From: Pseudomonas sp. DTU_2021_1001937_2_SI_NGA_ILE_001
Lineage (GTDB): Bacteria > Pseudomonadota > Gammaproteobacteria > Pseudomonadales > Pseudomonadaceae
Length of the DNA: 64,000 nt
Direction of reading: 5' to 3'
NCBI RefSeq assembly: GCF_032463525.1
Contig: NZ_CP135971.1
Coordinates: forward strand, 4,216,001-4,280,000
A program made the position numbers and the translations under genes. The first letter of the stretch is position 1, and every line of letters begins with the position of its first letter. The notes beneath the pieces are model-generated. The model was not told where the DNA came from. It searched no databases and saw only the letters and a list, made by a program, of their open reading frames with translations. This document shows positions 1 to 64,000 of the stretch, one piece after another.

Positions 1-104
1 CCCATCAGGTGGCTCAGCCCCTGATCCATATGGACCCGCGCCATAAGCTGACACAGCAGTTCGTTGAATTGCATCACCACCTGGAAAGCCAGTCCCGGTA
101 TTGA
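1..104 (+). CDS. 3' end of an unidentified coding sequence
   Basis: Reading from base 3, an open frame runs off the left edge and ends at a TGA at 102-104. The visible C-terminal peptide contains PLIHMDPRHK and ends HHHLESQSRY. It is rich in His and Gln and looks like ordinary coding sequence. It converges on the PAAR gene that follows. The fragment is too short for me to name a family, so no function is given. Confidence 0.4.
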   Translation, partial: HQVAQPLIHMDPRHKLTQQFVELHHHLESQSRY

Positions 105-125
105 ATCGCGTCGCGAGGGGATTGT

Positions 126-527
126 TCAGGATGTCGTCATGGTACGCATGACGCGCTGAGGGTAGCAGCCTTCCTTGATTTCCCGGGTCAGGCGCTCGGC
201 CTGGGCACGGGCGTTCTCGGCCATGTCGGCGGGAATGTCGATGGTGGCTTCCATGTCGGCCTTGAACTGCTGTTGCGAAGCCTTGACGCTATTGCTGCCA
301 GCCTTGCAGCCGCAGGATATACGGTGACCGTGGGTGGCTACGGCGACCTGCCCGTCGACCCAGGTGGGGTTGCCCTGGGCGATGTAGCCGACTTCACGGC
401 ACGCCGGGCACCAGACCGGGTCGCCCATGCGGGCAATGCGAAACAGGTCGATGGCCTCGCTGGCGGACCCTGCCAGCACGAAACCGCCGCTTGTGGTGGG
501 GTCGCCTTCCCTGACTACGAATGGCAT
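126..527 (-). CDS. PAAR-domain protein (type VI secretion spike tip)
   Basis: 133 residues, starting at ATG 527 with an AAGGAAA ribosome-binding site about 8 bases upstream. The N-terminus (VVREGDPTTSGG), the central MGDPVWCPAC and the THGHRISCGC segment are the recurring GD/TT/G and Cys-His features of PAAR proteins. These cap the VgrG spike of type VI secretion systems and bind zinc at the tip. The last 40 residues form a charged helical tail too small to be an obvious toxin domain. No vgrG, adaptor or immunity gene is visible nearby, so it is an orphan tip unless partners lie left of the window. The family call is fairly sure; its pairing with a secretion system is inferred. Confidence 0.75.
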   Translation of the reverse strand: MPFVVREGDPTTSGGFVLAGSASEAIDLFRIARMGDPVWCPACREVGYIAQGNPTWVDGQVAVATHGHRISCGCKAGSNSVKASQQQFKADMEATIDIPADMAENARAQAERLTREIKEGCYPQRVMRTMTTS

Positions 528-736
528 GGCGTGGTTTCCTTCTGTAAGAGTGGGAGACCGATGCTAGGGCCTGGGCCGGGTTTCGTAGAGTGGGGGCAGG
601 TGGTTAAAGACCGTTCCTACAGCAGAATCAGCGGCGGCTTGCGCTGCGGGGTACAGACATCGGTAGGAGCGGTGTTGCCGCGAAAAAAAGTCCCGGCTCC
701 AGCCAATATTGGTCAGTCAGGCGCACTCTGGCTTTT

Positions 737-826
737 GTTGGAGCGAGCTTGCTCGCGAAGAGGCCGGGAAAGTCACTGCATCTGCGCTGAACATGAGGCA
801 GCCTTCGCGAGCAAGCTCGCTCCCAC
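737..826. repeat. Inverted pair of REP palindromes (class A)
   Basis: Two copies of a REP palindrome with core GAGCGAGCTTGCTCGCGAA face each other, separated by about 40 bases. They lie in the 361-base gap (528-888) between the PAAR gene start and the 3' end of selO. Such paired REPs are common between Pseudomonas genes and may act as transcript-end hairpins or as insertion targets. The rest of the gap shows no gene. Confidence 0.85.
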
Positions 827-888
827 GGCTGAACTGACGCTTAGTGCATCTGAAGCCAGTCCAACAGGTCAGAAATACCGGCGGTGGG

Positions 889-3055
<2,167 letters not shown>

Positions 3056-3204
3056 AGAAGGTCCAGGATGAGAAAAAGCCTGCTGATGTTCCCTGAGTGC
3101 TGGAGGGCTGGCAAGCAGCAAGGAGGGGCGCTGTGCTCCATCAGGTAGCACGGCTGGGTCGAAGGGTAACAATTTGGTGCGTATAGCCTGACTATTCGAT
3201 CATC

Positions 3205-3217
3205 ATTGTTGAACAAT
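3205..3217. promoter_or_regulatory. Palindromic candidate operator for the GntR regulator
   Basis: ATTGTTGAACAAT is a perfect palindrome around a central G. It lies 150 bases upstream of the regulator start and about 100 bases upstream of the transporter start. FCD-type GntR proteins commonly bind TTGT-n-ACAA palindromes, so this is the best operator candidate in the 264-base divergent gap. A TATTCT-like -10 element overlaps its right side. Confidence 0.5.
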
Positions 3218-3319
3218 ATTCTCTTGTTTCTCCTACGTTAGAAGGTCTAAGAGTGGTCATTGGCATGCTCATTGCTCAATGCTCTGCTGCCTGCTCTCCC
3301 CCCACCCAGGAGCGATGCC

Positions 3320-4552
3320 GTGACACAGACCGCCACAGAGTTTACGAAAGCACGCCGATCTTCCCTTATCGCCGCCATGTTCATGATGACGACTTCCGCC
3401 ATCGGTCCGGGTTTCCTGACCCAGACCGCCACCTTCACCGCGACCCTTGGCGCCGCTTTCGCCTTCGGTATCCTGGCCTCGATCCTCATCGACTTCGTCG
3501 TTCAGCTGAATATCTGGCGCATTGTCACCCTGACCCGCATGCGCGCCTCGGACCTGGCCAATACGGCGATTCCGGGCAGTGGCTACTTGCTGGCAGCCTT
3601 GGTGATTTCCGGCGGCCTGGTGTTCAGCCTCGGCAACCTGGCCGGCGCCGGCCTGGGCCTCAATGCGCTGACCGGCCTGGATCCGGTCTGGGGTGGGGCA
3701 CTGAGCGCCTTGCTGGCGATTGCCATCTTCTCGTCGCAGCGCGCTGGCATCGCCATGGACCGCATCATGATCGTGCTGGGCGTGCTGAAGATCTCGCTGA
3801 TCGTCTTCGCCTGCTTTGCGTCGCACCCGCCACTCGGTGAGGCACTACGTCAGTCGGTATGGCCGGACTTCATCGACTTCGCCTCCATCACCACCATCGT
3901 CGGCGGCACCGTCGGCGGCTACATCACCTATGCTGGCGCACACCGTCTGCTCGACCGCGGCACCGTGGGTATAGAGAACATCGATGCGGTGACCAAGGCG
4001 GCCCTGAGCGGCATCCTGGTCACCGGCATTGCCCGCTACGTGCTGTTCCTGGCGATTCTCGGCGTGGTCGCCAGTGGCGTGGTCATCGACGTTTCCGGCC
4101 AGGGTGCCAACCCGGCCGGCCAGGCCTTCGGCGCCGCCGCCGGGCAGTTCGGCATGCTGATGTTCGGCCTGGTGCTGTGGGCCGCGGGTATCAGCAGCAT
4201 GATCGGTGCGTCCTACACTTCGATGTCGTTCATCACCGTGTTTTCGAAGAAAATCAGCGAGCGTGCGCGTAACCTCGCGACCGTGGGCTTCATCGTCCTG
4301 GCGCTGGTCTGCTTCCTGCTGCTGGGCAAGCCGCCTGCGGCGCTGCTGGTGTTCGCCGGGGGCTTCAACGGCCTGATCCTGCCCCTGGGCCTGAGCATCT
4401 TCATGTACGTGGGCTGGCGCCGCGCTGACCTGATGGACGGCTACCACTATCCGCGCTGGCTGCTGGTGCTGGGCGCGCTGACCTGCCTGCTGTCGTGGTA
4501 CATGGCGTTCAAGTCTGCCAAATCCATTTTCGCCTTCATTGGCGCTGCCTGA
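3320..4552 (+). CDS. NRAMP-superfamily transporter of the 5-oxoproline-type operon
   Basis: 410 residues from GTG 3320, which has AGGAG seven bases upstream; the protein begins [13 protein letters not shown]. About 11 hydrophobic helices are visible. It resembles the YcsG-type NRAMP relatives that sit beside pxpA (ycsF) genes. TM1 reads [11 protein letters not shown] where true metal-ion NRAMPs have DPGN, and TM6 ([15 protein letters not shown]) lacks the Met-Pro-His metal motif. It is therefore probably not a Mn/Fe carrier but an importer of the operon's organic substrate, which is inference. First gene of the operon; pxpA starts 19 bases downstream. Confidence 0.82.
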
Positions 4553-4571
4553 TTCCTACGGAGAACCGAAC

Positions 4572-5345
4572 ATGCGAACCATCGACATCAACAGTGACCT
4601 GGGCGAGAGCTTTGGCGCCTGGAGCATGGGCGAAGACGCGGCGATTCTCGAAATCGTCAGCAGCGCCAACGTTGCCTGTGGCTTTCACGCCGGCGACCCG
4701 GCCGGCATCCTGCGCACCCTGGAGGCGGCGGCGGCCAGGGGCGTGGCGGTCGGCGCGCATGTCGCCTATCCCGACCTGGTCGGCTTCGGGCGGCGCAACA
4801 TGGACATCGGCTCGGCCGAGCTGAGCGCCGATGTGATCTACCAGATCGGCGCCCTGCAGGGCCTGGCGCGCAGCGTCGGCACCCAGGTCAGCTACGTGAA
4901 GCCGCATGGCGCGCTGTACAACACCATCGCCCAGAACCGCCGCCAGGCCGATGCGGTGATCGACGCGCTGCTGCGCCTCGACCCGACGCTGAAACTGGTA
5001 TGCCTGGCCAATTCACCGCTGCTCGGCTGGGCCCGTGAGGCCGGCTTGCAGTGCGTGGCCGAGGCGTTCGCCGACCGCGCCTACACCGCTGAAGGCACCC
5101 TGGTGTCGCGCTCGCGGCCCGGCGCCGTGTTGCACGATGCCGAACTGATCGCCCGACGCATGCTGCGTCTGGTCGCCGAAGGCGTCATCGAAGCCGAAGA
5201 CGGTCGCCAGATCCCTCTGCAGGCCGACTCGATCTGCGTGCATGGCGACAGCCACGACGCGGTGACCATCGCCCGTACCCTCAAGGCCGGGCTGCTCGCC
5301 GCTGGTGTGAACATCCGTGCATTCAGCCAGGGCCAAGCATCATGA
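4572..5345 (+). CDS. pxpA: 5-oxoprolinase subunit PxpA (LamB/YcsF family)
   Basis: 257 residues from ATG 4572 after GGAGAACCGAAC. PxpA, with PxpB and PxpC, forms the prokaryotic ATP-dependent 5-oxoprolinase that opens 5-oxoproline to glutamate. The LamB/YcsF signatures are clear: [14 protein letters not shown] at the N-terminus, [33 protein letters not shown], and [10 protein letters not shown] near the C-terminus. Its last codon overlaps the ATG of the next gene (ATGA at 5342-5345), indicating translational coupling. Length is normal for the family. Confidence 0.93.
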
Positions 5346-6136
5346 ACGCACTGCAACGCGCCCGTGAGTCCGCTGCCGCCGCCCGCGCCCGTTACCGCGC
5401 CGGTGAAGTGGCGCCCACCGCCGGCCAGGCCCCCGGCCTGACCCAGGCCAACCTGATTTCGCTGCCGCGCGAATGGGCCTATGACTTCCTGCTGTTCGCC
5501 CAGCGCAACCCGCAGGCCTGCCCGATCCTCGACGTCACCGAGCCGGGCAGCCACCAGACCGTGCTGGCCGAGCAGGCCGACTTGCGCACCGATATTCCGC
5601 TGTACCGGGTGTGGCGCGACGGCCAGCTGGTCGATGAAGTGCAGGATGCCTCGCCCCTGTGGGCGCAGCAGGGCGACCTGGTGAGCTTTCTGATCGGCTG
5701 CAGCTTCACCTTCGAAGCCGACCTGCTGGAGGCCGGCATCGACGTGCGGCACATCAGTCAAGGCTGCAACGTGCCGATGTATCGTTCCAACCGCCAGTGC
5801 CGGCCCGCCGGCCGGCTGCAGGGCGAGATGGTGGTGTCGATGCGCCCGATCCCGGCCAGCCGGGTGTCCGAGGCGGTGAAGATCACCGCGCGCTATCCGG
5901 CGGTGCATGGCGCCCCGGTGCATATCGGCGAGCCGCGGCTGCTGGGCATCGAGGACATCGCCAGGCCGGACTTCGGTGACGCGGTAGCGGTGCACGAAGG
6001 CGAGATTCCGGTGTTCTGGGCCTGTGGGGTCACGCCTCAGGCCGTGGTCATGGCGTCTCGCGTGCCGTTTGCGATCACGCATGCGCCCGGGCACATGTTC
6101 ATCACCGACGTGCCCGACAGCCACTACCACGTATAG
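5342..6136 (+). CDS. DUF1445 / UPF0317 family protein (putative hydro-lyase, YcsI-like)
   Basis: 264 residues beginning at the ATG shared with the pxpA stop. Family features include [18 protein letters not shown], the [12 protein letters not shown] segment, and the C-terminal [14 protein letters not shown]. The annotation 'hydro-lyase' is historical. The same domain occurs in the vertebrate mitochondrial protein identified as D-glutamate cyclase, which makes 5-oxo-D-proline, although which part of that protein is catalytic is not something I can settle here. In this operon a role in making or racemising 5-oxoproline would fit, but that is inference. The fused pxpB-pxpC gene starts 9 bases downstream after TAGGAGAG. 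Confidence 0.85.
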
Positions 6137-6145
6137 GAGAGCCCC

Positions 6146-7750
6146 ATGCGTTTCTATCCGGTCAACCTGGACGCCCTCCTGGTTGAATTGGCCAATCTGG
6201 ACGAGACCCTCGCGCTGTTCGATTCGCTGCAGCAGCAGCCCATCGCCGGCGTGCAGGAGATCGTCCCGGCGGCGCGGACCCTGCTGGTGCAGTTCCGCCC
6301 GGGCGCAATCGGCCCTGAGGCCCTGGCGGCGCAGATCGCCGCGCGGGATATCCATGGCCCGGCGCGCCAGGCTGGGCGCCTGGTGGAGATTCCCGTGCAT
6401 TACAACGGCGAAGACCTCCAGGACGTCGCCCGTGAGCTGGACATCAGCGTCGAAGAGGTCATTCGTCGCCACACCGGCAGCGACTATAACGTGGCCTTCT
6501 GCGGCTTTGCGCCGGGCTTCGCCTACCTGAGCGGCGGCGCCGGCTTCGTGGTGCCGCGGCGCAGTACGCCGCGCACGCGCATCCCCGCCGGGGCGGTGGC
6601 CCTGGCCGGTGGCTTCAGCGGCATCTATCCACAGGCAAGCCCCGGCGGCTGGCAGATCATCGGCGTCACGCCGCTGAAAATGTGGGACCTGCAGCGTGAC
6701 GAAGCGGCGCTGCTCAAGCCCGGCTACCGGGTGCGTTTCCAGGATGCCGGTCGGTTGCCGACGCAGAGCGTGACAGTGCCGGTCGCCGAGCGCCAACCCG
6801 CTGCGCCGGTCACGGGCGACTGCCTGGAAATTCTCTCGCCGGGCCTGCAGACCCTGCTGCAGGACCTCGGCCGGCCGGGCCGCGCCGGGGAGGGTATCTC
6901 CGCCTCCGGAGCCATGGACCGTGGCGCGCTGCGTTCGGCCAACCGCGCCGTGGGCAATGACCCTGGCACGGCTTGCCTGGAAATCCTCATGGGCGGCCTG
7001 AGTTTCACCTGCCATGGTCAGGCGCTGGTCGCGCTCACGGGGGCCGAGGCGGCCATCGAAGTGCGCAGCGCCGAGGGCCAGGTGTTGCATCCGCCGCTGT
7101 ACCAGCCTTTCGCCCTGCACGACGGCGACCGGGTCAGCATCGGCTCGCCCAGCGCCGGCCTGCGCAACTACCTGGCGGTGCGCGGCGGCTTCAGCGTGGC
7201 GCCGATCCTCGGCAGCTTGTCCACCGACACCCTGGCGCAGGTCGGTCCGGCACCGCTGGCAAGCGGCGACCGCCTGGGCTTCGAGCGCCAGCCTGGTGGC
7301 CGGGCGGTGTCGCTCAGCGAGCAGCCGGCCTTCGCCATGCCGCGCCGTGACCAGCTGATTACCCTGGATGTGGTCATGGGCCCGCGCAGCGACTGGTTCA
7401 CCCCGGCGGCCCTGGCGCTGCTCGCCGAGCAGACCTGGCAGGTCACCCCGCAGTCGAACCGCATCGGCATCCGCCTGGCGGGCGAGCAGAGCCTGGAACG
7501 CGCCGTGGGTGGCGAGCTGCCCAGCGAAGGCACGGTGGTCGGCGCCATTCAGGTGCCACCCAGCGGCCAGCCGGTGCTGTTTCTTGCCGACCACCCGCTG
7601 ACCGGCGGCTACCCGGTGATCGGTGCTGTGGCCAGCCACCACCTTGACCTGGCCGGACAGATCCCGGTCAACGCGCGCATCCGCTTCAACCCGCTGGCGG
7701 CTTTCGAACCCGTGCTTCCCGTTTCTCCAGACGAGACCCAGAACAAATGA
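6146..7750 (+). CDS. Fused 5-oxoprolinase subunits PxpB-PxpC (KipI-KipA fusion)
   Basis: 534 residues from ATG 6146 with TAGGAG eight bases upstream. Residues about 1-215 match the PxpB/KipI/allophanate-hydrolase-subunit-1 fold ([44 protein letters not shown]). Residues about 225-525 match PxpC/KipA/subunit 2 ([72 protein letters not shown]). In most bacteria these are two genes; here they are one chain. The same two folds form the carboxyltransferase part of urea carboxylase. The stop overlaps the ATG of the biotin carboxylase gene (ATGA, 7747-7750). Confidence 0.9.
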
Positions 7751-9483
7751 AAAAGGTCCTGATCGCCAACCGTGGCGAAATCGCCGTGCGTATCGCCCGA
7801 GCCTGCCGTGATTATGGCGTCGCCTCGGTAGCGGTGTACGCCGACGGCGACATCGACGCCCTGCATGTCGGTGCCGCCGACGAAGCCTATGCGCTGCAGG
7901 GCGAGCGCTCCACCGACACCTACCTGAACATCGACAAACTGCTGGCCGTGGCGGCGCGTGCCGGTGCCGATGCCGTACACCCCGGCTATGGCTTTCTCTC
8001 TGAGCGCGCCGACTTCGCCCGGGCGGTGATCGATGCCGGGCTGACCTGGATCGGCCCGGACCCGGCGACCATCGACGCCCTGGGCGACAAGGTCCAGGCC
8101 CGGCGCATCGCGCTGAAGGTAGGCGCTCCGCTGGTGGCCGGCACCGAAGACCCGGTGGCCGATGCCAGCGAGGTCATGGCATTCGCCGAACAGCATGGCC
8201 TGCCGATCGCCATCAAGGCCGCCTTCGGCGGCGGTGGCCGTGGCCTGAAGGTCGCCTGGCAGCTGGAGGAAGTGCGCGAGCTGTATGAGTCTGCCGTACG
8301 GGAGGCCACTGCCGCCTTCGGCCGTGGCGAGTGCTTCGTCGAGCGCTTCCTCGACCGCCCACGGCATATCGAGGCGCAGATCATCGCCGACCGCCATGGC
8401 CAGGTGGTGGTGGCCGGCACCCGCGACTGCTCGCTGCAACGCCGCAACCAGAAACTCATCGAAGAGGCTCCGGCGCCCTACCTGGACGCCGCGCTGCGCC
8501 AGCGCATCCATGACTCGGCCCGCGATATCTGCGCCGCCGCCGGTTATGTCGGCGCCGGCACCGTGGAATTCCTGCTCAGTGCCGACGGCACCCTGTCGTT
8601 CCTCGAGGTCAACACGCGCCTGCAGGTCGAACACCCGGTCACCGAAGAAACCAGCGGTATCGACCTGGTCATCGAGCAACTGCGGGTCGCCGACGGCCTG
8701 CCGCTGTCCTTCGAAGGCACGCCGGTGCCACGCGGCCACAGCTTCGAGTTCCGCATCAATGCCGAAGACGCTGGCAACGGCTTCCTGCCCACCCCCGGCC
8801 AGATCGAGCGCTTCCAGGCGCCCTCGGGGCCGGGCGTGCGTCTGGACACGGGGGTAGCGGAAGGCTCGCGGGTGTCGCCGAACTTCGACTCGATGATCGC
8901 CAAGCTGATCGTCACCGGGGCCACTCGCGAGCAGGCCATCCGCCGCGCCCGGCGCGCCCTGGCAGAGTTTCGCGTCGACGGCGTGGCCACTGTGCTGCCG
9001 TTCCATCGGGCGGTGATGGACCACGCGGACTTCACCGCGCCAGACACCTTTGCCGTGCACACCCGCTGGATCGAGACCGACTTCGCCCGCGACATCAGCA
9101 TTGCGCCGCGCAGTGCTGCCGTGGCGGAGACTGGGGTGCTGCGCACCTTCGTCGAAATCGACGGCAAACGTCATGAGCTGGGCCTGCCCGCCGCGTTGCT
9201 GCGTGGTGTGAGCCTGGAGGGCAGCGCGCCGGTGGCGGCGACCGCCAGCGCCGAAGCGGTTGACCCGCATGCGGTGCTGGCACCGGTGGCGGGCAATCTG
9301 CACGCCTGGGTGGTGGAGGAGGGCACGCAGGTCGAGGCCGGGCAAGTCGTCGCGGTGATGGAAGCGATGAAAATGGAGACTTCGATCGTGGCGCCCTGCG
9401 CCGGGAAACTGGTCATCGAACAACAGCCCGGCGGTTACTTCGACGCCCGTACGGTGATCGGGCGTATCGCAGCCACTGCGTAA
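7747..9483 (+). CDS. Biotin carboxylase-biotin carboxyl carrier fusion protein
   Basis: 578 residues. Residues about 1-445 are a biotin carboxylase: [30 protein letters not shown]-grasp loop FGGGGRGLK, and [15 protein letters not shown]. Residues about 500-578 are a biotinyl domain with EAMKM, so Lys542 is the expected biotin site. The layout is that of alpha subunits of acyl-CoA carboxylases, but no carboxyltransferase beta subunit is present. Instead the gene is coupled to the PxpB-PxpC fusion, whose folds serve as carboxyltransferase in urea carboxylase. The substrate is unknown. It could be a carboxylase acting with PxpBC, or an accessory to oxoproline breakdown. Confidence 0.9.
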
Positions 9484-9498
9484 CGGCATGTGGCCCGG

Positions 9499-9588
9499 TG
9501 GGAGCGGCTTTAGCCGCGAAAGCGCCAGGAAATTCAGTGCATCTGTTGTGAACAGGCGGTCGCTTCGCGGCTGAAGCCGCTCCTACCC
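9499..9588. repeat. Inverted REP pair (class B)
   Basis: Two facing palindromes with core GAGCGGCTTTAGCCGCGAA (left) and its CTTCAGCC variant (right). Read on the minus strand, the right member begins GGTAGGAGCGGCTTCAGCC, the same sequence that flanks the IS110 element at 47145 and 48324, so it is an empty equivalent of that target. It lies in the 318-base gap 9484-9801, which contains no gene. Confidence 0.85.
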
Positions 9589-9649
9589 GGCCTAACTGAC
9601 CAGTATTGCGGCTACAGCCAATACGGTTTGATCAAGCGCTATGCGGCTT

Positions 9650-9741
9650 GTGGGAGCGAGCTTGCTCGCGAAGAGGTCGGCAAAGTCATCCCCCATTTGT
9701 TGTGAGCATGATGCCGCCTTCGCGAGCAAGCTCGCTCCCAC
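9650..9741. repeat. Inverted REP pair (class A)
   Basis: Facing palindromes with core GAGCGAGCTTGCTCGCGAA, 92 bases overall, downstream of the class B pair. The linker between the two pairs contains the motif ATTGCGGCTACAGCCAATAC, a short dyad seen again near other REP pairs (for example 47110-47130). Confidence 0.85.
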
Positions 9742-9801
9742 GGTCTAACCGAATTGCAGTCCAGGCCGCTCCCATCGTTGGGCAGCGGGCAAGGCTGGCA
9801 T

Positions 9802-12800
9802 TCAGTCCAGTCGCGTTTCCGGCGGCTCCGGGGCGTCCTTGGGGGTTTTGTCCAGGCTGGGGGCTGGCGTCGGGTCCGGGTCCTTGGCCTGGGGCGTGGG
9901 TGGCTCGACCGGCACCAGTTTCAGCTCGCCGCCGTGGATGTTCTTCAGGTAGACCTCCATCTGCCGGAACGAGATGTTGATCTTCTGCTTCTTGAACTCG
10001 CGGCTGATGAAACGGTTGATCTCGTCGAGCACCGGGTTGCGGTCGCCCAGGTCGCGCACGTGCATACGCAGTTCGTGGTCCAGGGTGCTCTCGCCGAAAT
10101 TCAGGAAGTACACGATCGGCTCCGGCTCCTTGAGCACCCGCGGGTTGTCACGGGCGGCCTGCAGCAGCAGGCTGCGCACCAGCTCCAGGTCCGAGCCGTA
10201 GTCCACGCCCAGTTTCAGCGTGACCCGGGTGATGGTGTCGGTCAGCGACCAGTTGATCAGTTGGCCGGTGATGAAGGTCTTGTTGGGGACGATGATGTCC
10301 TTGCGGTCGAAGTCGGTGATGGTCGTGGCACGAATGCGGATCTTGCTCACCGTGCCGGACAGGTTGCCGATGGTGATGGTGTCGCCGATGCGCACCGGGC
10401 GTTCGAAGAGAATCATGATGCCGGAAATGAAGTTGGCGAAGATCTCCTGCATACCGAAGCCCAGGCCCACCGACAGTGCGGCGACCAGCCACTGCAGCTT
10501 GTCCCAGCTGACCCCGAGGGTCGACAGGGTACTGACGAAACCGACCCCGGCGATGGTGTACGACAGCAGCGTGGTGGTGGCGTAGGCGCTGCCCTGGGCG
10601 AGGTTCATGCGCGACAGCACGAAGACTTCCAGCAGGCCCGGCAGGTTGCGCGCCAGTATGAAGGTGATGGCCACGATCACCAGCGCGCCGAGCATGTCGC
10701 CCAGGCTGATCGGCACCATGCTGATATTGGCTCCGGTGCCGCTGGTGTATTCGTACAGGGTCACGTTGTCCAGGTAGGAGAACACCGTGATCAGGTCGGC
10801 CCAGACCCAGTACATGGCACCGATGAACAACGCCATCAGGGCCAGGCGGATCAGGCGCAGCGACTGCTGGTTGACCTGTTCGATGTCCAGCTTGGGTTCT
10901 TCGACCGGTATGTCGCCGTCGCCGTTTTCCCGCGCCGCCTGGCGCTTGGCCAGGGCGCGCTGGTAGGCCAGGCGCCGGGCCGCGACGTTCAGGCCACGGA
11001 TGAACGCTGCCTCGACCACCAACCACAACAGCAGCAGGTAAAGGGTGTCGATCAGCCGGTCGGTGAGCTTCAGGGCGGTGTAGTAGTAGCCGAAGCACAC
11101 GGCGATGAACAGCGCCACCGGCATGGCGGTGTAGGCCATGCCCAGCGCCTTGCGAAACAGCGAAGCGTTGTGATGGGTAGGGCTGGAGAGCAGCAGCCGG
11201 CCCAGCAGCAGGGTCATCAGCGCGTAGCAGCTGAGCACCACGCCGATGCCCAGCACGTCGTCGGCCAGTGCCGCCGGCTGGTGCTCGGCCACCGCCACCA
11301 CGGCGACCAGTGCCAGCACCACCAGCCCCAGGCGCCGCACCCAACCGCGCAGGAACTCCACCTGCGAAGGTTCCCAGCGGAAATGCAGCTGGGCGACGCC
11401 ATCCGGGGCCAGGATCCGGTAGGCGGTGTAGAACATCAGCCAAGTGAGGCCGATTTCCTGCAGTGCCACGCCGAGGTTGGCGTTCTGCCCACGGGCGTCG
11501 ATCTGCAACGCATAGCCGCACGATGCCAGGGTCAGCGCCACCGGCATGGCCAGCAGCACGTTGATCAGCAGCGCCGCCGGGGTCTTCCACTGGTTGTCGC
11601 GGCGGAAGTGGCCGATGTCGGCATGCAGGTGGTTGAGCTTTTCGTACAGGGCCTTGCGCCGCCAGGTGAGCAGGCCGATGGTCAGCAGCAGCGGCAGGAA
11701 CACCAGGGGGCGCTGCACCAGGCCGTCGAGCAGTTCGCTGAAGCTCGACGCCCAGGGCAGGGTGGAGACCTGCTTCTTCAGGCGCGGCCAGATGCCCTGG
11801 AACCATTCGGCGTCCAGCGGCTTGTTGCTGGGGATCCAGAACATCTGTTCGTCGAGGGTGGCGCGCAGGCTGATAGCGGTGCTGATCAGTTGCTTCTGGT
11901 TGAGCTGCAGGTTGATCGATTCGTTGAGCAGCGCGGCCAGCAGTCGGTTGAGGCGTTCGAGCAGGTCGCTGCGGGTCACCGCCAGGTCCATCAGGGTGCG
12001 CCGCAGGGCCGGGGTGACTTGTTCGCTGGGTTGGCTGGCCAGCAGCTTTTCCACGTAGTCGAGCGGCGTGCTCATCTGTTCGCGCTGCTGGTTGACCTCG
12101 AACTGGTACAGGCGGATGTCGGCGATTTCGTCAGCGAGGTTCTTGTCCACCTGCAGATGCGGCAGCGACTGCTTTTGTTTGTAGAGGATCTTCGACAGCA
12201 GCAGGCTGCCGCTGAGCACGTTGATCTGCTCGTCCAGGGCCTGGTCGGTCTGGGTCAGGTTGTCCAGCTGCTGCTTGGTCTGCAGGTTGCTCTGGGTCAG
12301 TTCGTTGAGGCGTTCGGTGCCGCGCAGCAGGTAGTCGGAGAGTTTCAGGTTGGCAGCGCTTTCGCTGGCCAGCACGCTGCTGCCACCGGTCTTCTGCGCT
12401 TCCCTGGCCAGGTCTTCGACGGTCTTCTGCGACTGCGCGCGACGCTTGTCGTTGATCAGGGTCTGCAGGTCCTGGATTTCCTGGTCCTGGCGCTGCACCT
12501 TCTCGTTCAGCAAGTCGTGCTGGCTGTTGCCCAGGTCCTGCAACTGACTGTTGCCGGCCAGCTCCTGGCGGCGCAGCTGGTTGAGGGCGCTGAGTGCGGC
12601 GATCTCGGCGTTGTACAGGTTGCGCTGGTCGCCGCTGAGCGGCTTGCCGCCGTCCTTGCCGTTCTTGAGCAGGGTGTTGAGCTGCTGGATGCGTGTCTGG
12701 TTGCTGGAGATTTCCGCCTGGGCGCGTTCAGGGCGGGTCTGGGCGGTGAGGATCAGGTTGCTGGCGTCGTTGAGCGCTTTCTGCTGGTCGCTCTGCTGGG

Positions 12801-13182
12801 TACTGCGGTCGCTGAGCAACTGTTCGAGCTGCGGCACGTCGAGGTTGGCGTAGCGCTGGGCGACCGGAATCACCTTGCTGTTCTTCAGGCGATCGAGTTC
12901 GCGCTGGTTGTCGATGATCTGCCGCGGCGCGCGGTCCAGCTGCTGCTTGAGCGCGGCAAGCTTCTGCTCGCTGTCGTCCTTGCTGTCGAGAAAGCCCAGG
13001 GTCTGCTCCAGCACCTGTTGCAGCGCCTTCTGGTCGGCGTCGGACAGCTTGCGGTCGGCGATCTTGTCCAGGCTCTGCTGGACGCTGTCGCGGTTGGGCG
13101 GATCGGCGGCCAGCGCCGCGCAGGAAGTGGTCAGGCAAAGGCCGAGCAGGGCGGCGGCCAGGAAGGTGCGCAAGGAAGACAT
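9802..13182 (-). CDS. mscK: Mechanosensitive channel MscK (KefA type)
   Basis: 1126 residues from ATG 13182. A signal peptide (SSLRTFLAAALLGLCL to about residue 26) is followed by a long periplasmic, Gln- and Leu-rich coiled-coil region to about residue 480. A membrane region of roughly ten helices follows, then a C-terminal MscS domain (SVGLGFGMQEIFANFISG, FERPVRIGDTITIG, IIVPNKTFITGQLINW). The tail after the MscS fold is Pro-rich (PTPQAKDPDPTPAPS). The family opens under membrane tension during hypo-osmotic shock, in MscK with dependence on external K+. It lies just downstream of a K+/H+ antiporter gene read in the same direction, with a 146-bp repeat element between them. The ribosome-binding site is weak. 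Confidence 0.93.
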   Translation of the reverse strand: MSSLRTFLAAALLGLCLTTSCAALAADPPNRDSVQQSLDKIADRKLSDADQKALQQVLEQTLGFLDSKDDSEQKLAALKQQLDRAPRQIIDNQRELDRLKNSKVIPVAQRYANLDVPQLEQLLSDRSTQQSDQQKALNDASNLILTAQTRPERAQAEISSNQTRIQQLNTLLKNGKDGGKPLSGDQRNLYNAEIAALSALNQLRRQELAGNSQLQDLGNSQHDLLNEKVQRQDQEIQDLQTLINDKRRAQSQKTVEDLAREAQKTGGSSVLASESAANLKLSDYLLRGTERLNELTQSNLQTKQQLDNLTQTDQALDEQINVLSGSLLLSKILYKQKQSLPHLQVDKNLADEIADIRLYQFEVNQQREQMSTPLDYVEKLLASQPSEQVTPALRRTLMDLAVTRSDLLERLNRLLAALLNESINLQLNQKQLISTAISLRATLDEQMFWIPSNKPLDAEWFQGIWPRLKKQVSTLPWASSFSELLDGLVQRPLVFLPLLLTIGLLTWRRKALYEKLNHLHADIGHFRRDNQWKTPAALLINVLLAMPVALTLASCGYALQIDARGQNANLGVALQEIGLTWLMFYTAYRILAPDGVAQLHFRWEPSQVEFLRGWVRRLGLVVLALVAVVAVAEHQPAALADDVLGIGVVLSCYALMTLLLGRLLLSSPTHHNASLFRKALGMAYTAMPVALFIAVCFGYYYTALKLTDRLIDTLYLLLLWLVVEAAFIRGLNVAARRLAYQRALAKRQAARENGDGDIPVEEPKLDIEQVNQQSLRLIRLALMALFIGAMYWVWADLITVFSYLDNVTLYEYTSGTGANISMVPISLGDMLGALVIVAITFILARNLPGLLEVFVLSRMNLAQGSAYATTTLLSYTIAGVGFVSTLSTLGVSWDKLQWLVAALSVGLGFGMQEIFANFISGIMILFERPVRIGDTITIGNLSGTVSKIRIRATTITDFDRKDIIVPNKTFITGQLINWSLTDTITRVTLKLGVDYGSDLELVRSLLLQAARDNPRVLKEPEPIVYFLNFGESTLDHELRMHVRDLGDRNPVLDEINRFISREFKKQKINISFRQMEVYLKNIHGGELKLVPVEPPTPQAKDPDPTPAPSLDKTPKDAPEPPETRLD

Positions 13183-13314
13183 AGACACCGATCGCTTGCA
13201 GAAACGGACAGGCGCGCAGTTTAAAACAATGCCCCCGGCAGGGGGCACTGGCAAACAGGCGATTTAATCGACGAGGTCTGCAAAGCGTGCGGGTGTCGCC
13301 GTTTTCAGCTCGTC

Positions 13315-13460
13315 TTAGGTTTCGTACGAAAAGTTGGCGAGCGAAGGTCAGGCAAGGCAAAAACAGGCGAGGAAGCGCAGTTTACTGGAGTAAATGAGCA
13401 TTCCGAGCCTGTTTTTAACGCAGCATGGCCGAGCGCAGGCACTTTTCGTACAAAACCTAG
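13315..13460. mobile_element. 146-bp MITE-like element, copy 1
   Basis: Bounded by TTAG (13315-13318) and CTAG (13457-13460). The ends are inverted repeats built on GGTTTCGTACGAAAAGT and ACTTTTCGTACAAAACC. Inside, AAAAACAGGC and GCCTGTTTTT form a stem with a T run on either strand, resembling a two-way terminator. It differs from copy 2 (59960-60105) at only six positions over the same length. The CTAG at its right end supplies the stop codon of the antiporter gene. A YTAR-type 4-bp target suggests derivation from an IS5-family transposon, which is inference. No transposase is encoded. Confidence 0.75.
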
Positions 13461-15199
13461 AGGAACAGGCCCGGACCCGGGCGTGCGCCTTCGGGGAATT
13501 TGACCCCGACCTTGAGGATCCTGTTCCCTTCTGTCGAAGCGACGGTCCACAACGTGCCGTTCCACTCGATCTGGTCGCCGACGATCACTGCGCCGCGGTT
13601 CTTCTGCACGATGAACTGGGCCAACGGCATGTTCGGGTCCAGACCGTCGAGGTTCAGGCCGTACAGGGCGGCCACCGCGCCGAGCTGGGCATCGCCTTCC
13701 AGCACGAAATCGCCGAAGAAACGCAGGTCCTGGCCGCGTTGCGGGGCCTGGCTGAACAGCTTGCCGAGGGCCGGCAGGTCATGCTCGTGACCGATCACGC
13801 AGAGCAGGTCACCGACCTCCAGGGTGGTGCTGCCGGACGGGTGCAGCAGTTGTTTGCCACGGAACAGCGCGGCGATACGCGTGCCCTCGGGCATCTTCAG
13901 TTCGCGCAGGGCGGCGCCGATGCACCACTTTTCCGCGCCCAGGCGGTAGACGAACAGCTCCCATTCACTGGTGACGTGGACTTCCAGCGCCGAGCGGGAA
14001 ATCGGCGCCGGGTCTGGCGGCACCGTGACCTTCAGCAGCTTGGCCATCCACGGCAGGCTGGTGCCTTGCAGCAGCAGCGAGATGAGCACGATGAAGAACG
14101 CCAGGTTGAAGTACAGCTGGGCATTGGGCAGCCCGCCCATCAGCGGGAACACCGCCAGGATGATCGGTACTGCGCCACGCAGGCCGACCCAGGCGATAAA
14201 GGCCTTTTCCCGGCCATGGAAGGCCTTGAACGGCAGCAGGCCGACCATGACCGACAGGGGGCGTGCCACCAGGATCATCCACAGCGCCAGGCCCAGGGCC
14301 GGAATGGCGATGGGCAGCAGGTCGTGCGGGGTGACCAGCAAACCGAGAACCAGGAACATGCCGATCTGCGCCAGCCAGGCCATGCCGTCGAGCATGTGCA
14401 GGATGCCGTGGCGGCTGCGGATCGGCCGGTTGCCCAGTACCAGGCCGAACAGGTAGATGGCCAGGAAACCGCTGCCGTGGATGGCGTTGGTCAGGGCGAA
14501 TACCGCCGTGCCCCCGGCGATTACCAGAATCGGGTACAGGCCCGCGGTCAGGTTGATGCGGTTGACCAGTTGCAGCATCAGCCAGCCACTGCCCAGGCCC
14601 ATCAGGGTGCCGATGCCGAACTCCTGGATCAGGTGCCCGAGCAGGCTCCAGTGCAGGCCGGTCTGGCCGCTGGCGAGCATGCCGATCAGGGTGACGGTGA
14701 GGAACACGGCCATGGGGTCGTTGCTGCCCGACTCGATCTCCAGGCTGGCGGTGACCCGCTCGTTGAGGCCCTTGCCGCCCAGCAGCGAGAACACCGCCGC
14801 GGCGTCGGTGGAGCCGACGATGGCGCCGATCAACAGGCCCTGCATGAGGTTCAGGTTGAACAGCCAGGCGGCCACCATGCCGGTCAAGGCCGTGGTGATC
14901 AGCACGCCGACGGTGGCCAGCGACAGGGCCGGCCACAGCGCCACGCGGAAGCTGGCGACCCGGGTGCGCAGACCGCCGTCGAGGAGAATCACCGCCAGCG
15001 CCAGGTTGCCGACCAGGTAGGCGGCGGCGTAGTTGTCGAAAATGATGCCGCCACCGTCGACGCCAGCGACCATGCCGACGGCGAGGATGATGACCAGGAT
15101 CGGAATGCCCAGCCGCGAAGACAGCGAACTGACCAGGATGCTGGCCCCGACCAACACCGCGCCGATCAGGAACAGGCTGTTGATGGTCGATGCATCCAA
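13457..15199 (-). CDS. K+/H+ antiporter of the CvrA/NhaP2 type
   Basis: 580 residues from ATG 15199. The N-terminal 390 residues carry about 12 membrane helices of the CPA1 antiporter fold, with the signature [19 protein letters not shown] and [13 protein letters not shown] ion-site motifs. A TrkA-C (RCK) domain follows ([21 protein letters not shown]... [11 protein letters not shown]), then a CorC/HlyC-like transporter-associated domain at the C-terminus. The family extrudes K+ in exchange for H+ and limits cytoplasmic K+ under low osmolarity. The TAG stop lies inside the terminal CTAG of the repeat element, so the insertion sets the exact end of the protein (GPGLFL). Confidence 0.92.
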
Positions 15200-15434
15200 G
15201 GGCAGTACTCCATGACTGTAAGAAGCGGGTTTCGCTTTGCGTAAGAAATGTTACTTATGCAGCGAGCGTGCCAAGGGATTTAACCCGTTGAATTGCCTGG
15301 CTGTCAAAGCCTTGTCGGGCAGGAAGGCTGAAACAACTTTCATTCGTCTGAAACATTCATGCCATAACTAACTACCGCACGGGGTATCGGTGTCCCTGAT
15401 CAGCTGCATGGCTTTCTCGATCAAGGAGTCCGTC

Positions 15435-18047
15435 ATGCCGCATTCGGCAGAGTTCATCGCAGGGGCGCAGCAGCGCGTTTATCAGTCCGAGCAGCGCTTG
15501 CTCAGGCAAAAGGCCCGGCAATTCATCCAGGACTATCCCGACGTCCATGGCCTGGCCTGGGCGCTGGCCCGCAAACTGTTGCAGGAGCTGGCCGGCAGCC
15601 AGGCCGATCCGGACAAGGTCTGGTGGCATCGCTTCGCCACGGCGGTCAGCAGCTCGCGCACCTACAACGGTTGGGCGCACACCGGCACGCCGGTGGAGTC
15701 GATGACCCTGGTCGAACTGGTGATGCACCGCTTCAACGCCCGGGATCAGGATGCCAGCGATGAGTTGCAGATGTATGGCGGCTTCTACATCGAAGGGCCT
15801 GGGCATGGCCATTTCGATGAGCGCAACGAGGTGCGGCTGTTGCCGCAACAGGTAATGGCGCGCCTGTGGCAGCTGGATTTCGCTCAGGCTTTCGGCCAGC
15901 GCGTCGAGGCATTCTGGAGTGCCCACGCGCAGACCTTCCTGACCTTGGCGCGCACCGGCTGCAAGGCAGCTGCCGCCCTGGCCGTACGCAATGGCCAGCT
16001 GACCGCGGCTGACCTGGCCCTGTTCGACCAGGCGATCAGCGCGGCGCCGACGGTGTCGGCGAACGCTACGGCGGGTGTTGCGCTGACGTCCAGCTCGGCG
16101 GTCAGCGTGCGCAGCTTCGATATCGGTGGGCTGGAGTCGAGTCATGTCATTCGGGTCGTCGACGGCGGTGGGCGGCAGATTCTGTATGTCGCCGGCAGCG
16201 AGGCCGCCTTCCATGTGTTCGCCACCGAGGGCGAACTGTTCGGCTGGGTACAGGGCTGCCTGCATGACGAGGCGGCGCGCAAGGCGTTCAGTGCGTTGTT
16301 TCTCAGCGCAGCGGATGCCACGCCCGAGCGTGCCCAGGCACTGGCGGGCATGCTGGAGCGCATACGCGACGCTGCTTCAGGTCCTGACACCAACCAGATC
16401 GCCGACCCTGAGGCACGGGTGCTGCTCAACCAGACCGACCGGGTCATTCTGGGCGACGTTTTCGAGCACTGGCGTGACCTGGCCCGGCGCGAAATGCATG
16501 GCGTGGTACACGCCCTGACCTCCAACGCCAGCTTGCGCAAGCAGATGTGGATCGGCTCCCTGAACGCGGTAGTCCGGGTGTTCGGTCCCCTGGCCGTGCT
16601 GTCCTGGCCGCTGGCCTTGAGCCTGATCGGTGCAGGCCTGGCCAATGTCGGTTTGAACATCGATCAGGCGGTCAATGGCGTCGACGCACGGCAGCGCAAA
16701 GCCGGAGTGATCGGCGCGGTATTCAATGCCATCTACGTGCTGTTCAGCCTGCCGCTGCTGGCCGATGCCCTGCCGGTGGCGCGCGCGGCCCTGGTGCCGG
16801 GGCCCGCGAGCGCGCCGGCGAGCTCTGATGGCGAGTGGGTCGCCCTGCAGTCGCTGGGCGCCTCCGGCAGCGGCGATGTGCCCATGCAGGGCATCGAACG
16901 CACTGCCAGCGGCGAGACTTGGATCATGCTGGGGGAAACGCCCCGCCGCGTGCGTTTCAGTTCGTCGCTCAACACTTGGCTGGCCGTCGACCCGCTCAAC
17001 CCCTTCGCCTTCGAAGGGGCCACGCCCGTGCGGCTCGATGCCCAGGGGCAGTGGCAGGCGCTGCCGTCCCTGAAGCTCGGCGGTGGCATGGAGGGCGCAA
17101 GCGGCAGCCCGCTGGCCGGTCCGTCGCAGGCGACGGGCTACCCGACGGTAAGTTCGGAGTTCTGGGATGTGCACATGCGCTTCGACCTCGAAGAGGAGGA
17201 GCGTTTGTCGGACCTGGCGCTGGCGCGTCAGAAGGCAGTGATCAATGTGCACGAGATGGCGCCTGAAGACCAACTCAGCGTCGACAGCGCGGGCGACCAG
17301 GTGGTTATCGACGCCTGGGGTAACGAATTTCGCGTGTTCAAGACCCCGGCGGGCCGTTATTACGGTGGCCGGGTGAATCGTTACTCGCAGCGTGAAGAGG
17401 AGTTCAACCAGTACCTGCGCACCGGCAAGCCAAGAATCACCAACCAGGTGGAAATGATCGAGGAACTGGCCGACGACCTGCGGGCCATCGGCTACGACAA
17501 CCATGCCACGCTGTATCGCGGCGGCAGCGGCGCGCGGGGCACCTCGGGGCTGAATTTCCGCCAGGGGCACATCAAGGCGGGTGACGTGCTGGTCAATACC
17601 GACTTCACCTCCTTTTCGGAGAACCCCTATGTCACGCGGTCCTTCGCCAGCAGCCAGGCCGGAGCACCGTCTTATGGCTTTGACGGTGCCATTACTTTCG
17701 ATGACTCATCCATCGTCTTCGAGATCCTGGCCGAGCAATACCTTAATGCCACGCCTGTCGCGCCGTTCTCGGAGGAAGAGGAGGAGGCCGAACTGCTGTT
17801 CGCTCCGGGGCATTACTTCCAGGTGCGCGATATCCATGAAGTGCGTGGCACCGCCTACCGCTTCATCCGCGTGCGGATGCAGGAGATTGCAGCACCCTCC
17901 AGTGAGGCGCGGCTGTTTGAACTGCGTACCGGCGAACCATTCAGCCGCGAGCAATACGCGGCTCGGCTCGGTGAGCAGGGCAAGCGGTTGGTCGAGCGTT
18001 TCTTTCCTCGGGCGCAAAGGCCGTCGACCCGCTCTGGACAGGAATGA
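15435..18047 (+). CDS. Large toxin-like protein: dermonecrotic-toxin-type N-terminus and C-terminal ADP-ribosyltransferase
   Basis: 870 residues from ATG 15435, chosen because AAGGAG lies 6 bases upstream; GTG 15390 and ATG 15408 are alternatives. Residues about 55-180 (KVWWHRFATAVSSSRTYNGW, MTLVELVMHRF, NEVRLLPQQVMARLWQLDF) resemble the module of large Pseudomonas 'dermonecrotic toxin domain' (DUF6543-type) proteins. Two hydrophobic stretches (about 379-411 and 423-454) could insert in a membrane. The C-terminus has the R-S-E layout of ADP-ribosyltransferases: Arg695 in LYRGG, FTSFSENPYVTRSFA at 724-738, and Glu784-Ala-Glu786 before LLFAPGHYFQV. The ExE motif suggests arginine as acceptor. 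No signal peptide, and no immunity or chaperone gene next to it. The export route is unknown. Confidence 0.75.
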   Translation: MPHSAEFIAGAQQRVYQSEQRLLRQKARQFIQDYPDVHGLAWALARKLLQELAGSQADPDKVWWHRFATAVSSSRTYNGWAHTGTPVESMTLVELVMHRFNARDQDASDELQMYGGFYIEGPGHGHFDERNEVRLLPQQVMARLWQLDFAQAFGQRVEAFWSAHAQTFLTLARTGCKAAAALAVRNGQLTAADLALFDQAISAAPTVSANATAGVALTSSSAVSVRSFDIGGLESSHVIRVVDGGGRQILYVAGSEAAFHVFATEGELFGWVQGCLHDEAARKAFSALFLSAADATPERAQALAGMLERIRDAASGPDTNQIADPEARVLLNQTDRVILGDVFEHWRDLARREMHGVVHALTSNASLRKQMWIGSLNAVVRVFGPLAVLSWPLALSLIGAGLANVGLNIDQAVNGVDARQRKAGVIGAVFNAIYVLFSLPLLADALPVARAALVPGPASAPASSDGEWVALQSLGASGSGDVPMQGIERTASGETWIMLGETPRRVRFSSSLNTWLAVDPLNPFAFEGATPVRLDAQGQWQALPSLKLGGGMEGASGSPLAGPSQATGYPTVSSEFWDVHMRFDLEEEERLSDLALARQKAVINVHEMAPEDQLSVDSAGDQVVIDAWGNEFRVFKTPAGRYYGGRVNRYSQREEEFNQYLRTGKPRITNQVEMIEELADDLRAIGYDNHATLYRGGSGARGTSGLNFRQGHIKAGDVLVNTDFTSFSENPYVTRSFASSQAGAPSYGFDGAITFDDSSIVFEILAEQYLNATPVAPFSEEEEEAELLFAPGHYFQVRDIHEVRGTAYRFIRVRMQEIAAPSSEARLFELRTGEPFSREQYAARLGEQGKRLVERFFPRAQRPSTRSGQE

Positions 18048-18088
18048 GAACCGGCCGCTGTCGCCAGCCCCGGTCGGGTGGTGCGGGG

Positions 18089-21000
18089 TCAGCCGATGGT
18101 CATCAGGCTGGCGTTGCCGCCGGCCGCCGCGGTGTTGACGCTCAGTGCGCGTTCGATGACCAGGCGCTCCAGGGCGATACCGGTTTCGCCGTACGGCAGG
18201 CCATGCACGCCGACGATGGCACCGCTGCGTTGCGCAACCTGCTCGCAGATCGCCCGCAGTTGGTCGCTGTCGCCGTGGTGCAGCACGGCATCGAAGCTCA
18301 CCTCGTCACGCTGCCAGTCATTGACCAGTTGCACGCGGGCCTGGACTTCGCGAGGCAGGCGCTTGTACAGCGAGCGGCCGGGTTCGCCGTCCAGCCACAG
18401 CGCACGACTGCCCACCGCCAGCACCGCAGTCAGCTGCGCGAGCAGGTCGCCTTCGTCGTCGGCCAGGCACAGCACCTGTTCACGCGGCAGGATGGTGTAG
18501 CTGTTGCGCTCGCCGGTCGGCCCGGACAGGGCGCGGCTGATGCCGCTCTGCGATTGCGCGGCGAAGCTGTCGCTCAGTTGCACCAGCTCCTCGCGCTGCT
18601 GGCTGGCCGCCCAGGCCTTGAAGGCTTCCAGGGGCTTGAGCAGCGCTTCATGCAGGCGGGTGTCTGGCGCGCTGCCGGCATCGGCAGCGGCGAACGAGCG
18701 GGCGATGGCCTCTTGCGGGCGGGTGCTGAGCAGGCGGTACAGGTACAGCGGGCCACCGGCTTTCGGGCCGGTGCCGGACAGACCTTCGCCGCCGAACGGC
18801 TGTACGCCGACCACGGCGCCGACGATGTTGCGGTTCACGTAGAGGTTGCCGGCATGCGCCTTGTCGATGACCTTGGCGATGGTCTCGTCGATGCGCGTGT
18901 GTACACCGAGGGTCAGGCCATAGCCCGAGGCGTTGATCTGGCCGATCAGCGCGTCGAGGTCCTTGCGGGCATAGCGCACCACGTGCAGCACCGGACCGAA
19001 GATCTCGCGTTGCAGCTCATCGAAGCTTTCCAGTTCGATCAGGGTCGGCATCACGAAGGTGCCACGCTTGATCTCGTCGGTGTCGGCCAGGGCCATCTGG
19101 TATACGGCGCGGCCCTTGTCGCGCATGGTCTGGATGTGTTTCTCGATACCGGCCTTGGCCTCGGCGTCGATCACCGGGCCGATGTCCACGGCCAGGCGCT
19201 CGGGGTTACCCAGGCGGCTCTCGGCCATGGCGCCCTTGAGCATTTCGATCACGCGGTCGGCGGAGTCTTCCTGCAGGCACAGCACGCGCAGTGCCGAGCA
19301 GCGCTGGCCGGCGCTGTCGAAGGCCGAGGACACCACATCGATGACGACTTGTTCAGTGAGCGCCGAGGAGTCGACGATCATGGCGTTCTGGCCGCCAGTC
19401 TCGGCGATCAGCGGGATCGGCCGACCCTGGGCGTCCAGGCGACCGGCGACATTGCGTTGCAGCAGGCGCGCCACTTCGGTGGAGCCGGTGAACATCACGC
19501 CCTTCACGCGCTCGTCGCCGACCAGTCCGGCGCCGACGGTTTCACCGCGGCCGGGCAGCAGTTGCAGGGCGCCTTCCGGAATGCCCGCTTCGAGCAGGAT
19601 GCGCACCGCCTGGGCTGCGACCAGCGGGGTCTGTTCGGCCGGCTTGGCCAGCACCGGGTTGCCGGCGGCCAGGGCCGCAGCCACCTGGCCGGTGAAGATC
19701 GCCAGGGGGAAGTTCCACGGGCTGATGCACACCACCGGGCCCAGCGGGCGATGGCTGTCATTGCTGAATTCGCTGCGCGCCTGCACCGCGTAATAGCGCA
19801 GGAAGTCCACGGCTTCGCGCACTTCGGCGATGGCGTTGAGGTAGGTCTTGCCAGCTTCGCGCACCAGCAGGCCCATCAGCGGCTGGATCTCGCCTTCCAT
19901 CAGGTCGGCGGCGCGCTCCAGGATCGCCGCGCGCTCGCCAGGCGGCGTGGCCTGCCAGATCGGCCCGGCGCTCATGGCGCACTGGATGGCGCCGTTGACG
20001 TCGGCCAGGGTGGCTTCCTGCACATGCCCCACCACGTCGCGATGGTCGGACGGGTTGAGCACGGCTTGCGGGGTTTGCTCGCTGGCCGGGCAGCCGAGCA
20101 GCGGTCCGGCTTGCCATTCGTGGTTGGCGCTGCTCAGCAGCGCGGAGGACAGCGACGCCAGACGATGTTCGTTGGCCATGTCGATGCCGCTGGAGTTGGC
20201 GCGTTCGCGACCATACAGCTCGCGTGGCAGCGGAATGCGCGGATGTGGCAGGCCGCACTGGCCTTCCTGGGTGGCCATGCGTTCGATGCTGGTGACCGGG
20301 TCGGCGACCAGTTCCTGGATGGAAATCGACTGGTCGGCGATACGGTTGACGAACGAGGTGTTGGCGCCGTTCTCCAGCAGGCGGCGTACCAGGTAGGCCA
20401 GCAGGGTTTCATGGGTGCCCACTGGCGCGTACACCCGGCACGGGCGGTTCAGCTTGCCGTCGGCGACCTTGCCCACCACTTGCTCGTAGAGCGGCTCGCC
20501 CATGCCGTGCAGGCACTGGAATTCGTACTGGCCGGGGTAATAGTTCTGCCCAGCGATGTGGTAGATGGCCGCCAGGGTGTGCGCGTTGTGGGTCGCGAAC
20601 TGCGGGTAGATGACCTCCGGCGCGGCGAGCAGCTTGCGCGCACACGCGATATAGGACACGTCGGTGTACACCTTGCGGGTGTATACCGGGTAGCCTTCCA
20701 GGCCGTCGAGCTGGGCGCGCTTGATCTCGCTGTCCCAGTAGGCGCCTTTCACCAGGCGGATCATCAGGCGATGGCGGCTGCGGCGGGCCAGGTCGATGAC
20801 GTAGTCGATCACGTACGGGCAGCGCTTCTGGTAGGCCTGGATGACGAAACCGATGCCGTTCCAGCCGGCCAGTTGCGGCTCGAAGCACAGGCGTTCGAGC
20901 AGGTCCAGCGACAGCTCCAGACGGTCGGCCTCTTCGGCGTCGATGTTCAGGCCGATGTCGTATTGCTTGGCCAGCAGGGTCAGCGACAGCAGGCGCGGGT

Positions 21001-22042
21001 ACAGCTCGTCCATGACCCGCTCGTACTGGGCGCGGCTGTAGCGCGGATGCAGGGCCGAGAGCTTGATGGAGATGCCCGGCCCTTCATAGATGCCCCGGCC
21101 GTGGGAGGCCTTGCCGATGGAGTGGATGGCCTGCTCGTAGGAGGCCAGGTACTTCTGCGCGTCGTGTTCGGTCAGCGCGGCTTCGCCGAGCATGTCGTAG
21201 GAGTAGCGGAAGCCCTTGCTCTCGAACTTGGCGGCGTTGGCCAGGGCCTCGCCGATGGTTTCGCCGGTGACGAACTGCTCGCCCATCAGGCGCATGGCCA
21301 TGTCCACGCCCTTGCGGATCATCGGTTCGCCGCTCTTGCCGATGATGCGGCTCAGCGAGGAGGTCAGACCGGTTTCGTTGTGGGTCGAGACCAGCTTGCC
21401 GGTCAGCAGCAGGCCCCAGGTCGCGGCGTTGACGAACAGCGACGGGCTGTTGCCCAGGTGCGGCTGCCAGTTGCCGGTGCTGATCTTGTCGCGGATCAGC
21501 GCGTCGCGGGTGCCTTTGTCCGGGATGCGCAGCAGGGCTTCGGCCAGGCACATCAGCGCCACGCCTTCCTGCGACGACAGCGAGAATTCCTGCAGCAGGC
21601 CCTGGACGATGCCGGCGCGGCCACCGGCGCTTTTCTGGTGGCGCAGCTTGTCGGCGATGCTGGCGGCCAGTTTGTGGGTGGCTTCGGCTTGCGGGGCGGG
21701 CAGGCGCGCCTGCTCCAGCAGCATGGGCACCACTTCCTGTTCAGGGCGGCGGTAGGCCGAGGTGATGGCGGCGCGCAGCACCGATTGCGGCAGAATGCTC
21801 TCGGCGAAGTCGAGGAACGGCTGGTAACCGGTGTCGGCCGGTGCATCGACGCGTTCATCGCCCTCGCGGGCGTCGTGGCCGTTGAGTTCCAGCAGGGGGG
21901 CACCACTTTCGAGCCGTTCGAGGTAATTGAAGATCGCCTGCTTGATCACCCAGTGCGGGGTGCGATCAATGCCCTGTGCAGCGCTTTTCAGGCGTTCGCG
22001 GGTCTGCTCGTCGAGCTTGACGCCCAAAGTGGTGGTGGCCAT
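18089..22042 (-). CDS. putA: Trifunctional PutA: proline dehydrogenase, P5C dehydrogenase and repressor
   Basis: 1317 residues from ATG 22042. Residues 1-47 are a ribbon-helix-helix DNA-binding domain (TTTLGVKLDEQTRERLK, WVIKQAIFNYLERLE), so this is a repressor-type PutA. The FAD-dependent proline dehydrogenase barrel lies around residues 250-570 (GPGISIKLSALHPRY, RLVKGAYWDSEIKRAQ). The aldehyde dehydrogenase domain follows (CISPWNFPLAIFTGQVAAAL, AETGGQNAMIVDSSAL, SAFDSAGQRCSALRVLCLQE with the catalytic Cys). The enzyme oxidises proline to glutamate at the membrane. Expression is expected to be self-controlled through GTTGCA sites in the putA-putP gap. It converges on the toxin-like gene, 41 bases away. 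Confidence 0.97.
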   Translation of the reverse strand: MATTTLGVKLDEQTRERLKSAAQGIDRTPHWVIKQAIFNYLERLESGAPLLELNGHDAREGDERVDAPADTGYQPFLDFAESILPQSVLRAAITSAYRRPEQEVVPMLLEQARLPAPQAEATHKLAASIADKLRHQKSAGGRAGIVQGLLQEFSLSSQEGVALMCLAEALLRIPDKGTRDALIRDKISTGNWQPHLGNSPSLFVNAATWGLLLTGKLVSTHNETGLTSSLSRIIGKSGEPMIRKGVDMAMRLMGEQFVTGETIGEALANAAKFESKGFRYSYDMLGEAALTEHDAQKYLASYEQAIHSIGKASHGRGIYEGPGISIKLSALHPRYSRAQYERVMDELYPRLLSLTLLAKQYDIGLNIDAEEADRLELSLDLLERLCFEPQLAGWNGIGFVIQAYQKRCPYVIDYVIDLARRSRHRLMIRLVKGAYWDSEIKRAQLDGLEGYPVYTRKVYTDVSYIACARKLLAAPEVIYPQFATHNAHTLAAIYHIAGQNYYPGQYEFQCLHGMGEPLYEQVVGKVADGKLNRPCRVYAPVGTHETLLAYLVRRLLENGANTSFVNRIADQSISIQELVADPVTSIERMATQEGQCGLPHPRIPLPRELYGRERANSSGIDMANEHRLASLSSALLSSANHEWQAGPLLGCPASEQTPQAVLNPSDHRDVVGHVQEATLADVNGAIQCAMSAGPIWQATPPGERAAILERAADLMEGEIQPLMGLLVREAGKTYLNAIAEVREAVDFLRYYAVQARSEFSNDSHRPLGPVVCISPWNFPLAIFTGQVAAALAAGNPVLAKPAEQTPLVAAQAVRILLEAGIPEGALQLLPGRGETVGAGLVGDERVKGVMFTGSTEVARLLQRNVAGRLDAQGRPIPLIAETGGQNAMIVDSSALTEQVVIDVVSSAFDSAGQRCSALRVLCLQEDSADRVIEMLKGAMAESRLGNPERLAVDIGPVIDAEAKAGIEKHIQTMRDKGRAVYQMALADTDEIKRGTFVMPTLIELESFDELQREIFGPVLHVVRYARKDLDALIGQINASGYGLTLGVHTRIDETIAKVIDKAHAGNLYVNRNIVGAVVGVQPFGGEGLSGTGPKAGGPLYLYRLLSTRPQEAIARSFAAADAGSAPDTRLHEALLKPLEAFKAWAASQQREELVQLSDSFAAQSQSGISRALSGPTGERNSYTILPREQVLCLADDEGDLLAQLTAVLAVGSRALWLDGEPGRSLYKRLPREVQARVQLVNDWQRDEVSFDAVLHHGDSDQLRAICEQVAQRSGAIVGVHGLPYGETGIALERLVIERALSVNTAAAGGNASLMTIG

Positions 22043-22117
22043 GTCTTGTCCTCATTATCGCCATCGTGGATGTGGCATCCGGTCGTGGGCAGCAGATTAG
22101 CTGCGAGTCGTTCGGGG

Positions 22118-22133
22118 TGCAACCAGGTGCAAC
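22118..22133. promoter_or_regulatory. Paired PutA operator hexamers, putA side
   Basis: Two TGCAAC hexamers (22118-22123 and 22128-22133), the complement of the GTTGCA motif bound by the PutA ribbon-helix-helix domain in enteric bacteria. They start exactly 10 bases apart, one helical turn, 76-91 bases upstream of the putA start. This spacing would let two PutA dimers bind side by side on the same DNA face. Confidence 0.65.
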
Positions 22134-22300
22134 CTAAATTTTCGTGCCAGGCCCACCTGCTGTCGGTCGGTCGCCGGGTTCACGGAAAAATGCCTGATTG
22201 CGGGCGCTCGAAGCCGGCTTTTACGGGGGTTTGCACTGCTGCGGTGCGCTTTCGTTTCGAGAACGGTGTCACGCAGAGGTACAACTGCCATCTGAAAGCG

Positions 22301-22350
22301 GTTGCACCTGTTTGGCGTTGTTGTCTAGGATGCCTGCCCAGCGGTGCAAC
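22301..22350 (+). promoter_or_regulatory. putP promoter with overlapping PutA operators
   Basis: TTGCAC (22302-22307) and TAGGAT (22326-22331) with an 18-base spacer form a plausible sigma-70 promoter for putP. GTTGCA at 22301-22306 overlaps the -35 hexamer, and TGCAAC at 22345-22350 lies just after the expected start point. Binding of PutA at either would block transcription. The remaining sequence of the 420-base divergent gap (22043-22462) shows no gene. Confidence 0.6.
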
Positions 22351-22462
22351 CGACAGCCCCTTTCGGGGGCCGAGGCCAGCGAGGTGTCCGGGGACGGGCT
22401 GTTTTGGTGAGTCCTTGGCGGCTTCCCCGGGCGCTGAATAACAACAACACCAAGGCAGACAT

Positions 22463-23953
22463 ATGAGTTTCTTCAATCCCACCCTGATCACCTTCGTGGT
22501 CTACATCGCGGCCATGGTCCTGATCGGTTTCATGGCCTATCGCTCGACCAACAATTTCTCTGACTACATCCTCGGCGGGCGCAGCCTCGGCAGCCTGGTC
22601 ACGGCGCTGTCGGCAGGTGCCTCGGACATGAGCGGCTGGCTGCTGATGGGCCTGCCAGGGGCGATTTTTGTTTCCGGCCTGTCGGAAAGCTGGATCGCCA
22701 TCGGCCTGATCGCTGGTGCCTATCTGAACTGGCTGTTCGTCGCCGGGCGCCTGCGCGTGCACACCGAGTACAACGGTGACGCCCTGACCCTGCCGGACTA
22801 CTTCTCCAGCCGTTTCGAAGATCGCAGTGGGGTACTGCGTATCATCTCGGCAGTGGTGATTCTGGTGTTCTTCACCATTTATTGCGCCTCGGGCATCGTC
22901 GCCGGTGCGCGCCTGTTCGAAAGCACCTTCGGCATGTCCTATGAAACGGCGCTGTGGGCCGGCGCTGCGGCGACCATCGCCTACACCTTCGTCGGTGGCT
23001 TCCTGGCAGTGAGCTGGACGGACACCGTGCAGGCCTCGCTGATGATCTTCGCGCTGATCCTCACACCGATCTTCGTGTTGCTGGCCACTGGCGGCGTCGA
23101 CCCGACGTTCCTGGCCATCGAGGCGCAGGTACCGGGCAGCTTCGATATGTTCAAGGGCACCACCTTCATCGGTGTGATCTCCCTGCTGGCCTGGGGCCTG
23201 GGCTATTTCGGCCAGCCGCATATCCTGGCGCGCTTCATGGCCGCCGATTCGGCCAAGTCGATCGCCAACGCCCGACGCATCTCCATGACCTGGATGATCC
23301 TGTGCCTGGGCGGCGCGGTGGCCGTGGGCTTCTTCGGTATCGCCTATTTCTCGGCCAACCCTGATGTCGCCGGCCCGGTGACGGAAAACCCGGAGCGGGT
23401 GTTCATTGAGCTGTCCAAGCTGCTGTTCAACCCTTGGGTGGCGGGCGTGCTGCTGTCGGCGATTCTCGCGGCAGTGATGAGTACCCTGAGCTGCCAGCTG
23501 CTGGTGTGCTCCAGCGCGCTGACCGAAGACTTCTACAAGGCCTACCTGCGCAAGGGCGCCACGCAGAAGGAGCTGGTCTGGGTCGGTCGGGCCATGGTGC
23601 TGCTGGTGGCGGTGGTGGCCATTTTCCTGGCTGCTAACCCGAACAACCGTGTGCTCGGTCTGGTCAGCTACGCCTGGGCCGGCTTCGGTGCGGCCTTTGG
23701 CCCGGTGGTGTTGATCTCGCTGCTGTGGAAGGGCATGACCCGCAATGGTGCGTTGGCCGGCGTGGTGGTCGGTGCGGTTACCGTCGTGCTGTGGAAGCAG
23801 TTCACCAGCTTCGGCCTGTACGAGATCGTGCCGGGCTTTATCTTCGCCAGTATCGCCATCGTGGTGTTCAGCCTGCTGGGCCAGAAGCCCTCGGCGGCGA
23901 TGCAAGCGCGTTTCGACACTGCCGACAAGGCTTACAAAGACGCGGTGCGCTGA
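22463..23953 (+). CDS. putP: Sodium/proline symporter PutP
   Basis: 496 residues from ATG 22463 with AAGGCAG upstream. A member of the SSS (LeuT-fold) symporters with 13 helices. Recognisable motifs are ALSAGASDMSGWLLMGLPGA in TM2, which bears Na+ and substrate residues, and the long sodium-symporter signature region GYFGQPHILARFMAADS with SAILAAVMSTLSCQLLV. It imports proline for PutA, from which it is divergently transcribed through a shared operator region. A strong hairpin terminator follows directly. Confidence 0.97.
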   Translation: MSFFNPTLITFVVYIAAMVLIGFMAYRSTNNFSDYILGGRSLGSLVTALSAGASDMSGWLLMGLPGAIFVSGLSESWIAIGLIAGAYLNWLFVAGRLRVHTEYNGDALTLPDYFSSRFEDRSGVLRIISAVVILVFFTIYCASGIVAGARLFESTFGMSYETALWAGAAATIAYTFVGGFLAVSWTDTVQASLMIFALILTPIFVLLATGGVDPTFLAIEAQVPGSFDMFKGTTFIGVISLLAWGLGYFGQPHILARFMAADSAKSIANARRISMTWMILCLGGAVAVGFFGIAYFSANPDVAGPVTENPERVFIELSKLLFNPWVAGVLLSAILAAVMSTLSCQLLVCSSALTEDFYKAYLRKGATQKELVWVGRAMVLLVAVVAIFLAANPNNRVLGLVSYAWAGFGAAFGPVVLISLLWKGMTRNGALAGVVVGAVTVVLWKQFTSFGLYEIVPGFIFASIAIVVFSLLGQKPSAAMQARFDTADKAYKDAVR

Positions 23954-23972
23954 GTACCTGGCTGACCTGAAG

Positions 23973-24006
23973 CGGCCCGCATGCCTGCCTGGCATGCGGG
24001 CCGTTT
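23973..24006. terminator. Bidirectional terminator between putP and the alginate lyase gene
   Basis: A perfect 13-bp stem CGGCCCGCATGCC / GGCATGCGGGCCG with loop TGCCT, followed by TTTT on the + strand. It lies between two convergent genes and touches the alginate lyase stop, so it probably ends putP transcription and may also slow transcripts from the other side. Confidence 0.85.
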
Positions 24007-24675
24007 TCATTTGTTGTGGTCGATATCCAGGCGATAGAAGGTCGCCTTGCCGCCTTCGCTGGTGTAGCCGGTATTGTCCTGGGTGTAGACGCCCGCCTTG
24101 AAGTACAGGGGCTTGTCGCGCCAACTGGCACCCACCGAAGTCCGCCAGTTGCTGTCCTTGACGCTGACGCTCAATTCGCCGCCGGGGCTGAGGTGGATGA
24201 TGTACCTGAAGCGTTCTTCGAGCGCCACGCCTTCCAGGAGGGTGATGATCCGCGCTTCCTTGTCTTCGAAGCGCTGGCGCACCTTGGCGACGATGTTGCC
24301 GGTCTTGGTGGCGTCCTTGTACTGGTATTCGACCTTGAGCATGGGGCGGTCGCTGTCTTTGGTATGGATCTGGCCAATGACGATCCTGCCACTGGAGGGG
24401 ACCTGGTTGACCGCCAGGGTGGCGTAGAGGAAGTTGTCCGCTTCGGGGAACAGCCAGTTGTGAGGCGTGCCGTCGGACCAGGTTTCGCGCAGTTCGCTAC
24501 GCGGGAATTTGGCATTGTCGGTCTTGGTGCCGGTCACGGGGGCCCAGAAAAAGATCCGGTCGCTGTGTGACTCGAAGTACTTGCCGTCGTAGCCCTGTTT
24601 CAGTTGCTGGGTTTCGATGGTTTTGGGGGGTGAGCCCACAGGAATGCTGAGATTCCATGAACCGAGGTCGATCAT
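24007..24675 (-). CDS. Polysaccharide lyase family 7 alginate lyase
   Basis: 222 residues from ATG 24675. The three PL7 signature blocks are present: RSELRE (residues 59-64), QIH (102-104) and YFKAGVYTQ (191-199). The conserved Arg, Gln/His and Tyr cleave alginate by beta-elimination. The protein is a bare catalytic jelly-roll: the N-terminus MIDLGSWNLSIPVG begins directly with the lyase fold, with no signal peptide and no in-frame upstream start. It may act in the cytoplasm or leave by another route. It is a single-gene unit and shares the terminator with putP. Unlike AlgL (family PL5), it is not part of the alginate biosynthesis operon. Confidence 0.9.
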   Translation of the reverse strand: MIDLGSWNLSIPVGSPPKTIETQQLKQGYDGKYFESHSDRIFFWAPVTGTKTDNAKFPRSELRETWSDGTPHNWLFPEADNFLYATLAVNQVPSSGRIVIGQIHTKDSDRPMLKVEYQYKDATKTGNIVAKVRQRFEDKEARIITLLEGVALEERFRYIIHLSPGGELSVSVKDSNWRTSVGASWRDKPLYFKAGVYTQDNTGYTSEGGKATFYRLDIDHNK

Positions 24676-24987
24676 CCGCTTTGTTCCGCAAGTGACTGAT
24701 ATCTCCGGTGCAGAATCGATTCCGGAGAGATGAAGCGGAGTTATATACGAATAATAAGCAAACTTGTTAGCGCCGAATTAAGCAAAGTTTGGAATCAAAA
24801 TGATTTCAATTTGTCCTAAGCGCCGGAGATTGAAGGGCTGAACGAACGCTACCGTTAGTCGGCAAAATCTCGGTTTCGTGATGGCAATCAGCTTCCCGCC
24901 TTACGCTTTCGAATACGCAGGGCTACAGTGGTGTCACTGTGATGACACGGTGTTGGCGTCAGGCAGTCGCTTAACAAGAGAAGCAGC
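24676..24987. other. AT-richer divergent gap without a gene
   Basis: 312 bases between the divergent alginate lyase and GGDEF/EAL genes. It is clearly richer in A and T than its surroundings (around 24735-24810), with TATATACGAATAATAAGC and runs of A and T that could hold promoters in both directions. I see no open frame with a ribosome-binding site and no repeat. Confidence 0.5.
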
Positions 24988-27135
24988 ATGGAATGCGCGA
25001 ATACCAATGCTAATGACGGCAATGCGGTATTACTGGTCGTCGATGATTACCCTGAAAACCTCGTGACGATGCAGGCGGTCCTGCAGCGCGCCGATTGGTG
25101 CATCGTGACCGCCAGCTCGGGTTTCGAGGCGCTCAACGTGCTGCTGGAGCGCGAAGTCGACCTGGTGTTGCTGGACGTACAGATGCCCGGCATGGATGGC
25201 TTCGAAGTCGCTCGCCTGATGCGGGGCAGCCAGCGCACGCGCCTGACGCCCATCATCTTTCTGACCGCCAACGAGCAGAGCCAGGAAGCGGTGCATCGCG
25301 GCTATGCCAACGGCGCCACCGATTACCTGTTCAAGCCCTTCGACCCCCACGTGCTCAGGCCCAAGGTGCAGGCCCTGCTGGAGCAGCAGCGTAATCGCCG
25401 CGCCCTGCAGAAACTGACCCAGGAGCTGGACGCCGCGCGCGCGTTCAACGCCTCGGTGCTGTCCAACGTCGCCGAAGGCATCCTGGTGGTCGACGAGCAG
25501 GGCAGCATCCGCTTCGCCAATCCGGCCATCTGCCGTTTGCTCGACCTGGCCGAGAACGCCCTGGATGGCTCTGCGCTGCTCGATCATTTCAGCTACCCCA
25601 AGGCCGGGCACTGGCTGGAGTCAGGCTTTCATACCCATTACCGACGCGGCGAAACCTGGCGTGTGCATGACGCGACCCTGCTGACCCGCACCGGCGGTCA
25701 GCTGCCGGTGGCGTTTTCCTGTGCTCCCCTGCCGACCGAGCAGAAAGGCATGGTGCTGAGCATTCTCGACATGTCCGTCGAGCGCGATCTCTACCGCCAG
25801 CTGGAACAACAGGCGGTCACCGATGCACTGACCGGCCTGCTCAATCGTCGTGGTTTGTTCAAGGCCGTGGACAGCATGCTGCCGCGCAACGAGCGGGCCG
25901 GCAAATGCCTGGCGGTGATGTATCTGGACCTGGACGGCTTCAAGCGCATCAACGATTCGCTGGGGCACGAATCCGGTGACCAGGTGCTGCTCTGGGTGGC
26001 CGGGCAATTGCGTGAATGCATGCGCCCCTACGATGTGCTGGCGCGCATCGGCGGTGACGAGTTCGTGGTGGTCATCGAAGGCCTGGAGCACGCCGAGCAG
26101 GCGGCCAAGGTGGCCGAGAAACTCATCGAGCGCGTCTCGGTGCGCCGCCATGTGGACGGTGTGGACGTGACCCTGGGGGTGAGCATCGGCATTTCCACCC
26201 ACCCGGCCTGCGGTGCCCAGCTCGACGACCTGCTGCGGGTGGCCGACACCGCCATGTATGAAGCCAAGCGTGCCGGGCGTCAGCAGTATCGCTTCTATGA
26301 CCAGAGCATGAATGGCCGTGCACGCTCACGGTTGATGCTGGAGGAGGGCATACGCAGCGCCATCGAAGACCAGCAGTTCTCGGTCATCTACCAGCCCCAG
26401 GTGTATGCCGTCGATGGCCGCCTGCGCGGTTTCGAGGCGATCCTGCATTGGCAGCATCCGCTGGTGGGCGATGTGCCGCGTGACCTGTTCATGCCGCTGC
26501 TGGAGGAAACCCGGCTGATCAATCGCCTTGGCGACTGGATGTTCGACCAGAGCACCGAACAGCGGCACCGCTGGAACGGCGTCTTCGACGCCGACCTGGT
26601 CATGAGCGTGGGAATCAGTGCCTCGCAGTTCTGCCTGCCCAGCCTGGCGACCGAACTGCAAGCCGCGATGCAGCGCCACGGTATCGCGCCGGGCCAGCTG
26701 GAAGTGGAAATCAGCGAAACGGCACTGGTGCACAACCTCAACCACAGTCGCCGACAACTGCAGCAGTTGCATGACATCGGGGTGCGGGTATCGCTGGACG
26801 ATTTTGGTGCCGGTGATTGCTCGCTGGCGCACCTGCGCAATCTGGAACTGGATTCCCTCAAGTTCGATCGGCACTTCATCGAAACCCTGCTCGATTGCCC
26901 GCGGGACATGGCCATGGCAAGCAGTGTCATCGAGCTGGCGCATCGCCTGAACATTCTGGTGGTTGCCGATGGCGTGACGCGCGTCGAGCAGCTGCGCTGG
27001 TTGGTCGAGCAGGGTTGCCACCTGCTGCAAGGCGCCTTGCTGGCCGCGCCGCTGAGTGCCGCGCAGGCCCAAGACCAGCCGCGGCGCATGGACCTGCACG
27101 CCTGGAACCTGAGCGAACCCTCCCGGCCGCGCTGA
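24988..27135 (+). CDS. Response regulator with PAS, GGDEF and degenerate EAL domains
   Basis: 715 residues from ATG 24988. Order: receiver domain (Asp63 in LLDVQMPGMDG, conserved Lys in FKPFD), PAS-like region about 150-265, GGDEF about 270-435, EAL about 450-700. The diguanylate cyclase motif GGDEF (355-359) is intact and preceded by an RPYD inhibitory site. The EAL domain looks inactive: EAI instead of EAL (483-485), VGISASQF with Gly542 where Asn is usual, and VADGVTR with Asp661 replacing the Glu of AEG-VET. It is therefore likely a c-di-GMP synthase controlled by phosphorylation, with an EAL fold kept for binding. No sensor kinase is adjacent. Confidence 0.88.
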   Translation: MECANTNANDGNAVLLVVDDYPENLVTMQAVLQRADWCIVTASSGFEALNVLLEREVDLVLLDVQMPGMDGFEVARLMRGSQRTRLTPIIFLTANEQSQEAVHRGYANGATDYLFKPFDPHVLRPKVQALLEQQRNRRALQKLTQELDAARAFNASVLSNVAEGILVVDEQGSIRFANPAICRLLDLAENALDGSALLDHFSYPKAGHWLESGFHTHYRRGETWRVHDATLLTRTGGQLPVAFSCAPLPTEQKGMVLSILDMSVERDLYRQLEQQAVTDALTGLLNRRGLFKAVDSMLPRNERAGKCLAVMYLDLDGFKRINDSLGHESGDQVLLWVAGQLRECMRPYDVLARIGGDEFVVVIEGLEHAEQAAKVAEKLIERVSVRRHVDGVDVTLGVSIGISTHPACGAQLDDLLRVADTAMYEAKRAGRQQYRFYDQSMNGRARSRLMLEEGIRSAIEDQQFSVIYQPQVYAVDGRLRGFEAILHWQHPLVGDVPRDLFMPLLEETRLINRLGDWMFDQSTEQRHRWNGVFDADLVMSVGISASQFCLPSLATELQAAMQRHGIAPGQLEVEISETALVHNLNHSRRQLQQLHDIGVRVSLDDFGAGDCSLAHLRNLELDSLKFDRHFIETLLDCPRDMAMASSVIELAHRLNILVVADGVTRVEQLRWLVEQGCHLLQGALLAAPLSAAQAQDQPRRMDLHAWNLSEPSRPR

Positions 27136-27183
27136 CGCCGATGGTGTAGACTGCCGGGCTCATTCCGACTCGCGACGGCCCCG

Positions 27184-27696
27184 ATGAGCGCTTCCAGTCC
27201 AGCACCGTTGAAATACCTGCAGGCCTATCCGGCGGCCTTGCAGGAGCAGGTTCGCCAGCTGATCGCCCAGCAGCGCCTGGGCGATTACCTGCAGCAGCGT
27301 TACCCCGCTCGGCATGCGGTACAGAGCGACAAGGCCCTGTACGCCTATGCGCTGGAGCTGAAGAACCAGTACCTGCGCAACGCCCCGGCCATCGACAAGG
27401 TGCTGTTCGACAATCGCCTCGACCTGACCCATCGTGCGCTCGGCCTGCACACGACGGTGTCGCGGGTGCAGGGGGCCAGGCTCAAGGCCAGCAAGGAGAT
27501 CCGCGTGGCCTCGCTGTTCAAGGAAGCGGCCCCGGAGTTCCTCAACATGATCGTTGTCCACGAGCTGGCGCACTTCAAGGAAACCGAGCACAACAAGGCG
27601 TTCTACAAGCTCTGTGAGCACATGTTGCCCGGTTATCACCAACTGGAATTCGACCTGCGTGTCTACCTGACCTGGCGCGACCTGCAGGCGGCCTGA
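27184..27696 (+). CDS. YgjP-like zinc metallopeptidase domain protein
   Basis: 170 residues from ATG 27184. The HELAH motif (His126-Glu127-Leu-Ala-His130) with a third His at 136 (TEHNKAFY) is the zinc site of the YgjP/WLM-type peptidase family (former DUF45). The N-terminus is helical and charged, with no signal peptide, so it is cytoplasmic. Substrates of this family are not established. A small winged-helix protein starts 14 bases downstream, which suggests one transcript. Confidence 0.82.
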   Translation: MSASSPAPLKYLQAYPAALQEQVRQLIAQQRLGDYLQQRYPARHAVQSDKALYAYALELKNQYLRNAPAIDKVLFDNRLDLTHRALGLHTTVSRVQGARLKASKEIRVASLFKEAAPEFLNMIVVHELAHFKETEHNKAFYKLCEHMLPGYHQLEFDLRVYLTWRDLQAA

Positions 27697-27710
27697 AGCG
27701 AGACCCTTTC

Positions 27711-28010
27711 ATGGAAGTGAGCAAGACCAAGAGCAGTTTCTATCGCCGTCTCTACGTGGCCTGGCTGATCGACAGCGGGCAGGCCAGCAGCGTGCCGGCG
27801 CTGACCGAACTGACCGGCATGCCGCGGCGCACCGCCCAGGACACGATTGCCGCATTGGCCGACCTGGATATCGTCTGTGAGTTCGAGCAGCGCGACGGCG
27901 CGCGCAACCATGCCGGTGATTACCGCATTCGCGACTGGGGAGCGATCGACCCGCGCTGGATCGAGCGCAACCTGCCGACTATCAGACAGGTGCTGGGCTA
28001 CCCCCTTTAG
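27711..28010 (+). CDS. Small winged-helix DNA-binding protein
   Basis: 99 residues from ATG 27711. The sequence SVPALTELTGMPRRTAQDTIAALADLDIVCEFEQ reads as a winged helix: two helices, a recognition helix beginning at RRTAQ, then a beta wing with DYRIRDWG. No ligand-binding domain is attached. Its position directly after the YgjP-like gene suggests co-expression, possibly a regulator plus protease pair. The target is unknown. Confidence 0.75.
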   Translation: MEVSKTKSSFYRRLYVAWLIDSGQASSVPALTELTGMPRRTAQDTIAALADLDIVCEFEQRDGARNHAGDYRIRDWGAIDPRWIERNLPTIRQVLGYPL

Positions 28011-28032
28011 GAGAAATACTGGTCAGTTAGAC

Positions 28033-28400
28033 CGTTGGAGCTTGCTCGCGAATAGCAGGCTATCTGGAGCGGGTACACCCGTCGCTGCATCTGCGCCCTT
28101 GAGTCACCTTTCCGCCTTTACGGCGGGTTACTTTTGGTTTCGGCCAAAAGTAACCAAAAGCCATTGCTCCTGGCTTGGGTCTGCCCTGCGGGCAGACTTC
28201 CCTCCTTCCGGCGCCATTCCAGGGGGCCGGCGCAATGGGCCGTCCCTGGCCCAGTGCGCCTAAGCCGGCTTCCCTGCCGGCTTACCCCCTTCCATGACAC
28301 CTCCACTCGGCCTGCACCGAAGTCGCGTTTTGCGGCGTCTGTGAGAGCGGTGCTCGAAAAGCAAAAGCGACGCCAGATCGGATTGCTTTGGTCTAAAAGA
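28033..28400. repeat. Dispersed intergenic repeat region with strong hairpins
   Basis: The 439-base gap 28011-28449 holds no convincing gene. It starts with a decayed REP half (GAGCTTGCTCGCGAA). It then contains a perfect 12-bp stem GGTTACTTTTGG / CCAAAAGTAACC with loop TTTCGG (28126-28155), a further AAGCCGG / CCGGCTT stem near 28262-28283, and a REP-like stub near 28410. The block starting CCTTTCCGCC resembles an intergenic element that I recall in many Pseudomonas genomes. Copy number could not be checked. Confidence 0.55.
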
Positions 28401-28449
28401 TCAGTATTGCGGCTAAAGCCGCTCCCGGCGCGAGCGGGGTGTGCCGCGC

Positions 28450-28908
28450 TTACTCCAGGTCGCGGCGCATGCCGATGTGCGGGATGCCATCTTCCAGATA
28501 CACCTCGCCCACCGGGTTGAAGCCATAGCGGCTGTAGTAGCCCTGCAGATGGGCCTGGGCGGAAAGGTAGATGGGTTGATCCGGCCACTTGCGCTCGGCC
28601 TGTTCCAGGGCCTGCTCCATCAATTCATGGCCCAGGCCTTTCTTGCGGATCGCCGGGGCGGTGACCACGCGGCCGATGGTCACGTCGCCATTCTGCTGGA
28701 TCGGGTCCAGCAGGCGCAGGTAGGCGACCAGCTGGCCCTCCTGCATACCCAGCACATGACAGGTGTCTCCGATCAGGTCCAGGCCATCGACATCCTGATA
28801 GACGCACTGCTGTTCGACCACGAACACCTCGGCACGCAGGCGCAGAACCGCATACAGCTGTTCGAGGGTCAGGTCGGTATGGTGTTTGCAGATCCATTTG
28901 ATAGACAT
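28450..28908 (-). CDS. elaA: GNAT-family acetyltransferase, ElaA type
   Basis: 152 residues from ATG 28908; the frame is open further upstream without family similarity. The start IKWICKHHTDLTLEQLYAVLRLRAEVFVVEQ is typical of ElaA. The acetyl-CoA loop is RVVTAPAIRKKGLGHELM (R/Q-x-x-G-x-G/A type), followed by AQAHLQGYYSRYGFNPVGE. ElaA proteins are GNAT N-acyltransferases of unproven substrate. It is convergent with the winged-helix gene across a repeat region and divergent from the binding protein gene at 29118. Confidence 0.88.
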   Translation of the reverse strand: MSIKWICKHHTDLTLEQLYAVLRLRAEVFVVEQQCVYQDVDGLDLIGDTCHVLGMQEGQLVAYLRLLDPIQQNGDVTIGRVVTAPAIRKKGLGHELMEQALEQAERKWPDQPIYLSAQAHLQGYYSRYGFNPVGEVYLEDGIPHIGMRRDLE

Positions 28909-29117
28909 GTCGCTGACTCGGAGATAAACCTTCGCGGATTCTAAACCCATCGCGCTGCATTCCCAATCAATCCCTCCCTGCGCGGCTCGGCTGTTTAAAG
29001 TCGTTGTGGACATAGGCAGGTGGCTGGGTGGATTGGTAGCATCCGTGAACTCGGCAGACGTTCCTGCAGTCTGCCGGTGAGTGGTTTGGAAGCCACCGAC
29101 CAATTAGGGAATTGAGC

Positions 29118-29855
29118 ATGCCTCGATGGATTCGGGCCATAGGGATGGTAGGACTGCTGTTGGCAGGGCCGGGCGAAGCGGCAGAGCGCCTGCGCCTGGT
29201 GGGTGATTCCTGGGCGCCTTTCACCGACGCCGGTTTGCTCAATGGTGGCCTGGCCACCGATATCGTCAGTACGGCACTGGCCAGGGCCGGCTATGCCTCT
29301 TCCTACGAACAGGTGCCCTGGGCCAGGGCGCTGCGCGGCGTGGCCGAGGGGCGCTACGATGTGCTGGTGAACGCCTGGTACACCGAAGAGCGCACCCGAA
29401 TCGGCCAGTTTTCCGCCGAGTACCTGGTCAACCGCATCCTCTTCGTCAAGCGCCGGGACGCGCTGTTCAGCGAGTGGACCCCATCCATGCTGCACCGCCA
29501 CACCATTGGGGTGGTCAGGGGCTACGCCTATTCCCCGTCATTCGATGAGGACACCAGCCTGCACAAGGTTCCGGTCGTGGACTTCTCCATGGCGGTGCGC
29601 ATGCTGGCGGCGGGGCGCATCGACCTGACCCTGGAAGACGAATTCGTCGCCCGTCACCAGCTGGCCGTGGAAGATGCCTCGGTGCGTGACGCGCTGGAGT
29701 TCATGCCGATGCCCCTGGCCGAGAACAGCCTGCACATCCTCGTCAGCCTCAAGCACCCCGATCATGCACGGATCGTCCAACGTTTCGACGCGGCGATTGC
29801 GGCGATGAAGGCCGATGGCAGCTACCAGGCCTTGTTGCGCCGCCATGGTTTTTGA
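29118..29855 (+). CDS. Periplasmic solute-binding protein (SBP family 3-like)
   Basis: 245 residues from ATG 29118 with AGGGA seven bases upstream. A signal peptide (PRWIRAIGMVGLLLAGPGEAA) leads into an amino-acid-binding-protein fold: LRLVGDSWAPFTD, NGGLATDIVSTALARAGY, GRYDVLVNAWYTEERTRIGQFS, and ADGSYQALLRRHGF at the end. Such lone binding proteins without permease genes are common in Pseudomonas and may feed a distant ABC system or act as sensory partners. The ligand is unknown. Confidence 0.8.
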   Translation: MPRWIRAIGMVGLLLAGPGEAAERLRLVGDSWAPFTDAGLLNGGLATDIVSTALARAGYASSYEQVPWARALRGVAEGRYDVLVNAWYTEERTRIGQFSAEYLVNRILFVKRRDALFSEWTPSMLHRHTIGVVRGYAYSPSFDEDTSLHKVPVVDFSMAVRMLAAGRIDLTLEDEFVARHQLAVEDASVRDALEFMPMPLAENSLHILVSLKHPDHARIVQRFDAAIAAMKADGSYQALLRRHGF

Positions 29856-29963
29856 CGCAGTCCTGATGGCGGCTTTAGCCGCCGTATTGATCGGTTGGAC
29901 CGGGCAGGCGCGGCTGAAGCCGCCACCCCGCCAGCCATGCCGACCGGCATGGCCTTCAAGGGA

Positions 29964-32156
29964 TCAGGCCTCTACAGCCGGCTCGCCCTGCTTGACCAGG
30001 TGCGCCGCCAGGGTGCGCAGCGGCGCCAGTTGCCGACAGATCAGCGCCAGCTGGGTCTGCACCAGGCGCTGGCTTTCTTCCATGTCATCGGGAATCTGCT
30101 CCAGCTCGGTGGCCAGGGCTTCCTCGTCGTCGCTCTGCACCGCCACGGGCTGGCGCTCGGCCAGGGCCTGGGCGATTTCTTCCAGGCTGGCCGCCACGGT
30201 CGCGCCGGCGCCGTCGATCAGGTGTTCGTGCACCGTGGGTGGAAGCTGCGTGTCGCGGTGCGCGCCCAGGCCGGACAAGTAGCTGAGCAAAGTGTGGGAC
30301 AGCACCAGGAAGCGAAAGCCCACGTCGGCCTCTTTCCTGAAATGCCCGGGTTCCTTGAGCATGTTGGCCAGCGTGGTGGACAGCGCGGCGTCGGCGTTGT
30401 GGGCGTTGCGCCGCGCCAGGCGGTAGGCCAGGTCGTCGCTCTTGCCCTGGGCGTATTGCTGCATGATCTGCCGCAGGTACAGGCTGTTGCACGCCAGGGT
30501 GTTGGCCAGCACCTTGTTCAGCCGCCGACCCTGCCAGTCGGGCAGGAACAGCGCCACCGCCAGGCCGGCGATCAGGCTGCCGAGCAGGGTGTCGAACAGG
30601 CGCGGCAGCAGCAGGCCGTAGCCATCGCCGACCTGGTTGAAGCAGAACAGCACCATCACGGTGATCGCCGCCGTGGACAGGGTATAGCGGGTGGTGCGGT
30701 TGACGAAGAACACCACCCCCGCCAATACCGCACACATCGACTGCAGGATCGGGCTGGTGACCAGGCCGAACAGCGCCCAGCCGGCCACCAGGCCGATGGC
30801 GGTGCCGACGATCCGCTGGCCCAGCTTGATGCGTGTGGCGCCATAGCTGGGCTGACAGACGAATACCGTGGTGAGGATGATCCAGTAGCCGTTGGCCGGG
30901 TGGATCAGGTGCACCATGGCATAGCCCACCGAGAGCGCCAGGGGCAGGCGCAAGGCGTGGCGGAACAGCAGCGAGGTGGGGGTCATCTGCGTACGCAGGC
31001 GGTTCCACACATCCTTGAGATTGCGCGGCGAGCGGTCCAGCAGGCTGCTGTCGCGGGCGTCGGCCACGGCGTCGGGGTTGCTGGCGTCGCTGATCAACCG
31101 GTCAAGGGTCTCCAGGTTGGCGGCCAGGGCACGCAGCGAACGCAGCAGGCTGCGCCAGGCCGGGTTGCTCTGCAGGCGCAGGTGCTCCAGGGAGGCGCGC
31201 AGGTCTTCCATGGCTTCGGCGAAGTTGGCGTCGTAGATGAATGGCTGACGCATCTGGATGGATTCGGACAGCGCCTGACAGGCCGAGCCCTGCTGGCGCA
31301 GCAGGCGCTGGCAGCGGAACAGCACGTCGCTGTGGAAGAAGGCCTCGGCCAGCGAGTTGTAGGGGTAGTGCGACGAGCTGGCGCGCTCGTGGATGTCCTG
31401 GGCAATGAAGTACAGCTTCAGGTAGCGGCTGACCTTGGAGCCAGGCCGACTGCTGCCGACCCGGTGCAGGATGATCTCCTTGGTGGCGTTGAGCGCTGCG
31501 ACCACCTTGCCGTTCTGCTGCGCCAGCTCGATGCGTCGGGCCTCGACGTCCAGGGTGCGGATCGGCTCGAACAGGCTGGACTTGAGCTTCAGGTACAGGC
31601 CCAGCTCACGGAACAGCCGCGCCAGCGCCTGTTGCACCGGCTGGTTGGAGAACAGCAGCTGCCAGACCACCGACAGCAGCCCGTACCAGGCTGCGCCGGC
31701 GACCAGCAGCATGGGCTCGTGCCAGAAATCCAGCACTTCGCCGCCGCGCTGGTCGACGCCGATCATGGTGTACACCGAGAGAATCAGCGTGCCGTAGGCA
31801 ATCGCCCCGTAGCGCTCGCCCAAGGCGCCGAGCATGGTCAGGCAGAAGCTGGCCAGCGCCAGGGCCACGACGAACAGCCAGGGGTAGGGAAACAGCAGCT
31901 CCACGGCCAGTGCGGCAATGCTGAAGCACACCAGGGTCACCGCCAGGGCATTGAGGCGGCCTTGCCAGTTGTCGTCGGTCTCGGCCAGGGCGCTGGCGAT
32001 AATGCCGAGGAACAGCGGAATCAGCAGGCCCATTTCGTTCTGGTACCAGCACAGCGCCATGCTGCCGGTCAGGGCGATGAACACCCGAATGCTGTAGGCG
32101 AACTTGTCCTGTGCCCACAGGCGGCGGAAGGTATGACTCAGGGATTTCGATGCCAT
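29964..32156 (-). CDS. yccS: YccS/YhfK-type integral membrane protein (FUSC family)
   Basis: 730 residues from ATG 32156 (ASKSLSHTFRRLW). Two sets of about five to six hydrophobic helices (about residues 20-160 and 385-520) are separated by a soluble helical region, the repeated layout of FUSC/aromatic-acid-exporter-like proteins. Matches to YccS include the N-terminal KFAYSIRVFIALTGSMALCW and the second-half GYWIILTTVFVCQPSYGATR, with the GQRIVGTAIGLVAGW signature. The family is linked to efflux of aromatic compounds, but the substrate of YccS is not established. The 108-base gap after the preceding binding-protein gene holds a decayed REP-like dyad. Confidence 0.87.
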   Translation of the reverse strand: MASKSLSHTFRRLWAQDKFAYSIRVFIALTGSMALCWYQNEMGLLIPLFLGIIASALAETDDNWQGRLNALAVTLVCFSIAALAVELLFPYPWLFVVALALASFCLTMLGALGERYGAIAYGTLILSVYTMIGVDQRGGEVLDFWHEPMLLVAGAAWYGLLSVVWQLLFSNQPVQQALARLFRELGLYLKLKSSLFEPIRTLDVEARRIELAQQNGKVVAALNATKEIILHRVGSSRPGSKVSRYLKLYFIAQDIHERASSSHYPYNSLAEAFFHSDVLFRCQRLLRQQGSACQALSESIQMRQPFIYDANFAEAMEDLRASLEHLRLQSNPAWRSLLRSLRALAANLETLDRLISDASNPDAVADARDSSLLDRSPRNLKDVWNRLRTQMTPTSLLFRHALRLPLALSVGYAMVHLIHPANGYWIILTTVFVCQPSYGATRIKLGQRIVGTAIGLVAGWALFGLVTSPILQSMCAVLAGVVFFVNRTTRYTLSTAAITVMVLFCFNQVGDGYGLLLPRLFDTLLGSLIAGLAVALFLPDWQGRRLNKVLANTLACNSLYLRQIMQQYAQGKSDDLAYRLARRNAHNADAALSTTLANMLKEPGHFRKEADVGFRFLVLSHTLLSYLSGLGAHRDTQLPPTVHEHLIDGAGATVAASLEEIAQALAERQPVAVQSDDEEALATELEQIPDDMEESQRLVQTQLALICRQLAPLRTLAAHLVKQGEPAVEA

Positions 32157-32369
32157 GAATGCGCTGACGGCCTTTTTCGCAGGTGAACGGGCAGAAACAG
32201 AGGATGTACAGCGCCCCGGTAACGCTGTACATCGGCATAGCAAGATTTGTTCCGCGCGTACAAGTTCCCGGGTGAACAGTCAGCGGGGCCGAGCGCAGTG
32301 TCGCTCACTAAGGCTAGGCAGGTAGCGGCTTTGGCCGCAATATTGTTCTATCAAGCGCTTTGTGGCTTT

Positions 32370-32456
32370 GTGGGAGCGAGCTTGCTCGCGAAAAACTGGC
32401 AACGTCGCTATCTGCTGTGAAGTTGACGCCGCCTTCGCGAGCAAGCTCGCTCCCAC
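32370..32456. repeat. Inverted REP pair (class A)
   Basis: Facing palindromes with core GAGCGAGCTTGCTCGCGAA and the closing GAGCAAGCTCGCTCCCAC arm. Part of the 476-base gap 32157-32632, in which no gene is visible; the only structure seen in it is this pair and the class B pair that follows. Confidence 0.85.
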
Positions 32457-32518
32457 GGTCTAACTGGCCAGTATTGGGGTTATACGCAATACTGTTCGCT
32501 TAAGCGGCATGTGGCGCG

Positions 32519-32608
32519 GTAGGAGCGGCTTTAGCCGCGAAAACGCCAGAAAATTCACTGCATATGTTGTGAACATGCGCTCGCTTCGCGGCTGAAGCCG
32601 CTCCTACC
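32519..32608. repeat. Inverted REP pair (class B), intact equivalent of the IS110 target
   Basis: The left member reads GTAGGAGCGGCTTTAGCCGC. The right member is its inverted partner ending GCCGCTCCTACC. Both contain the uninterrupted GTAGGAGC-GGCTT junction at which the IS110-family element at 47153-48323 is inserted in another pair. Confidence 0.85.
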
Positions 32609-32632
32609 CCGCCTAACTGACCAGTATCAGGG

Positions 32633-33811
32633 TTAGACGTACTGCGCGGCTGCGTAGCCGGAGGCCCAGGCCCACTGGAAGTTGAAGCCACCCAGGTGGC
32701 CCGTGACGTCCAGCACCTCGCCGATAAAGTACAACCCAGGCGACTTCAGCGATTCCATGGTCTTGGACGACACCTCGCGGGTGTCGATGCCGCCCAGGGT
32801 CACCTCGGCGGTCCGATAGCCTTCGGTGCCGGCTGGCACCACCTGCCAGTCCGCCAGTTTTTCGGCGATGCTCGCCAGCTCGGCGTGGGTGTACTGCTTC
32901 ATGGGCTTCGAGGTGAACCACTGCTCGGCCAGCAGGGTGGCCATTTTCTTGGTGAAGATTTCACCCAGCAGGGTCTTCAGCTCGCTGTTGGGGCGTTCGG
33001 CCTGTTGCTGCTTGAGCCATTCGTGGGCATCGCGGTCGGGCAGCAGGTTGATGTGCACCGTGTCGCCCGCCTGCCAGAACGAGGAGATCTGCAATATCGC
33101 CGGGCCGCTCAGCCCACGGTGGGTGAACAGGATGTTCTCGCGAAAGCTGGTGTCGTTGCAGCTCACCAGGCAGTCCACCGACGTACCGGACAGCTCGCCA
33201 CACAGCGTCTTGAGCTGGTCGGTGATGGTGAAGGGCACCAGCCCGGCGCGGGTCGGCAGCAAGCGGTGGCCGAACTGCTGGCCGACCTGGTAGCCGAAAC
33301 CGGTGGCGCCCAGGGTCGGGATCGACAGCCCGCCGGTGGCGATCACCAGCGAGGTACACGTCAGCGTGCCCAGGGTGGTCTGCAGGCGGTAGCCGCTGTC
33401 GGTCTTGTCGATCTGCTGCACCGAGGTGTCCATGTGCAGGCTGGCACCGGCCTTGTCGCACTCATCCAGCAGCATCTGCAGGATGTCGCTGGACTTGTTG
33501 TCGCAGAACAGTTGGCCGAGTTTCTTCTCGTGATACGGCACGCCATTGCGCAGCACCAGGTCGATGAAGTCCCACTGGGTGTAGCGGGCCAGCGCCGATT
33601 TGCAGAAGTGTGGGTTCTGCGACAGGAAATTGGCCGGCTCGGTGTACATATTGGTGAAGTTGCAGCGCCCGCCACCGGACATGAGGATCTTCTTGCCCGG
33701 TTTATTGGCGTGGTCGATGACCATCACCCGGCGGCCGCGGGCAGCGGCAGTCAGGGCACACATCAGGCCGGCGGCGCCGGCGCCGATGATGACAACGTCA
33801 GTTGCGGGCAC
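32633..33811 (-). CDS. NAD(P)/FAD-dependent oxidoreductase, YhiN/HI0933 family
   Basis: 392 residues from ATG 33811. The N-terminal dinucleotide fold DVVIIGAGAAGLMCALTAAARG is followed by the HI0933-family signatures GKKILMSGGGRCNFTN, VIATGGLSIPTLGATGFGY, FTHRGLSGPAILQISSFW, and the C-terminal GLYFIGEVLDVTGHLGGFNFQWAWASG. The family includes BaiN, but for most members, including YhiN, the substrate is unknown. It is followed 21 bases downstream by REP pairs and preceded by one. Confidence 0.9.
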   Translation of the reverse strand: MPATDVVIIGAGAAGLMCALTAAARGRRVMVIDHANKPGKKILMSGGGRCNFTNMYTEPANFLSQNPHFCKSALARYTQWDFIDLVLRNGVPYHEKKLGQLFCDNKSSDILQMLLDECDKAGASLHMDTSVQQIDKTDSGYRLQTTLGTLTCTSLVIATGGLSIPTLGATGFGYQVGQQFGHRLLPTRAGLVPFTITDQLKTLCGELSGTSVDCLVSCNDTSFRENILFTHRGLSGPAILQISSFWQAGDTVHINLLPDRDAHEWLKQQQAERPNSELKTLLGEIFTKKMATLLAEQWFTSKPMKQYTHAELASIAEKLADWQVVPAGTEGYRTAEVTLGGIDTREVSSKTMESLKSPGLYFIGEVLDVTGHLGGFNFQWAWASGYAAAQYV

Positions 33812-33857
33812 AACGAATTCCTCTCATGGGGAGCGATGCAGAAGTTTCAAAAACTGG

Positions 33858-33941
33858 CTGTGGGAGCGGCCCTGGTCGCGAAGAGGCCATTGAGAACAGG
33901 GCGTCTCGGTGAGGCTTTCGCGAGCCAGCTCGCTCCCACAG
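33858..33941. repeat. Inverted REP pair, diverged
   Basis: The facing arms CTGTGGGAGCGGCCCTGGTCGC and GCGAGCCAGCTCGCTCCCACAG surround a central linker, between the yhiN-type and dbpA genes. It differs from both class A and class B in the hairpin loop region. Confidence 0.75.
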
Positions 33942-33962
33942 GTTCAACCTCTATGGCGGTTA

Positions 33963-35342
33963 TCAGACAATCCGCACGCGCAGCGACTTGCCCTTGATCT
34001 TGCCCTTGTTCAGACGCTCCAGCGCCTGTTTGGCCACGTCACGCTCCACGGCCACGTAGGCCTGGAAGTCGAAGATCGCGATTTTGCCCACCTGCTTGCC
34101 TGGCAATCCTGCCTCGCCGGTCAACGCGCCGAGAATGTCGCCGGGGCGCAGCTTGTCCTTGCGCCCCGAGGCGATGCACAGGGTGGTCATCGGCGCGAGC
34201 AGCTTGGCGCCGCCCTTGCTGCTCAGCTCGTCGTACTGCTGCCAGTTCAACGCGCCGTCCTGCAGTTCTTCGATGGCTCGGGCGCGGTGGCTTTCCGCCG
34301 GCGACACCAGGCTGACCGCCAAGCCCTTCTCGCCGGCGCGACCGGTACGGCCAATGCGGTGGATGTGGTTTTCCGCATCACGCGCCAGCTCGACGTTGAG
34401 CACCATGTCCAGCGCGTCGATGTCCAGGCCGCGTGCCGCCACGTCGGTGGCCACCAGCACCGAGGTGCTGCGGTTGGCGAACAGCGTCAGCACCTGGTCG
34501 CGGTCGCGCTGTTCCAGATCACCGTGCAGGGCGACCGCCGAGATGCCCTTGGCGCCCAAGTGGTCGACTACGTCCTGGACCTGCTGCTTGGTGAAGCAGA
34601 ACGCCACGCAGGACACCGGTTGGAAATGGTTGAGGACCCGCACCACGGCGTCCAGGCGCTGGTTGGGCGCGATTTCATAGAAGATCTGCTCGATCTGCGT
34701 GTCGTCGTGCAGCGCTTCGACCTTGACCGTGGCCGGGTCGCGCAGGAAGGTCGACGCCAACTGCTGGATGCCCTCGGGGTAGGTGGCCGAGAACAGCAGG
34801 GTCTGCCGGCGCTTGGGGGTCTGGCCGATGATGTCGGCGATGGAGTCGTAGAAGCCCATGTCGAGCATGCGGTCGGCTTCATCGAGCACCAGGGTGTTGA
34901 GGCCGTCGAGCTTCAGCGTGCCCTTGCTCAGGTGCTGCTGAATGCGCCCCGGTGTGCCGACGATGATGTGCGCTCCGTGCTCCAGAGAGCCGATCTGCGG
35001 GCCGAACGGCACGCCGCCGCACAGGGTCAGGACCTTGATGTTGTCCTCGGCACGCGCCAGGCGACGGATTTCCTTGGCCACCTGGTCGGCCAGTTCGCGA
35101 GTCGGGCACATCACCAGGGCCTGGCAACCGAAGAAGCGCGGGTTGATCGGATTCAGCAGGCCGATGCCGAAAGCGGCGGTCTTGCCACTGCCGGTCTTGG
35201 CCTGGGCGATCAGGTCCTTGCCCTTGAGAATCACCGGCAGGCTCTGTGCCTGGATCGGCGTCATGCTGGCGTAGCCCAGCGACTCCAAGTTGGCCAGCAT
35301 GGCGGCGGAAAGGGGCAGGGTGTTGAAAGCGGTTTGGGTCAC
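33963..35342 (-). CDS. dbpA: ATP-dependent RNA helicase DbpA
   Basis: 459 residues from GTG 35342 (TQTAFNTLPL), which matches the length of the enteric protein; a TTG at 35363 is an alternative. All DEAD-box motifs are present: AKTGSGKT, PTRELADQ, GTPGR, DEADRMLD, SAT, and ATDVAARGLD with HRIGRTGRAG. The C-terminal RNA-binding domain (RPGDILGALTGEAGLPGKQVGKIAIFDFQAYVAVE) identifies DbpA, which recognises hairpin 92 of 23S rRNA during assembly of the 50S subunit. It is a stand-alone gene. Confidence 0.95.
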   Translation of the reverse strand: MTQTAFNTLPLSAAMLANLESLGYASMTPIQAQSLPVILKGKDLIAQAKTGSGKTAAFGIGLLNPINPRFFGCQALVMCPTRELADQVAKEIRRLARAEDNIKVLTLCGGVPFGPQIGSLEHGAHIIVGTPGRIQQHLSKGTLKLDGLNTLVLDEADRMLDMGFYDSIADIIGQTPKRRQTLLFSATYPEGIQQLASTFLRDPATVKVEALHDDTQIEQIFYEIAPNQRLDAVVRVLNHFQPVSCVAFCFTKQQVQDVVDHLGAKGISAVALHGDLEQRDRDQVLTLFANRSTSVLVATDVAARGLDIDALDMVLNVELARDAENHIHRIGRTGRAGEKGLAVSLVSPAESHRARAIEELQDGALNWQQYDELSSKGGAKLLAPMTTLCIASGRKDKLRPGDILGALTGEAGLPGKQVGKIAIFDFQAYVAVERDVAKQALERLNKGKIKGKSLRVRIV

Positions 35343-35476
35343 GACGGCGGGCCTGAGAAGCAAAATGCCGCGTAGTGTAGCAAATCGCCGGGGCGCTTAA
35401 TGCCCCGGCCCGACAGGCAAGTACCCCGCCGCTTGCCTGCGGCCTGATTCGATCAGCCTCTGTTGCGCCTCAGTGC

Positions 35477-36886
35477 TCAGGCATGCGGGATGCTCTTGGC
35501 GGCCCGGGCCGGCAACTGCAGGAAAATTCCTGCCGCGAACACCGAGAGCACGCCGACGCTGAGGAAGGTCAACTGGAACGCGCCCAGCACGTCGGTGGCG
35601 CCGCTGCCGATATCGCTGCTGAAACCGCCCAGCAGCGCCGCCGCGCAGGCCACGCCCAGGCTCAGGGCCAACTGTGCGACCACCGACAGCAGGCTGTTGC
35701 CGCTGGCGGCGCTGGCGTCGTCCAGGTCGATCAGGGTCACGGTGTTCATCGCGGTGAATTGCAGCGAGTTCACCGCGCCCAGCAGGGCCAGCAGAACCAG
35801 CAACACCCAGTACGGTGTCTGTGCGTCGACCAGCGCCAGGCTGGCCAGCAGCAGGCCGAGCAGCAAGGTATTGCCGGTGAGAATGATGCGGTAGCCCAGG
35901 GCGTCGATCAGCCAGCGGGCGATGGTCTTGGCGAACATGCCCGCAGCGGCCAGGGGCAGCATGCTCATGCCGGCCTGCGACGGCGAGTAGCCCAGAGCGA
36001 CCTGTAACAACAGCGGCATCAGGAAGGGTAGCGCTCCGCTGCCCAGGCGCGAGAACAGGTTGCCGAGAATGCCCACGGCGAAGGTGCGGGTACGGAACAG
36101 GTCGGGGGCGAACAGCGGTGCTTCCACGTGCCCGGCGCGCAGCCAGTAGGCGGCCAGGCAACCCATGCCGGCGAACAGCAGCAGGACCACGCGCAGGTGC
36201 GGCAGGTTCAGCTCGCCCAGGCCCTCCAGCGCGATGGTGATCAGCAGCATGGCCGCGCCGAACAGCATGAAACCCACGGTATCGAAGCGCGTCCGCCCGC
36301 CGCCGGGCAGGTCGGGAATGTAGTGCTTGACGGCGTAGCAGCCGAGGATGCCTACCGGAATGTTGAGCAGGAAGATCCAGTGCCAGCTGGCGATCTCGAC
36401 CAGCCAGCCGCCCAGGGTCGGACCCAGCAGCGGGCCGAGCAGGCCGGGTACGGTGATGAAGCTCATGATCCGCACCAGCTCCGAACGCGGGTAGGCGCGC
36501 AGCACGATCAGCCGTCCGATGGGCAGCATCAGTGCACCGCCCAGGCCCTGGATGATGCGCGAACCGACCAGCATGTTGAGGTTCCAGGAGATGGCGCACA
36601 GCAGCGAACCGAGGCTGAACAGCAGGATGGCGCTGAAAAAGATGCGCTTGATGCCGAAGCGGTCGGCGATCCATCCGGAGGCCGGGATCAGCAGGGCGAT
36701 GGTCAGCATGTAGGCGATGATCACCGACTGCATGCGCAGCGGGTCTTCTTGCAGCGAGTGGGCCATGGACGGCAGGGCCGTGTTGAGGATGGTGCCGTCC
36801 AGGCTTTGCATGAAGAAGGCAATGGCAATCACCCAGGGCATCCAGCGCAGGGTCTTGTCGTCCAGCAGGGGCGTCGAAGTGGTCAT
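35477..36886 (-). CDS. mdtD: MFS multidrug exporter of the MdtD / DHA2 (14-helix) type
   Basis: 469 residues from ATG 36886. Fourteen hydrophobic segments fit the drug:H+ antiporter-2 family. Motifs include SLDGTILNTALPSMA in TM1, GWIADRFGIKRIF (motif A), and GPLLGPTLGGWLVEIASWHWIFLLNIPVG (motif C and following). It starts only 12 bases after the TldE-like gene ends and is read in the same direction, so it is probably the last gene of a tldD-tldE-exporter transcript. The substrate is unknown; the context would allow export of a small peptide product. Confidence 0.85.
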   Translation of the reverse strand: MTTSTPLLDDKTLRWMPWVIAIAFFMQSLDGTILNTALPSMAHSLQEDPLRMQSVIIAYMLTIALLIPASGWIADRFGIKRIFFSAILLFSLGSLLCAISWNLNMLVGSRIIQGLGGALMLPIGRLIVLRAYPRSELVRIMSFITVPGLLGPLLGPTLGGWLVEIASWHWIFLLNIPVGILGCYAVKHYIPDLPGGGRTRFDTVGFMLFGAAMLLITIALEGLGELNLPHLRVVLLLFAGMGCLAAYWLRAGHVEAPLFAPDLFRTRTFAVGILGNLFSRLGSGALPFLMPLLLQVALGYSPSQAGMSMLPLAAAGMFAKTIARWLIDALGYRIILTGNTLLLGLLLASLALVDAQTPYWVLLVLLALLGAVNSLQFTAMNTVTLIDLDDASAASGNSLLSVVAQLALSLGVACAAALLGGFSSDIGSGATDVLGAFQLTFLSVGVLSVFAAGIFLQLPARAAKSIPHA

Positions 36887-36898
36887 CCGCGGCCTTTA

Positions 36899-38224
36899 TT
36901 ACAGCGTGAGGGTCAGTCGATTGATCAGGGCACCGGGCAGGTGGCTCGACGAGGTCTGGCGCTGCTCGTAGGTGCTGGTGGAGAGCATCAGCTCGCGTTC
37001 GCGGGTCAGGGCTTCGAGCTGCTCGCCCAGCAGGCTGTAGGCGCTGTCGTCGAAACGCATGGTGTTGACCGGTGCCTTGATCCGACCGTCCTCGACCCAG
37101 AAGGTTGCGAAACGGGTCATGCCGGTCAGGCGCGCCGCCGGCAGGTCGGAGAAGTTCAGGTACCAGAGGTTGCCGATGTACAGGCCGGTGCCCAGGCGTT
37201 GAAGAATCTCGCCTTGCTCCAGGTCGCCCGCCGCCAGGCTCAAGGCGCTGGGCCACTCGCCGGCATTGGCGCCGTTGGCCGCCAGCTGGTACTCGGCGGC
37301 GCTGCTGGAGTCCACCAGCCGCTCGCCGGCCTGCCCGGCGCGGATCAGTTGCAGGTCGCGGCGTGGGTAGCCCTCGCGGGAGAACGCCGGTGACAGCGAC
37401 CCGCTGACCGCCTCGCTGAGGCTGAACGCCGGGTTGAAGCTTGCCTCGCCGTCATACAGGCGCTGCAACGGGCTGCGCTTGCTGGCGATGGCCTGGGCAG
37501 AGAAGCCACCCCAGGCCAGCATGCCGAGAATCTCGTCCATGGCCGCAGGAGCCAGGTAGGCCCGGTACTGGCCGGGGGGCAGGGTGATCGCGGGCAGGCC
37601 GAGGTAGTGCAGTTGCTCACGGGCCTGTTCGAACTGGCGGCTGAACACCGCGTCGTCCCAATGCAGACCGGCATAGTTGGCCTTCACCGCCTGGCCGTTG
37701 GCGTGGAACAGGCTCCAGTCGAAATTGAAGCTATTGGCCTGGTGCCAGCCCATGGCGCCCCACGAGCTGGCGAAGCCACGATAGATCGGCCCGGCCGCAT
37801 AGATGCCCACCAGGTCCAGGCCACGGGCCAGTTCGCCGATGCGCGACACCACGGTGGCGCTGTCGGGCAGCGCGGCGGTCTGCCAGCTCTCGCTGCTCCA
37901 GGCCTCGGTATTGGGTAGCAAGTAAGGGTCATCGGGTAACAGAGGCAGGGTGGCGCGTAACTGGCGCAGCCCGCCTTGCAGGCGCAGGCGGTCTTCGTCC
38001 GGGTCGTCCGCCAGGGTCAGGTTCAGATCGGCGTGTCGGGCACCGTCGATCAACTTGAGGCTGACACTGGCCTGCTGCACGTGCCCGGCCTGGCGCACCT
38101 GGCCGTGGTTGAAGCGAATGAAGTCCGAGGCTTCGGCGTCGTAGGCCAGGGTGAACTGCTCACCGTCTGCGACACCCGCCCGCAGCACCGCCACCAGGGC
38201 TTCGAATTGTTGCTGACGGTCCAT
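36899..38224 (-). CDS. TldE/PmbA-like subunit of a TldD/TldE-type peptidase
   Basis: 441 residues from ATG 38224, preceded by GGAGGAG seven bases upstream and overlapping the TldD-like stop (TGA within ATGA). TldE lacks metal ligands and forms a heterodimer with TldD. Family hallmarks are FIRFNHGQVRQAGHVQQASVSLKLI near the N-terminus and GLYIGNLWYLNFSDLPAARLTGMTRFATFWVEDGRI near the C-terminus. It is diverged from the housekeeping pmbA and appears to be a second paralogous pair. In E. coli, TldD/TldE mature microcin B17 and degrade unfolded small peptides such as CcdA. Confidence 0.82.
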   Translation of the reverse strand: MDRQQQFEALVAVLRAGVADGEQFTLAYDAEASDFIRFNHGQVRQAGHVQQASVSLKLIDGARHADLNLTLADDPDEDRLRLQGGLRQLRATLPLLPDDPYLLPNTEAWSSESWQTAALPDSATVVSRIGELARGLDLVGIYAAGPIYRGFASSWGAMGWHQANSFNFDWSLFHANGQAVKANYAGLHWDDAVFSRQFEQAREQLHYLGLPAITLPPGQYRAYLAPAAMDEILGMLAWGGFSAQAIASKRSPLQRLYDGEASFNPAFSLSEAVSGSLSPAFSREGYPRRDLQLIRAGQAGERLVDSSSAAEYQLAANGANAGEWPSALSLAAGDLEQGEILQRLGTGLYIGNLWYLNFSDLPAARLTGMTRFATFWVEDGRIKAPVNTMRFDDSAYSLLGEQLEALTRERELMLSTSTYEQRQTSSSHLPGALINRLTLTL

Positions 38225-39666
38225 CAGGCGTCTCCTCCGAATACGTCCACAGCGTCGAACACGCAGGCCGGCGAGGCGTGGCCGACCCGCACCACCTGGT
38301 TGGGTTCGCCCTTGCCGCAATTGGGCGTGCCGAGCACCTCAAAGGTACTGGCATCGCCCACTGCGCTCAGGCTGCGCCAGAATTGCGCGGAGACGGCGCG
38401 GTAGTTGGGGTTCTTGACCACGCCCTTGAGCTGGCCGTCTTCGATCAACTGGCCCCACTCGCAGCCGAACTGGAATTTGTTGCGTGCATCGTCGATGGAC
38501 CAGGAGCGATTGGTGGCCATCAGGATGCCGCGTTCGATACCGGCCACCAGCTGCGCGAAGGAGCGCTCGCCCGGCTCGATGTTGAGGTTGGCCATGCGGT
38601 CGATGGGCGCGCGGTTCCAGTTGCAGGCCCGGCTGTTGGCCACCCCGGGCAGGCCGCTACGGTATTGCGACAAGGCCCCGCCCAGCGGCCGTTGCAGCAC
38701 GCCGTTGCGAATCAGGTACTGCTTGCTGGCCGGGCTGCCGTCGTCGTCGTGGCTGTAGCTGGCCAGTTGCTCGGGAATCTCGGGATCGAAGGTCACGTTG
38801 AGCAGTGCCGAGCCGTACTGCAGGGTGCCGAAGTCTTCGGCTTTCACGAAGCTGGTGCCGGCGTAGTTGCGCTCGTCACCGAGAATGCGGTCCAGCTCCA
38901 GCGGGTGGCCGATGGATTCGTGGATCTGCAGGATCATCTGGTCGGGCATCAGCAGCAGGTCGCGTGGGCCGCTGGGCGTGTTGGGCGCCATGACCAGTTG
39001 CAGGGCCTCGTCGGCCACCCTTGTCGCGGCGCCGAGCAGGCCGCTGCGGCGGATGATTTCCGCGCCGCCCTGCTGGCCGAAGTTGCTGCCGCCCAGGCTG
39101 CGGGTCTGGCTGTCGTGGCCGTCCCAGGCGGTGACGCTCAGGCCCGGATAGACGAAGCGCTGGGCCTGGCGCAGTTGTGCACCGGCGTTGTTGAGGTAGA
39201 TCTGCTCGACGCTTTCCAGGCCCAGGCTGGCCTGCCAGTCGACCAGGCGTTCGTCGCGGGGTACGGCGGCAGACTCTTCCAGCAGCAGTTGCAAGGCTTC
39301 GCCAGGTGTCGGGAAGGGCTCGTCGAGGTGCGGCGACAGGTAGTCGGCCTGGGCGCTGACCACCGGGTAGTCGCGCAGGTCCAGCAGGGTATGGCGGGCA
39401 AGATGGCGGGCCAGGGTTTCGGCGCGCTCCAGGGCGGCCTGCAGGCCACGCTGCGACAGGTCGTGGGTGGCCGCATAGGTTTCCACGCCGTTCAGGCGCA
39501 CCGTGAGCATGGCGCCCTGGTCTTCGCTCAGCGACAGCGGCTGGGCGACATTGCGGCGTACCGACAACTGCTGCTGGGTACGCCGCACATGGCGGATCGA
39601 GAAGAACGGCGCATCACTGCGCAGGGCAGCGAAACGCTGCTTGAGCGTGGCATGGAAGTCGAACAT
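38224..39666 (-). CDS. TldD-like metallopeptidase
   Basis: 480 residues from ATG 39666 with AAGGAG 12 bases upstream. The zinc-binding motif HESIGHPLELDR (HExxxH) is intact, followed by GTLQYGSALLNVTFDP and the C-terminal cysteine-containing GTPNCGKGEPNQVVRVGH region found in TldD. It is the first gene of a unit with a TldE-like partner (4-base overlap) and an MFS exporter. The architecture suggests processing and export of a peptide, but no precursor peptide gene was seen in the flanks. Sure about the family, unsure about the substrate. Confidence 0.85.
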   Translation of the reverse strand: MFDFHATLKQRFAALRSDAPFFSIRHVRRTQQQLSVRRNVAQPLSLSEDQGAMLTVRLNGVETYAATHDLSQRGLQAALERAETLARHLARHTLLDLRDYPVVSAQADYLSPHLDEPFPTPGEALQLLLEESAAVPRDERLVDWQASLGLESVEQIYLNNAGAQLRQAQRFVYPGLSVTAWDGHDSQTRSLGGSNFGQQGGAEIIRRSGLLGAATRVADEALQLVMAPNTPSGPRDLLLMPDQMILQIHESIGHPLELDRILGDERNYAGTSFVKAEDFGTLQYGSALLNVTFDPEIPEQLASYSHDDDGSPASKQYLIRNGVLQRPLGGALSQYRSGLPGVANSRACNWNRAPIDRMANLNIEPGERSFAQLVAGIERGILMATNRSWSIDDARNKFQFGCEWGQLIEDGQLKGVVKNPNYRAVSAQFWRSLSAVGDASTFEVLGTPNCGKGEPNQVVRVGHASPACVFDAVDVFGGDA

Positions 39667-39799
39667 GCGGCCTGAAGCTCCTTGTGGGCTGTTGCCGAGC
39701 ATAGCGCGCCAGCCCATGCCTGTGGGAGGGGCCTGAACCGCCAAAGGCTTCCCCGCTGAGGCCGGTCCTACCGGCTTGGCCGATCTACCGGGGTTGGGC

Positions 39800-40393
39800 T
39801 CAGGCGCCGGTCTTGGTCAGCTGCAGGTTCATGTACTCACAGGCGATGCGTTGCGCCTGGTCGGTGTCGAAAGCGTCGCCAGACAGCGCACCACGCAGCC
39901 ACAAGCCGTCGATCAATGCGGCCAGGCCACGGGCGGCGCTGCGTGCCTGGTCGACCGGCATGGCGCGGCGGAACTGGCAGCACAGGTTGGAATACAGGCG
40001 GTGGTCGTTGATGCGTTGCAGGCGGTGCAGCGAGGCGTGGTGCATGCTGGTCGCCCAGAAGGCCAGCCAGGTTTTCATGGCCGGGCCGTTGACCTGGCTG
40101 ACGTCGAAGTTGCCTTCGATGATGACCCGCAGGTGAGCGCGCGGGCTGTCGTCGCTCAGTGCCCGGCGGCGTGCGGCGGTATTCGCGCTCAGGGCGTTCA
40201 TGAGGTGACGCATGGTCGCCTCGATCAACCCATTCTTGTCCTTGAAGTAATGGCTGATGATGCCGTTGGACACCCCGGCCAGGCGCGCGATCAGGGCAAT
40301 GCTGGCGTCACCCATGCCCACCTGATCGATGGCCGACAGGGTGGCCTGGATCAGTTGTTGGCGACGAATGGGTTGCATTCCGACCTTGGGCAT
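39800..40393 (-). CDS. betI: Choline-responsive TetR repressor BetI
   Basis: 197 residues from ATG 40393 ([18 protein letters not shown]). The helix-turn-helix [32 protein letters not shown] is the BetI signature and the length matches. BetI represses bet genes and is released by choline. betB and betA normally follow betI, but here the next genes are the TldD-like unit, so this betI is without them. It sits instead just after choV, 185 bases away, and may control the choline transporter or itself. A BetI-type operator lies upstream. Confidence 0.9.
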
Positions 40394-40447
40394 GAAGCGC
40401 TGTCTCCTGACTCGCTGGAGGGACACGGGCTCGCAGTCTAGTTTTTT

Positions 40448-40467
40448 TTGACTGATCGATAAATCAA
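40448..40467. promoter_or_regulatory. Candidate BetI operator
   Basis: TTGACTGATCGATAAATCAA is an imperfect dyad (TTGA-n-TCAA arms, centre ATCGAT) located 55 bases upstream of the betI start. Reported BetI sites are dyads with TTGA/TCAA ends. Position and sequence suggest autoregulation. It is the only AT-rich dyad in the choV-betI gap. Confidence 0.5.
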
Positions 40468-40578
40468 TAAAGGCGGTGGGGACTGGAAAAAGTCACAAGT
40501 GGCGTAGGCCGGAGGGAGGGGCCGCCGGCCCGCAGCGGACCTTGCGTCCGGCGAGCGCGGCGGCCAGTGGCCACGGAA

Positions 40579-41757
40579 TCAGCCGTGGTTCTTGCCAAGC
40601 AGGGCGTGGTACAGCTCGGTGTCACCGAGAATGCCGACCACTTTGCTGCCGTCCTGCAGCACCAGCTTGTTGCCGGTGTGGTAGCGGATCTGCAGGGCGT
40701 CACGCATGCCGATGTTGGAGTCAACCACGGTCGGGCGACGCTCCAGCTGCGCGACATCCTGTCCAGGCTGCCAGTTCTGCACCGCGAGCGGCGCCTCGCC
40801 CTGGCGTACGCCCTTGATCACGTTGCCTTCGCCCAGGTCGATCCAGGAGTCGCCACCGGGGTCCAGGCACACCGAGCCGTTGATGCGCTTGCAGTTGTCC
40901 AGGCTGCGCATCAGGCTGCGGCCGCACAGCACGTTGAGCGGATTGGTGTGGGCCACGAAGTTGCGCACGTACTCGTCGGCCGGGTTGAGCACGATGTCTT
41001 CCGGCACGCTGTACTGGACGATGCGGCCATCCTTCATGATGGCGATGCGGCTGCCCAGCTTGAGCGCTTCGTCCAGGTCGTGGCTGACGAACACGATGGT
41101 CTTGCTCAGCTTCTTCTGCAGGCCCAGCAGTTCGTCCTGCAGGCCCTGGCGGATCAGCGGGTCTAGGGCCGAGAACGGCTCGTCCATCAGCAGGATGTCG
41201 GCGTCCATGGCCAGCGCACGGGCCAGGCCGACGCGCTGCTGCATGCCACCGGACAGCTCGTCGGGCTTCTTGTTGCGCCACTGGGTCAGGCCCACCAGCT
41301 CGAGTTTCTCGTCCACCAGCTTGCGCCGTTCCTTCTCGGGGCGGCCCTGCATTTCCAGGCCGAAGCTGATGTTCTCGCGCACCGTCAGCCAGGGCATCAG
41401 GGCGAACTTCTGGAACACCATGGCGATACGCTTGGTGCGCATCATTTTCAGCTCGGCCGCGGTGCAGTTGGCGATGTCGATCTTGGAGCCTTCGTGTTCG
41501 ACGAACAGCGAACCGCGGCTCACGGTGTTCAGGCCGTTGATACAGCGCAACAGGCTGGACTTGCCCGAGCCGGACAGGCCCATCAGTACGCAGATCTCGC
41601 CCTTGTTGATTTCCAGGTTGGCTTTTTCAACCCCCACGATCTGGCCCAGTTCCTTGAGGATTTCACCGCGTGTCTTGCCCTGGTCCAGGAGTCTGAGCGC
41701 GTCACGCGGGTCCTTGTGGAAGATGACGTCGACGTTTTCGAATTTGATGATGCTCAT
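40579..41757 (-). CDS. choV: Choline ABC transporter ATP-binding protein ChoV
   Basis: 392 residues from ATG 41757, overlapping the choW stop by 4 bases. Walker A GLSGSGKSS, Q-loop VFQKFALMPW, signature LSGGMQQRV and Walker B ILLMDEPFSALDP are intact. A C-terminal CBS-type regulatory region runs from about residue 270 (ERRPTVVDSNIGMRDALQIRYHTGNKLVLQD), as in glycine-betaine/choline importers of the ProV/OpuCA class. The N-terminus (FHKDPRDALRLLDQGKTRGEIL) is typical of choline ChoV. Energises uptake through ChoW. Confidence 0.94.
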   Translation of the reverse strand: MSIIKFENVDVIFHKDPRDALRLLDQGKTRGEILKELGQIVGVEKANLEINKGEICVLMGLSGSGKSSLLRCINGLNTVSRGSLFVEHEGSKIDIANCTAAELKMMRTKRIAMVFQKFALMPWLTVRENISFGLEMQGRPEKERRKLVDEKLELVGLTQWRNKKPDELSGGMQQRVGLARALAMDADILLMDEPFSALDPLIRQGLQDELLGLQKKLSKTIVFVSHDLDEALKLGSRIAIMKDGRIVQYSVPEDIVLNPADEYVRNFVAHTNPLNVLCGRSLMRSLDNCKRINGSVCLDPGGDSWIDLGEGNVIKGVRQGEAPLAVQNWQPGQDVAQLERRPTVVDSNIGMRDALQIRYHTGNKLVLQDGSKVVGILGDTELYHALLGKNHG

Positions 41758-42599
41758 GCGTCGGGTCCTGCCTTGGGTTCTGGTTGTTTGCAGATACGGT
41801 CGAGCATGATTGCCAGCAGGACGATTGCCAGACCGGCTTCGAAACCGACAGCGATATCGGCGGTATTCAGTGCGTTGACCACGGGCTTGCCCAGGCCGTC
41901 GGCGCCCACCAGGGCGGCGATCACCACCATCGACAGCGAAAGCATGATGCATTGGGTGATACCGGCGGCGATGCTTGGCATCGCGTAGGGCAGTTCGATG
42001 CGGGTCAGCAGTTGCCGCTGCGACGAACCGAAGGCCTTGCCGGCATCGAGCAGTTCGGTGGGCACGTCACGAATGCCCAGGTAGGTGAGACGGATAGGCG
42101 CGGCGATGGCGAACACCACCGTGGAAATCAGGCCAGGTACCACACCGAGGCCGAACAGGGTCAGGGTGGGGATCAGGTACACGAAGGTCGGCACGGTCTG
42201 CATCAGGTCGAGCAGCGGACGCATCATCGTGTAGAACCAGGGCTTGTGGGCCGCGACGATGCCCAAGGGCACGCCGATGACCACGCACACAAGGGTCGCG
42301 AACAGTACCTGTGCGAGGGTTTCCAGGGTTTCCTGCCAGTAATGCAGATTGAGGATCAGCAGGAACGACAGGATGACGAAGACGGTCAGCCCCCACTTGC
42401 GCTGGATGAAGTGTGTCAATGCGGCGATCAGGCCGATCAGCACGTACGGGTTGAACCAGGCCAGGGAAAACGTGAGGCCGTGGATCATCATTTCCAGAAA
42501 GGAGGCGATGGCGTCGAAATAGCTGGCCCCATGGCGAATCAGCCAGTCGACGAAGGCGGCAATGTACTCGCCCAGGGGTAGCTTGTGGTCAGTCAACAT
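41754..42599 (-). CDS. choW: Choline ABC transporter permease ChoW
   Basis: 281 residues from ATG 42599. About six to seven membrane helices and the BPD_transp_1 EAA-type loop (AFGSSQRQLLTRIELPYAMPSIAAGI) mark it as the permease of a ProU-type importer. The N-terminus (LPLGEYIAAFVDWLIRHGA) matches choline/betaine permeases. It lies between choX, 66 bases upstream, and choV, with a 4-base overlap that couples their translation. Confidence 0.94.
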   Translation of the reverse strand: MLTDHKLPLGEYIAAFVDWLIRHGASYFDAIASFLEMMIHGLTFSLAWFNPYVLIGLIAALTHFIQRKWGLTVFVILSFLLILNLHYWQETLETLAQVLFATLVCVVIGVPLGIVAAHKPWFYTMMRPLLDLMQTVPTFVYLIPTLTLFGLGVVPGLISTVVFAIAAPIRLTYLGIRDVPTELLDAGKAFGSSQRQLLTRIELPYAMPSIAAGITQCIMLSLSMVVIAALVGADGLGKPVVNALNTADIAVGFEAGLAIVLLAIMLDRICKQPEPKAGPDA

Positions 42600-42665
42600 G
42601 ATATCGGGTGTCCGCTTGCGTGAAGATTGAAGGCGGCAGGCCCGGAGAGCCTGGTTTCCAGGGTA

Positions 42666-43613
42666 TTACTGGGTGAGCTTGGCCTTGGCGGCGTCCAGCC
42701 CTGGCTTGCCGTCGACGGTGGTGACGCCGGCCAGCCAGGTGTCGAGCACCTGCGGGTTGCTCTTGAGCCATTGCCGCGCGGCGGCGTCTGGCTTCATCTT
42801 GTCGTCCAGGACCTTGCCCATCAGGGTGCTTTCCATTTCCAGGGTGAACGACAGATTCTTGAGCAGCTGCCCTACGTTGCTGCACTGCTCGGTGTAGCCC
42901 TTGCGGGTGTTGGTGTAGATGGTCGCCTGGCCGAAGTTGGGGCCGAAGAACTCGTCGCCGCCGGTCAGGTACTTGATCTTGAAGCGGGTGTTCATCGGGT
43001 GCGGTTCCCAGCCGAGGAATACCACGTCGGTGCCGCGACGATTGGCCCGGTCGACCTGCGACAGCATGCCGGCCTCGCTGGACTCGACGACCTTGAAGCC
43101 GGCGGTCTTCAGGCCGAAGGCGTCCTTGTCGATCATGCTCTGGATCAGGCGGTTGCCGTCGTTGCCTGGCTCGATGCCGTAGATCTTGCCGTCCAGTTCC
43201 TTCTTGAACTTGGCGATGTCGGAGAAATCCTTGAGGCCCTTGTCATACAGCGCCTGGGGGACGGCGAGGGTGTACTTGGCGTTTTCCAGGTTGGCGCGCA
43301 CGGTGTCGACGGTACCGGCCTCACGATAAGGCTTGATGTCGTTTTCCATGGTCGGCATCCAGTTGCCCAGGAACACGTCCATGTTCTTGCCTTCGGCCAG
43401 CGACTTGTAGGTCACCGGTACCGAGATCATGGTGGTCTTGGTCTTGTAGCCCAGCGATTCGAGCACGGCGCTGGTCACGGCGGTGGTGACGGTAATGTCG
43501 GTCCAGCCGACATCGGAGAAGTTGACGGTGTGGCACGCTTCGGGTTCTGCAGCATGAGCCAGCATCGGGGCACCGAGGATGGCGGCCAACAGCAACGACT
43601 TTGAACCTTTCAT
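42666..43613 (-). CDS. choX: Choline-binding periplasmic protein ChoX
   Basis: 315 residues from ATG 43613 with AGGAG upstream. Signal peptide KGSKSLLLAAILGAPMLAHA, then a glycine-betaine/choline binding fold (VNFSDVGWTDITVTTAVTSAVLESLGY, VFLGNWMPTMENDI, FLGWEPHPMN). The aromatic residues in these segments form the cage that holds the choline trimethylammonium group. First gene of choXWV, read away from gbdR across an 800-base control region. Confidence 0.94.
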   Translation of the reverse strand: MKGSKSLLLAAILGAPMLAHAAEPEACHTVNFSDVGWTDITVTTAVTSAVLESLGYKTKTTMISVPVTYKSLAEGKNMDVFLGNWMPTMENDIKPYREAGTVDTVRANLENAKYTLAVPQALYDKGLKDFSDIAKFKKELDGKIYGIEPGNDGNRLIQSMIDKDAFGLKTAGFKVVESSEAGMLSQVDRANRRGTDVVFLGWEPHPMNTRFKIKYLTGGDEFFGPNFGQATIYTNTRKGYTEQCSNVGQLLKNLSFTLEMESTLMGKVLDDKMKPDAAARQWLKSNPQVLDTWLAGVTTVDGKPGLDAAKAKLTQ

Positions 43614-43768
43614 GGGGTGAGCTCCTGTGATCTTCTTCTCGTCGTCATTTTCCAGGGGAGCATGACGCGACTTTCTTGGGCCAGGCTTCGGAAGAAGCCC
43701 ATCACGGTGCCTTGCGATCGAGTCGGGTCCGATCATCTACCAGCGAAAAAAAAACGCCTACTGGGTGC

Positions 43769-43821
43769 GTCGTAACCAGTGCAGGCGGGGTCGTATCCAG
43801 CGTGTGCGACGTCGTTTCCAG
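43769..43821. promoter_or_regulatory. Three GTCGT-CCAG direct repeats with 21-bp period upstream of choX
   Basis: GTCGTAACCAG (43769), GTCGTATCCAG (43790) and GTCGTTTCCAG (43811) start exactly 21 bases apart, two turns of the helix. The array lies 156-208 bases upstream of the choX start. GATase1-AraC regulators such as ArgR bind direct repeats of this period, so GbdR is the likely ligand, by inference. The rest of the 798-base gap 43614-44411 shows no convincing gene. Confidence 0.55.
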
Positions 43822-44244
43822 TCTCGTCGCCTCTGCCGGCCCGCCGCGAAGTACCTGAAAACGGCTGCAAGGCCCCGAATTATCGAGGGATGGCGCGCAT
43901 GACGCTGTTGGGCAATGGCACGTCGGCGCGGGACGCTGTCGTGCGGCGGGAACATCTGAAGATAAACCGCGCGGTCGAGCGATCCTGAACGCTCGTGATG
44001 TGTCCGTGCGTCTGCCATCACTCCTGGGAACAGTTCCAGCCTGGTTGAATCGGCGCCGCCGATGGCAGGCAGCCCTTGCCCGACTGTGGGTCAGCAGAAT
44101 GCGGTAACGCATCCTTTTGGCGCAGCGTGCCGGCAGTGACACCGACCCTGGCCAGGCTGTTTCTTCCCCCTCCTTAGTGCTACCAAATTGCTCAACCGTT
44201 CAATAAAAAGTCCGATTTGTCGCATTTTGAACGTAGGGGTCGCT

Positions 44245-44276
44245 GTCGTAGTTACGCTCAGCGACGTCGTTTTCGG
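44245..44276. promoter_or_regulatory. Two GTCGT direct repeats, 21 bp apart, upstream of gbdR
   Basis: GTCGTAGTTAC (44245) and GTCGTTTTCGG (44266) share the GTCGT core and the 21-base phase of the choX-side array. They end 135 bases before the gbdR start. They may be autoregulatory sites or a binding site for a related AraC-type regulator. Confidence 0.4.
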
Positions 44277-44411
44277 GTTTTTTGTCGCTCTCGGGAAACT
44301 TCAGGCATGGGAATTGCCCTGTATTTCGTACAGCCCTCCGTTGTGTAGGGCAATAAGAATGAGAGCCTGGACTTCAGGCCACCCACCGCTCATGTGTGAG
44401 GAGATTCCGTG

Positions 44412-45515
44412 ATGACTTCGTTCAATGCCGGGGCAGCTGCCCAGAACCGCGCACCCCAGTCCATCGGCTTCCTGCTGCTCGATAATTTCACGTTGATCTC
44501 CCTGGCCTCGGCGGTGGAACCGCTGCGCATGGCCAACCAGCTGTCCGGTCGTGAGCTGTACCGCTGGACCACCATGAGCCTGGATGGTGGTCAGGTGTGG
44601 GCCAGCGATGGCCTGCAGATCACCCCGGATGCCGCGATGAACGACGCCCCGGCGCTCGACACCGTGATCGTCTGTGGTGGCGTGGGTATCCAGCGCACCG
44701 TGACCCGTGAGCACGTCGCCTGGCTGCAGTCGCAGGCTCGCCAGTCGCGTCGCCTGGGCGCCGTGTGCACCGGCAGCTGGGCTCTGGCCTGTGCCGGCCT
44801 GCTCGATGGTTTCGACTGCAGCGTGCACTGGGAATGTCTGGCGGCCATGCAGGAAGCTTTCCCGCGGGTGACCATGAGTACCCGTCTGTTCACCCTCGAC
44901 CGCAACCGCTTCACCAGCTCGGGTGGCACCGCGCCGCTGGACATGATGCTGCACCTGATTAGCCGTGATCATGGCCGCGAGCTGTCGGCGGCCATCTCGG
45001 AGATGTTCGTCTACGAGCGCATCCGCAACGAGCAGGACCACCAGCGCGTACCGCTCAAGCACATGCTCGGCACCAACCAGCCCAAGCTGCAGGAAATCGT
45101 CGCGCTGATGGAGGCCAACCTGGAGGAGCCGATCGACCTCGACGAACTGGCCGTGTACGTCTCGGTGTCGCGTCGTCAGCTCGAGCGCCTGTTCCAGAAG
45201 TACCTGCACTGCTCACCGTCGCGCTATTACCTCAAGCTGCGCCTTATCCGCGCGCGGCAACTGCTCAAGCAGACCCCCATGTCGATCATCGAGGTGGCTT
45301 CGGTATGCGGCTTCGTATCCACGCCGCACTTCTCCAAGTGTTACCGCGAGTACTTCGGCATTCCGCCGCGCGACGAGCGCGTGGGTTCCAATACCGCCCA
45401 GCAGGTGGCCATGATGCCGATTCCCCAGGCCATGGTGCTGTCGCCGCTGTCGGGGCCGATGTCTGCCCTCAATCAGGCGCGCAACGAGTCGACCTTCGCC
45501 AGCGTGCGGGTCTGA
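44412..45515 (+). CDS. gbdR: Choline/betaine catabolism regulator GbdR (GATase1-AraC family)
   Basis: 367 residues from ATG 44412 with GAGGAG eight bases upstream; a GTG three bases earlier is an alternative. Residues about 15-195 form a DJ-1/PfpI (class I amidotransferase-like) domain (IGFLLLDNFTLISLASAVEPLRMANQ, LGAVCTGSWALACAG). Residues about 230-330 are two AraC helix-turn-helix motifs (DELAVYVSVSRRQLERLFQKY, IIEVASVCGFVSTPHFSKCYRE). GbdR responds to glycine betaine and dimethylglycine and activates choline uptake and breakdown genes. It is divergent from choXWV, consistent with control of that operon. Confidence 0.94.
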   Translation: MTSFNAGAAAQNRAPQSIGFLLLDNFTLISLASAVEPLRMANQLSGRELYRWTTMSLDGGQVWASDGLQITPDAAMNDAPALDTVIVCGGVGIQRTVTREHVAWLQSQARQSRRLGAVCTGSWALACAGLLDGFDCSVHWECLAAMQEAFPRVTMSTRLFTLDRNRFTSSGGTAPLDMMLHLISRDHGRELSAAISEMFVYERIRNEQDHQRVPLKHMLGTNQPKLQEIVALMEANLEEPIDLDELAVYVSVSRRQLERLFQKYLHCSPSRYYLKLRLIRARQLLKQTPMSIIEVASVCGFVSTPHFSKCYREYFGIPPRDERVGSNTAQQVAMMPIPQAMVLSPLSGPMSALNQARNESTFASVRV

Positions 45516-45561
45516 CCTGCCGCGGAGTGCCCCGCCGCCGGGCGGCGAGCGGGGCGTGTGC

Positions 45562-45822
45562 TCAGGCGTGGTTCTGCTTGTAGGCCACCAGGGCCGGCAG
45601 CAGCTGCTGGTCGATGGCCTGGCGCACGGCAGGCAGGATGGTCGCGCTGCCGCCCAGCATGCCTTCCACCATGCGGCGCAGGGCGATGGCGCGTTCGGCG
45701 GTCAGGCCGCGCACGGCCTGCTCGCAGGCCTGTTCAGGCGTTGCGCCCGAAGGGGTTTCGAAGCCCAGTGCGCGGAGCTTGCCGATCAGGTCGTCCTGGT
45801 CAATCAGGTCTGCGTGCATCAT
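45562..45822 (-). CDS. Small conserved-looking protein of unknown function
   Basis: 86 residues from ATG 45822, with AAGGA eight bases upstream; the next codon is also ATG. The sequence (HADLIDQDDLIGKLRALGFETPSG, EQACEQAVRGLTAERAIALRRMVEGML) is acidic, helical and soluble, with no Cys motif or membrane segment. Codon use looks like that of its neighbours. I do not recognise the family. It converges on gbdR across a GC-rich hairpin (45529-45555). Confidence 0.65.
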   Translation of the reverse strand: MMHADLIDQDDLIGKLRALGFETPSGATPEQACEQAVRGLTAERAIALRRMVEGMLGGSATILPAVRQAIDQQLLPALVAYKQNHA

Positions 45823-46099
45823 GACGTTGTTCCTTCGCCGATCTAGAGGGATGACTGGATTCTGTAAGGCCTTTGCAGACCCGGCAAGTCTGGGTGTCGG
45901 CGATGGCAAGATTACCTAAGAACACGTCGTTTTCGGCTAACCACTGCTGCGGCCGTGACCGCACACTGGGCTTGCCCGATGCGGTGCCAATGGTTGGTCG
46001 CCCTCGGTCCGCGGAATTCGGGCCCCGGTTTTGTGACGGCTTTACCGGGTCTTTTCGCGCCTGCGGTTTGCTAGACTATGCAGCCTTCCAGGAGCTGCC

Positions 46100-46939
46100 A
46101 TGAATTACCGCCACGCCTTCCATGCCGGCAACCATGCCGACGTCTTGAAACATATCGTGCTGACCCGCCTGATTGCGTTGATGTCGCGCAAGGAACAGCC
46201 GTTCGCCTACATCGATACGCATGCCGGCATTGGCCTTTATGACCTGCAGGGTGACGAAGCGACGCGTACCGGAGAATGGGTCGAGGGTATCGGCCGCCTG
46301 TGGGACGCGCCCGACCTGCCAGCGGCGGCGGCCGGTTACATGGAGGTGCTGCGCCACATGAACCGCAAGACCGGCGAGCTGCGCTACTACCCCGGTTCCC
46401 CGGAGCTGGCCAGGCGCCTGAGCCGTGAGCAGGACCGTGTGCTGCTCAACGAGAAGCACCCCGAAGACGGCGCGCTGCTCAAGGACAACATGAAATATGA
46501 CCGCCGCGTTGCCGTGCATCTGGGTGAAGGCTGGCACGTGCCTCGGGCCTTGCTGCCGGTGGCCGAGAAACGCGCGATCATGTTGATCGACCCGCCTTTC
46601 GAGCAGCTCGATGAACTCAAGCGTTGCAGCGTGGCGCTCAAGGAGGCCATCGGCCGCATGCGCCAGACCATGGCGGCCATCTGGTATCCGATCAAGGACC
46701 CGCGCCAGCTCAAGCGTTTCTACCAGGACCTGGCCGAGAGCGGCGCGCCGAAGCTGCTGCGTGTGGAACTGTATGTCCACCCGTTGGAGACCCCGGCCAG
46801 CCTCAACGGCTCCGGCCTGGCCATCGCCAGCCCGCCGTGGGGTCTGGAAGAAGAGCTGCGTGAGTTGTTGCCGTATCTTGCCGAGAAGCTGGGCCAGACC
46901 CAGGGCGGCTGGAAAATGGACTGGCTGATCGCCGAGTAA
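46100..46939 (+). CDS. rlmJ: 23S rRNA (adenine-2030-N6)-methyltransferase RlmJ
   Basis: 279 residues from ATG 46100 with CAGGAG eight bases upstream. The start NYRHAFHAGNHADVLKHIVL is the RlmJ hallmark, and the catalytic motif DPPFEQLDELKR (DPPF, N6-adenine methyltransferase type) is present, with YIDTHAGIGLYDL as part of the S-adenosylmethionine site. It modifies A2030 of 23S rRNA before 50S assembly. It stands alone, with a 277-base upstream gap (45823-46099) that contains no other gene. Confidence 0.95.
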   Translation: MNYRHAFHAGNHADVLKHIVLTRLIALMSRKEQPFAYIDTHAGIGLYDLQGDEATRTGEWVEGIGRLWDAPDLPAAAAGYMEVLRHMNRKTGELRYYPGSPELARRLSREQDRVLLNEKHPEDGALLKDNMKYDRRVAVHLGEGWHVPRALLPVAEKRAIMLIDPPFEQLDELKRCSVALKEAIGRMRQTMAAIWYPIKDPRQLKRFYQDLAESGAPKLLRVELYVHPLETPASLNGSGLAIASPPWGLEEELRELLPYLAEKLGQTQGGWKMDWLIAE

Positions 46940-47003
46940 CACCCGCCCGGGCCGGTAACATCCCGGCCAAAGCCAATACAGTTCGACTAAGCGCTTTGCG
47001 CTT

Positions 47004-47092
47004 GTGGCAGCGAGCTTGCTCGCGAAAGGCTGGCAAAGTCGCTGAGTTTGCTGTGAACGTGACGCCGCCTTCGCGAGCAAGCTCGCTCCCAC
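47004..47092. repeat. Inverted REP pair (class A)
   Basis: Facing arms with core GAGCTTGCTCGCGAA / TTCGCGAGCAAGCTC between rlmJ and the IS element, followed by the short dyad TATTGCGGCTAAAGCCAATA near 47109. The first arm has GTGGCAGC in place of GTGGGAGC. Confidence 0.8.
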
Positions 47093-47144
47093 GGTCTAAC
47101 TGAACTGTATTGCGGCTAAAGCCAATACAGTTCGATCAGACCGG

Positions 47145-47152
47145 GTAGGAGC
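47145..47152. repeat. Left remnant of a class B REP split by the IS110 element
   Basis: GTAGGAGC ends exactly where foreign sequence begins. Joined to the sequence after the element (from 48324), allowing for a shared GC, it rebuilds GTAGGAGCGGCTTCAGCC, identical to the REP ending at 9588 when that is read on the minus strand. Confidence 0.8.
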
Positions 47153-47183
47153 CAACTGTCTTTCACCGAAGATCGACCAACGG

Positions 47184-48113
47184 TCAAATTGCACCCTCTC
47201 GCCATGGTGCACCATCTCGCACCATGGCGTTTAACCTCACCAGCAGGACTCGCATGCACGCCGTCAGCGCCACCTTCGCGCACTTACCTCGGGCGCGAAG
47301 TTGAGCGTATCGGTTCTTGAAGTCCTCGTTGTAACGGACCATCACCAAGGTACTCATGTACATCGCACGGCGTAGCTTCGCGCGTCCGCCGTAAATGTGC
47401 CGGTTACCGCGCTTAGTCCCACTGTCGTTGTTGTAAGGCGCCACTCCTGCCAAGGCCGCCACCTGTCCACGACTCAGATCCCCCAGCTCGGGCAGATAGC
47501 AAAACAGGCTGGAGATCGACACCGCGCCGATGCCTTTGATCGCTTGCAGGCGGTCCACCAAGGCCCCATCGACCTGTCGAGTCTGTGCAGCAATGCGTCG
47601 GTCTGCTGCCTTGATCATCTCTTGGATTTTGGCATTGAGCTCCCGATAGGCCTGCTGCACTTCAGGTTCTTGCGCTTGTTGAATACGGCGACGGTTGTCA
47701 TCACGCTGCTGAACGAAGGCGTCACGCTGGTTCACCAGTTCGGTCAACTTATCGCGCGCTTCATCGGCCACCACAAACTCTTTCTTTCGCAAGGCATGGG
47801 CGAACATGGCCAGCATCTGCGCATCGATCGAGTCGGTTTTGGCTTGCTTGCCCATGGCCAGAGCGAACTGGCGAGCACGCAGCGGATTGATACGCATGAC
47901 CTTGAATCTGGCCTTGGCCAGGAGTTTGACCGATAACCTTTCATAGCCGCCTGTGGCCTCAACCAGTACCTGCTCGACCCGGTTATCACTCAACCATTGG
48001 ATAAGCTGGTGGATTCCTTCAGAGGTGTTGGTGGTGCAGAAGCTATTGCTCTGGGGATACAGCGCAATCTGCAGGGTATCTTTGGCGACATCGATTCCGG
48101 CGTAGGCGGTCAT
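47184..48113 (-). CDS. IS110-family transposase (DEDD/serine recombinase type)
   Basis: 309 residues from ATG 48113. The N-terminal RuvC-like domain has the acidic set Asp8 (YAGIDVAKD), Glu52 (VEATGGYE), Asp94 and Asp97 (KTDSIDAQ). A coiled-coil linker follows (about 118-180). The C-terminal Tnp20 domain (AIKGIGAVSISSLFCYLPEL, LAGVAPYNNDSGTKRG) carries Ser231, the expected nucleophile. Full length with no frameshift, so the element may be active. The enzyme recombines a circular donor with a target chosen by a bridge RNA encoded upstream. Confidence 0.95.
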   Translation of the reverse strand: MTAYAGIDVAKDTLQIALYPQSNSFCTTNTSEGIHQLIQWLSDNRVEQVLVEATGGYERLSVKLLAKARFKVMRINPLRARQFALAMGKQAKTDSIDAQMLAMFAHALRKKEFVVADEARDKLTELVNQRDAFVQQRDDNRRRIQQAQEPEVQQAYRELNAKIQEMIKAADRRIAAQTRQVDGALVDRLQAIKGIGAVSISSLFCYLPELGDLSRGQVAALAGVAPYNNDSGTKRGNRHIYGGRAKLRRAMYMSTLVMVRYNEDFKNRYAQLRARGKCAKVALTACMRVLLVRLNAMVRDGAPWREGAI

Positions 48114-48139
48114 AAGAAAAACCTCTAGGCTTAAGGGCG

Positions 48140-48300
48140 AGAGGTCACTCTGAACGGGCTCACGCTTGTTGTTCGAGGTCGGACTCAGTCAACTGTTCGA
48201 GCTTGGAGTCAGAGTGAAAAGAGTGGATGGCAGTTGGGCTCCTACACGTGCTCCAGGGCACCGCGGCTTAACAGTTGCCATCCACCCCTCTCACCTCTGA
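48140..48300 (-). ncRNA. Predicted IS110 bridge RNA
   Basis: Transcribed toward the transposase. Target-binding loop: stem GTGGATGGCA / TGCCATCCAC (48223-48232 with 48276-48285) enclosing GCTCCTAC (48238-48245), complementary to the left REP flank GTAGGAGC, and GCGGCTT (48263-48269), identical to the right flank. Donor-binding loop: stem TCACTCTGA / TCAGAGTGA (48145-48153 with 48209-48217) enclosing GCTTGT (48164-48169) and CAACTGT (48190-48196), which match the two termini of the element. Guides match opposite strands of each site, as described for IS110 bridge RNAs. RNA ends are estimated. Confidence 0.82.
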
Positions 48301-48323
48301 CTTTACCCTGTCGAAAGACACAA

Positions 48324-48403
48324 GCGGCTTCAGCCGCGAAGCGAGCGCATGTTCACAACAGATGCGCTGAATTTCCTGGCGCTTTCGCGGCTAAAGCCGC
48401 TCC
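48324..48403. repeat. Right part of the REP pair interrupted by the IS110 element
   Basis: GCGGCTTCAGCCGCGAAGC, a linker with GCATGTTCACAACAGATGC, and the facing arm GCTTTCGCGGCTAAAGCCGC. With 47145-47152 it completes a class B pair of the same length and linker type as the pair at 9499-9588 in reverse orientation. The remaining bases up to msrA (48404-48439) show nothing. Confidence 0.8.
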
Positions 48404-48439
48404 AATTACCGAGCCACATGACGGCTGGACCTGTGCCGG

Positions 48440-49087
48440 TCAGGCCGGCATGCACACGCCGGTTCCGCCGATGCCGCAATAGCCCTGCGGGTTCTTCGCC
48501 AGGTACTGCTGGTGATACGCCTCGGCGTAATAGAAGGTGGGCGCCTCGGCGATTTCGGTGGTGATCTCGCCCAGTCCGGCCTTGTCCAGCTCAGCCTGGT
48601 AGCGGGCCTTGCTGGCCAGTGCGGCTTCCAGTTGCTCCGGCTTGGTGCAGTAGATCGCCGAGCGGTACTGGGTGCCGATGTCGTTGCCCTGGCGCATGCC
48701 CGAGGTCGGGTTGTGCAGTTCCCAGAACATCTTCAGCAGCTCTTCGTAGCTGACCACCTCGGGTTCGTAGACCACCAGCACCACCTCGGTGTGGCCGGTC
48801 AGGCCCGAGCAGACTTCTTCGTAGGTAGGGTTGGGGGTGAAGCCACCCGCGTAGCCGACTGCAGTGCTGTGCACGCCTTCCTTCTGCCAGAAGCGGCGCT
48901 CGGCACCCCAGAAGCAGCCCAGGCCGAAGAGGGCGAATTCCACGCTGCCGGGGAAGGGGCCGAGCAGGGGGTTGCCGTTGACGAAGTGCTGTTCCGGCAC
49001 CTGCATCGGTGTCTCGCGGCCCGGCAAGGCTTGTTCGGCAGTTGGCAATACGTTCTTGTTCACCAGGATTTCCGAGCGCAGGGTCAT
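48440..49087 (-). CDS. msrA: Peptide methionine sulfoxide reductase MsrA
   Basis: 215 residues from ATG 49087. The active-site motif [10 protein letters not shown] holds the catalytic Cys58, and the resolving region [17 protein letters not shown] supplies the C-terminal cysteines. It reduces the S-epimer of methionine sulfoxide using thioredoxin. The extra N-terminal 45 residues (relative to the shortest MsrA proteins) are usual for Pseudomonas. No signal peptide, so cytoplasmic. Downstream of the GGDEF/EAL gene in the same direction, 134 bases away. Confidence 0.96.
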
Positions 49088-49180
49088 GGGCAGATCCTCT
49101 CAAGAGCACAGGCCGCCAGACCGGCTGGCGGCGCACGCTGAAAAAAACGGACACACAGTGTGCCCCGGAACGGAGCGGCA

Positions 49181-49224
49181 GGAAAGACCCGGTCGGGAAA
49201 GACCCGGTCAGGAGAGATCTGTCA
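49181..49224. repeat. Short 15-bp tandem repeat at the 3' end of the GGDEF/EAL gene
   Basis: GGAAAGACCCGGTCG (49181-49195) and GGAAAGACCCGGTCA (49196-49210) are head-to-tail, followed by a decayed third unit GGAGAGATCTGTCA that runs into the stop codon of the gene ending at 49222. Probably slippage-generated; no function is evident. Confidence 0.7.
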
Positions 49225-51864
49225 GGCCAGCGGCTTGTGCGGGTAACGGTGCAGCCGCTCGATCAGCTCTTCGCTGGGGATGGGCTTGTCGAACAGGTAG
49301 CCCTGGCCTACGTCACAGCGATGACGGCGCAGGAAAGTCAGCTGGGCGGCGGTCTCGATGCCTTCGGCGACCACCTTGAGTTTCAGGTTGTGGGCCATGG
49401 CGATCACCGCCGAGGTGATTTCCATGTCGCCTTCGTCATCCGGAATGTCACGAATGAAGCTGCGGTCGATTTTCAGCACGTCGATGGGGAATTTCTTCAG
49501 GTAGCTCAGCGAGGAGTAACCGGTGCCGAAATCGTCCATGGCCAGCGACAGGCCGAGGCGCTTGAGCATGTCCAGTTGCAGGCGGGTTTCGTCGGTGGCT
49601 TCGAGCAGCAGGCCTTCGGTCAGTTCCAGCTCCAGCAGTGACGGGTCCAGCGCCTCTTCCTTGAGAATGGCGGCAATCGACGACACCAGCTCCGGGTCGG
49701 AGAACTGCTTGGGCGAGACGTTGATGGCCACCTGCAAAGGGCCGAAGCCGGCAGCGGTCAGGGCCTTGCTCATCCGACAGGACTGACGCACCACCCACTT
49801 GCCGATCGGGATGATCAGGCCGGTTTCTTCGGCGACGCTGATGAACTGGTCCGGGCGGATCATGCCCTTTTCCGGGTGCTTCCAGCGCAACAGGGCTTCC
49901 AGGCCGGTGAGGCGCCCGGAGAGCAGGCACAGCTTGGGCTGGTAGAAGACTTCCAGTTCACTCTGGCTCAGCGCGCGACGCAGGTTGTTCTCGACGAACA
50001 GCTTGTAGCTGGCCTCGGCGTTCAAGGCCTCGGTGAACACCTGCACCTGATGCTTGCCGTTGGCCTTGGCCTTGTGCAGCGCCAGGCCGGCGTTGCGCAT
50101 CAGGGTCTGCGGATCACGGCCATGCAGGGGCGCGCAGGCCAGGCCCACGGAGCCGGTGACGCTGATCAACTGGTTGTCGACGAACATCGGCTTGTCCAGG
50201 GTCATCAGCACCTGGTTGGCGATGCTCTGCCCGGCTTCGGGGCCGGTCTGGTCGAGCAGTACGGCGAATTCGTTACTGGCGAAGCGCGCCAGCACGTCGG
50301 ACGGGCTCAAGGTGTTGCGCAGGCGGCGCGCCAGGCTGATCAGCAGCTTGTCGCCGGTCTGGTGACCCAGGCTGTCGTTGATGCGTTTGAAGTTGTCGAT
50401 GTCCACCAGCAGCAGGCTCATCGGCGTGTCGCTGTCACGCGCGAAGCGTTCGTCCAGATGGCGGATGAACGCCGGGCGGTTACCCAGGCTGGTCAGGTTG
50501 TCGGTATAGGCCAGGCGCTCGATGCGCTGCTGGGCCAGCTTGCTCTGGGTGACGTCTTCGTAGATGCCGATGTAATGGGTCAGCTCACGATTGTCGCCAT
50601 AGACCTTGGAAATCGACAGCTGCCCCCAGTAGGGCTCCAGGTTCTTGCGCCGGCTCTTGAACTCGCCCTGCCAGCTGTTGCTGTTGGCCAGGCTGGACTG
50701 CGCATCGAACAGGTTGCTGAGGTTCTCCAGTGCCGGCAGCTCGGCCAGCTTGTGGCCGTGCACTTCTTCGGCGGAGTACTGGGTGATCGCCGTGAAGCTG
50801 GGGTTCACGTACTCGACCACGCCGTCGCAATTGACCAGCAGAAAGGCGTTGGCGCTCTGTTCCACGGCGCGCTGGAAGAGGTACAGGGCATTGGTGGCGG
50901 CGCGGCGGTTATGGTTGTTCAGCACCAGGGCGAACTGGTCGGCCAGTTCCCCGGCGAAGGCGACTTCATCCGGTAGCCACTGGCGCTGGCCGCCGGTGTG
51001 CTCCAGGCACAGCACGCCGATCAGTTGCCCGTCGATACGGATGCTGGCGTCGAGCAATGCAGTCGCACCGCGTGCCTGCATGTCGGTGCTCAGGTCCTGG
51101 ATACGCGGGTCATGCAGGTCGCAGGCGTCGATCGCCCGGCTGTTGAGCAGGGCGTCGTGATAGATCGGCGACAGGCTGATGTCGATCGGTGGCGGCAGGC
51201 GATGTTCGCCGCTTTCCCGGGCGTATTCGGTCACGGCGGTCAGCAGATGGCCGTCGAGATTCCAGATGCTGGCGCAGGCGATGTCGTAGATCTCGCAGGC
51301 ACTGCGAGTGATCAGCCGCGCCGCTTCCTGCAGGGAGTTGGCCGAGTAGCGTTGGCGTGACAGGCGCAGGATCAGCTCCTGCTGGGCGCGGGCGCGCTCC
51401 AGCTGGGCAGCGTAGCTGTAAGGGCCGAGCCGTCGCTCGGGTAGGTCGGATGCATCGGCGTCGCCTGCTGGTGCGTCGAGAACCATGAAGTAGCCGCGCA
51501 GCAGGTGCCGGTTGTGCTGCTTGAAGGCTTCGCCAAGCTCCACCAGTGAGAGTGGGCCGTGGGCGGTGTGCAGGGTATAGCGGATCAGATAATGGGAAGA
51601 GCCGATCAGTTGCTGCTGGATGTCGTCGTGCAGCTGATAACGGGCTTCGGGTTCCATCAGGCTGGCGAAGGGTGAGCCGATCAGCGAGCACAGTTCTATC
51701 GCCGGCATGCCGAAGGTTTTTTCACAGCCTGGGTCCAGATAGAGCAGCGCCCAATTGGCTTCATTAAGCCGCTCGAAACGCAGCATGCCCAGGCGCGAAG
51801 GCACGGGCAATTGCGTCACTACCTCGGCTGCCGTTCTGCCGGCAGCATCGGTCTGGCTTTTCAT
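49222..51864 (-). CDS. PAS-GAF-PAS sensor with degenerate GGDEF and active-type EAL domain
   Basis: 880 residues from ATG 51864 (a TTG two codons earlier is possible). Order: PAS-like region about 25-130, GAF domain about 190-325 (ALLDASIRIDGQLIGVLCLEHT), PAS about 330-450 (NAFLLVNCDGVVEYVNPSF), GGDEF about 455-620, EAL about 635-875. The cyclase motif is lost (ASNEF, 529-533, and SPSD in place of RxxD). The EAL domain keeps GLEALLRW (Glu656), NVSPKQF, ELTEG, DDFGTGYSSLSYL, KIDRSF and VAEGIET. So it should hydrolyse c-di-GMP, with the GGDEF domain perhaps binding GTP. No membrane helix. Confidence 0.92.
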   Translation of the reverse strand: MKSQTDAAGRTAAEVVTQLPVPSRLGMLRFERLNEANWALLYLDPGCEKTFGMPAIELCSLIGSPFASLMEPEARYQLHDDIQQQLIGSSHYLIRYTLHTAHGPLSLVELGEAFKQHNRHLLRGYFMVLDAPAGDADASDLPERRLGPYSYAAQLERARAQQELILRLSRQRYSANSLQEAARLITRSACEIYDIACASIWNLDGHLLTAVTEYARESGEHRLPPPIDISLSPIYHDALLNSRAIDACDLHDPRIQDLSTDMQARGATALLDASIRIDGQLIGVLCLEHTGGQRQWLPDEVAFAGELADQFALVLNNHNRRAATNALYLFQRAVEQSANAFLLVNCDGVVEYVNPSFTAITQYSAEEVHGHKLAELPALENLSNLFDAQSSLANSNSWQGEFKSRRKNLEPYWGQLSISKVYGDNRELTHYIGIYEDVTQSKLAQQRIERLAYTDNLTSLGNRPAFIRHLDERFARDSDTPMSLLLVDIDNFKRINDSLGHQTGDKLLISLARRLRNTLSPSDVLARFASNEFAVLLDQTGPEAGQSIANQVLMTLDKPMFVDNQLISVTGSVGLACAPLHGRDPQTLMRNAGLALHKAKANGKHQVQVFTEALNAEASYKLFVENNLRRALSQSELEVFYQPKLCLLSGRLTGLEALLRWKHPEKGMIRPDQFISVAEETGLIIPIGKWVVRQSCRMSKALTAAGFGPLQVAINVSPKQFSDPELVSSIAAILKEEALDPSLLELELTEGLLLEATDETRLQLDMLKRLGLSLAMDDFGTGYSSLSYLKKFPIDVLKIDRSFIRDIPDDEGDMEITSAVIAMAHNLKLKVVAEGIETAAQLTFLRRHRCDVGQGYLFDKPIPSEELIERLHRYPHKPLA

Positions 51865-52104
51865 GAACAAACTCGCTTCCCGGATTCTGATCGCGCGGGC
51901 AATGCGCTGGTTATTTTCAAGTCCGGCAAGGTTGCATCATGCCGCACTGCCTTACAAGAGAGCGCGATGGCTTAGTGCTATAAAAGTAACCGGAATATAT
52001 GTCCGTCGTTAGGTTGTCGGACATGTGTCATCGATCAGGGTTCATGCTGACGGCCCTCAGATGCTCTATTTCGGCCTTGGTCGCTTCGATCTGTGATGCA
52101 GGGC

Positions 52105-52191
52105 AAAAAAAAGCCCCGCCATGGCGGGGTTGAGGTTCGAGCGTGGCAGCTCGCAATACGCAGGCCGGCCCCGCCGTATGGGCGGGGCCGG
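52105..52191 (-). terminator. aceF transcription terminators
   Basis: Two hairpins lie after the aceF stop. The first, CCGGCCCCGCC / GGCGGGGCCGG (52165-52191), directly follows the gene. The second, CCCCGCC-AT-GGCGGGG (52114-52129), is followed on the minus strand by a run of eight T (52105-52112), a textbook intrinsic terminator. They separate aceEF from the sensor gene in the 333-base gap 51865-52197, where no other gene is seen. Confidence 0.85.
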
Positions 52192-52197
52192 TCGCTG

Positions 52198-53832
52198 TTA
52201 CAGCAGGATGGTGCGGATGTCGGCCAGCAGTTCGCTCAGACGCTTGGTGAAGCGTGCAGCGGCGGCGCCGTTGATGACGCGGTGGTCATAGGACAGCGAC
52301 AGCGGCAGCATCAGGCGTGGCTGGAAGGCCTTGCCATCCCAGACGGGCTGCATGGTGGCCTTGGAGACACCGAGGATCGCCACTTCCGGCGCGTTGACGA
52401 TCGGCGTGAAGCCGGTGCCGCCAATGTGGCCGAGGCTGGAGATGGTGAAGCAGGCACCCTGCATGTCGTTGGCAGTGAGCTTCTTGTTGCGCGCCTTCTC
52501 GGCCAGCTCGGCTGCTTCGGCCGCCAGTTGCAGCAGGTTCTTCTGGTCGACGTTGCGGATCACCGGTACCAGCAGGCCGTCCGGCGTGTCCACGGCGAAG
52601 CCGATGTGCACGTATTTCTTGCGAATCACGGCCTTGCCGCTCGGCGCCAGCGAAGCGTTGAAGTCCGGCAGCTCCTTGAGCAGGTGGGCGATGGACTTGA
52701 GCAGCAGCGGCAGCACGGTCAACTTCACGCCGGCTTTCTCGGCCACGGCTTTCTGCGCCACGCGGAAGGCTTCCAGGTCGGTGATGTCGGCCTGGTCGAA
52801 CTGCGTCACGTGCGGGATGTTCAGCCAGCTGCGATGCAGGCCGGTAGCGCCCAGTTGCATCAGGCGGGTCATCGGCACTTCTTCGATTTCACCGAAGCGG
52901 CTGAAGTCCACTTCCGGAATCGGCTGGATGCCAGCACCACCGGTCGCACCGGCCGGTGCTTCCTTGGCCTTCTGCATCATGGCCTTGACGTAGACCTGCA
53001 CGTCTTCTTTCAGGATGCGACCGTGCGGACCGGTGGCGGCCACGGCGCTCAGCTCGACGCCGAATTCGCGGGCCAGTTGGCGAACCGCCGGGCCGGCGTG
53101 AACCTTGGCACCGTCCTTGGCTGGCGCGGCAGCCGGAGCTGGAGCCGGTGCTGCTTCGGCTTTCGGCGCGGCAGGGGCAGCGGCCGGAGCAGGCGCGGTT
53201 TCGGCCTTGGCCGGTGCCGCGGCGGGCGCTGGAGCGGCAGCCGGGGCGGCGCCCGCCACCTTCAGCTTGAGGATCAGGTCGCCGGTGCCGACTTCCTGTT
53301 CCAGCTTGACTTCGACGCTCTCGACCACGCCGGCGGCAGGCGATGGAATCTCCATGCTCGCCTTGTCGGACTCGAGGGTGATCAGCGACTGGTCGGCTTC
53401 GATGCTGTCGCCCGGCTTGACCAGGACTTCGATGATCTTGGCCTTGCCCGACGAGCCGATGTCCGGCACGTGGATGTCCTGCACGCTGGCAGCGGCAGGT
53501 GCGGCGGCCGGGGCCGCAGCAGGCGCTTCGGCAGCCGGGGCTGGCGCGGCGGCTGGGGCAGCGGCGGCGGGTTCTGCAGCGGGGGCGGCAGCGGCCTCGC
53601 CTTCGACTTCCAGCTCGAACAGTTCGTCGCCTTCTTTCAGGCGGTCGCCCAGCTTGACCTTCATGGCCTTGATGACGCCGGCCTTGGGAGCCGGGATCTC
53701 CATGCTCGCCTTGTCCGACTCCAGGGTCAGGATGCTCTGGTCGGCCTCGATGCGGTCGCCGACCTTGACCATCAACTCAATGACTTCACCTTCACCGTTG
53801 CCGATGTCGGGTACGCGAATTAGCTCACTCAC
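52198..53832 (-). CDS. aceF: Pyruvate dehydrogenase complex E2, dihydrolipoamide acetyltransferase
   Basis: 544 residues from GTG 53832 with AAGGAG upstream. Two lipoyl domains with ESDKASMEIP sites (Lys41 and Lys157) are joined by long Ala-Pro linkers. An E1/E3-binding domain follows (VHAGPAVRQLAREFGVELSAVAATGPHGRILKEDV), then the acetyltransferase core ending with the catalytic SYDHRVINGA. It moves acetyl groups from E1 to CoA. It lies 155 bases downstream of aceE, with an unusual nested hairpin in the spacer. Confidence 0.97.
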   Translation of the reverse strand: MSELIRVPDIGNGEGEVIELMVKVGDRIEADQSILTLESDKASMEIPAPKAGVIKAMKVKLGDRLKEGDELFELEVEGEAAAAPAAEPAAAAPAAAPAPAAEAPAAAPAAAPAAASVQDIHVPDIGSSGKAKIIEVLVKPGDSIEADQSLITLESDKASMEIPSPAAGVVESVEVKLEQEVGTGDLILKLKVAGAAPAAAPAPAAAPAKAETAPAPAAAPAAPKAEAAPAPAPAAAPAKDGAKVHAGPAVRQLAREFGVELSAVAATGPHGRILKEDVQVYVKAMMQKAKEAPAGATGGAGIQPIPEVDFSRFGEIEEVPMTRLMQLGATGLHRSWLNIPHVTQFDQADITDLEAFRVAQKAVAEKAGVKLTVLPLLLKSIAHLLKELPDFNASLAPSGKAVIRKKYVHIGFAVDTPDGLLVPVIRNVDQKNLLQLAAEAAELAEKARNKKLTANDMQGACFTISSLGHIGGTGFTPIVNAPEVAILGVSKATMQPVWDGKAFQPRLMLPLSLSYDHRVINGAAAARFTKRLSELLADIRTILL

Positions 53833-53873
53833 TATGTCTCTCCTTCGGAGAACCTGTTGCGTTCAGTCTGTTT

Positions 53874-53959
53874 GGGCGCAGGCGGTTGAAGAAACAGCCT
53901 CGGGTGCTCATTTGCCAGGGGCAAATTCCGCACCGTCGGCTGTTTCAGGCACTGCGCCC
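53874..53959 (-). promoter_or_regulatory. 86-nt nested hairpin in the aceE-aceF spacer
   Basis: Four stacked stems close on one another: GGGCGCAG / CTGCGCCC (53874-53881 with 53952-53959), GAAACAGCC / GGCTGTTTC (53891-53899 with 53938-53946), GGTGC / GCACC (53903-53907 with 53930-53934) and ATTTGCC / GGCAAAT (53910-53916 with 53920-53926). There is no T run, so it is more likely an mRNA-stability or processing structure than a terminator. Confidence 0.75.
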
Positions 53960-53987
53960 GTGCGACGGACGAATCCGTGACAGACGC

Positions 53988-56633
53988 TTAGCAGTCCAGC
54001 GGGTTGCGTTTTTCCGGGTCGATGCCGAACTTGGCAATCGCCTCGGCCACTACCTTAGGCTCGATGTCGCCACGGTCGGCCAGCGCTTCCAGAGCGGCCA
54101 GCACGACGAAGTGACGGTCGACTTCGAAGAAGTGACGCAGTTTGCGACGGCTGTCGCTGCGGCCGAAACCGTCGGTGCCCAGGACCTTGAATTCCTTGGA
54201 CGGTACCCACTGACGGATCTGCTCGGCGAACAGCTTCATGTAGTCGGTCGAAGCGATGACCGGACCCTTGCGGCCCGACAGGCACTGCTCGACGTAGGTC
54301 TGCTGAGGCTTCTGGCCTGGGTGCAGGCGGTTGAAGCGCTCGGCGGCCAGGCCGTCGCGGCGCAGTTCGTTGAAGCTGGTCACGCTCCATACGTCGGCAC
54401 CGATGTTGTACTCGTCGCGCAGGATCTTCGCCGCTTCGCGGACTTCACGCAGGATGGTGCCCGAGCCCAGCAGCTGGACGTGGTGGGCGGCTTCCTTGGT
54501 GTCTTCCTCGAGCAGGTACATGCCCTTGATGATGCCGTCTTCGACGCCGGCCGGCATGGCAGGCTGGGTGTAGGCTTCGTTCATCACGGTGATGTAGTAG
54601 AAGATGTCCTGTTGCTCTTCGGTCATCTTCTTCATGCCGTCCTGGATGATCACCGCCAGCTCGTAGCCGTAGGTCGGATCGTAGGTGCGGCAGTTCGGCA
54701 CGGTGGCCGCCAGGATGTGGCTGTGGCCGTCTTCGTGCTGCAGGCCTTCGCCGTTCAGGGTGGTCCGGCCGGCGGTACCGCCGATCAGGAAGCCACGGGT
54801 ACGGCTGTCGCCAGCGGCCCAGGCCAGGTCACCGATACGCTGGAAGCCGAACATCGAGTAGAAGATGTAGAACGGCAGCATCGGCTGGTTGTGGTTGCTG
54901 TACGACGTACCGGCAGCGATGAACGACGACATGGCGCCGGCTTCGTTGATGCCTTCCTCGAGGATCTGACCTTTCTTGTCCTCGCGGTAGAACATCACCT
55001 GGTCCTTGTCGACAGGCTCGTACAGCTGGCCGACGGAGGAGTAGATACCCAGCTGGCGGAACATGCCTTCCATACCGAAGGTACGGGCTTCGTCCGGGAT
55101 GATCGGTACGATGCGGTGGCCGATTTCCTTGTCCTTGACCAGTTGCGCCAGGATGCGCACGAAGGCCATGGTGGTGGAAATCTCGCGGTCGCCCGAGCCG
55201 TCCAGGATCGCCTTCAGGGTGTCCAGTGGCGGAGTCGGGATGCTGAAGCTCTTGGCCCGACGCTGTGGCACGAAGCCGCCCAGCGCAGCGCGGCGCTCGG
55301 CCAGGTACTTGGCCTCGGCGCTGCCTTCTTCCGGACGGTAGAACGGCAGGTGCTCCAGCTCGGAGTCCTTGATCGGCACGTCGAAGCGGTCACGGAAGTG
55401 ACGCAGGCTGTCGACATCGACCTTCTTGGTGTTGTGCGCGGTGTTCTTGGCTTCGCCGGCACCGGTACCGTAACCCTTGATGGTCTTGGCCAGGATGACG
55501 GTCGGCTGCTCTTTGTGGTTGACCGCCTGGTGGTAGGCCGCATAGACCTTGTACGGGTCGTGGCCGCCACGGTTGAGCTTCCAGATCTCTTCGTCGGACA
55601 GGTCTTCGACCATGGCCTTGAGTTCCGGGGTGTTGAAGAAGTGCTCACGGACGAATGCGCCGTCCTTGGCCTTGTAGTTCTGGTACTCGCCGTCGATGAC
55701 TTCGTCCATGCGGCGCTGCAGGGCGCCGTCGGTGTCCTTGGCGAACAGTGGGTCCCAGAAGCGACCCCAGACGACCTTGTTGACGTTCCACTGGGCACCA
55801 CGGAACACGCCTTCGAGTTCCTGGATGATCTTGCCGTTGCCGCGCACAGGGCCGTCGAGGCGCTGCAGGTTGCAGTTGATGACGAAGATCAGGTTGTCCA
55901 GCTTCTCGCGGCCGGCCAGGGCGATGGCGCCCAGGGATTCCGGCTCGTCGCACTCGCCGTCGCCCATGAAGCACCAGACTTTCTGCTTGCCGGCCGGGAT
56001 GTAGCCGCGGCTTTCCAGGTACTTCATGAAGCGTGCCTGGTAGATCGCCTGGATAGGACCCAGACCCATGGATACGGTCGGGAACTGCCAGAAATCAGGC
56101 ATCAGCCAAGGGTGCGGGTAGGACGACAGGCCCTTGCCGTCGACTTCCTGGCGGAAGTTGTTCATGTGTTCTTCGGTGATGCGGCCTTCCAGGAACGCGC
56201 GGGCATAGACGCCCGGCGAGGCGTGGCCCTGGAAGTAGATCAGGTCGCCGCCGTGCTCGTCGGTCGGGGCCTGGAAGAAGTAGTTGAAGCCGATGTCGTA
56301 CAGCGTCGCACTGGAAGCGAAGCTGGAGATGTGGCCACCCAGATCCGGGTCGTTCAGGTTGGTCTTGACCACCATCGCCAGGGCGTTCCAGCGTACCAGC
56401 GAGCGAATGCGGCGTTCCATGAACAGGTCGCCAGGCATGCGTGCTTCGTGGGTTACGGGGATGGTGTTGCGGTACGGCGTGGTGATGGCGTACGGCAGCT
56501 GCGAACCACTGCGGGTGGCCAGTTCGCCCATACGGGTCATCAGGTAATGGGCACGGTCTTCGCCTTCTTTGTCGATAACCGATTCCAGGGCGTCCAGCCA
56601 CTCCTGGGTTTCGACGGGATCAAGGTCTTGCAT
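53988..56633 (-). CDS. aceE: Pyruvate dehydrogenase E1 component (homodimeric type)
   Basis: 881 residues from ATG 56633 (QDLDPVETQEWLDALESVI). The thiamine diphosphate motif is present as MGDGECDEPESLGAIALAGREKLDNLIFVINCN, along with GHISSFASSATLYDIGFNYFF and YFQGHASPGVYARAFLEGR. It decarboxylates pyruvate and transfers the acetyl group to AceF lipoate. It is first in the aceEF operon and divergent from glnE across a 381-base gap that carries two palindromes. Confidence 0.97.
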   Translation of the reverse strand: MQDLDPVETQEWLDALESVIDKEGEDRAHYLMTRMGELATRSGSQLPYAITTPYRNTIPVTHEARMPGDLFMERRIRSLVRWNALAMVVKTNLNDPDLGGHISSFASSATLYDIGFNYFFQAPTDEHGGDLIYFQGHASPGVYARAFLEGRITEEHMNNFRQEVDGKGLSSYPHPWLMPDFWQFPTVSMGLGPIQAIYQARFMKYLESRGYIPAGKQKVWCFMGDGECDEPESLGAIALAGREKLDNLIFVINCNLQRLDGPVRGNGKIIQELEGVFRGAQWNVNKVVWGRFWDPLFAKDTDGALQRRMDEVIDGEYQNYKAKDGAFVREHFFNTPELKAMVEDLSDEEIWKLNRGGHDPYKVYAAYHQAVNHKEQPTVILAKTIKGYGTGAGEAKNTAHNTKKVDVDSLRHFRDRFDVPIKDSELEHLPFYRPEEGSAEAKYLAERRAALGGFVPQRRAKSFSIPTPPLDTLKAILDGSGDREISTTMAFVRILAQLVKDKEIGHRIVPIIPDEARTFGMEGMFRQLGIYSSVGQLYEPVDKDQVMFYREDKKGQILEEGINEAGAMSSFIAAGTSYSNHNQPMLPFYIFYSMFGFQRIGDLAWAAGDSRTRGFLIGGTAGRTTLNGEGLQHEDGHSHILAATVPNCRTYDPTYGYELAVIIQDGMKKMTEEQQDIFYYITVMNEAYTQPAMPAGVEDGIIKGMYLLEEDTKEAAHHVQLLGSGTILREVREAAKILRDEYNIGADVWSVTSFNELRRDGLAAERFNRLHPGQKPQQTYVEQCLSGRKGPVIASTDYMKLFAEQIRQWVPSKEFKVLGTDGFGRSDSRRKLRHFFEVDRHFVVLAALEALADRGDIEPKVVAEAIAKFGIDPEKRNPLDC

Positions 56634-56742
56634 GGCTTGCTCCAGAGCGGAAAGGCTTCCAGAATCGGACGCCTGAGTTTGCGACTGGCCTTGTGGGCAG
56701 CCGACATAAATTCTTGGATGGCCGGCGGTTGTGCCGGCGGCG

Positions 56743-56808
56743 TGTAGTTTTACTACAAGTCGCCAACCTTTTCAGCCTCTTGAGTGATTAACCCAGTAGT
56801 AAAACTAC
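56743..56808. promoter_or_regulatory. Two related palindromes upstream of aceE
   Basis: TGTAGTTTTACTACA (56743-56757) and GTAGTAAAACTAC (56796-56808) have centres 52 bases apart, five helical turns, 110-175 bases upstream of aceE. The pattern GTAGT-WWW-ACTAC is suited to a dimeric regulator that loops or binds cooperatively. Another dyad, GACAGCC-TT-GGCTGTC (56944-56959), lies nearer glnE. No gene is visible in the 381-base gap 56634-57014. Confidence 0.6.
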
Positions 56809-57014
56809 AGAGAAACCGCCCAAATACCCGCGTCATGTTGTGAGACAGAAGGTTACCATCGGATTAAGGCGGAATATTTTGCTGCAAAATTGGTGGTTTG
56901 TATCGCCATAAAGGGTTTTTTAGCAATTTATCGTCTTTGTTCGACAGCCTTGGCTGTCAGTATCCTCTTACATTAATGGCACATAGCCCGTAGCACGCCG
57001 ATCAAGGATAGACC

Positions 57015-59963
57015 ATGAGCCTACCTTCGCTGGCCGAAATTTCGGCCATTCTGCTGCCTTGCGCAAGTACTGCCGAACACGCCTTGCGCGCTTCGCTGGC
57101 CCACCTTGGCGCTGCTGCGCTGCAGGCATTCGAGGCCTGGCCGGCGCCGCGTCATGCCGATCTGGCGCGGGTCTGCGCGGCCAGCGACTTCGTCGTCGAG
57201 CAGATCACCCGTGACCCCCAGATGCTTCTGGACATGGCCGAGGCCGGCGACCTCGAGCGCCGCTTCGCGCCTGGCGAGCTGCGTGCGCAACTGGCCGCGG
57301 CGCTGGCAACGGTCAGCAGCGAAGACGAGCTGGGCCGGGTTCTGCGCCGCCAGCGCAATCGCCAGCAGGTGCGCATCATCTGGCGCGACCTGACCCGCCA
57401 GGCCGACCTGGTGCAGACCTGCCGCGACCTGTCGGAGCTGGCCGACGCCAGTATCGACCTGGCCTATCACTGGCTCTACGAGCGTCATTGCCAGCAGTTC
57501 GGCGTGCCCACCGGTCGGCGCAGCGGCCAGGCGCAGCACATGGTCATCCTTGGCATGGGCAAGCTGGGCGCGGTCGAGCTGAACCTTTCGTCGGATATCG
57601 ACCTGATCTTCGCCTATCCCGAAGGCGGCGAGACCGTGGGCGCCAAGCGCCCGCTGGACAACCAGGAGTTTTTCATCCGCCTGGGCCAGCGGCTTATAAA
57701 GGCACTCGACCCGGTGACCGTCGACGGCTTCGTGTTCCGGGTCGACATGCGCCTGCGACCCTATGGCTCTTCCGGTGCGCTGGTGCTCAGCTTCAATGCC
57801 ATGGAGCAGTACTACCAGGACCAGGGGCGCGACTGGGAGCGCTACGCGATGATCAAGGCTCGCGTGGTGGGCGGTGACCAGACGGCCGGCGAGCAGTTGC
57901 TGGAGATGCTGCGGCCCTTCGTGTACCGCCGCTACCTGGATTTCTCGGCCATCGAAGCGCTGCGCACCATGAAACAGCTGATCCAGCAGGAAGTGCGCCG
58001 CAAGGGCATGGCCGACAACATCAAGCTGGGCGCCGGCGGCATCCGCGAGGTGGAATTCATCGCCCAGGCTTTCCAGTTGATTCACGGTGGACGCGACCTG
58101 AGCCTGCAGCAGCGGCCACTGCTCAAGGTGCTCGCCACCCTCGAAGGCCAGGGTTACCTGCCGGCGGCGGTGGTCGGCGAATTGCGCGAAGGCTACGAGT
58201 TCCTGCGTTACACCGAGCATGCCATCCAGGCCATCGCCGACCGCCAGACCCAGATGCTGCCGGACGACCCGCTGGATCAGGCGCGCATCGCCTTCATGCT
58301 CGGCTTTGCCGACTGGGCGAGTTTTCATGAGCGGCTGATGCACTGGCGCGAACGGGTGTCCTGGCACTTCCGCCAGGTGATCGCCGACCCGGACGGCGAA
58401 GATGAGCAGGACACTGGCGAAACCATGGTCGGCGGCGAGTGGCTGCCGTTGTGGGATGAAGGCCAGGACGAAGAAGCCTCGTGCCGGCAGTTGCAGGAAG
58501 GCGGTTTCAAGGAGCCGGCGCGGGCCCTCAAGGCACTGGCCACGCTGCGTTCCGGGCCGCAGATGCGCACCATCCAGCGCATTGGACGTGAGCGCCTGGA
58601 TGCATTCATTCCGCGCCTGCTGGCCCAGGCCGTGGAGCATGACGACCCCGACCTGGTGCTGGAGCGTGTCCTGCCGCTGGTCGAGGCGGTGGCCCGCCGG
58701 TCGGCTTACCTGGTGTTGCTCACCGAAAACCCCGACGCATTGCGTCGCCTGCTGACCCTGTGCGCCGCCAGCCCGTGGATCGCCGAGCAGATCGCACGCT
58801 TCCCGCTGCTGCTCGATGAACTGCTCAACGAGGGCCGGCTGTTCAGCCCGCCGCTGGCGCCGGAACTGGCCGCCGAGCTGCACGAGCGTCTGGTGCGCAT
58901 CCCCGAGGACGACCTGGAACAGCAGATGGAAGCTCTGCGCCACTTCAAGCTGGCCCACGGCTTGCGGGTGGCGGCGTCGGAGATCACTGGCAGCCTGCCA
59001 CTGATGAAGGTCAGCGACTACCTGACCTGGCTGGCCGAGGCGATCCTTGAGCAGGTGCTGGCCCTGGCCTGGCGCTACAGCGTGGCGCGGCATGGTACGC
59101 CACGCCGGCCGGACGGCAGCCCGTGCGACCCGGCATTCATCATCGTTGGCTATGGCAAGGTGGGGGGCATCGAGCTGGGGCATGGCTCGGACCTCGACCT
59201 GGTGTTCATCCACGACGGTGACCCGCAGGCCGAGACCGACGGCGCCAAACCCATCGACGGCGCGCAGTTCTTCACCCGCCTGGGGCAGCGGATCATCCAC
59301 TTGCTGACCGCGCAGACCAACTCTGGCCAGCTCTATGAAGTGGACATGCGCCTGCGACCGTCGGGCGCTTCGGGGCTGCTGGTCAGCTCGGTGGGTGCCT
59401 TCGCCCGCTATCAGGAGAGCGAGGCCTGGACCTGGGAGCATCAGGCCCTGGTGCGTGCCCGGGTACTGACCGGCAGTGCCGACGTGCAAGCGGCCTTCGA
59501 GCAGGTACGCGCCCAGGTGCTGGGCCGTCAGCGCGACCTGGCGCAGTTGCGGATCGAGGTCAGCGAGATGCGTGCCAAGATGCGCGACAACCTGGGCAGC
59601 AAGGCCAGTGCCGCCGGCACTGCTGCCAACGCCTTCGATGCGGCGTTGCCCTTCGATCTCAAGCAGGATGCCGGTGGTATCGTCGATATCGAATTTATGG
59701 TGCAATACGCGGCCCTGGCGTGGTCGCGGGATTACCCGCAGCTGCTGCGCTACACCGATAACATCCGCATTCTGGAAGGCCTCGAAGAGGCCGGGCTGTT
59801 GCCTGGCGCCGATGCCGCCCTGCTGCGTGAAGCCTACAAGGCCTACCGCTCGGCAGCGCACCGCCAGGCCCTGCAGAAGCAGGCCGGCGTGGTGGCCGGC
59901 GATCAGTTCCAGGAGCAGCGGCGCGAGGTCATGCGCATCTGGGCCGCCCTGGGACTCAGCTAG
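57015..59963 (+). CDS. glnE: Bifunctional glutamine synthetase adenylyltransferase/deadenylase GlnE
   Basis: 982 residues from ATG 57015 (AAGGATAG upstream). Two nucleotidyltransferase domains are seen, with the metal-binding pairs Asp194/Asp196 (LSSDIDLIFAYPEGGE) for AMP removal and Asp726/Asp728 (GSDLDLVFIHDG) for AMP addition. Helical PII-sensing regions lie between and after. It adjusts glutamine synthetase activity to nitrogen status with GlnB. The TAG stop lies inside the CTAG at the edge of the second 146-bp repeat element. Confidence 0.97.
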   Translation: MSLPSLAEISAILLPCASTAEHALRASLAHLGAAALQAFEAWPAPRHADLARVCAASDFVVEQITRDPQMLLDMAEAGDLERRFAPGELRAQLAAALATVSSEDELGRVLRRQRNRQQVRIIWRDLTRQADLVQTCRDLSELADASIDLAYHWLYERHCQQFGVPTGRRSGQAQHMVILGMGKLGAVELNLSSDIDLIFAYPEGGETVGAKRPLDNQEFFIRLGQRLIKALDPVTVDGFVFRVDMRLRPYGSSGALVLSFNAMEQYYQDQGRDWERYAMIKARVVGGDQTAGEQLLEMLRPFVYRRYLDFSAIEALRTMKQLIQQEVRRKGMADNIKLGAGGIREVEFIAQAFQLIHGGRDLSLQQRPLLKVLATLEGQGYLPAAVVGELREGYEFLRYTEHAIQAIADRQTQMLPDDPLDQARIAFMLGFADWASFHERLMHWRERVSWHFRQVIADPDGEDEQDTGETMVGGEWLPLWDEGQDEEASCRQLQEGGFKEPARALKALATLRSGPQMRTIQRIGRERLDAFIPRLLAQAVEHDDPDLVLERVLPLVEAVARRSAYLVLLTENPDALRRLLTLCAASPWIAEQIARFPLLLDELLNEGRLFSPPLAPELAAELHERLVRIPEDDLEQQMEALRHFKLAHGLRVAASEITGSLPLMKVSDYLTWLAEAILEQVLALAWRYSVARHGTPRRPDGSPCDPAFIIVGYGKVGGIELGHGSDLDLVFIHDGDPQAETDGAKPIDGAQFFTRLGQRIIHLLTAQTNSGQLYEVDMRLRPSGASGLLVSSVGAFARYQESEAWTWEHQALVRARVLTGSADVQAAFEQVRAQVLGRQRDLAQLRIEVSEMRAKMRDNLGSKASAAGTAANAFDAALPFDLKQDAGGIVDIEFMVQYAALAWSRDYPQLLRYTDNIRILEGLEEAGLLPGADAALLREAYKAYRSAAHRQALQKQAGVVAGDQFQEQRREVMRIWAALGLS

Positions 59964-60105
59964 GCTTTGTACGAAAAGTCGGCGAGCGAAGGTCAGGCAA
60001 GGCAAAAACAGGCGAGGAAGCGGAGTTTACTGGAGTAAATGAGCATTCCGAGCCTGTTTTTAACGCAGCATGACCGAGCGCAGGCACTTTTCGTACAAAA
60101 CCTAG
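59960..60105. mobile_element. 146-bp MITE-like element, copy 2
   Basis: CTAG at both ends (59960-59963 and 60102-60105), terminal inverted repeats GGCTTTGTACGAAAAGT and ACTTTTCGTACAAAACC, and the internal AAAAACAGGC / GCCTGTTTTT stem. Same length and about 96% identical to copy 1 at 13315-13460. Here the left CTAG gives the glnE stop, while in copy 1 the right CTAG gives the antiporter stop, so the element is in opposite orientation relative to the two host genes. Confidence 0.78.
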
Positions 60106-60174
60106 ACCCGGCTTGCGCAGGATGCCGCCGGGCGGTGGCCGAAGGGCCGCAACAGCGGGATTGGACATTTGAAA

Positions 60175-60236
60175 CAGGGAGGCGGCAGGCTGGGTGAACG
60201 TGTCACGCAGCCTGGCCAGCCTCCCTGGCCGTTTTT
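60175..60236 (+). terminator. Intrinsic terminator-like hairpin directly upstream of waaF
   Basis: Two stacked stems, CAGGGAGGC / GCCTCCCTG and CAGGCTG / CAGCCTG, are followed by TTTTT (60232-60236). The T run ends only 9 bases before the waaF ATG. It may end glnE transcription, or act as an attenuator for the waa operon. Confidence 0.7.
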
Positions 60237-60245
60237 GGATTGAGC

Positions 60246-61280
60246 ATGAACATTCTGATCGTTGGACCTAGCTGGGTCGGTGACATGGTGATGGCGCAAA
60301 CGCTGTTCCAGTGTCTCAAGCAGCGGCATCCCGAGTGCGCAATCGATGTACTGGCGCCGGAATGGAGCCGCCCGATCCTGGAACGCATGCCCGAGGTGCG
60401 CGCCGCGCTGAGCTTCCCGCTCGGCCACGGTGCCCTGGAGCTGGCCACCCGGCGGCGCATCGGCAAGTCGCTGGCCGGCCAGTACGACCAGGCGATCCTG
60501 CTGCCCAACTCGTTGAAGTCCGCGCTGGTGCCGTTCTTCGCCGGTATTCCACGGCGCACCGGCTGGCGCGGCGAGTTCCGCTATGGCTTGCTCAACGACG
60601 TGCGGTTGCTCGACAAGCAGCGCTACCCGCTGATGATCGAGCGTTTCATGGCCCTGGCCTACGACAAGGGGGCCGAGCTGCCCAAGCCGTACCCGCGCCC
60701 GAGCCTGAGCATTGACCCGGCAACCCGCGAGGCGGCCCTGGCACGCTTCGGCCTGAGCCTCGAACAGCCGGTGCTGGCGCTGTGCCCGGGCGCCGAGTTC
60801 GGTGAAGCCAAGCGCTGGCCTGCCGAACACTACGCCCAGGTGGCCGACACCTTGATCCGCCAGGGCTGGCAGGTCTGGCTGTTCGGCTCGAAGAAAGACC
60901 ACCCGGTGGGCGAGAGCATCCGCCAGGAGCTGATCCCCGGCCTGCGTGAAGAAGTCACCAACCTGTGTGGCGAAACCTCGCTGGCCGAGGCCATCGACCT
61001 GCTGTCCTGTGCCGCCTCGGTGGTGTCCAACGATTCCGGCCTGATGCACGTCGCCGCCGCGCTGAACCGTCCCCTGGTGGCGGTATACGGTTCGACCTCG
61101 CCGGGCTTCACCCCACCGCTGGCCGATGACGTGGAAATCGTGCGCCTGGGGCTGGAATGCTCGCCGTGCTTCGACCGCACCTGCCGTTTCGGCCATTACA
61201 ACTGCCTGCGCCTGCTGGAGCCTGCGGCGGTGACCGAGGCCCTCGGCCGCCTGGGCGGCACCCCGGTCGAGGTGCGCTGA
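60246..61280 (+). CDS. waaF: ADP-heptose:LPS heptosyltransferase II WaaF
   Basis: 344 residues from ATG 60246 (NILIVGPSWVGDMVMAQTLFQ); an in-frame TTG two codons earlier is less likely. GT9 family marks are GPSWVGDMV at the N-terminus, LCPGAEFGEAKRWP in the middle and SNDSGLMHVAAALNRPLVAVYGSTSP near the C-terminus. It adds the second heptose of the LPS inner core. First gene of waaF-waaC-waaG-waaP; waaC begins 2 bases after its stop. Confidence 0.96.
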   Translation: MNILIVGPSWVGDMVMAQTLFQCLKQRHPECAIDVLAPEWSRPILERMPEVRAALSFPLGHGALELATRRRIGKSLAGQYDQAILLPNSLKSALVPFFAGIPRRTGWRGEFRYGLLNDVRLLDKQRYPLMIERFMALAYDKGAELPKPYPRPSLSIDPATREAALARFGLSLEQPVLALCPGAEFGEAKRWPAEHYAQVADTLIRQGWQVWLFGSKKDHPVGESIRQELIPGLREEVTNLCGETSLAEAIDLLSCAASVVSNDSGLMHVAAALNRPLVAVYGSTSPGFTPPLADDVEIVRLGLECSPCFDRTCRFGHYNCLRLLEPAAVTEALGRLGGTPVEVR

Positions 61281-61282
61281 TC

Positions 61283-62353
61283 TTGCGGGTACTGCTGATC
61301 AAGACATCCTCGCTGGGCGACGTCATCCATGCCCTGCCAGCGCTCACCGATGCGGCGCGGGCGGTGCCGGGCATACGTTTCGACTGGGTGGTGGAAGAAG
61401 GCTTCGCGGAAATTCCGAGCTGGCACCCGGCGGTCGATGCGGTGATCCCGGTGGCCATACGGCGCTGGCGCAAGAACCTCTGGCAGACCTTCAAGAGCGG
61501 CGAGTGGCGTGCCTTCAAGCAGCGCCTGCGCCGCACGCACTATGACCTGGTCATCGATGCCCAGGGGCTGTTCAAGAGCGCCTGGCTGACCCGCTACGTG
61601 AATGCGCCGGTGGCCGGCCTGGACCCGCAGTCGGCCCGTGAGCCATTGGCCAGCCGCTTCTACGACGCCAACCGACGCTATCCGGTTGCCCGTGGGCAGC
61701 ATGCGGTCGAGCGCCTGCGCCAGCTGTTCGCCCAGGCCCTGGGCTATTCGCTGCCGGCCGGCCTTGGCGACTACGGCCTCAAGCGCCTGGAGCCGCTGGA
61801 CGACAGCCTGCAGGCGCCTTATGTGCTGTTCCTGCATGGCACCACCTGGGCCACCAAGCACTGGCCGGAGGTCTACTGGCGGCAACTGGCCGAGCGCATG
61901 GCCGAACGCGGTCTGCAGGTGCGCCTGCCGTGGGGCAACCCGGCGGAAAAGGCCCGCGCCGAGCGAATCGCCGAGGGTCTGGGCAATGCCGCCGTGCTGC
62001 CGCGCCTGAACCTGGCCGGCGTGGCGCGGGTGCTGGCCGGTGCCGAAGCCTGCGTAGCGGTAGACACCGGTATTGGCCACCTGGCCGCTGCCCTCGACGT
62101 GCCCACCGTGTCATTGTTCGGCCCGACCAACCCCGGGCTGACCGGCGCCTATGGCCAGTCGCAGGTGCACCTGGCCAGCGACTGGCCAGCCTGCGCGCCG
62201 TGCCTGCAGAAGAAATGCACTTACAAGCCGAGCCCCGACGAGCAGTCGCGGTTCGATTTCCAACGCGAGTGGCCGCCGTGCTTCACTCGCCTGAATCCCG
62301 AGCGGGTAGCGAGCCAGTTGGGCGCGCTGTTGCTGGCAAAGGAACCTGGCTGA
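61283..62353 (+). CDS. waaC: ADP-heptose:LPS heptosyltransferase I WaaC
   Basis: 356 residues from a TTG at 61283 (RVLLIKTSSLGDVIHALPALTDA), with GAGG inside the end of waaF as ribosome-binding site. The frame stays open upstream, but only this start matches the family. GT9 motifs include FLHGTTWATKHWPEVYW and AVDTGIGHLAAALDVPTVSLFGPTNPG. It attaches the first heptose to Kdo. The TGA stop overlaps the waaG ATG by one base (TGATG). Confidence 0.95.
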   Translation: MRVLLIKTSSLGDVIHALPALTDAARAVPGIRFDWVVEEGFAEIPSWHPAVDAVIPVAIRRWRKNLWQTFKSGEWRAFKQRLRRTHYDLVIDAQGLFKSAWLTRYVNAPVAGLDPQSAREPLASRFYDANRRYPVARGQHAVERLRQLFAQALGYSLPAGLGDYGLKRLEPLDDSLQAPYVLFLHGTTWATKHWPEVYWRQLAERMAERGLQVRLPWGNPAEKARAERIAEGLGNAAVLPRLNLAGVARVLAGAEACVAVDTGIGHLAAALDVPTVSLFGPTNPGLTGAYGQSQVHLASDWPACAPCLQKKCTYKPSPDEQSRFDFQREWPPCFTRLNPERVASQLGALLLAKEPG

Positions 62354-63477
62354 TGCAACTGGCTTTCGTACTCTACAAATACTTTCCGTTCGGTGGCCTG
62401 CAGCGCGACTTCATGCGCATTGCCCTGGAGTGCCAGCAGCGCGGCCACCAGATCCGTGTCTACACCCTGATCTGGGAAGGCGATGTGCCGCCCGGCTTCG
62501 AAGTGCTGGTGGCCCCGGTCAAGGCGCTGTTCAACCATCGGCGCAACGAAAAGCTCACCGCCTGGATGCAGGCGGACCTGGCCAAGCGCCCGGTGGATCG
62601 GCTGATCGGCTTCAACAAGATGCCCGGCCTGGATGTCTACTACGCCGCTGACGGCTGCTTCGAGGACAAGGCCCAGACCCTGCGCAATCCGCTGTACCGC
62701 AAGTGGGGCCGTTACCGGCACTTCGCCGAGTACGAGCGCGCGGTGTTCGCCCCCGAGGCCAGGACCCAGGTGCTGATGATCTCCGAGGTCCAGCAGCCGC
62801 TGTTCATCAAGCACTACGGTACGCCGCTGTCGCGCTTTCACCTCTTGCCGCCGGGTATTTCCCAGGACCGTCGCGCGCCGGCCGATGCGCCGCAGATCCG
62901 CCAGGCGTTCCGCGAGGAGTTCGGCCTGGGCGCCGACGAGCGCCTGCTGGTGCAGATCGGCTCGGGCTTCAAGACCAAGGGCGTGGACCGCAGCCTCAAG
63001 GCCCTGGCGGCCCTGCCGGCAGCACTGAAGAAGCGTACGCGGCTGTTCGTCATCGGCCAGGACGACCCCAAGGTGTTCCAGCTGCAGAGCAAGGCGCTGG
63101 GGCTGACCGAACAGGTCACCTTCATGAAGGGCCGCAGCGACATCCCGCGTTTCCTGCTCGGCGCCGACCTGCTGATCCACCCGGCCTACAACGAGAACAC
63201 CGGCACGGTCCTGCTCGAAGCCCTGGTCGCCGGCTTGCCGGTGCTGGTCAGCGCGGTGTGCGGCTACGCCCACTACATTGCCGAGGCCGACTGTGGCCTG
63301 GTACTCGATGAGCCGTTCGAGCAGGCGCAGTTCAACCGCTACCTGGCGCAGATGCTCGAAGACGACGCGGCACGGGCGCAGTGGGGGCGCAACGGCCTGG
63401 TCTTCGCCGACAGCGCCGACCTGTACAGCATGCCGCAGCACGCGGCGGACGTGATCCTGGCGGAGCCTCAAGCATGA
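62353..63477 (+). CDS. waaG: LPS core glucosyltransferase WaaG
   Basis: 374 residues from ATG 62353 (QLAFVLYKYFPFGGLQRDFMRIA). A GT4-type enzyme: the N-terminal fold has the GGLQRD acceptor loop, and the C-terminal half has GSGFKTKGVDRSLKAL and HPAYNENTGTVLLEALVAGLPVLVSAVCGY with the E-x7-E donor motif. It adds the first hexose to the heptose region of the core. Coupled to waaC (1-base overlap) and waaP (ATGA overlap). Confidence 0.95.
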   Translation: MQLAFVLYKYFPFGGLQRDFMRIALECQQRGHQIRVYTLIWEGDVPPGFEVLVAPVKALFNHRRNEKLTAWMQADLAKRPVDRLIGFNKMPGLDVYYAADGCFEDKAQTLRNPLYRKWGRYRHFAEYERAVFAPEARTQVLMISEVQQPLFIKHYGTPLSRFHLLPPGISQDRRAPADAPQIRQAFREEFGLGADERLLVQIGSGFKTKGVDRSLKALAALPAALKKRTRLFVIGQDDPKVFQLQSKALGLTEQVTFMKGRSDIPRFLLGADLLIHPAYNENTGTVLLEALVAGLPVLVSAVCGYAHYIAEADCGLVLDEPFEQAQFNRYLAQMLEDDAARAQWGRNGLVFADSADLYSMPQHAADVILAEPQA

Positions 63478-64000
63478 AGCTGTTCCTAGCCGAACCTTTC
63501 AAGAGCCTGTGGGCCGCACGCGATGCCTTCGCCGAGGTCGAGCAACTGCAGGGCCAGGTGTACCGCGAGCTGGAAGGGCGGCGCACGCTGCGCACCGAAG
63601 TCGACGGGCGCGGTTACTTCGTGAAGATCCACCGTGGCATCGGTTGGGGCGAAGTGGCCAAGAACCTGTTCAGCGCCAAGCTACCGGTGCTGGGTGCCGG
63701 CCAGGAGTTCAAGGCCATCGAGCGCCTGCATCAGGCCGGTGTGCCGACCATGACCGCCGTGGCCTACGGCGAGCGCGGCAACAACCCGGCGGCGCAGCAC
63801 TCGTTCATCATCACCGAGGAACTGGCGCCGACGCTGAGCCTGGAAGACCTGAGCCTGAACTGGCGCAACGAGCCGCCCGAGCCACGCCTCAAGCGCGCGC
63901 TGATCGCCGAGGTGGCGCGTCTGGTCGGCACCATGCACCGCGCCGGGGTCAACCACCGCGACTGCTACATCTGCCATTTCCTGTTGCATACCGACCGCCC
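63474..64000 (+). CDS. waaP: LPS core heptose(I) kinase WaaP, 5' part
   Basis: The first 175 residues, cut by the right edge of the window. ATG 63474 overlaps the waaG stop. The start KLFLAEPFKSLWAARDAFAEVE, the RGYFVKIHRGIGWGEVAKNLF lysine region and the catalytic loop HRDCYICHFLL (Asp163) are those of the WaaP/InaA kinase family. It phosphorylates inner-core heptose, which in Pseudomonas is important for outer-membrane integrity. Confidence 0.95.
   Translation, partial: MKLFLAEPFKSLWAARDAFAEVEQLQGQVYRELEGRRTLRTEVDGRGYFVKIHRGIGWGEVAKNLFSAKLPVLGAGQEFKAIERLHQAGVPTMTAVAYGERGNNPAAQHSFIITEELAPTLSLEDLSLNWRNEPPEPRLKRALIAEVARLVGTMHRAGVNHRDCYICHFLLHTDR

Follow-up and report, generated by a model that had tools for sequence, protein, structure and literature searches.

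The window analysed here, a 64,000-nt stretch of Pseudomonas sp. contig NZ_CP135971.1, carries an insertion sequence of the IS110 group whose recombinase is very probably aimed by a bridge RNA that the element itself encodes, with repetitive extragenic palindromic (REP) sequences as its targets. This reading rests on the anatomy of the element, its copies in the host genome, the agreement between guides and insertion sites, their co-variation among relatives, and compensatory change in the RNA stems. The features are collected in Table 1.

Table 1. Features of the IS110 element and its immediate flanks, in window coordinates
Feature	Position	Strand	Basis or comment
IS110-group insertion sequence	47152..48322	-	1171 bp plus one CT core copy; common ends of host copies, Pfam/NCBIfam
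REP half at right end (right target)	47145..47149	+	Sequence, host copies
Core dinucleotide at right-end junction, AG (+) = CT (-)	47150..47151		CT common to relatives' target and donor
IS110 transposase/recombinase, 309 aa	47184..48113	-	Pfam, NCBIfam, IS621 alignment
Candidate -10 of antisense RNA, TAGGCT, without a good -35	48126..48131	+	By eye
Predicted two-loop bridge RNA with putative ends	48136..48297	-	Stem covariation, covariance model, fold
RF02234 (sX15) full-length match, antisense strand	48136..48300	+	33.8 bits, below the gathering score of 55
Donor-binding loop	48145..48217	-	Stem 48145-48153/48209-48217
Candidate donor-loop handshake guide CG	48163..48164	-	Complementary to target CG
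Right donor guide ACAAG, donor CTTGT	48165..48169	-	Match to element end
Left donor guide ACAGTTGACT, donor ACAGTTGGCT	48187..48196	-	9/10 matched
Target-binding loop	48223..48285	-	Stem 48223-48232/48276-48285
Candidate target-loop handshake guide CC	48237..48238	-	Complementary to donor GG
Right target guide GTAGGAG, core AG included	48239..48245	-	Match to flanking REP
Left target guide AAGCCGC	48263..48269	-	Match to flanking REP
-10-like TAAAGT	48300..48305	-	With TTGGCT across the circle junction, 17-nt spacer, 8/12 sigma-70-like, weak
Core dinucleotide at left-end junction, AG (+) = CT (-)	48323..48324		CT common to relatives' target and donor
REP half at left end (left target)	48325..48338	+	Sequence, host copies

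The transposase has both of the domains expected from Pfam, PF01548 (N-terminal; DEDD, RuvC-like) and PF02371 (C-terminal, with the conserved serine), each above its cut-off, and scores 202.6 bits against the NCBIfam model NF033542, “IS110 family RNA-guided transposase” (cut-off 140). Among solved structures, only the transposases of IS621 and ISCro4 match it by sequence at E 0.001. Its D7, E51, D93, D96, and S230 align with D11, E60, D102, D105, and S241 of IS621, respectively, numbered with a chain offset of +2 inferred in this analysis; the roles of these residues in the IS621 active site are those given in PMC11208158. Non-coding DNA within the element amounts to 209 nt upstream of the transposase gene (tnp) and 32 nt downstream, which is the layout of the IS110 group (long upstream, short downstream; the IS1111 group has the reverse). 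REP-like palindromes of several classes flank the element (window 46980-47120 and 48324-48405), and its neighbours are what we take to be an rlmJ-like gene (46100-46939) and an msrA-like gene (48440-49087).

The element is present eight times in the host genome, whose two contigs total 5.66 Mb: seven copies are full and one is internally deleted. All end at identical bases and occupy the same 13-bp site; read on the transposase strand (AAGCC/GC...GC/TCCTAC), the left flank is AAGCCGC and the right flank (GC)TCCTAC in eight of eight. A covariance model of the RNA region finds eight matches in this genome, coinciding with the eight copies. The deleted copy (C1:548958-549404; L008, L187) keeps both ends, the whole RNA region, and a guide-matched site, with single-base differences in the target-loop stem and in the apical hairpin. 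No near match to the element was found among 72,556 plasmid records, from which those closest to the host genome are possibly absent. Nor was a clean empty orthologous site found at the 16 of 20 msrA loci examined (15 Pseudomonas relatives plus the window): the five plus-strand loci with rlmJ alongside have a gap of 107-178 nt, without the element and without AAGCCGCTCCTAC, and the minus-strand loci L165, L170, and L174 are uninformative on this point.

The intact, perfect 13-mer occurs at 172 sites in the host genome, compared with 7 for the reversed pattern; for the next REP class, CTCGCTCCCAC, the numbers are 80 and 1. The chance of finding all eight insertions in the 172-site class rather than the 80-site class is about 0.05, so the host genome alone poorly separates guide specificity from REP specificity. 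Measured against all 459 CGCTCCYAC words the chance is about 0.0005; many of these must be chance words, since the reversed control has 242. Eight of eight copies in REPs could also reflect a transposase protein that recognises REP DNA itself, with the element's 5′ REP-like words being captured REP fragments, or serving in mRNA regulation only. The 5′ region of ISPpu9 does regulate tnp translation, according to PMC8450116. The evidence that bears on this alternative comes from related elements, and it is taken up again with them.

Upstream of the transposase gene, a preliminary description of this sequence had placed two stem-loops, each enclosing two short guides: those of the target loop were said to match the REP words on either side of the element, and those of the donor loop the element's own ends. 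Its stem coordinates are right to the base, and both sets of matches are exact, base for base. On the plus strand, the arms of the target-loop stem are GTGGATGGCA (48223-48232) and TGCCATCCAC (48276-48285); the words in this loop are GCTCCTAC (48238-48245) and GCGGCTT (48263-48269), and the flanks are GTAGGAGC (47145-47152) and GCGGCTT (48324-48330). The arms of the donor-loop stem are TCACTCTGA (48145-48153) and TCAGAGTGA (48209-48217), and the words between them GCTTGT (48164-48169) and CAACTGT (48190-48196). Read on the transposase strand, the predicted RNA has the target loop first, then the donor loop. Each loop also has a candidate handshake guide, a concept taken from PMC11208158.

Guides of 5-8 nt, recognised post hoc in a region of 210 nt, invite the suspicion of coincidence, the more so as the word lengths for the shuffle test were chosen after the match had been seen. 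Single guide words do recur, each in 0.4-6.7% of 100,000 dinucleotide shuffles of the upstream region. Both target guides together are found in 0.003% of such shuffles, and all four guides in order in none; together with the permutation tests over relatives described below, this makes over-reading of chance words scarcely credible as an explanation.

One element of the preliminary description has to be replaced, namely its GC core. In the window, target and donor share GCT, which leaves GC and CT indistinguishable there. L110, L116, and relatives whose sites read ...CCCCT or ...CCCT share CT and not GC between target and donor (the elements that speak against GC are L081, L093, L096, L100-L102, L110, and L116). 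From these shared bases CT, or AG on the plus strand, is the better placement, and it can be placed as the shared core in 15 of 15 guide types, with the sites typed by hand. CT is the core of IS621 as well (PMC11208158), and ISPpu9 is described as leaving an AG repeat, which is CT on the opposite strand (PMC8450116). With the core placed there, ACAGTTGACT becomes the left donor guide, facing ACAGTTGGCT in the donor. The window's guides have matching core letters in the right target guide and in both donor guides, while the left target guide matches the first letter only; throughout the window's clade, the left donor guide has one mismatch, beside the core.

The predicted fold depends on how much upstream sequence is included. 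For 48143-48288 (minus strand), without the upstream arm, both loops are present in the minimum-energy structure (z -2.96, with none of 200 shuffles as good), and three relatives folded in the same way give z -3.57, -2.62, and -1.48. For 48130-48325, with the upstream arm, the structure of lowest energy (z -2.45, equalled or bettered by 6 of 200 shuffles) retains the target-loop stem; the 5′ arm of the donor-loop stem pairs upstream instead, so that the donor loop is unformed.

Comparative evidence for the stems comes from an alignment of 21 upstream regions (A3), in which 99.3% of the 586 cells for the 28 stem pairs are paired; for slid versions the figure is 42.2% or less. (Two other alignments were made: A1, with 24 of the 28 distinct upstream regions plus L151, leaving out L003, L016, L043, and L048; and A2, with 15.) Of the 28 pairs, 10 have changes on both sides; shuffles average 3.9, and none of 500 is as high, although such shuffling leaves the relatedness of the sequences in place. 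The count of further pair types does not exceed that in shuffles (12, compared with 14.8). Compensatory changes, whose absence the preliminary description had said would tell against it, are thus present in both stems.

Related elements were sought in 298 Pseudomonas genomes, plus named genomes, and 24 of the 298, host included, matched at E 1e-50 or better. Of 120 locus rows, a fixed hairpin anchor allowed 85 to be parsed, into 11 guide types (some copies were fetched twice); in the other rows the anchor, an end, or a flank is missing, or the locus is cut by a contig end. Across these types the right guide matches its site at 8 of 8 bases in ten cases and 7 of 8 in one, and the left guide at 3 to 7 of 7. 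Reassigning guides to sites at random gives a permutation p of 5e-6 for the cognate assignment (200,000 shuffles). With eight types picked by hand as distinct, 2 of 40,320 permutations are as good, the true assignment included. None of 200,000 is as good for 15 types (L106, L110, L116, and L118 added), nor for 11 distinct targets, of which 8 are the single best for their cognate guide. The 15-type test uses guides typed by hand, with the registers of L093, L110, and L116 set by hand and that of L106 apparently one base off; L108/L109, the sX15-type elements discussed below, and other unparsed loci were left out of all the permutation tests.

Individual cases illustrate how closely guide and site change together. 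The G018 type has guides ATTCGC/GTGGGAG and sites ATTCGC/CTCCCAC in six of six copies, and L066, of this type, keeps the guide match though its flank outside the guide is no longer REP-like. In L081, from P. massiliensis, one additional base is found in the right guide and the right target alike. L116, whose transposase has an in-frame TAG, has right guide ACTGTAG at site CTACAGT, and donor guide ATAAG with end CTTAT. The left guide of L110 (from G188) is TGTGCCCT; five of the six copies (L110-L115) are at TGTGCCCT and L115 is at TGTACCCT. L110 has one mismatch in its right guide, and its donor guide ACGGTTG, read in L110 alone, matches the end ACGGTTG. In near relatives the donor-side words are invariant, with matched changes in L110, L116, and, by eye, sX15-type elements: apparent co-variation on the donor side rests on these few distant elements. 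As for the putative handshake, position 7 pairs on the target side in 15 of 15 types, where both letters are invariant, so that this is agreement and not co-variation, and on the donor side in 11 of 15; position 6 pairs in 10 of 15 types on the target-loop side and 13 of 15 on the donor-loop side.

These relatives bear directly on the possibility that the transposase protein recognises REPs. Guide words follow the site from element to element (the extra base of L081; L110 and L116) while the surrounding RNA is conserved, and words matching the donor ends as well are not what REP capture would give. In favor of protein recognition is G165, in which the site has changed and the guide has not: in all three copies (L100-L102) the left guide ...GCCCGA faces ...GCCCCC(T), mismatched at t7 and t8. 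G219 and G121 have the same guides as G165, but at ...GCCCGC, where t7 matches. The mismatch may have been tolerated, or the guide may have drifted after insertion. G165, with guides found also in elements at another site, moves protein recognition slightly up and the bridge-RNA reading slightly down; taking all of this together, protein recognition seems very unlikely. The guide assignment made in the preliminary description stands insofar as the guides co-vary with their sites and eight of eight host copies are at the site the guides spell, with G165 running against it. Non-REP sites with unchanged guides, which were to count against the assignment, have no clear instance among the 85 parsed rows; G165, at a REP variant differing at t7, comes part of the way to one.

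Agreement is also incomplete at particular positions and in particular elements. On the left target guide, t8 is unmatched in G219/G121, G165, G158, L050, L118, and, in the register adopted for it, L106 (register shifts would alter this count by one type), and the core T (t9) is matched by the left target guide in just 2 of 15 types. The left donor guide matches neither core base in 10 of 15. Three types, P. hunanensis (L050), G165, and L106, score higher with a non-cognate site than with their own, and in L108/L109 the anchor picks out a guide that disagrees with the flank.

By analogy with IS621, the element would leave its site as a circle with its ends joined as ACAGTTGG-CT-TGTGTC (junction sequence ACAGTTGGCTTGTGTC), and the junction would supply a promoter for the bridge RNA. 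The target loop (AAGCCGC, GTAGGAG) would then pair with both strands of the REP site AAGCCG-CT-CCTAC, the donor loop (ACAGTTGACT, ACAAG) would pair with the circle junction, and the recombinase would exchange strands at CT. REP specificity would in such a cycle be written in the RNA. Expression of the RNA, formation of the circle, and catalysis are steps that we infer from the analogy. As to the promoter, joining the ends in silico gives TTGGCT-17-TAAAGT, which is the best-scoring place in 14 of 27 distinct junctions (another place is best in 13), and all 25 rows of alignment A1 keep the TA...T of its -10. Scanning the inserted form for consensus sites yields no promoter and a single terminator-like site, at the REP flank, no more than in shuffles. 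A promoter across the circle junction is at most suggested by these observations.

The plus strand of the same region has a full-length match, if one below the gathering score, to Rfam RF02234 (sX15), an annotated Xanthomonadaceae sRNA; the strand is opposite to that of the predicted bridge RNA. A search for the family found it in 1 of 274 gammaproteobacterial genomes, in 6 of 17 genomes of that genome's genus, and in 26 of 149 of its family, where 16 of the 26 exceed the cut-off. Thirty-six sX15 loci (L151-L158, L213-L240) were checked, out of 9 and 54 rows of matches. In 26 of the 36, an IS110 tnp lies on the opposite strand and begins 19-32 nt away from the 5′ end of sX15; such loci make up 19 of 26 above the family cut-off and 7 of 10 below it. 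Five others are cut by a contig end, and five have no clear adjacent tnp: L218 has a tnp start by eye only, L222 and L223 have none, L236 matches partially, over 66 nt, seemingly within a gene, and L239 is the first of a tandem. The bridge-RNA model R1, built from Pseudomonas only, matches the opposite strand at 8 of 8 and 22 of 28 sX15 loci, weakly at L222 (E 0.003) and L223 (E 0.006), and the left flanks of several sX15-type elements agree by eye with the left guide (e.g., TAACGCCT, TCGGCTCT). We conclude that sX15 is the antisense strand of IS110 bridge-RNA loci: either an antisense transcript like Asr9 of ISPpu9, or a family drawn on the other strand. A literature search returned nothing linking sX15 to IS110; sX15 was met there as a table entry for Herbaspirillum. 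The link suggests that an Rfam sRNA family whose role is unexplained is part of the biology of IS110 elements.

An antisense sRNA of the Asr9/sX15 type, controlling tnp translation, might instead be the main product of the upstream region, with the sense loops just its complementary structure. Beyond the full-length match on the plus strand and the tnp opposite it in 26 of 36 sX15 loci, a TANNNT word precedes the sX15 start by 3-7 nt in 16 of 20 inspected loci (out of the 36), and by eye is present at the matching place in 20 of 22 Pseudomonas elements; this stretch partly complements the ribosome-binding site, and it has no evident -35. In ISPpu9, Asr9 is reported from S1 and Northern analysis (PMC8450116). 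As the main product such an RNA is extremely unlikely, leaving both the guide-target co-variation and the fixed-strand pairing of the guides unexplained. It is compatible with a bridge RNA, and both may exist. A tentative proposal, in which we have somewhat less than even confidence, is that bridge-RNA loci from Pseudomonas to Xanthomonadaceae have a conserved antisense promoter, from which an RNA against both guide loops would titrate or gate the bridge RNA; sX15 and Asr9 would be that RNA, and some sX15 units would outlive their transposase.

Some loci have an unusual arrangement. L222 (91 bits) and L223 (84 bits), from two genomes of one genus, are sX15-type units with no transposase found alongside, at which left-end-like sequence remains; possibly these are orphan units, of bridge RNA or of antisense RNA, comparable to ssr9 in ISPpu9. 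L239 has tandem sX15/R1 matches before one tnp, and L118 a second R1 match upstream of its left end. Within Pseudomonas, R1 has matches in 12 of 149 genomes, host included. Among 11 R1 loci inspected in a search for orphans, six are cut at contig ends, four have a tnp or a remnant of one, and L194 (G126) has no tnp match.

IS110 elements with bridge or seeker RNAs, and with REP targets, have already been published (PMC11208160, PMC11187229); a literature search for bridge RNAs together with REP sequences turned up two Nature papers and no others. The window element is, on good evidence, a further example of this published mode of REP targeting and not a new kind. What its relatives offer is a natural data set, in which related elements have seemingly been re-aimed among REP variants and other sites through a few RNA bases; a native element in multiple copies, with all four guides readable, should be useful for testing how bridge RNAs evolve toward new targets.

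Of the described systems, IS621 of E. coli, a member of the IS110 group, resembles the window element in transposase family, active-site residues, CT core, and REP target (PMC11208160, PMC11208158). It is likewise described as having its RNA upstream of tnp, with the target loop before the donor loop (an order taken here from base numbers in PMC11208158) and guides on opposite strands. The transposase similarity is distant (95 bits) and the guides are different; the predicted RNA is about 150-160 nt in the window element, compared with about 177 in IS621 (PMC11208160). Full core pairing in the left guides, described for IS621 in the same source, is absent from most of the Pseudomonas relatives.

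ISPpu9, ISPpu10, and ISPa11 can be likened to the window element by description. As described in PMC8450116, ISPpu9 of P. putida KT2440 shares membership of the IS110 family, a long tnp 5′-UTR, location of all copies (seven) in REPs, and an AG direct repeat. An antisense RNA is reported over its 5′-UTR, with a possible counterpart in the window by position only, and ssr9 lies downstream of tnp in five of its seven copies (PMC8450116), where the window element has only 32 nt. For ISPpu10 and ISPa11, guides are predicted in Extended Data of PMC11208160, and co-purification of the ISPa11 RNA is reported in PMC11187229. Both resemble the window element in having RNA-guided site choice proposed for them and in their REP sites (for ISPpu10, according to a cited title); ISPa11 differs in being of the IS1111 type, with its RNA downstream of tnp (PMC11187229).
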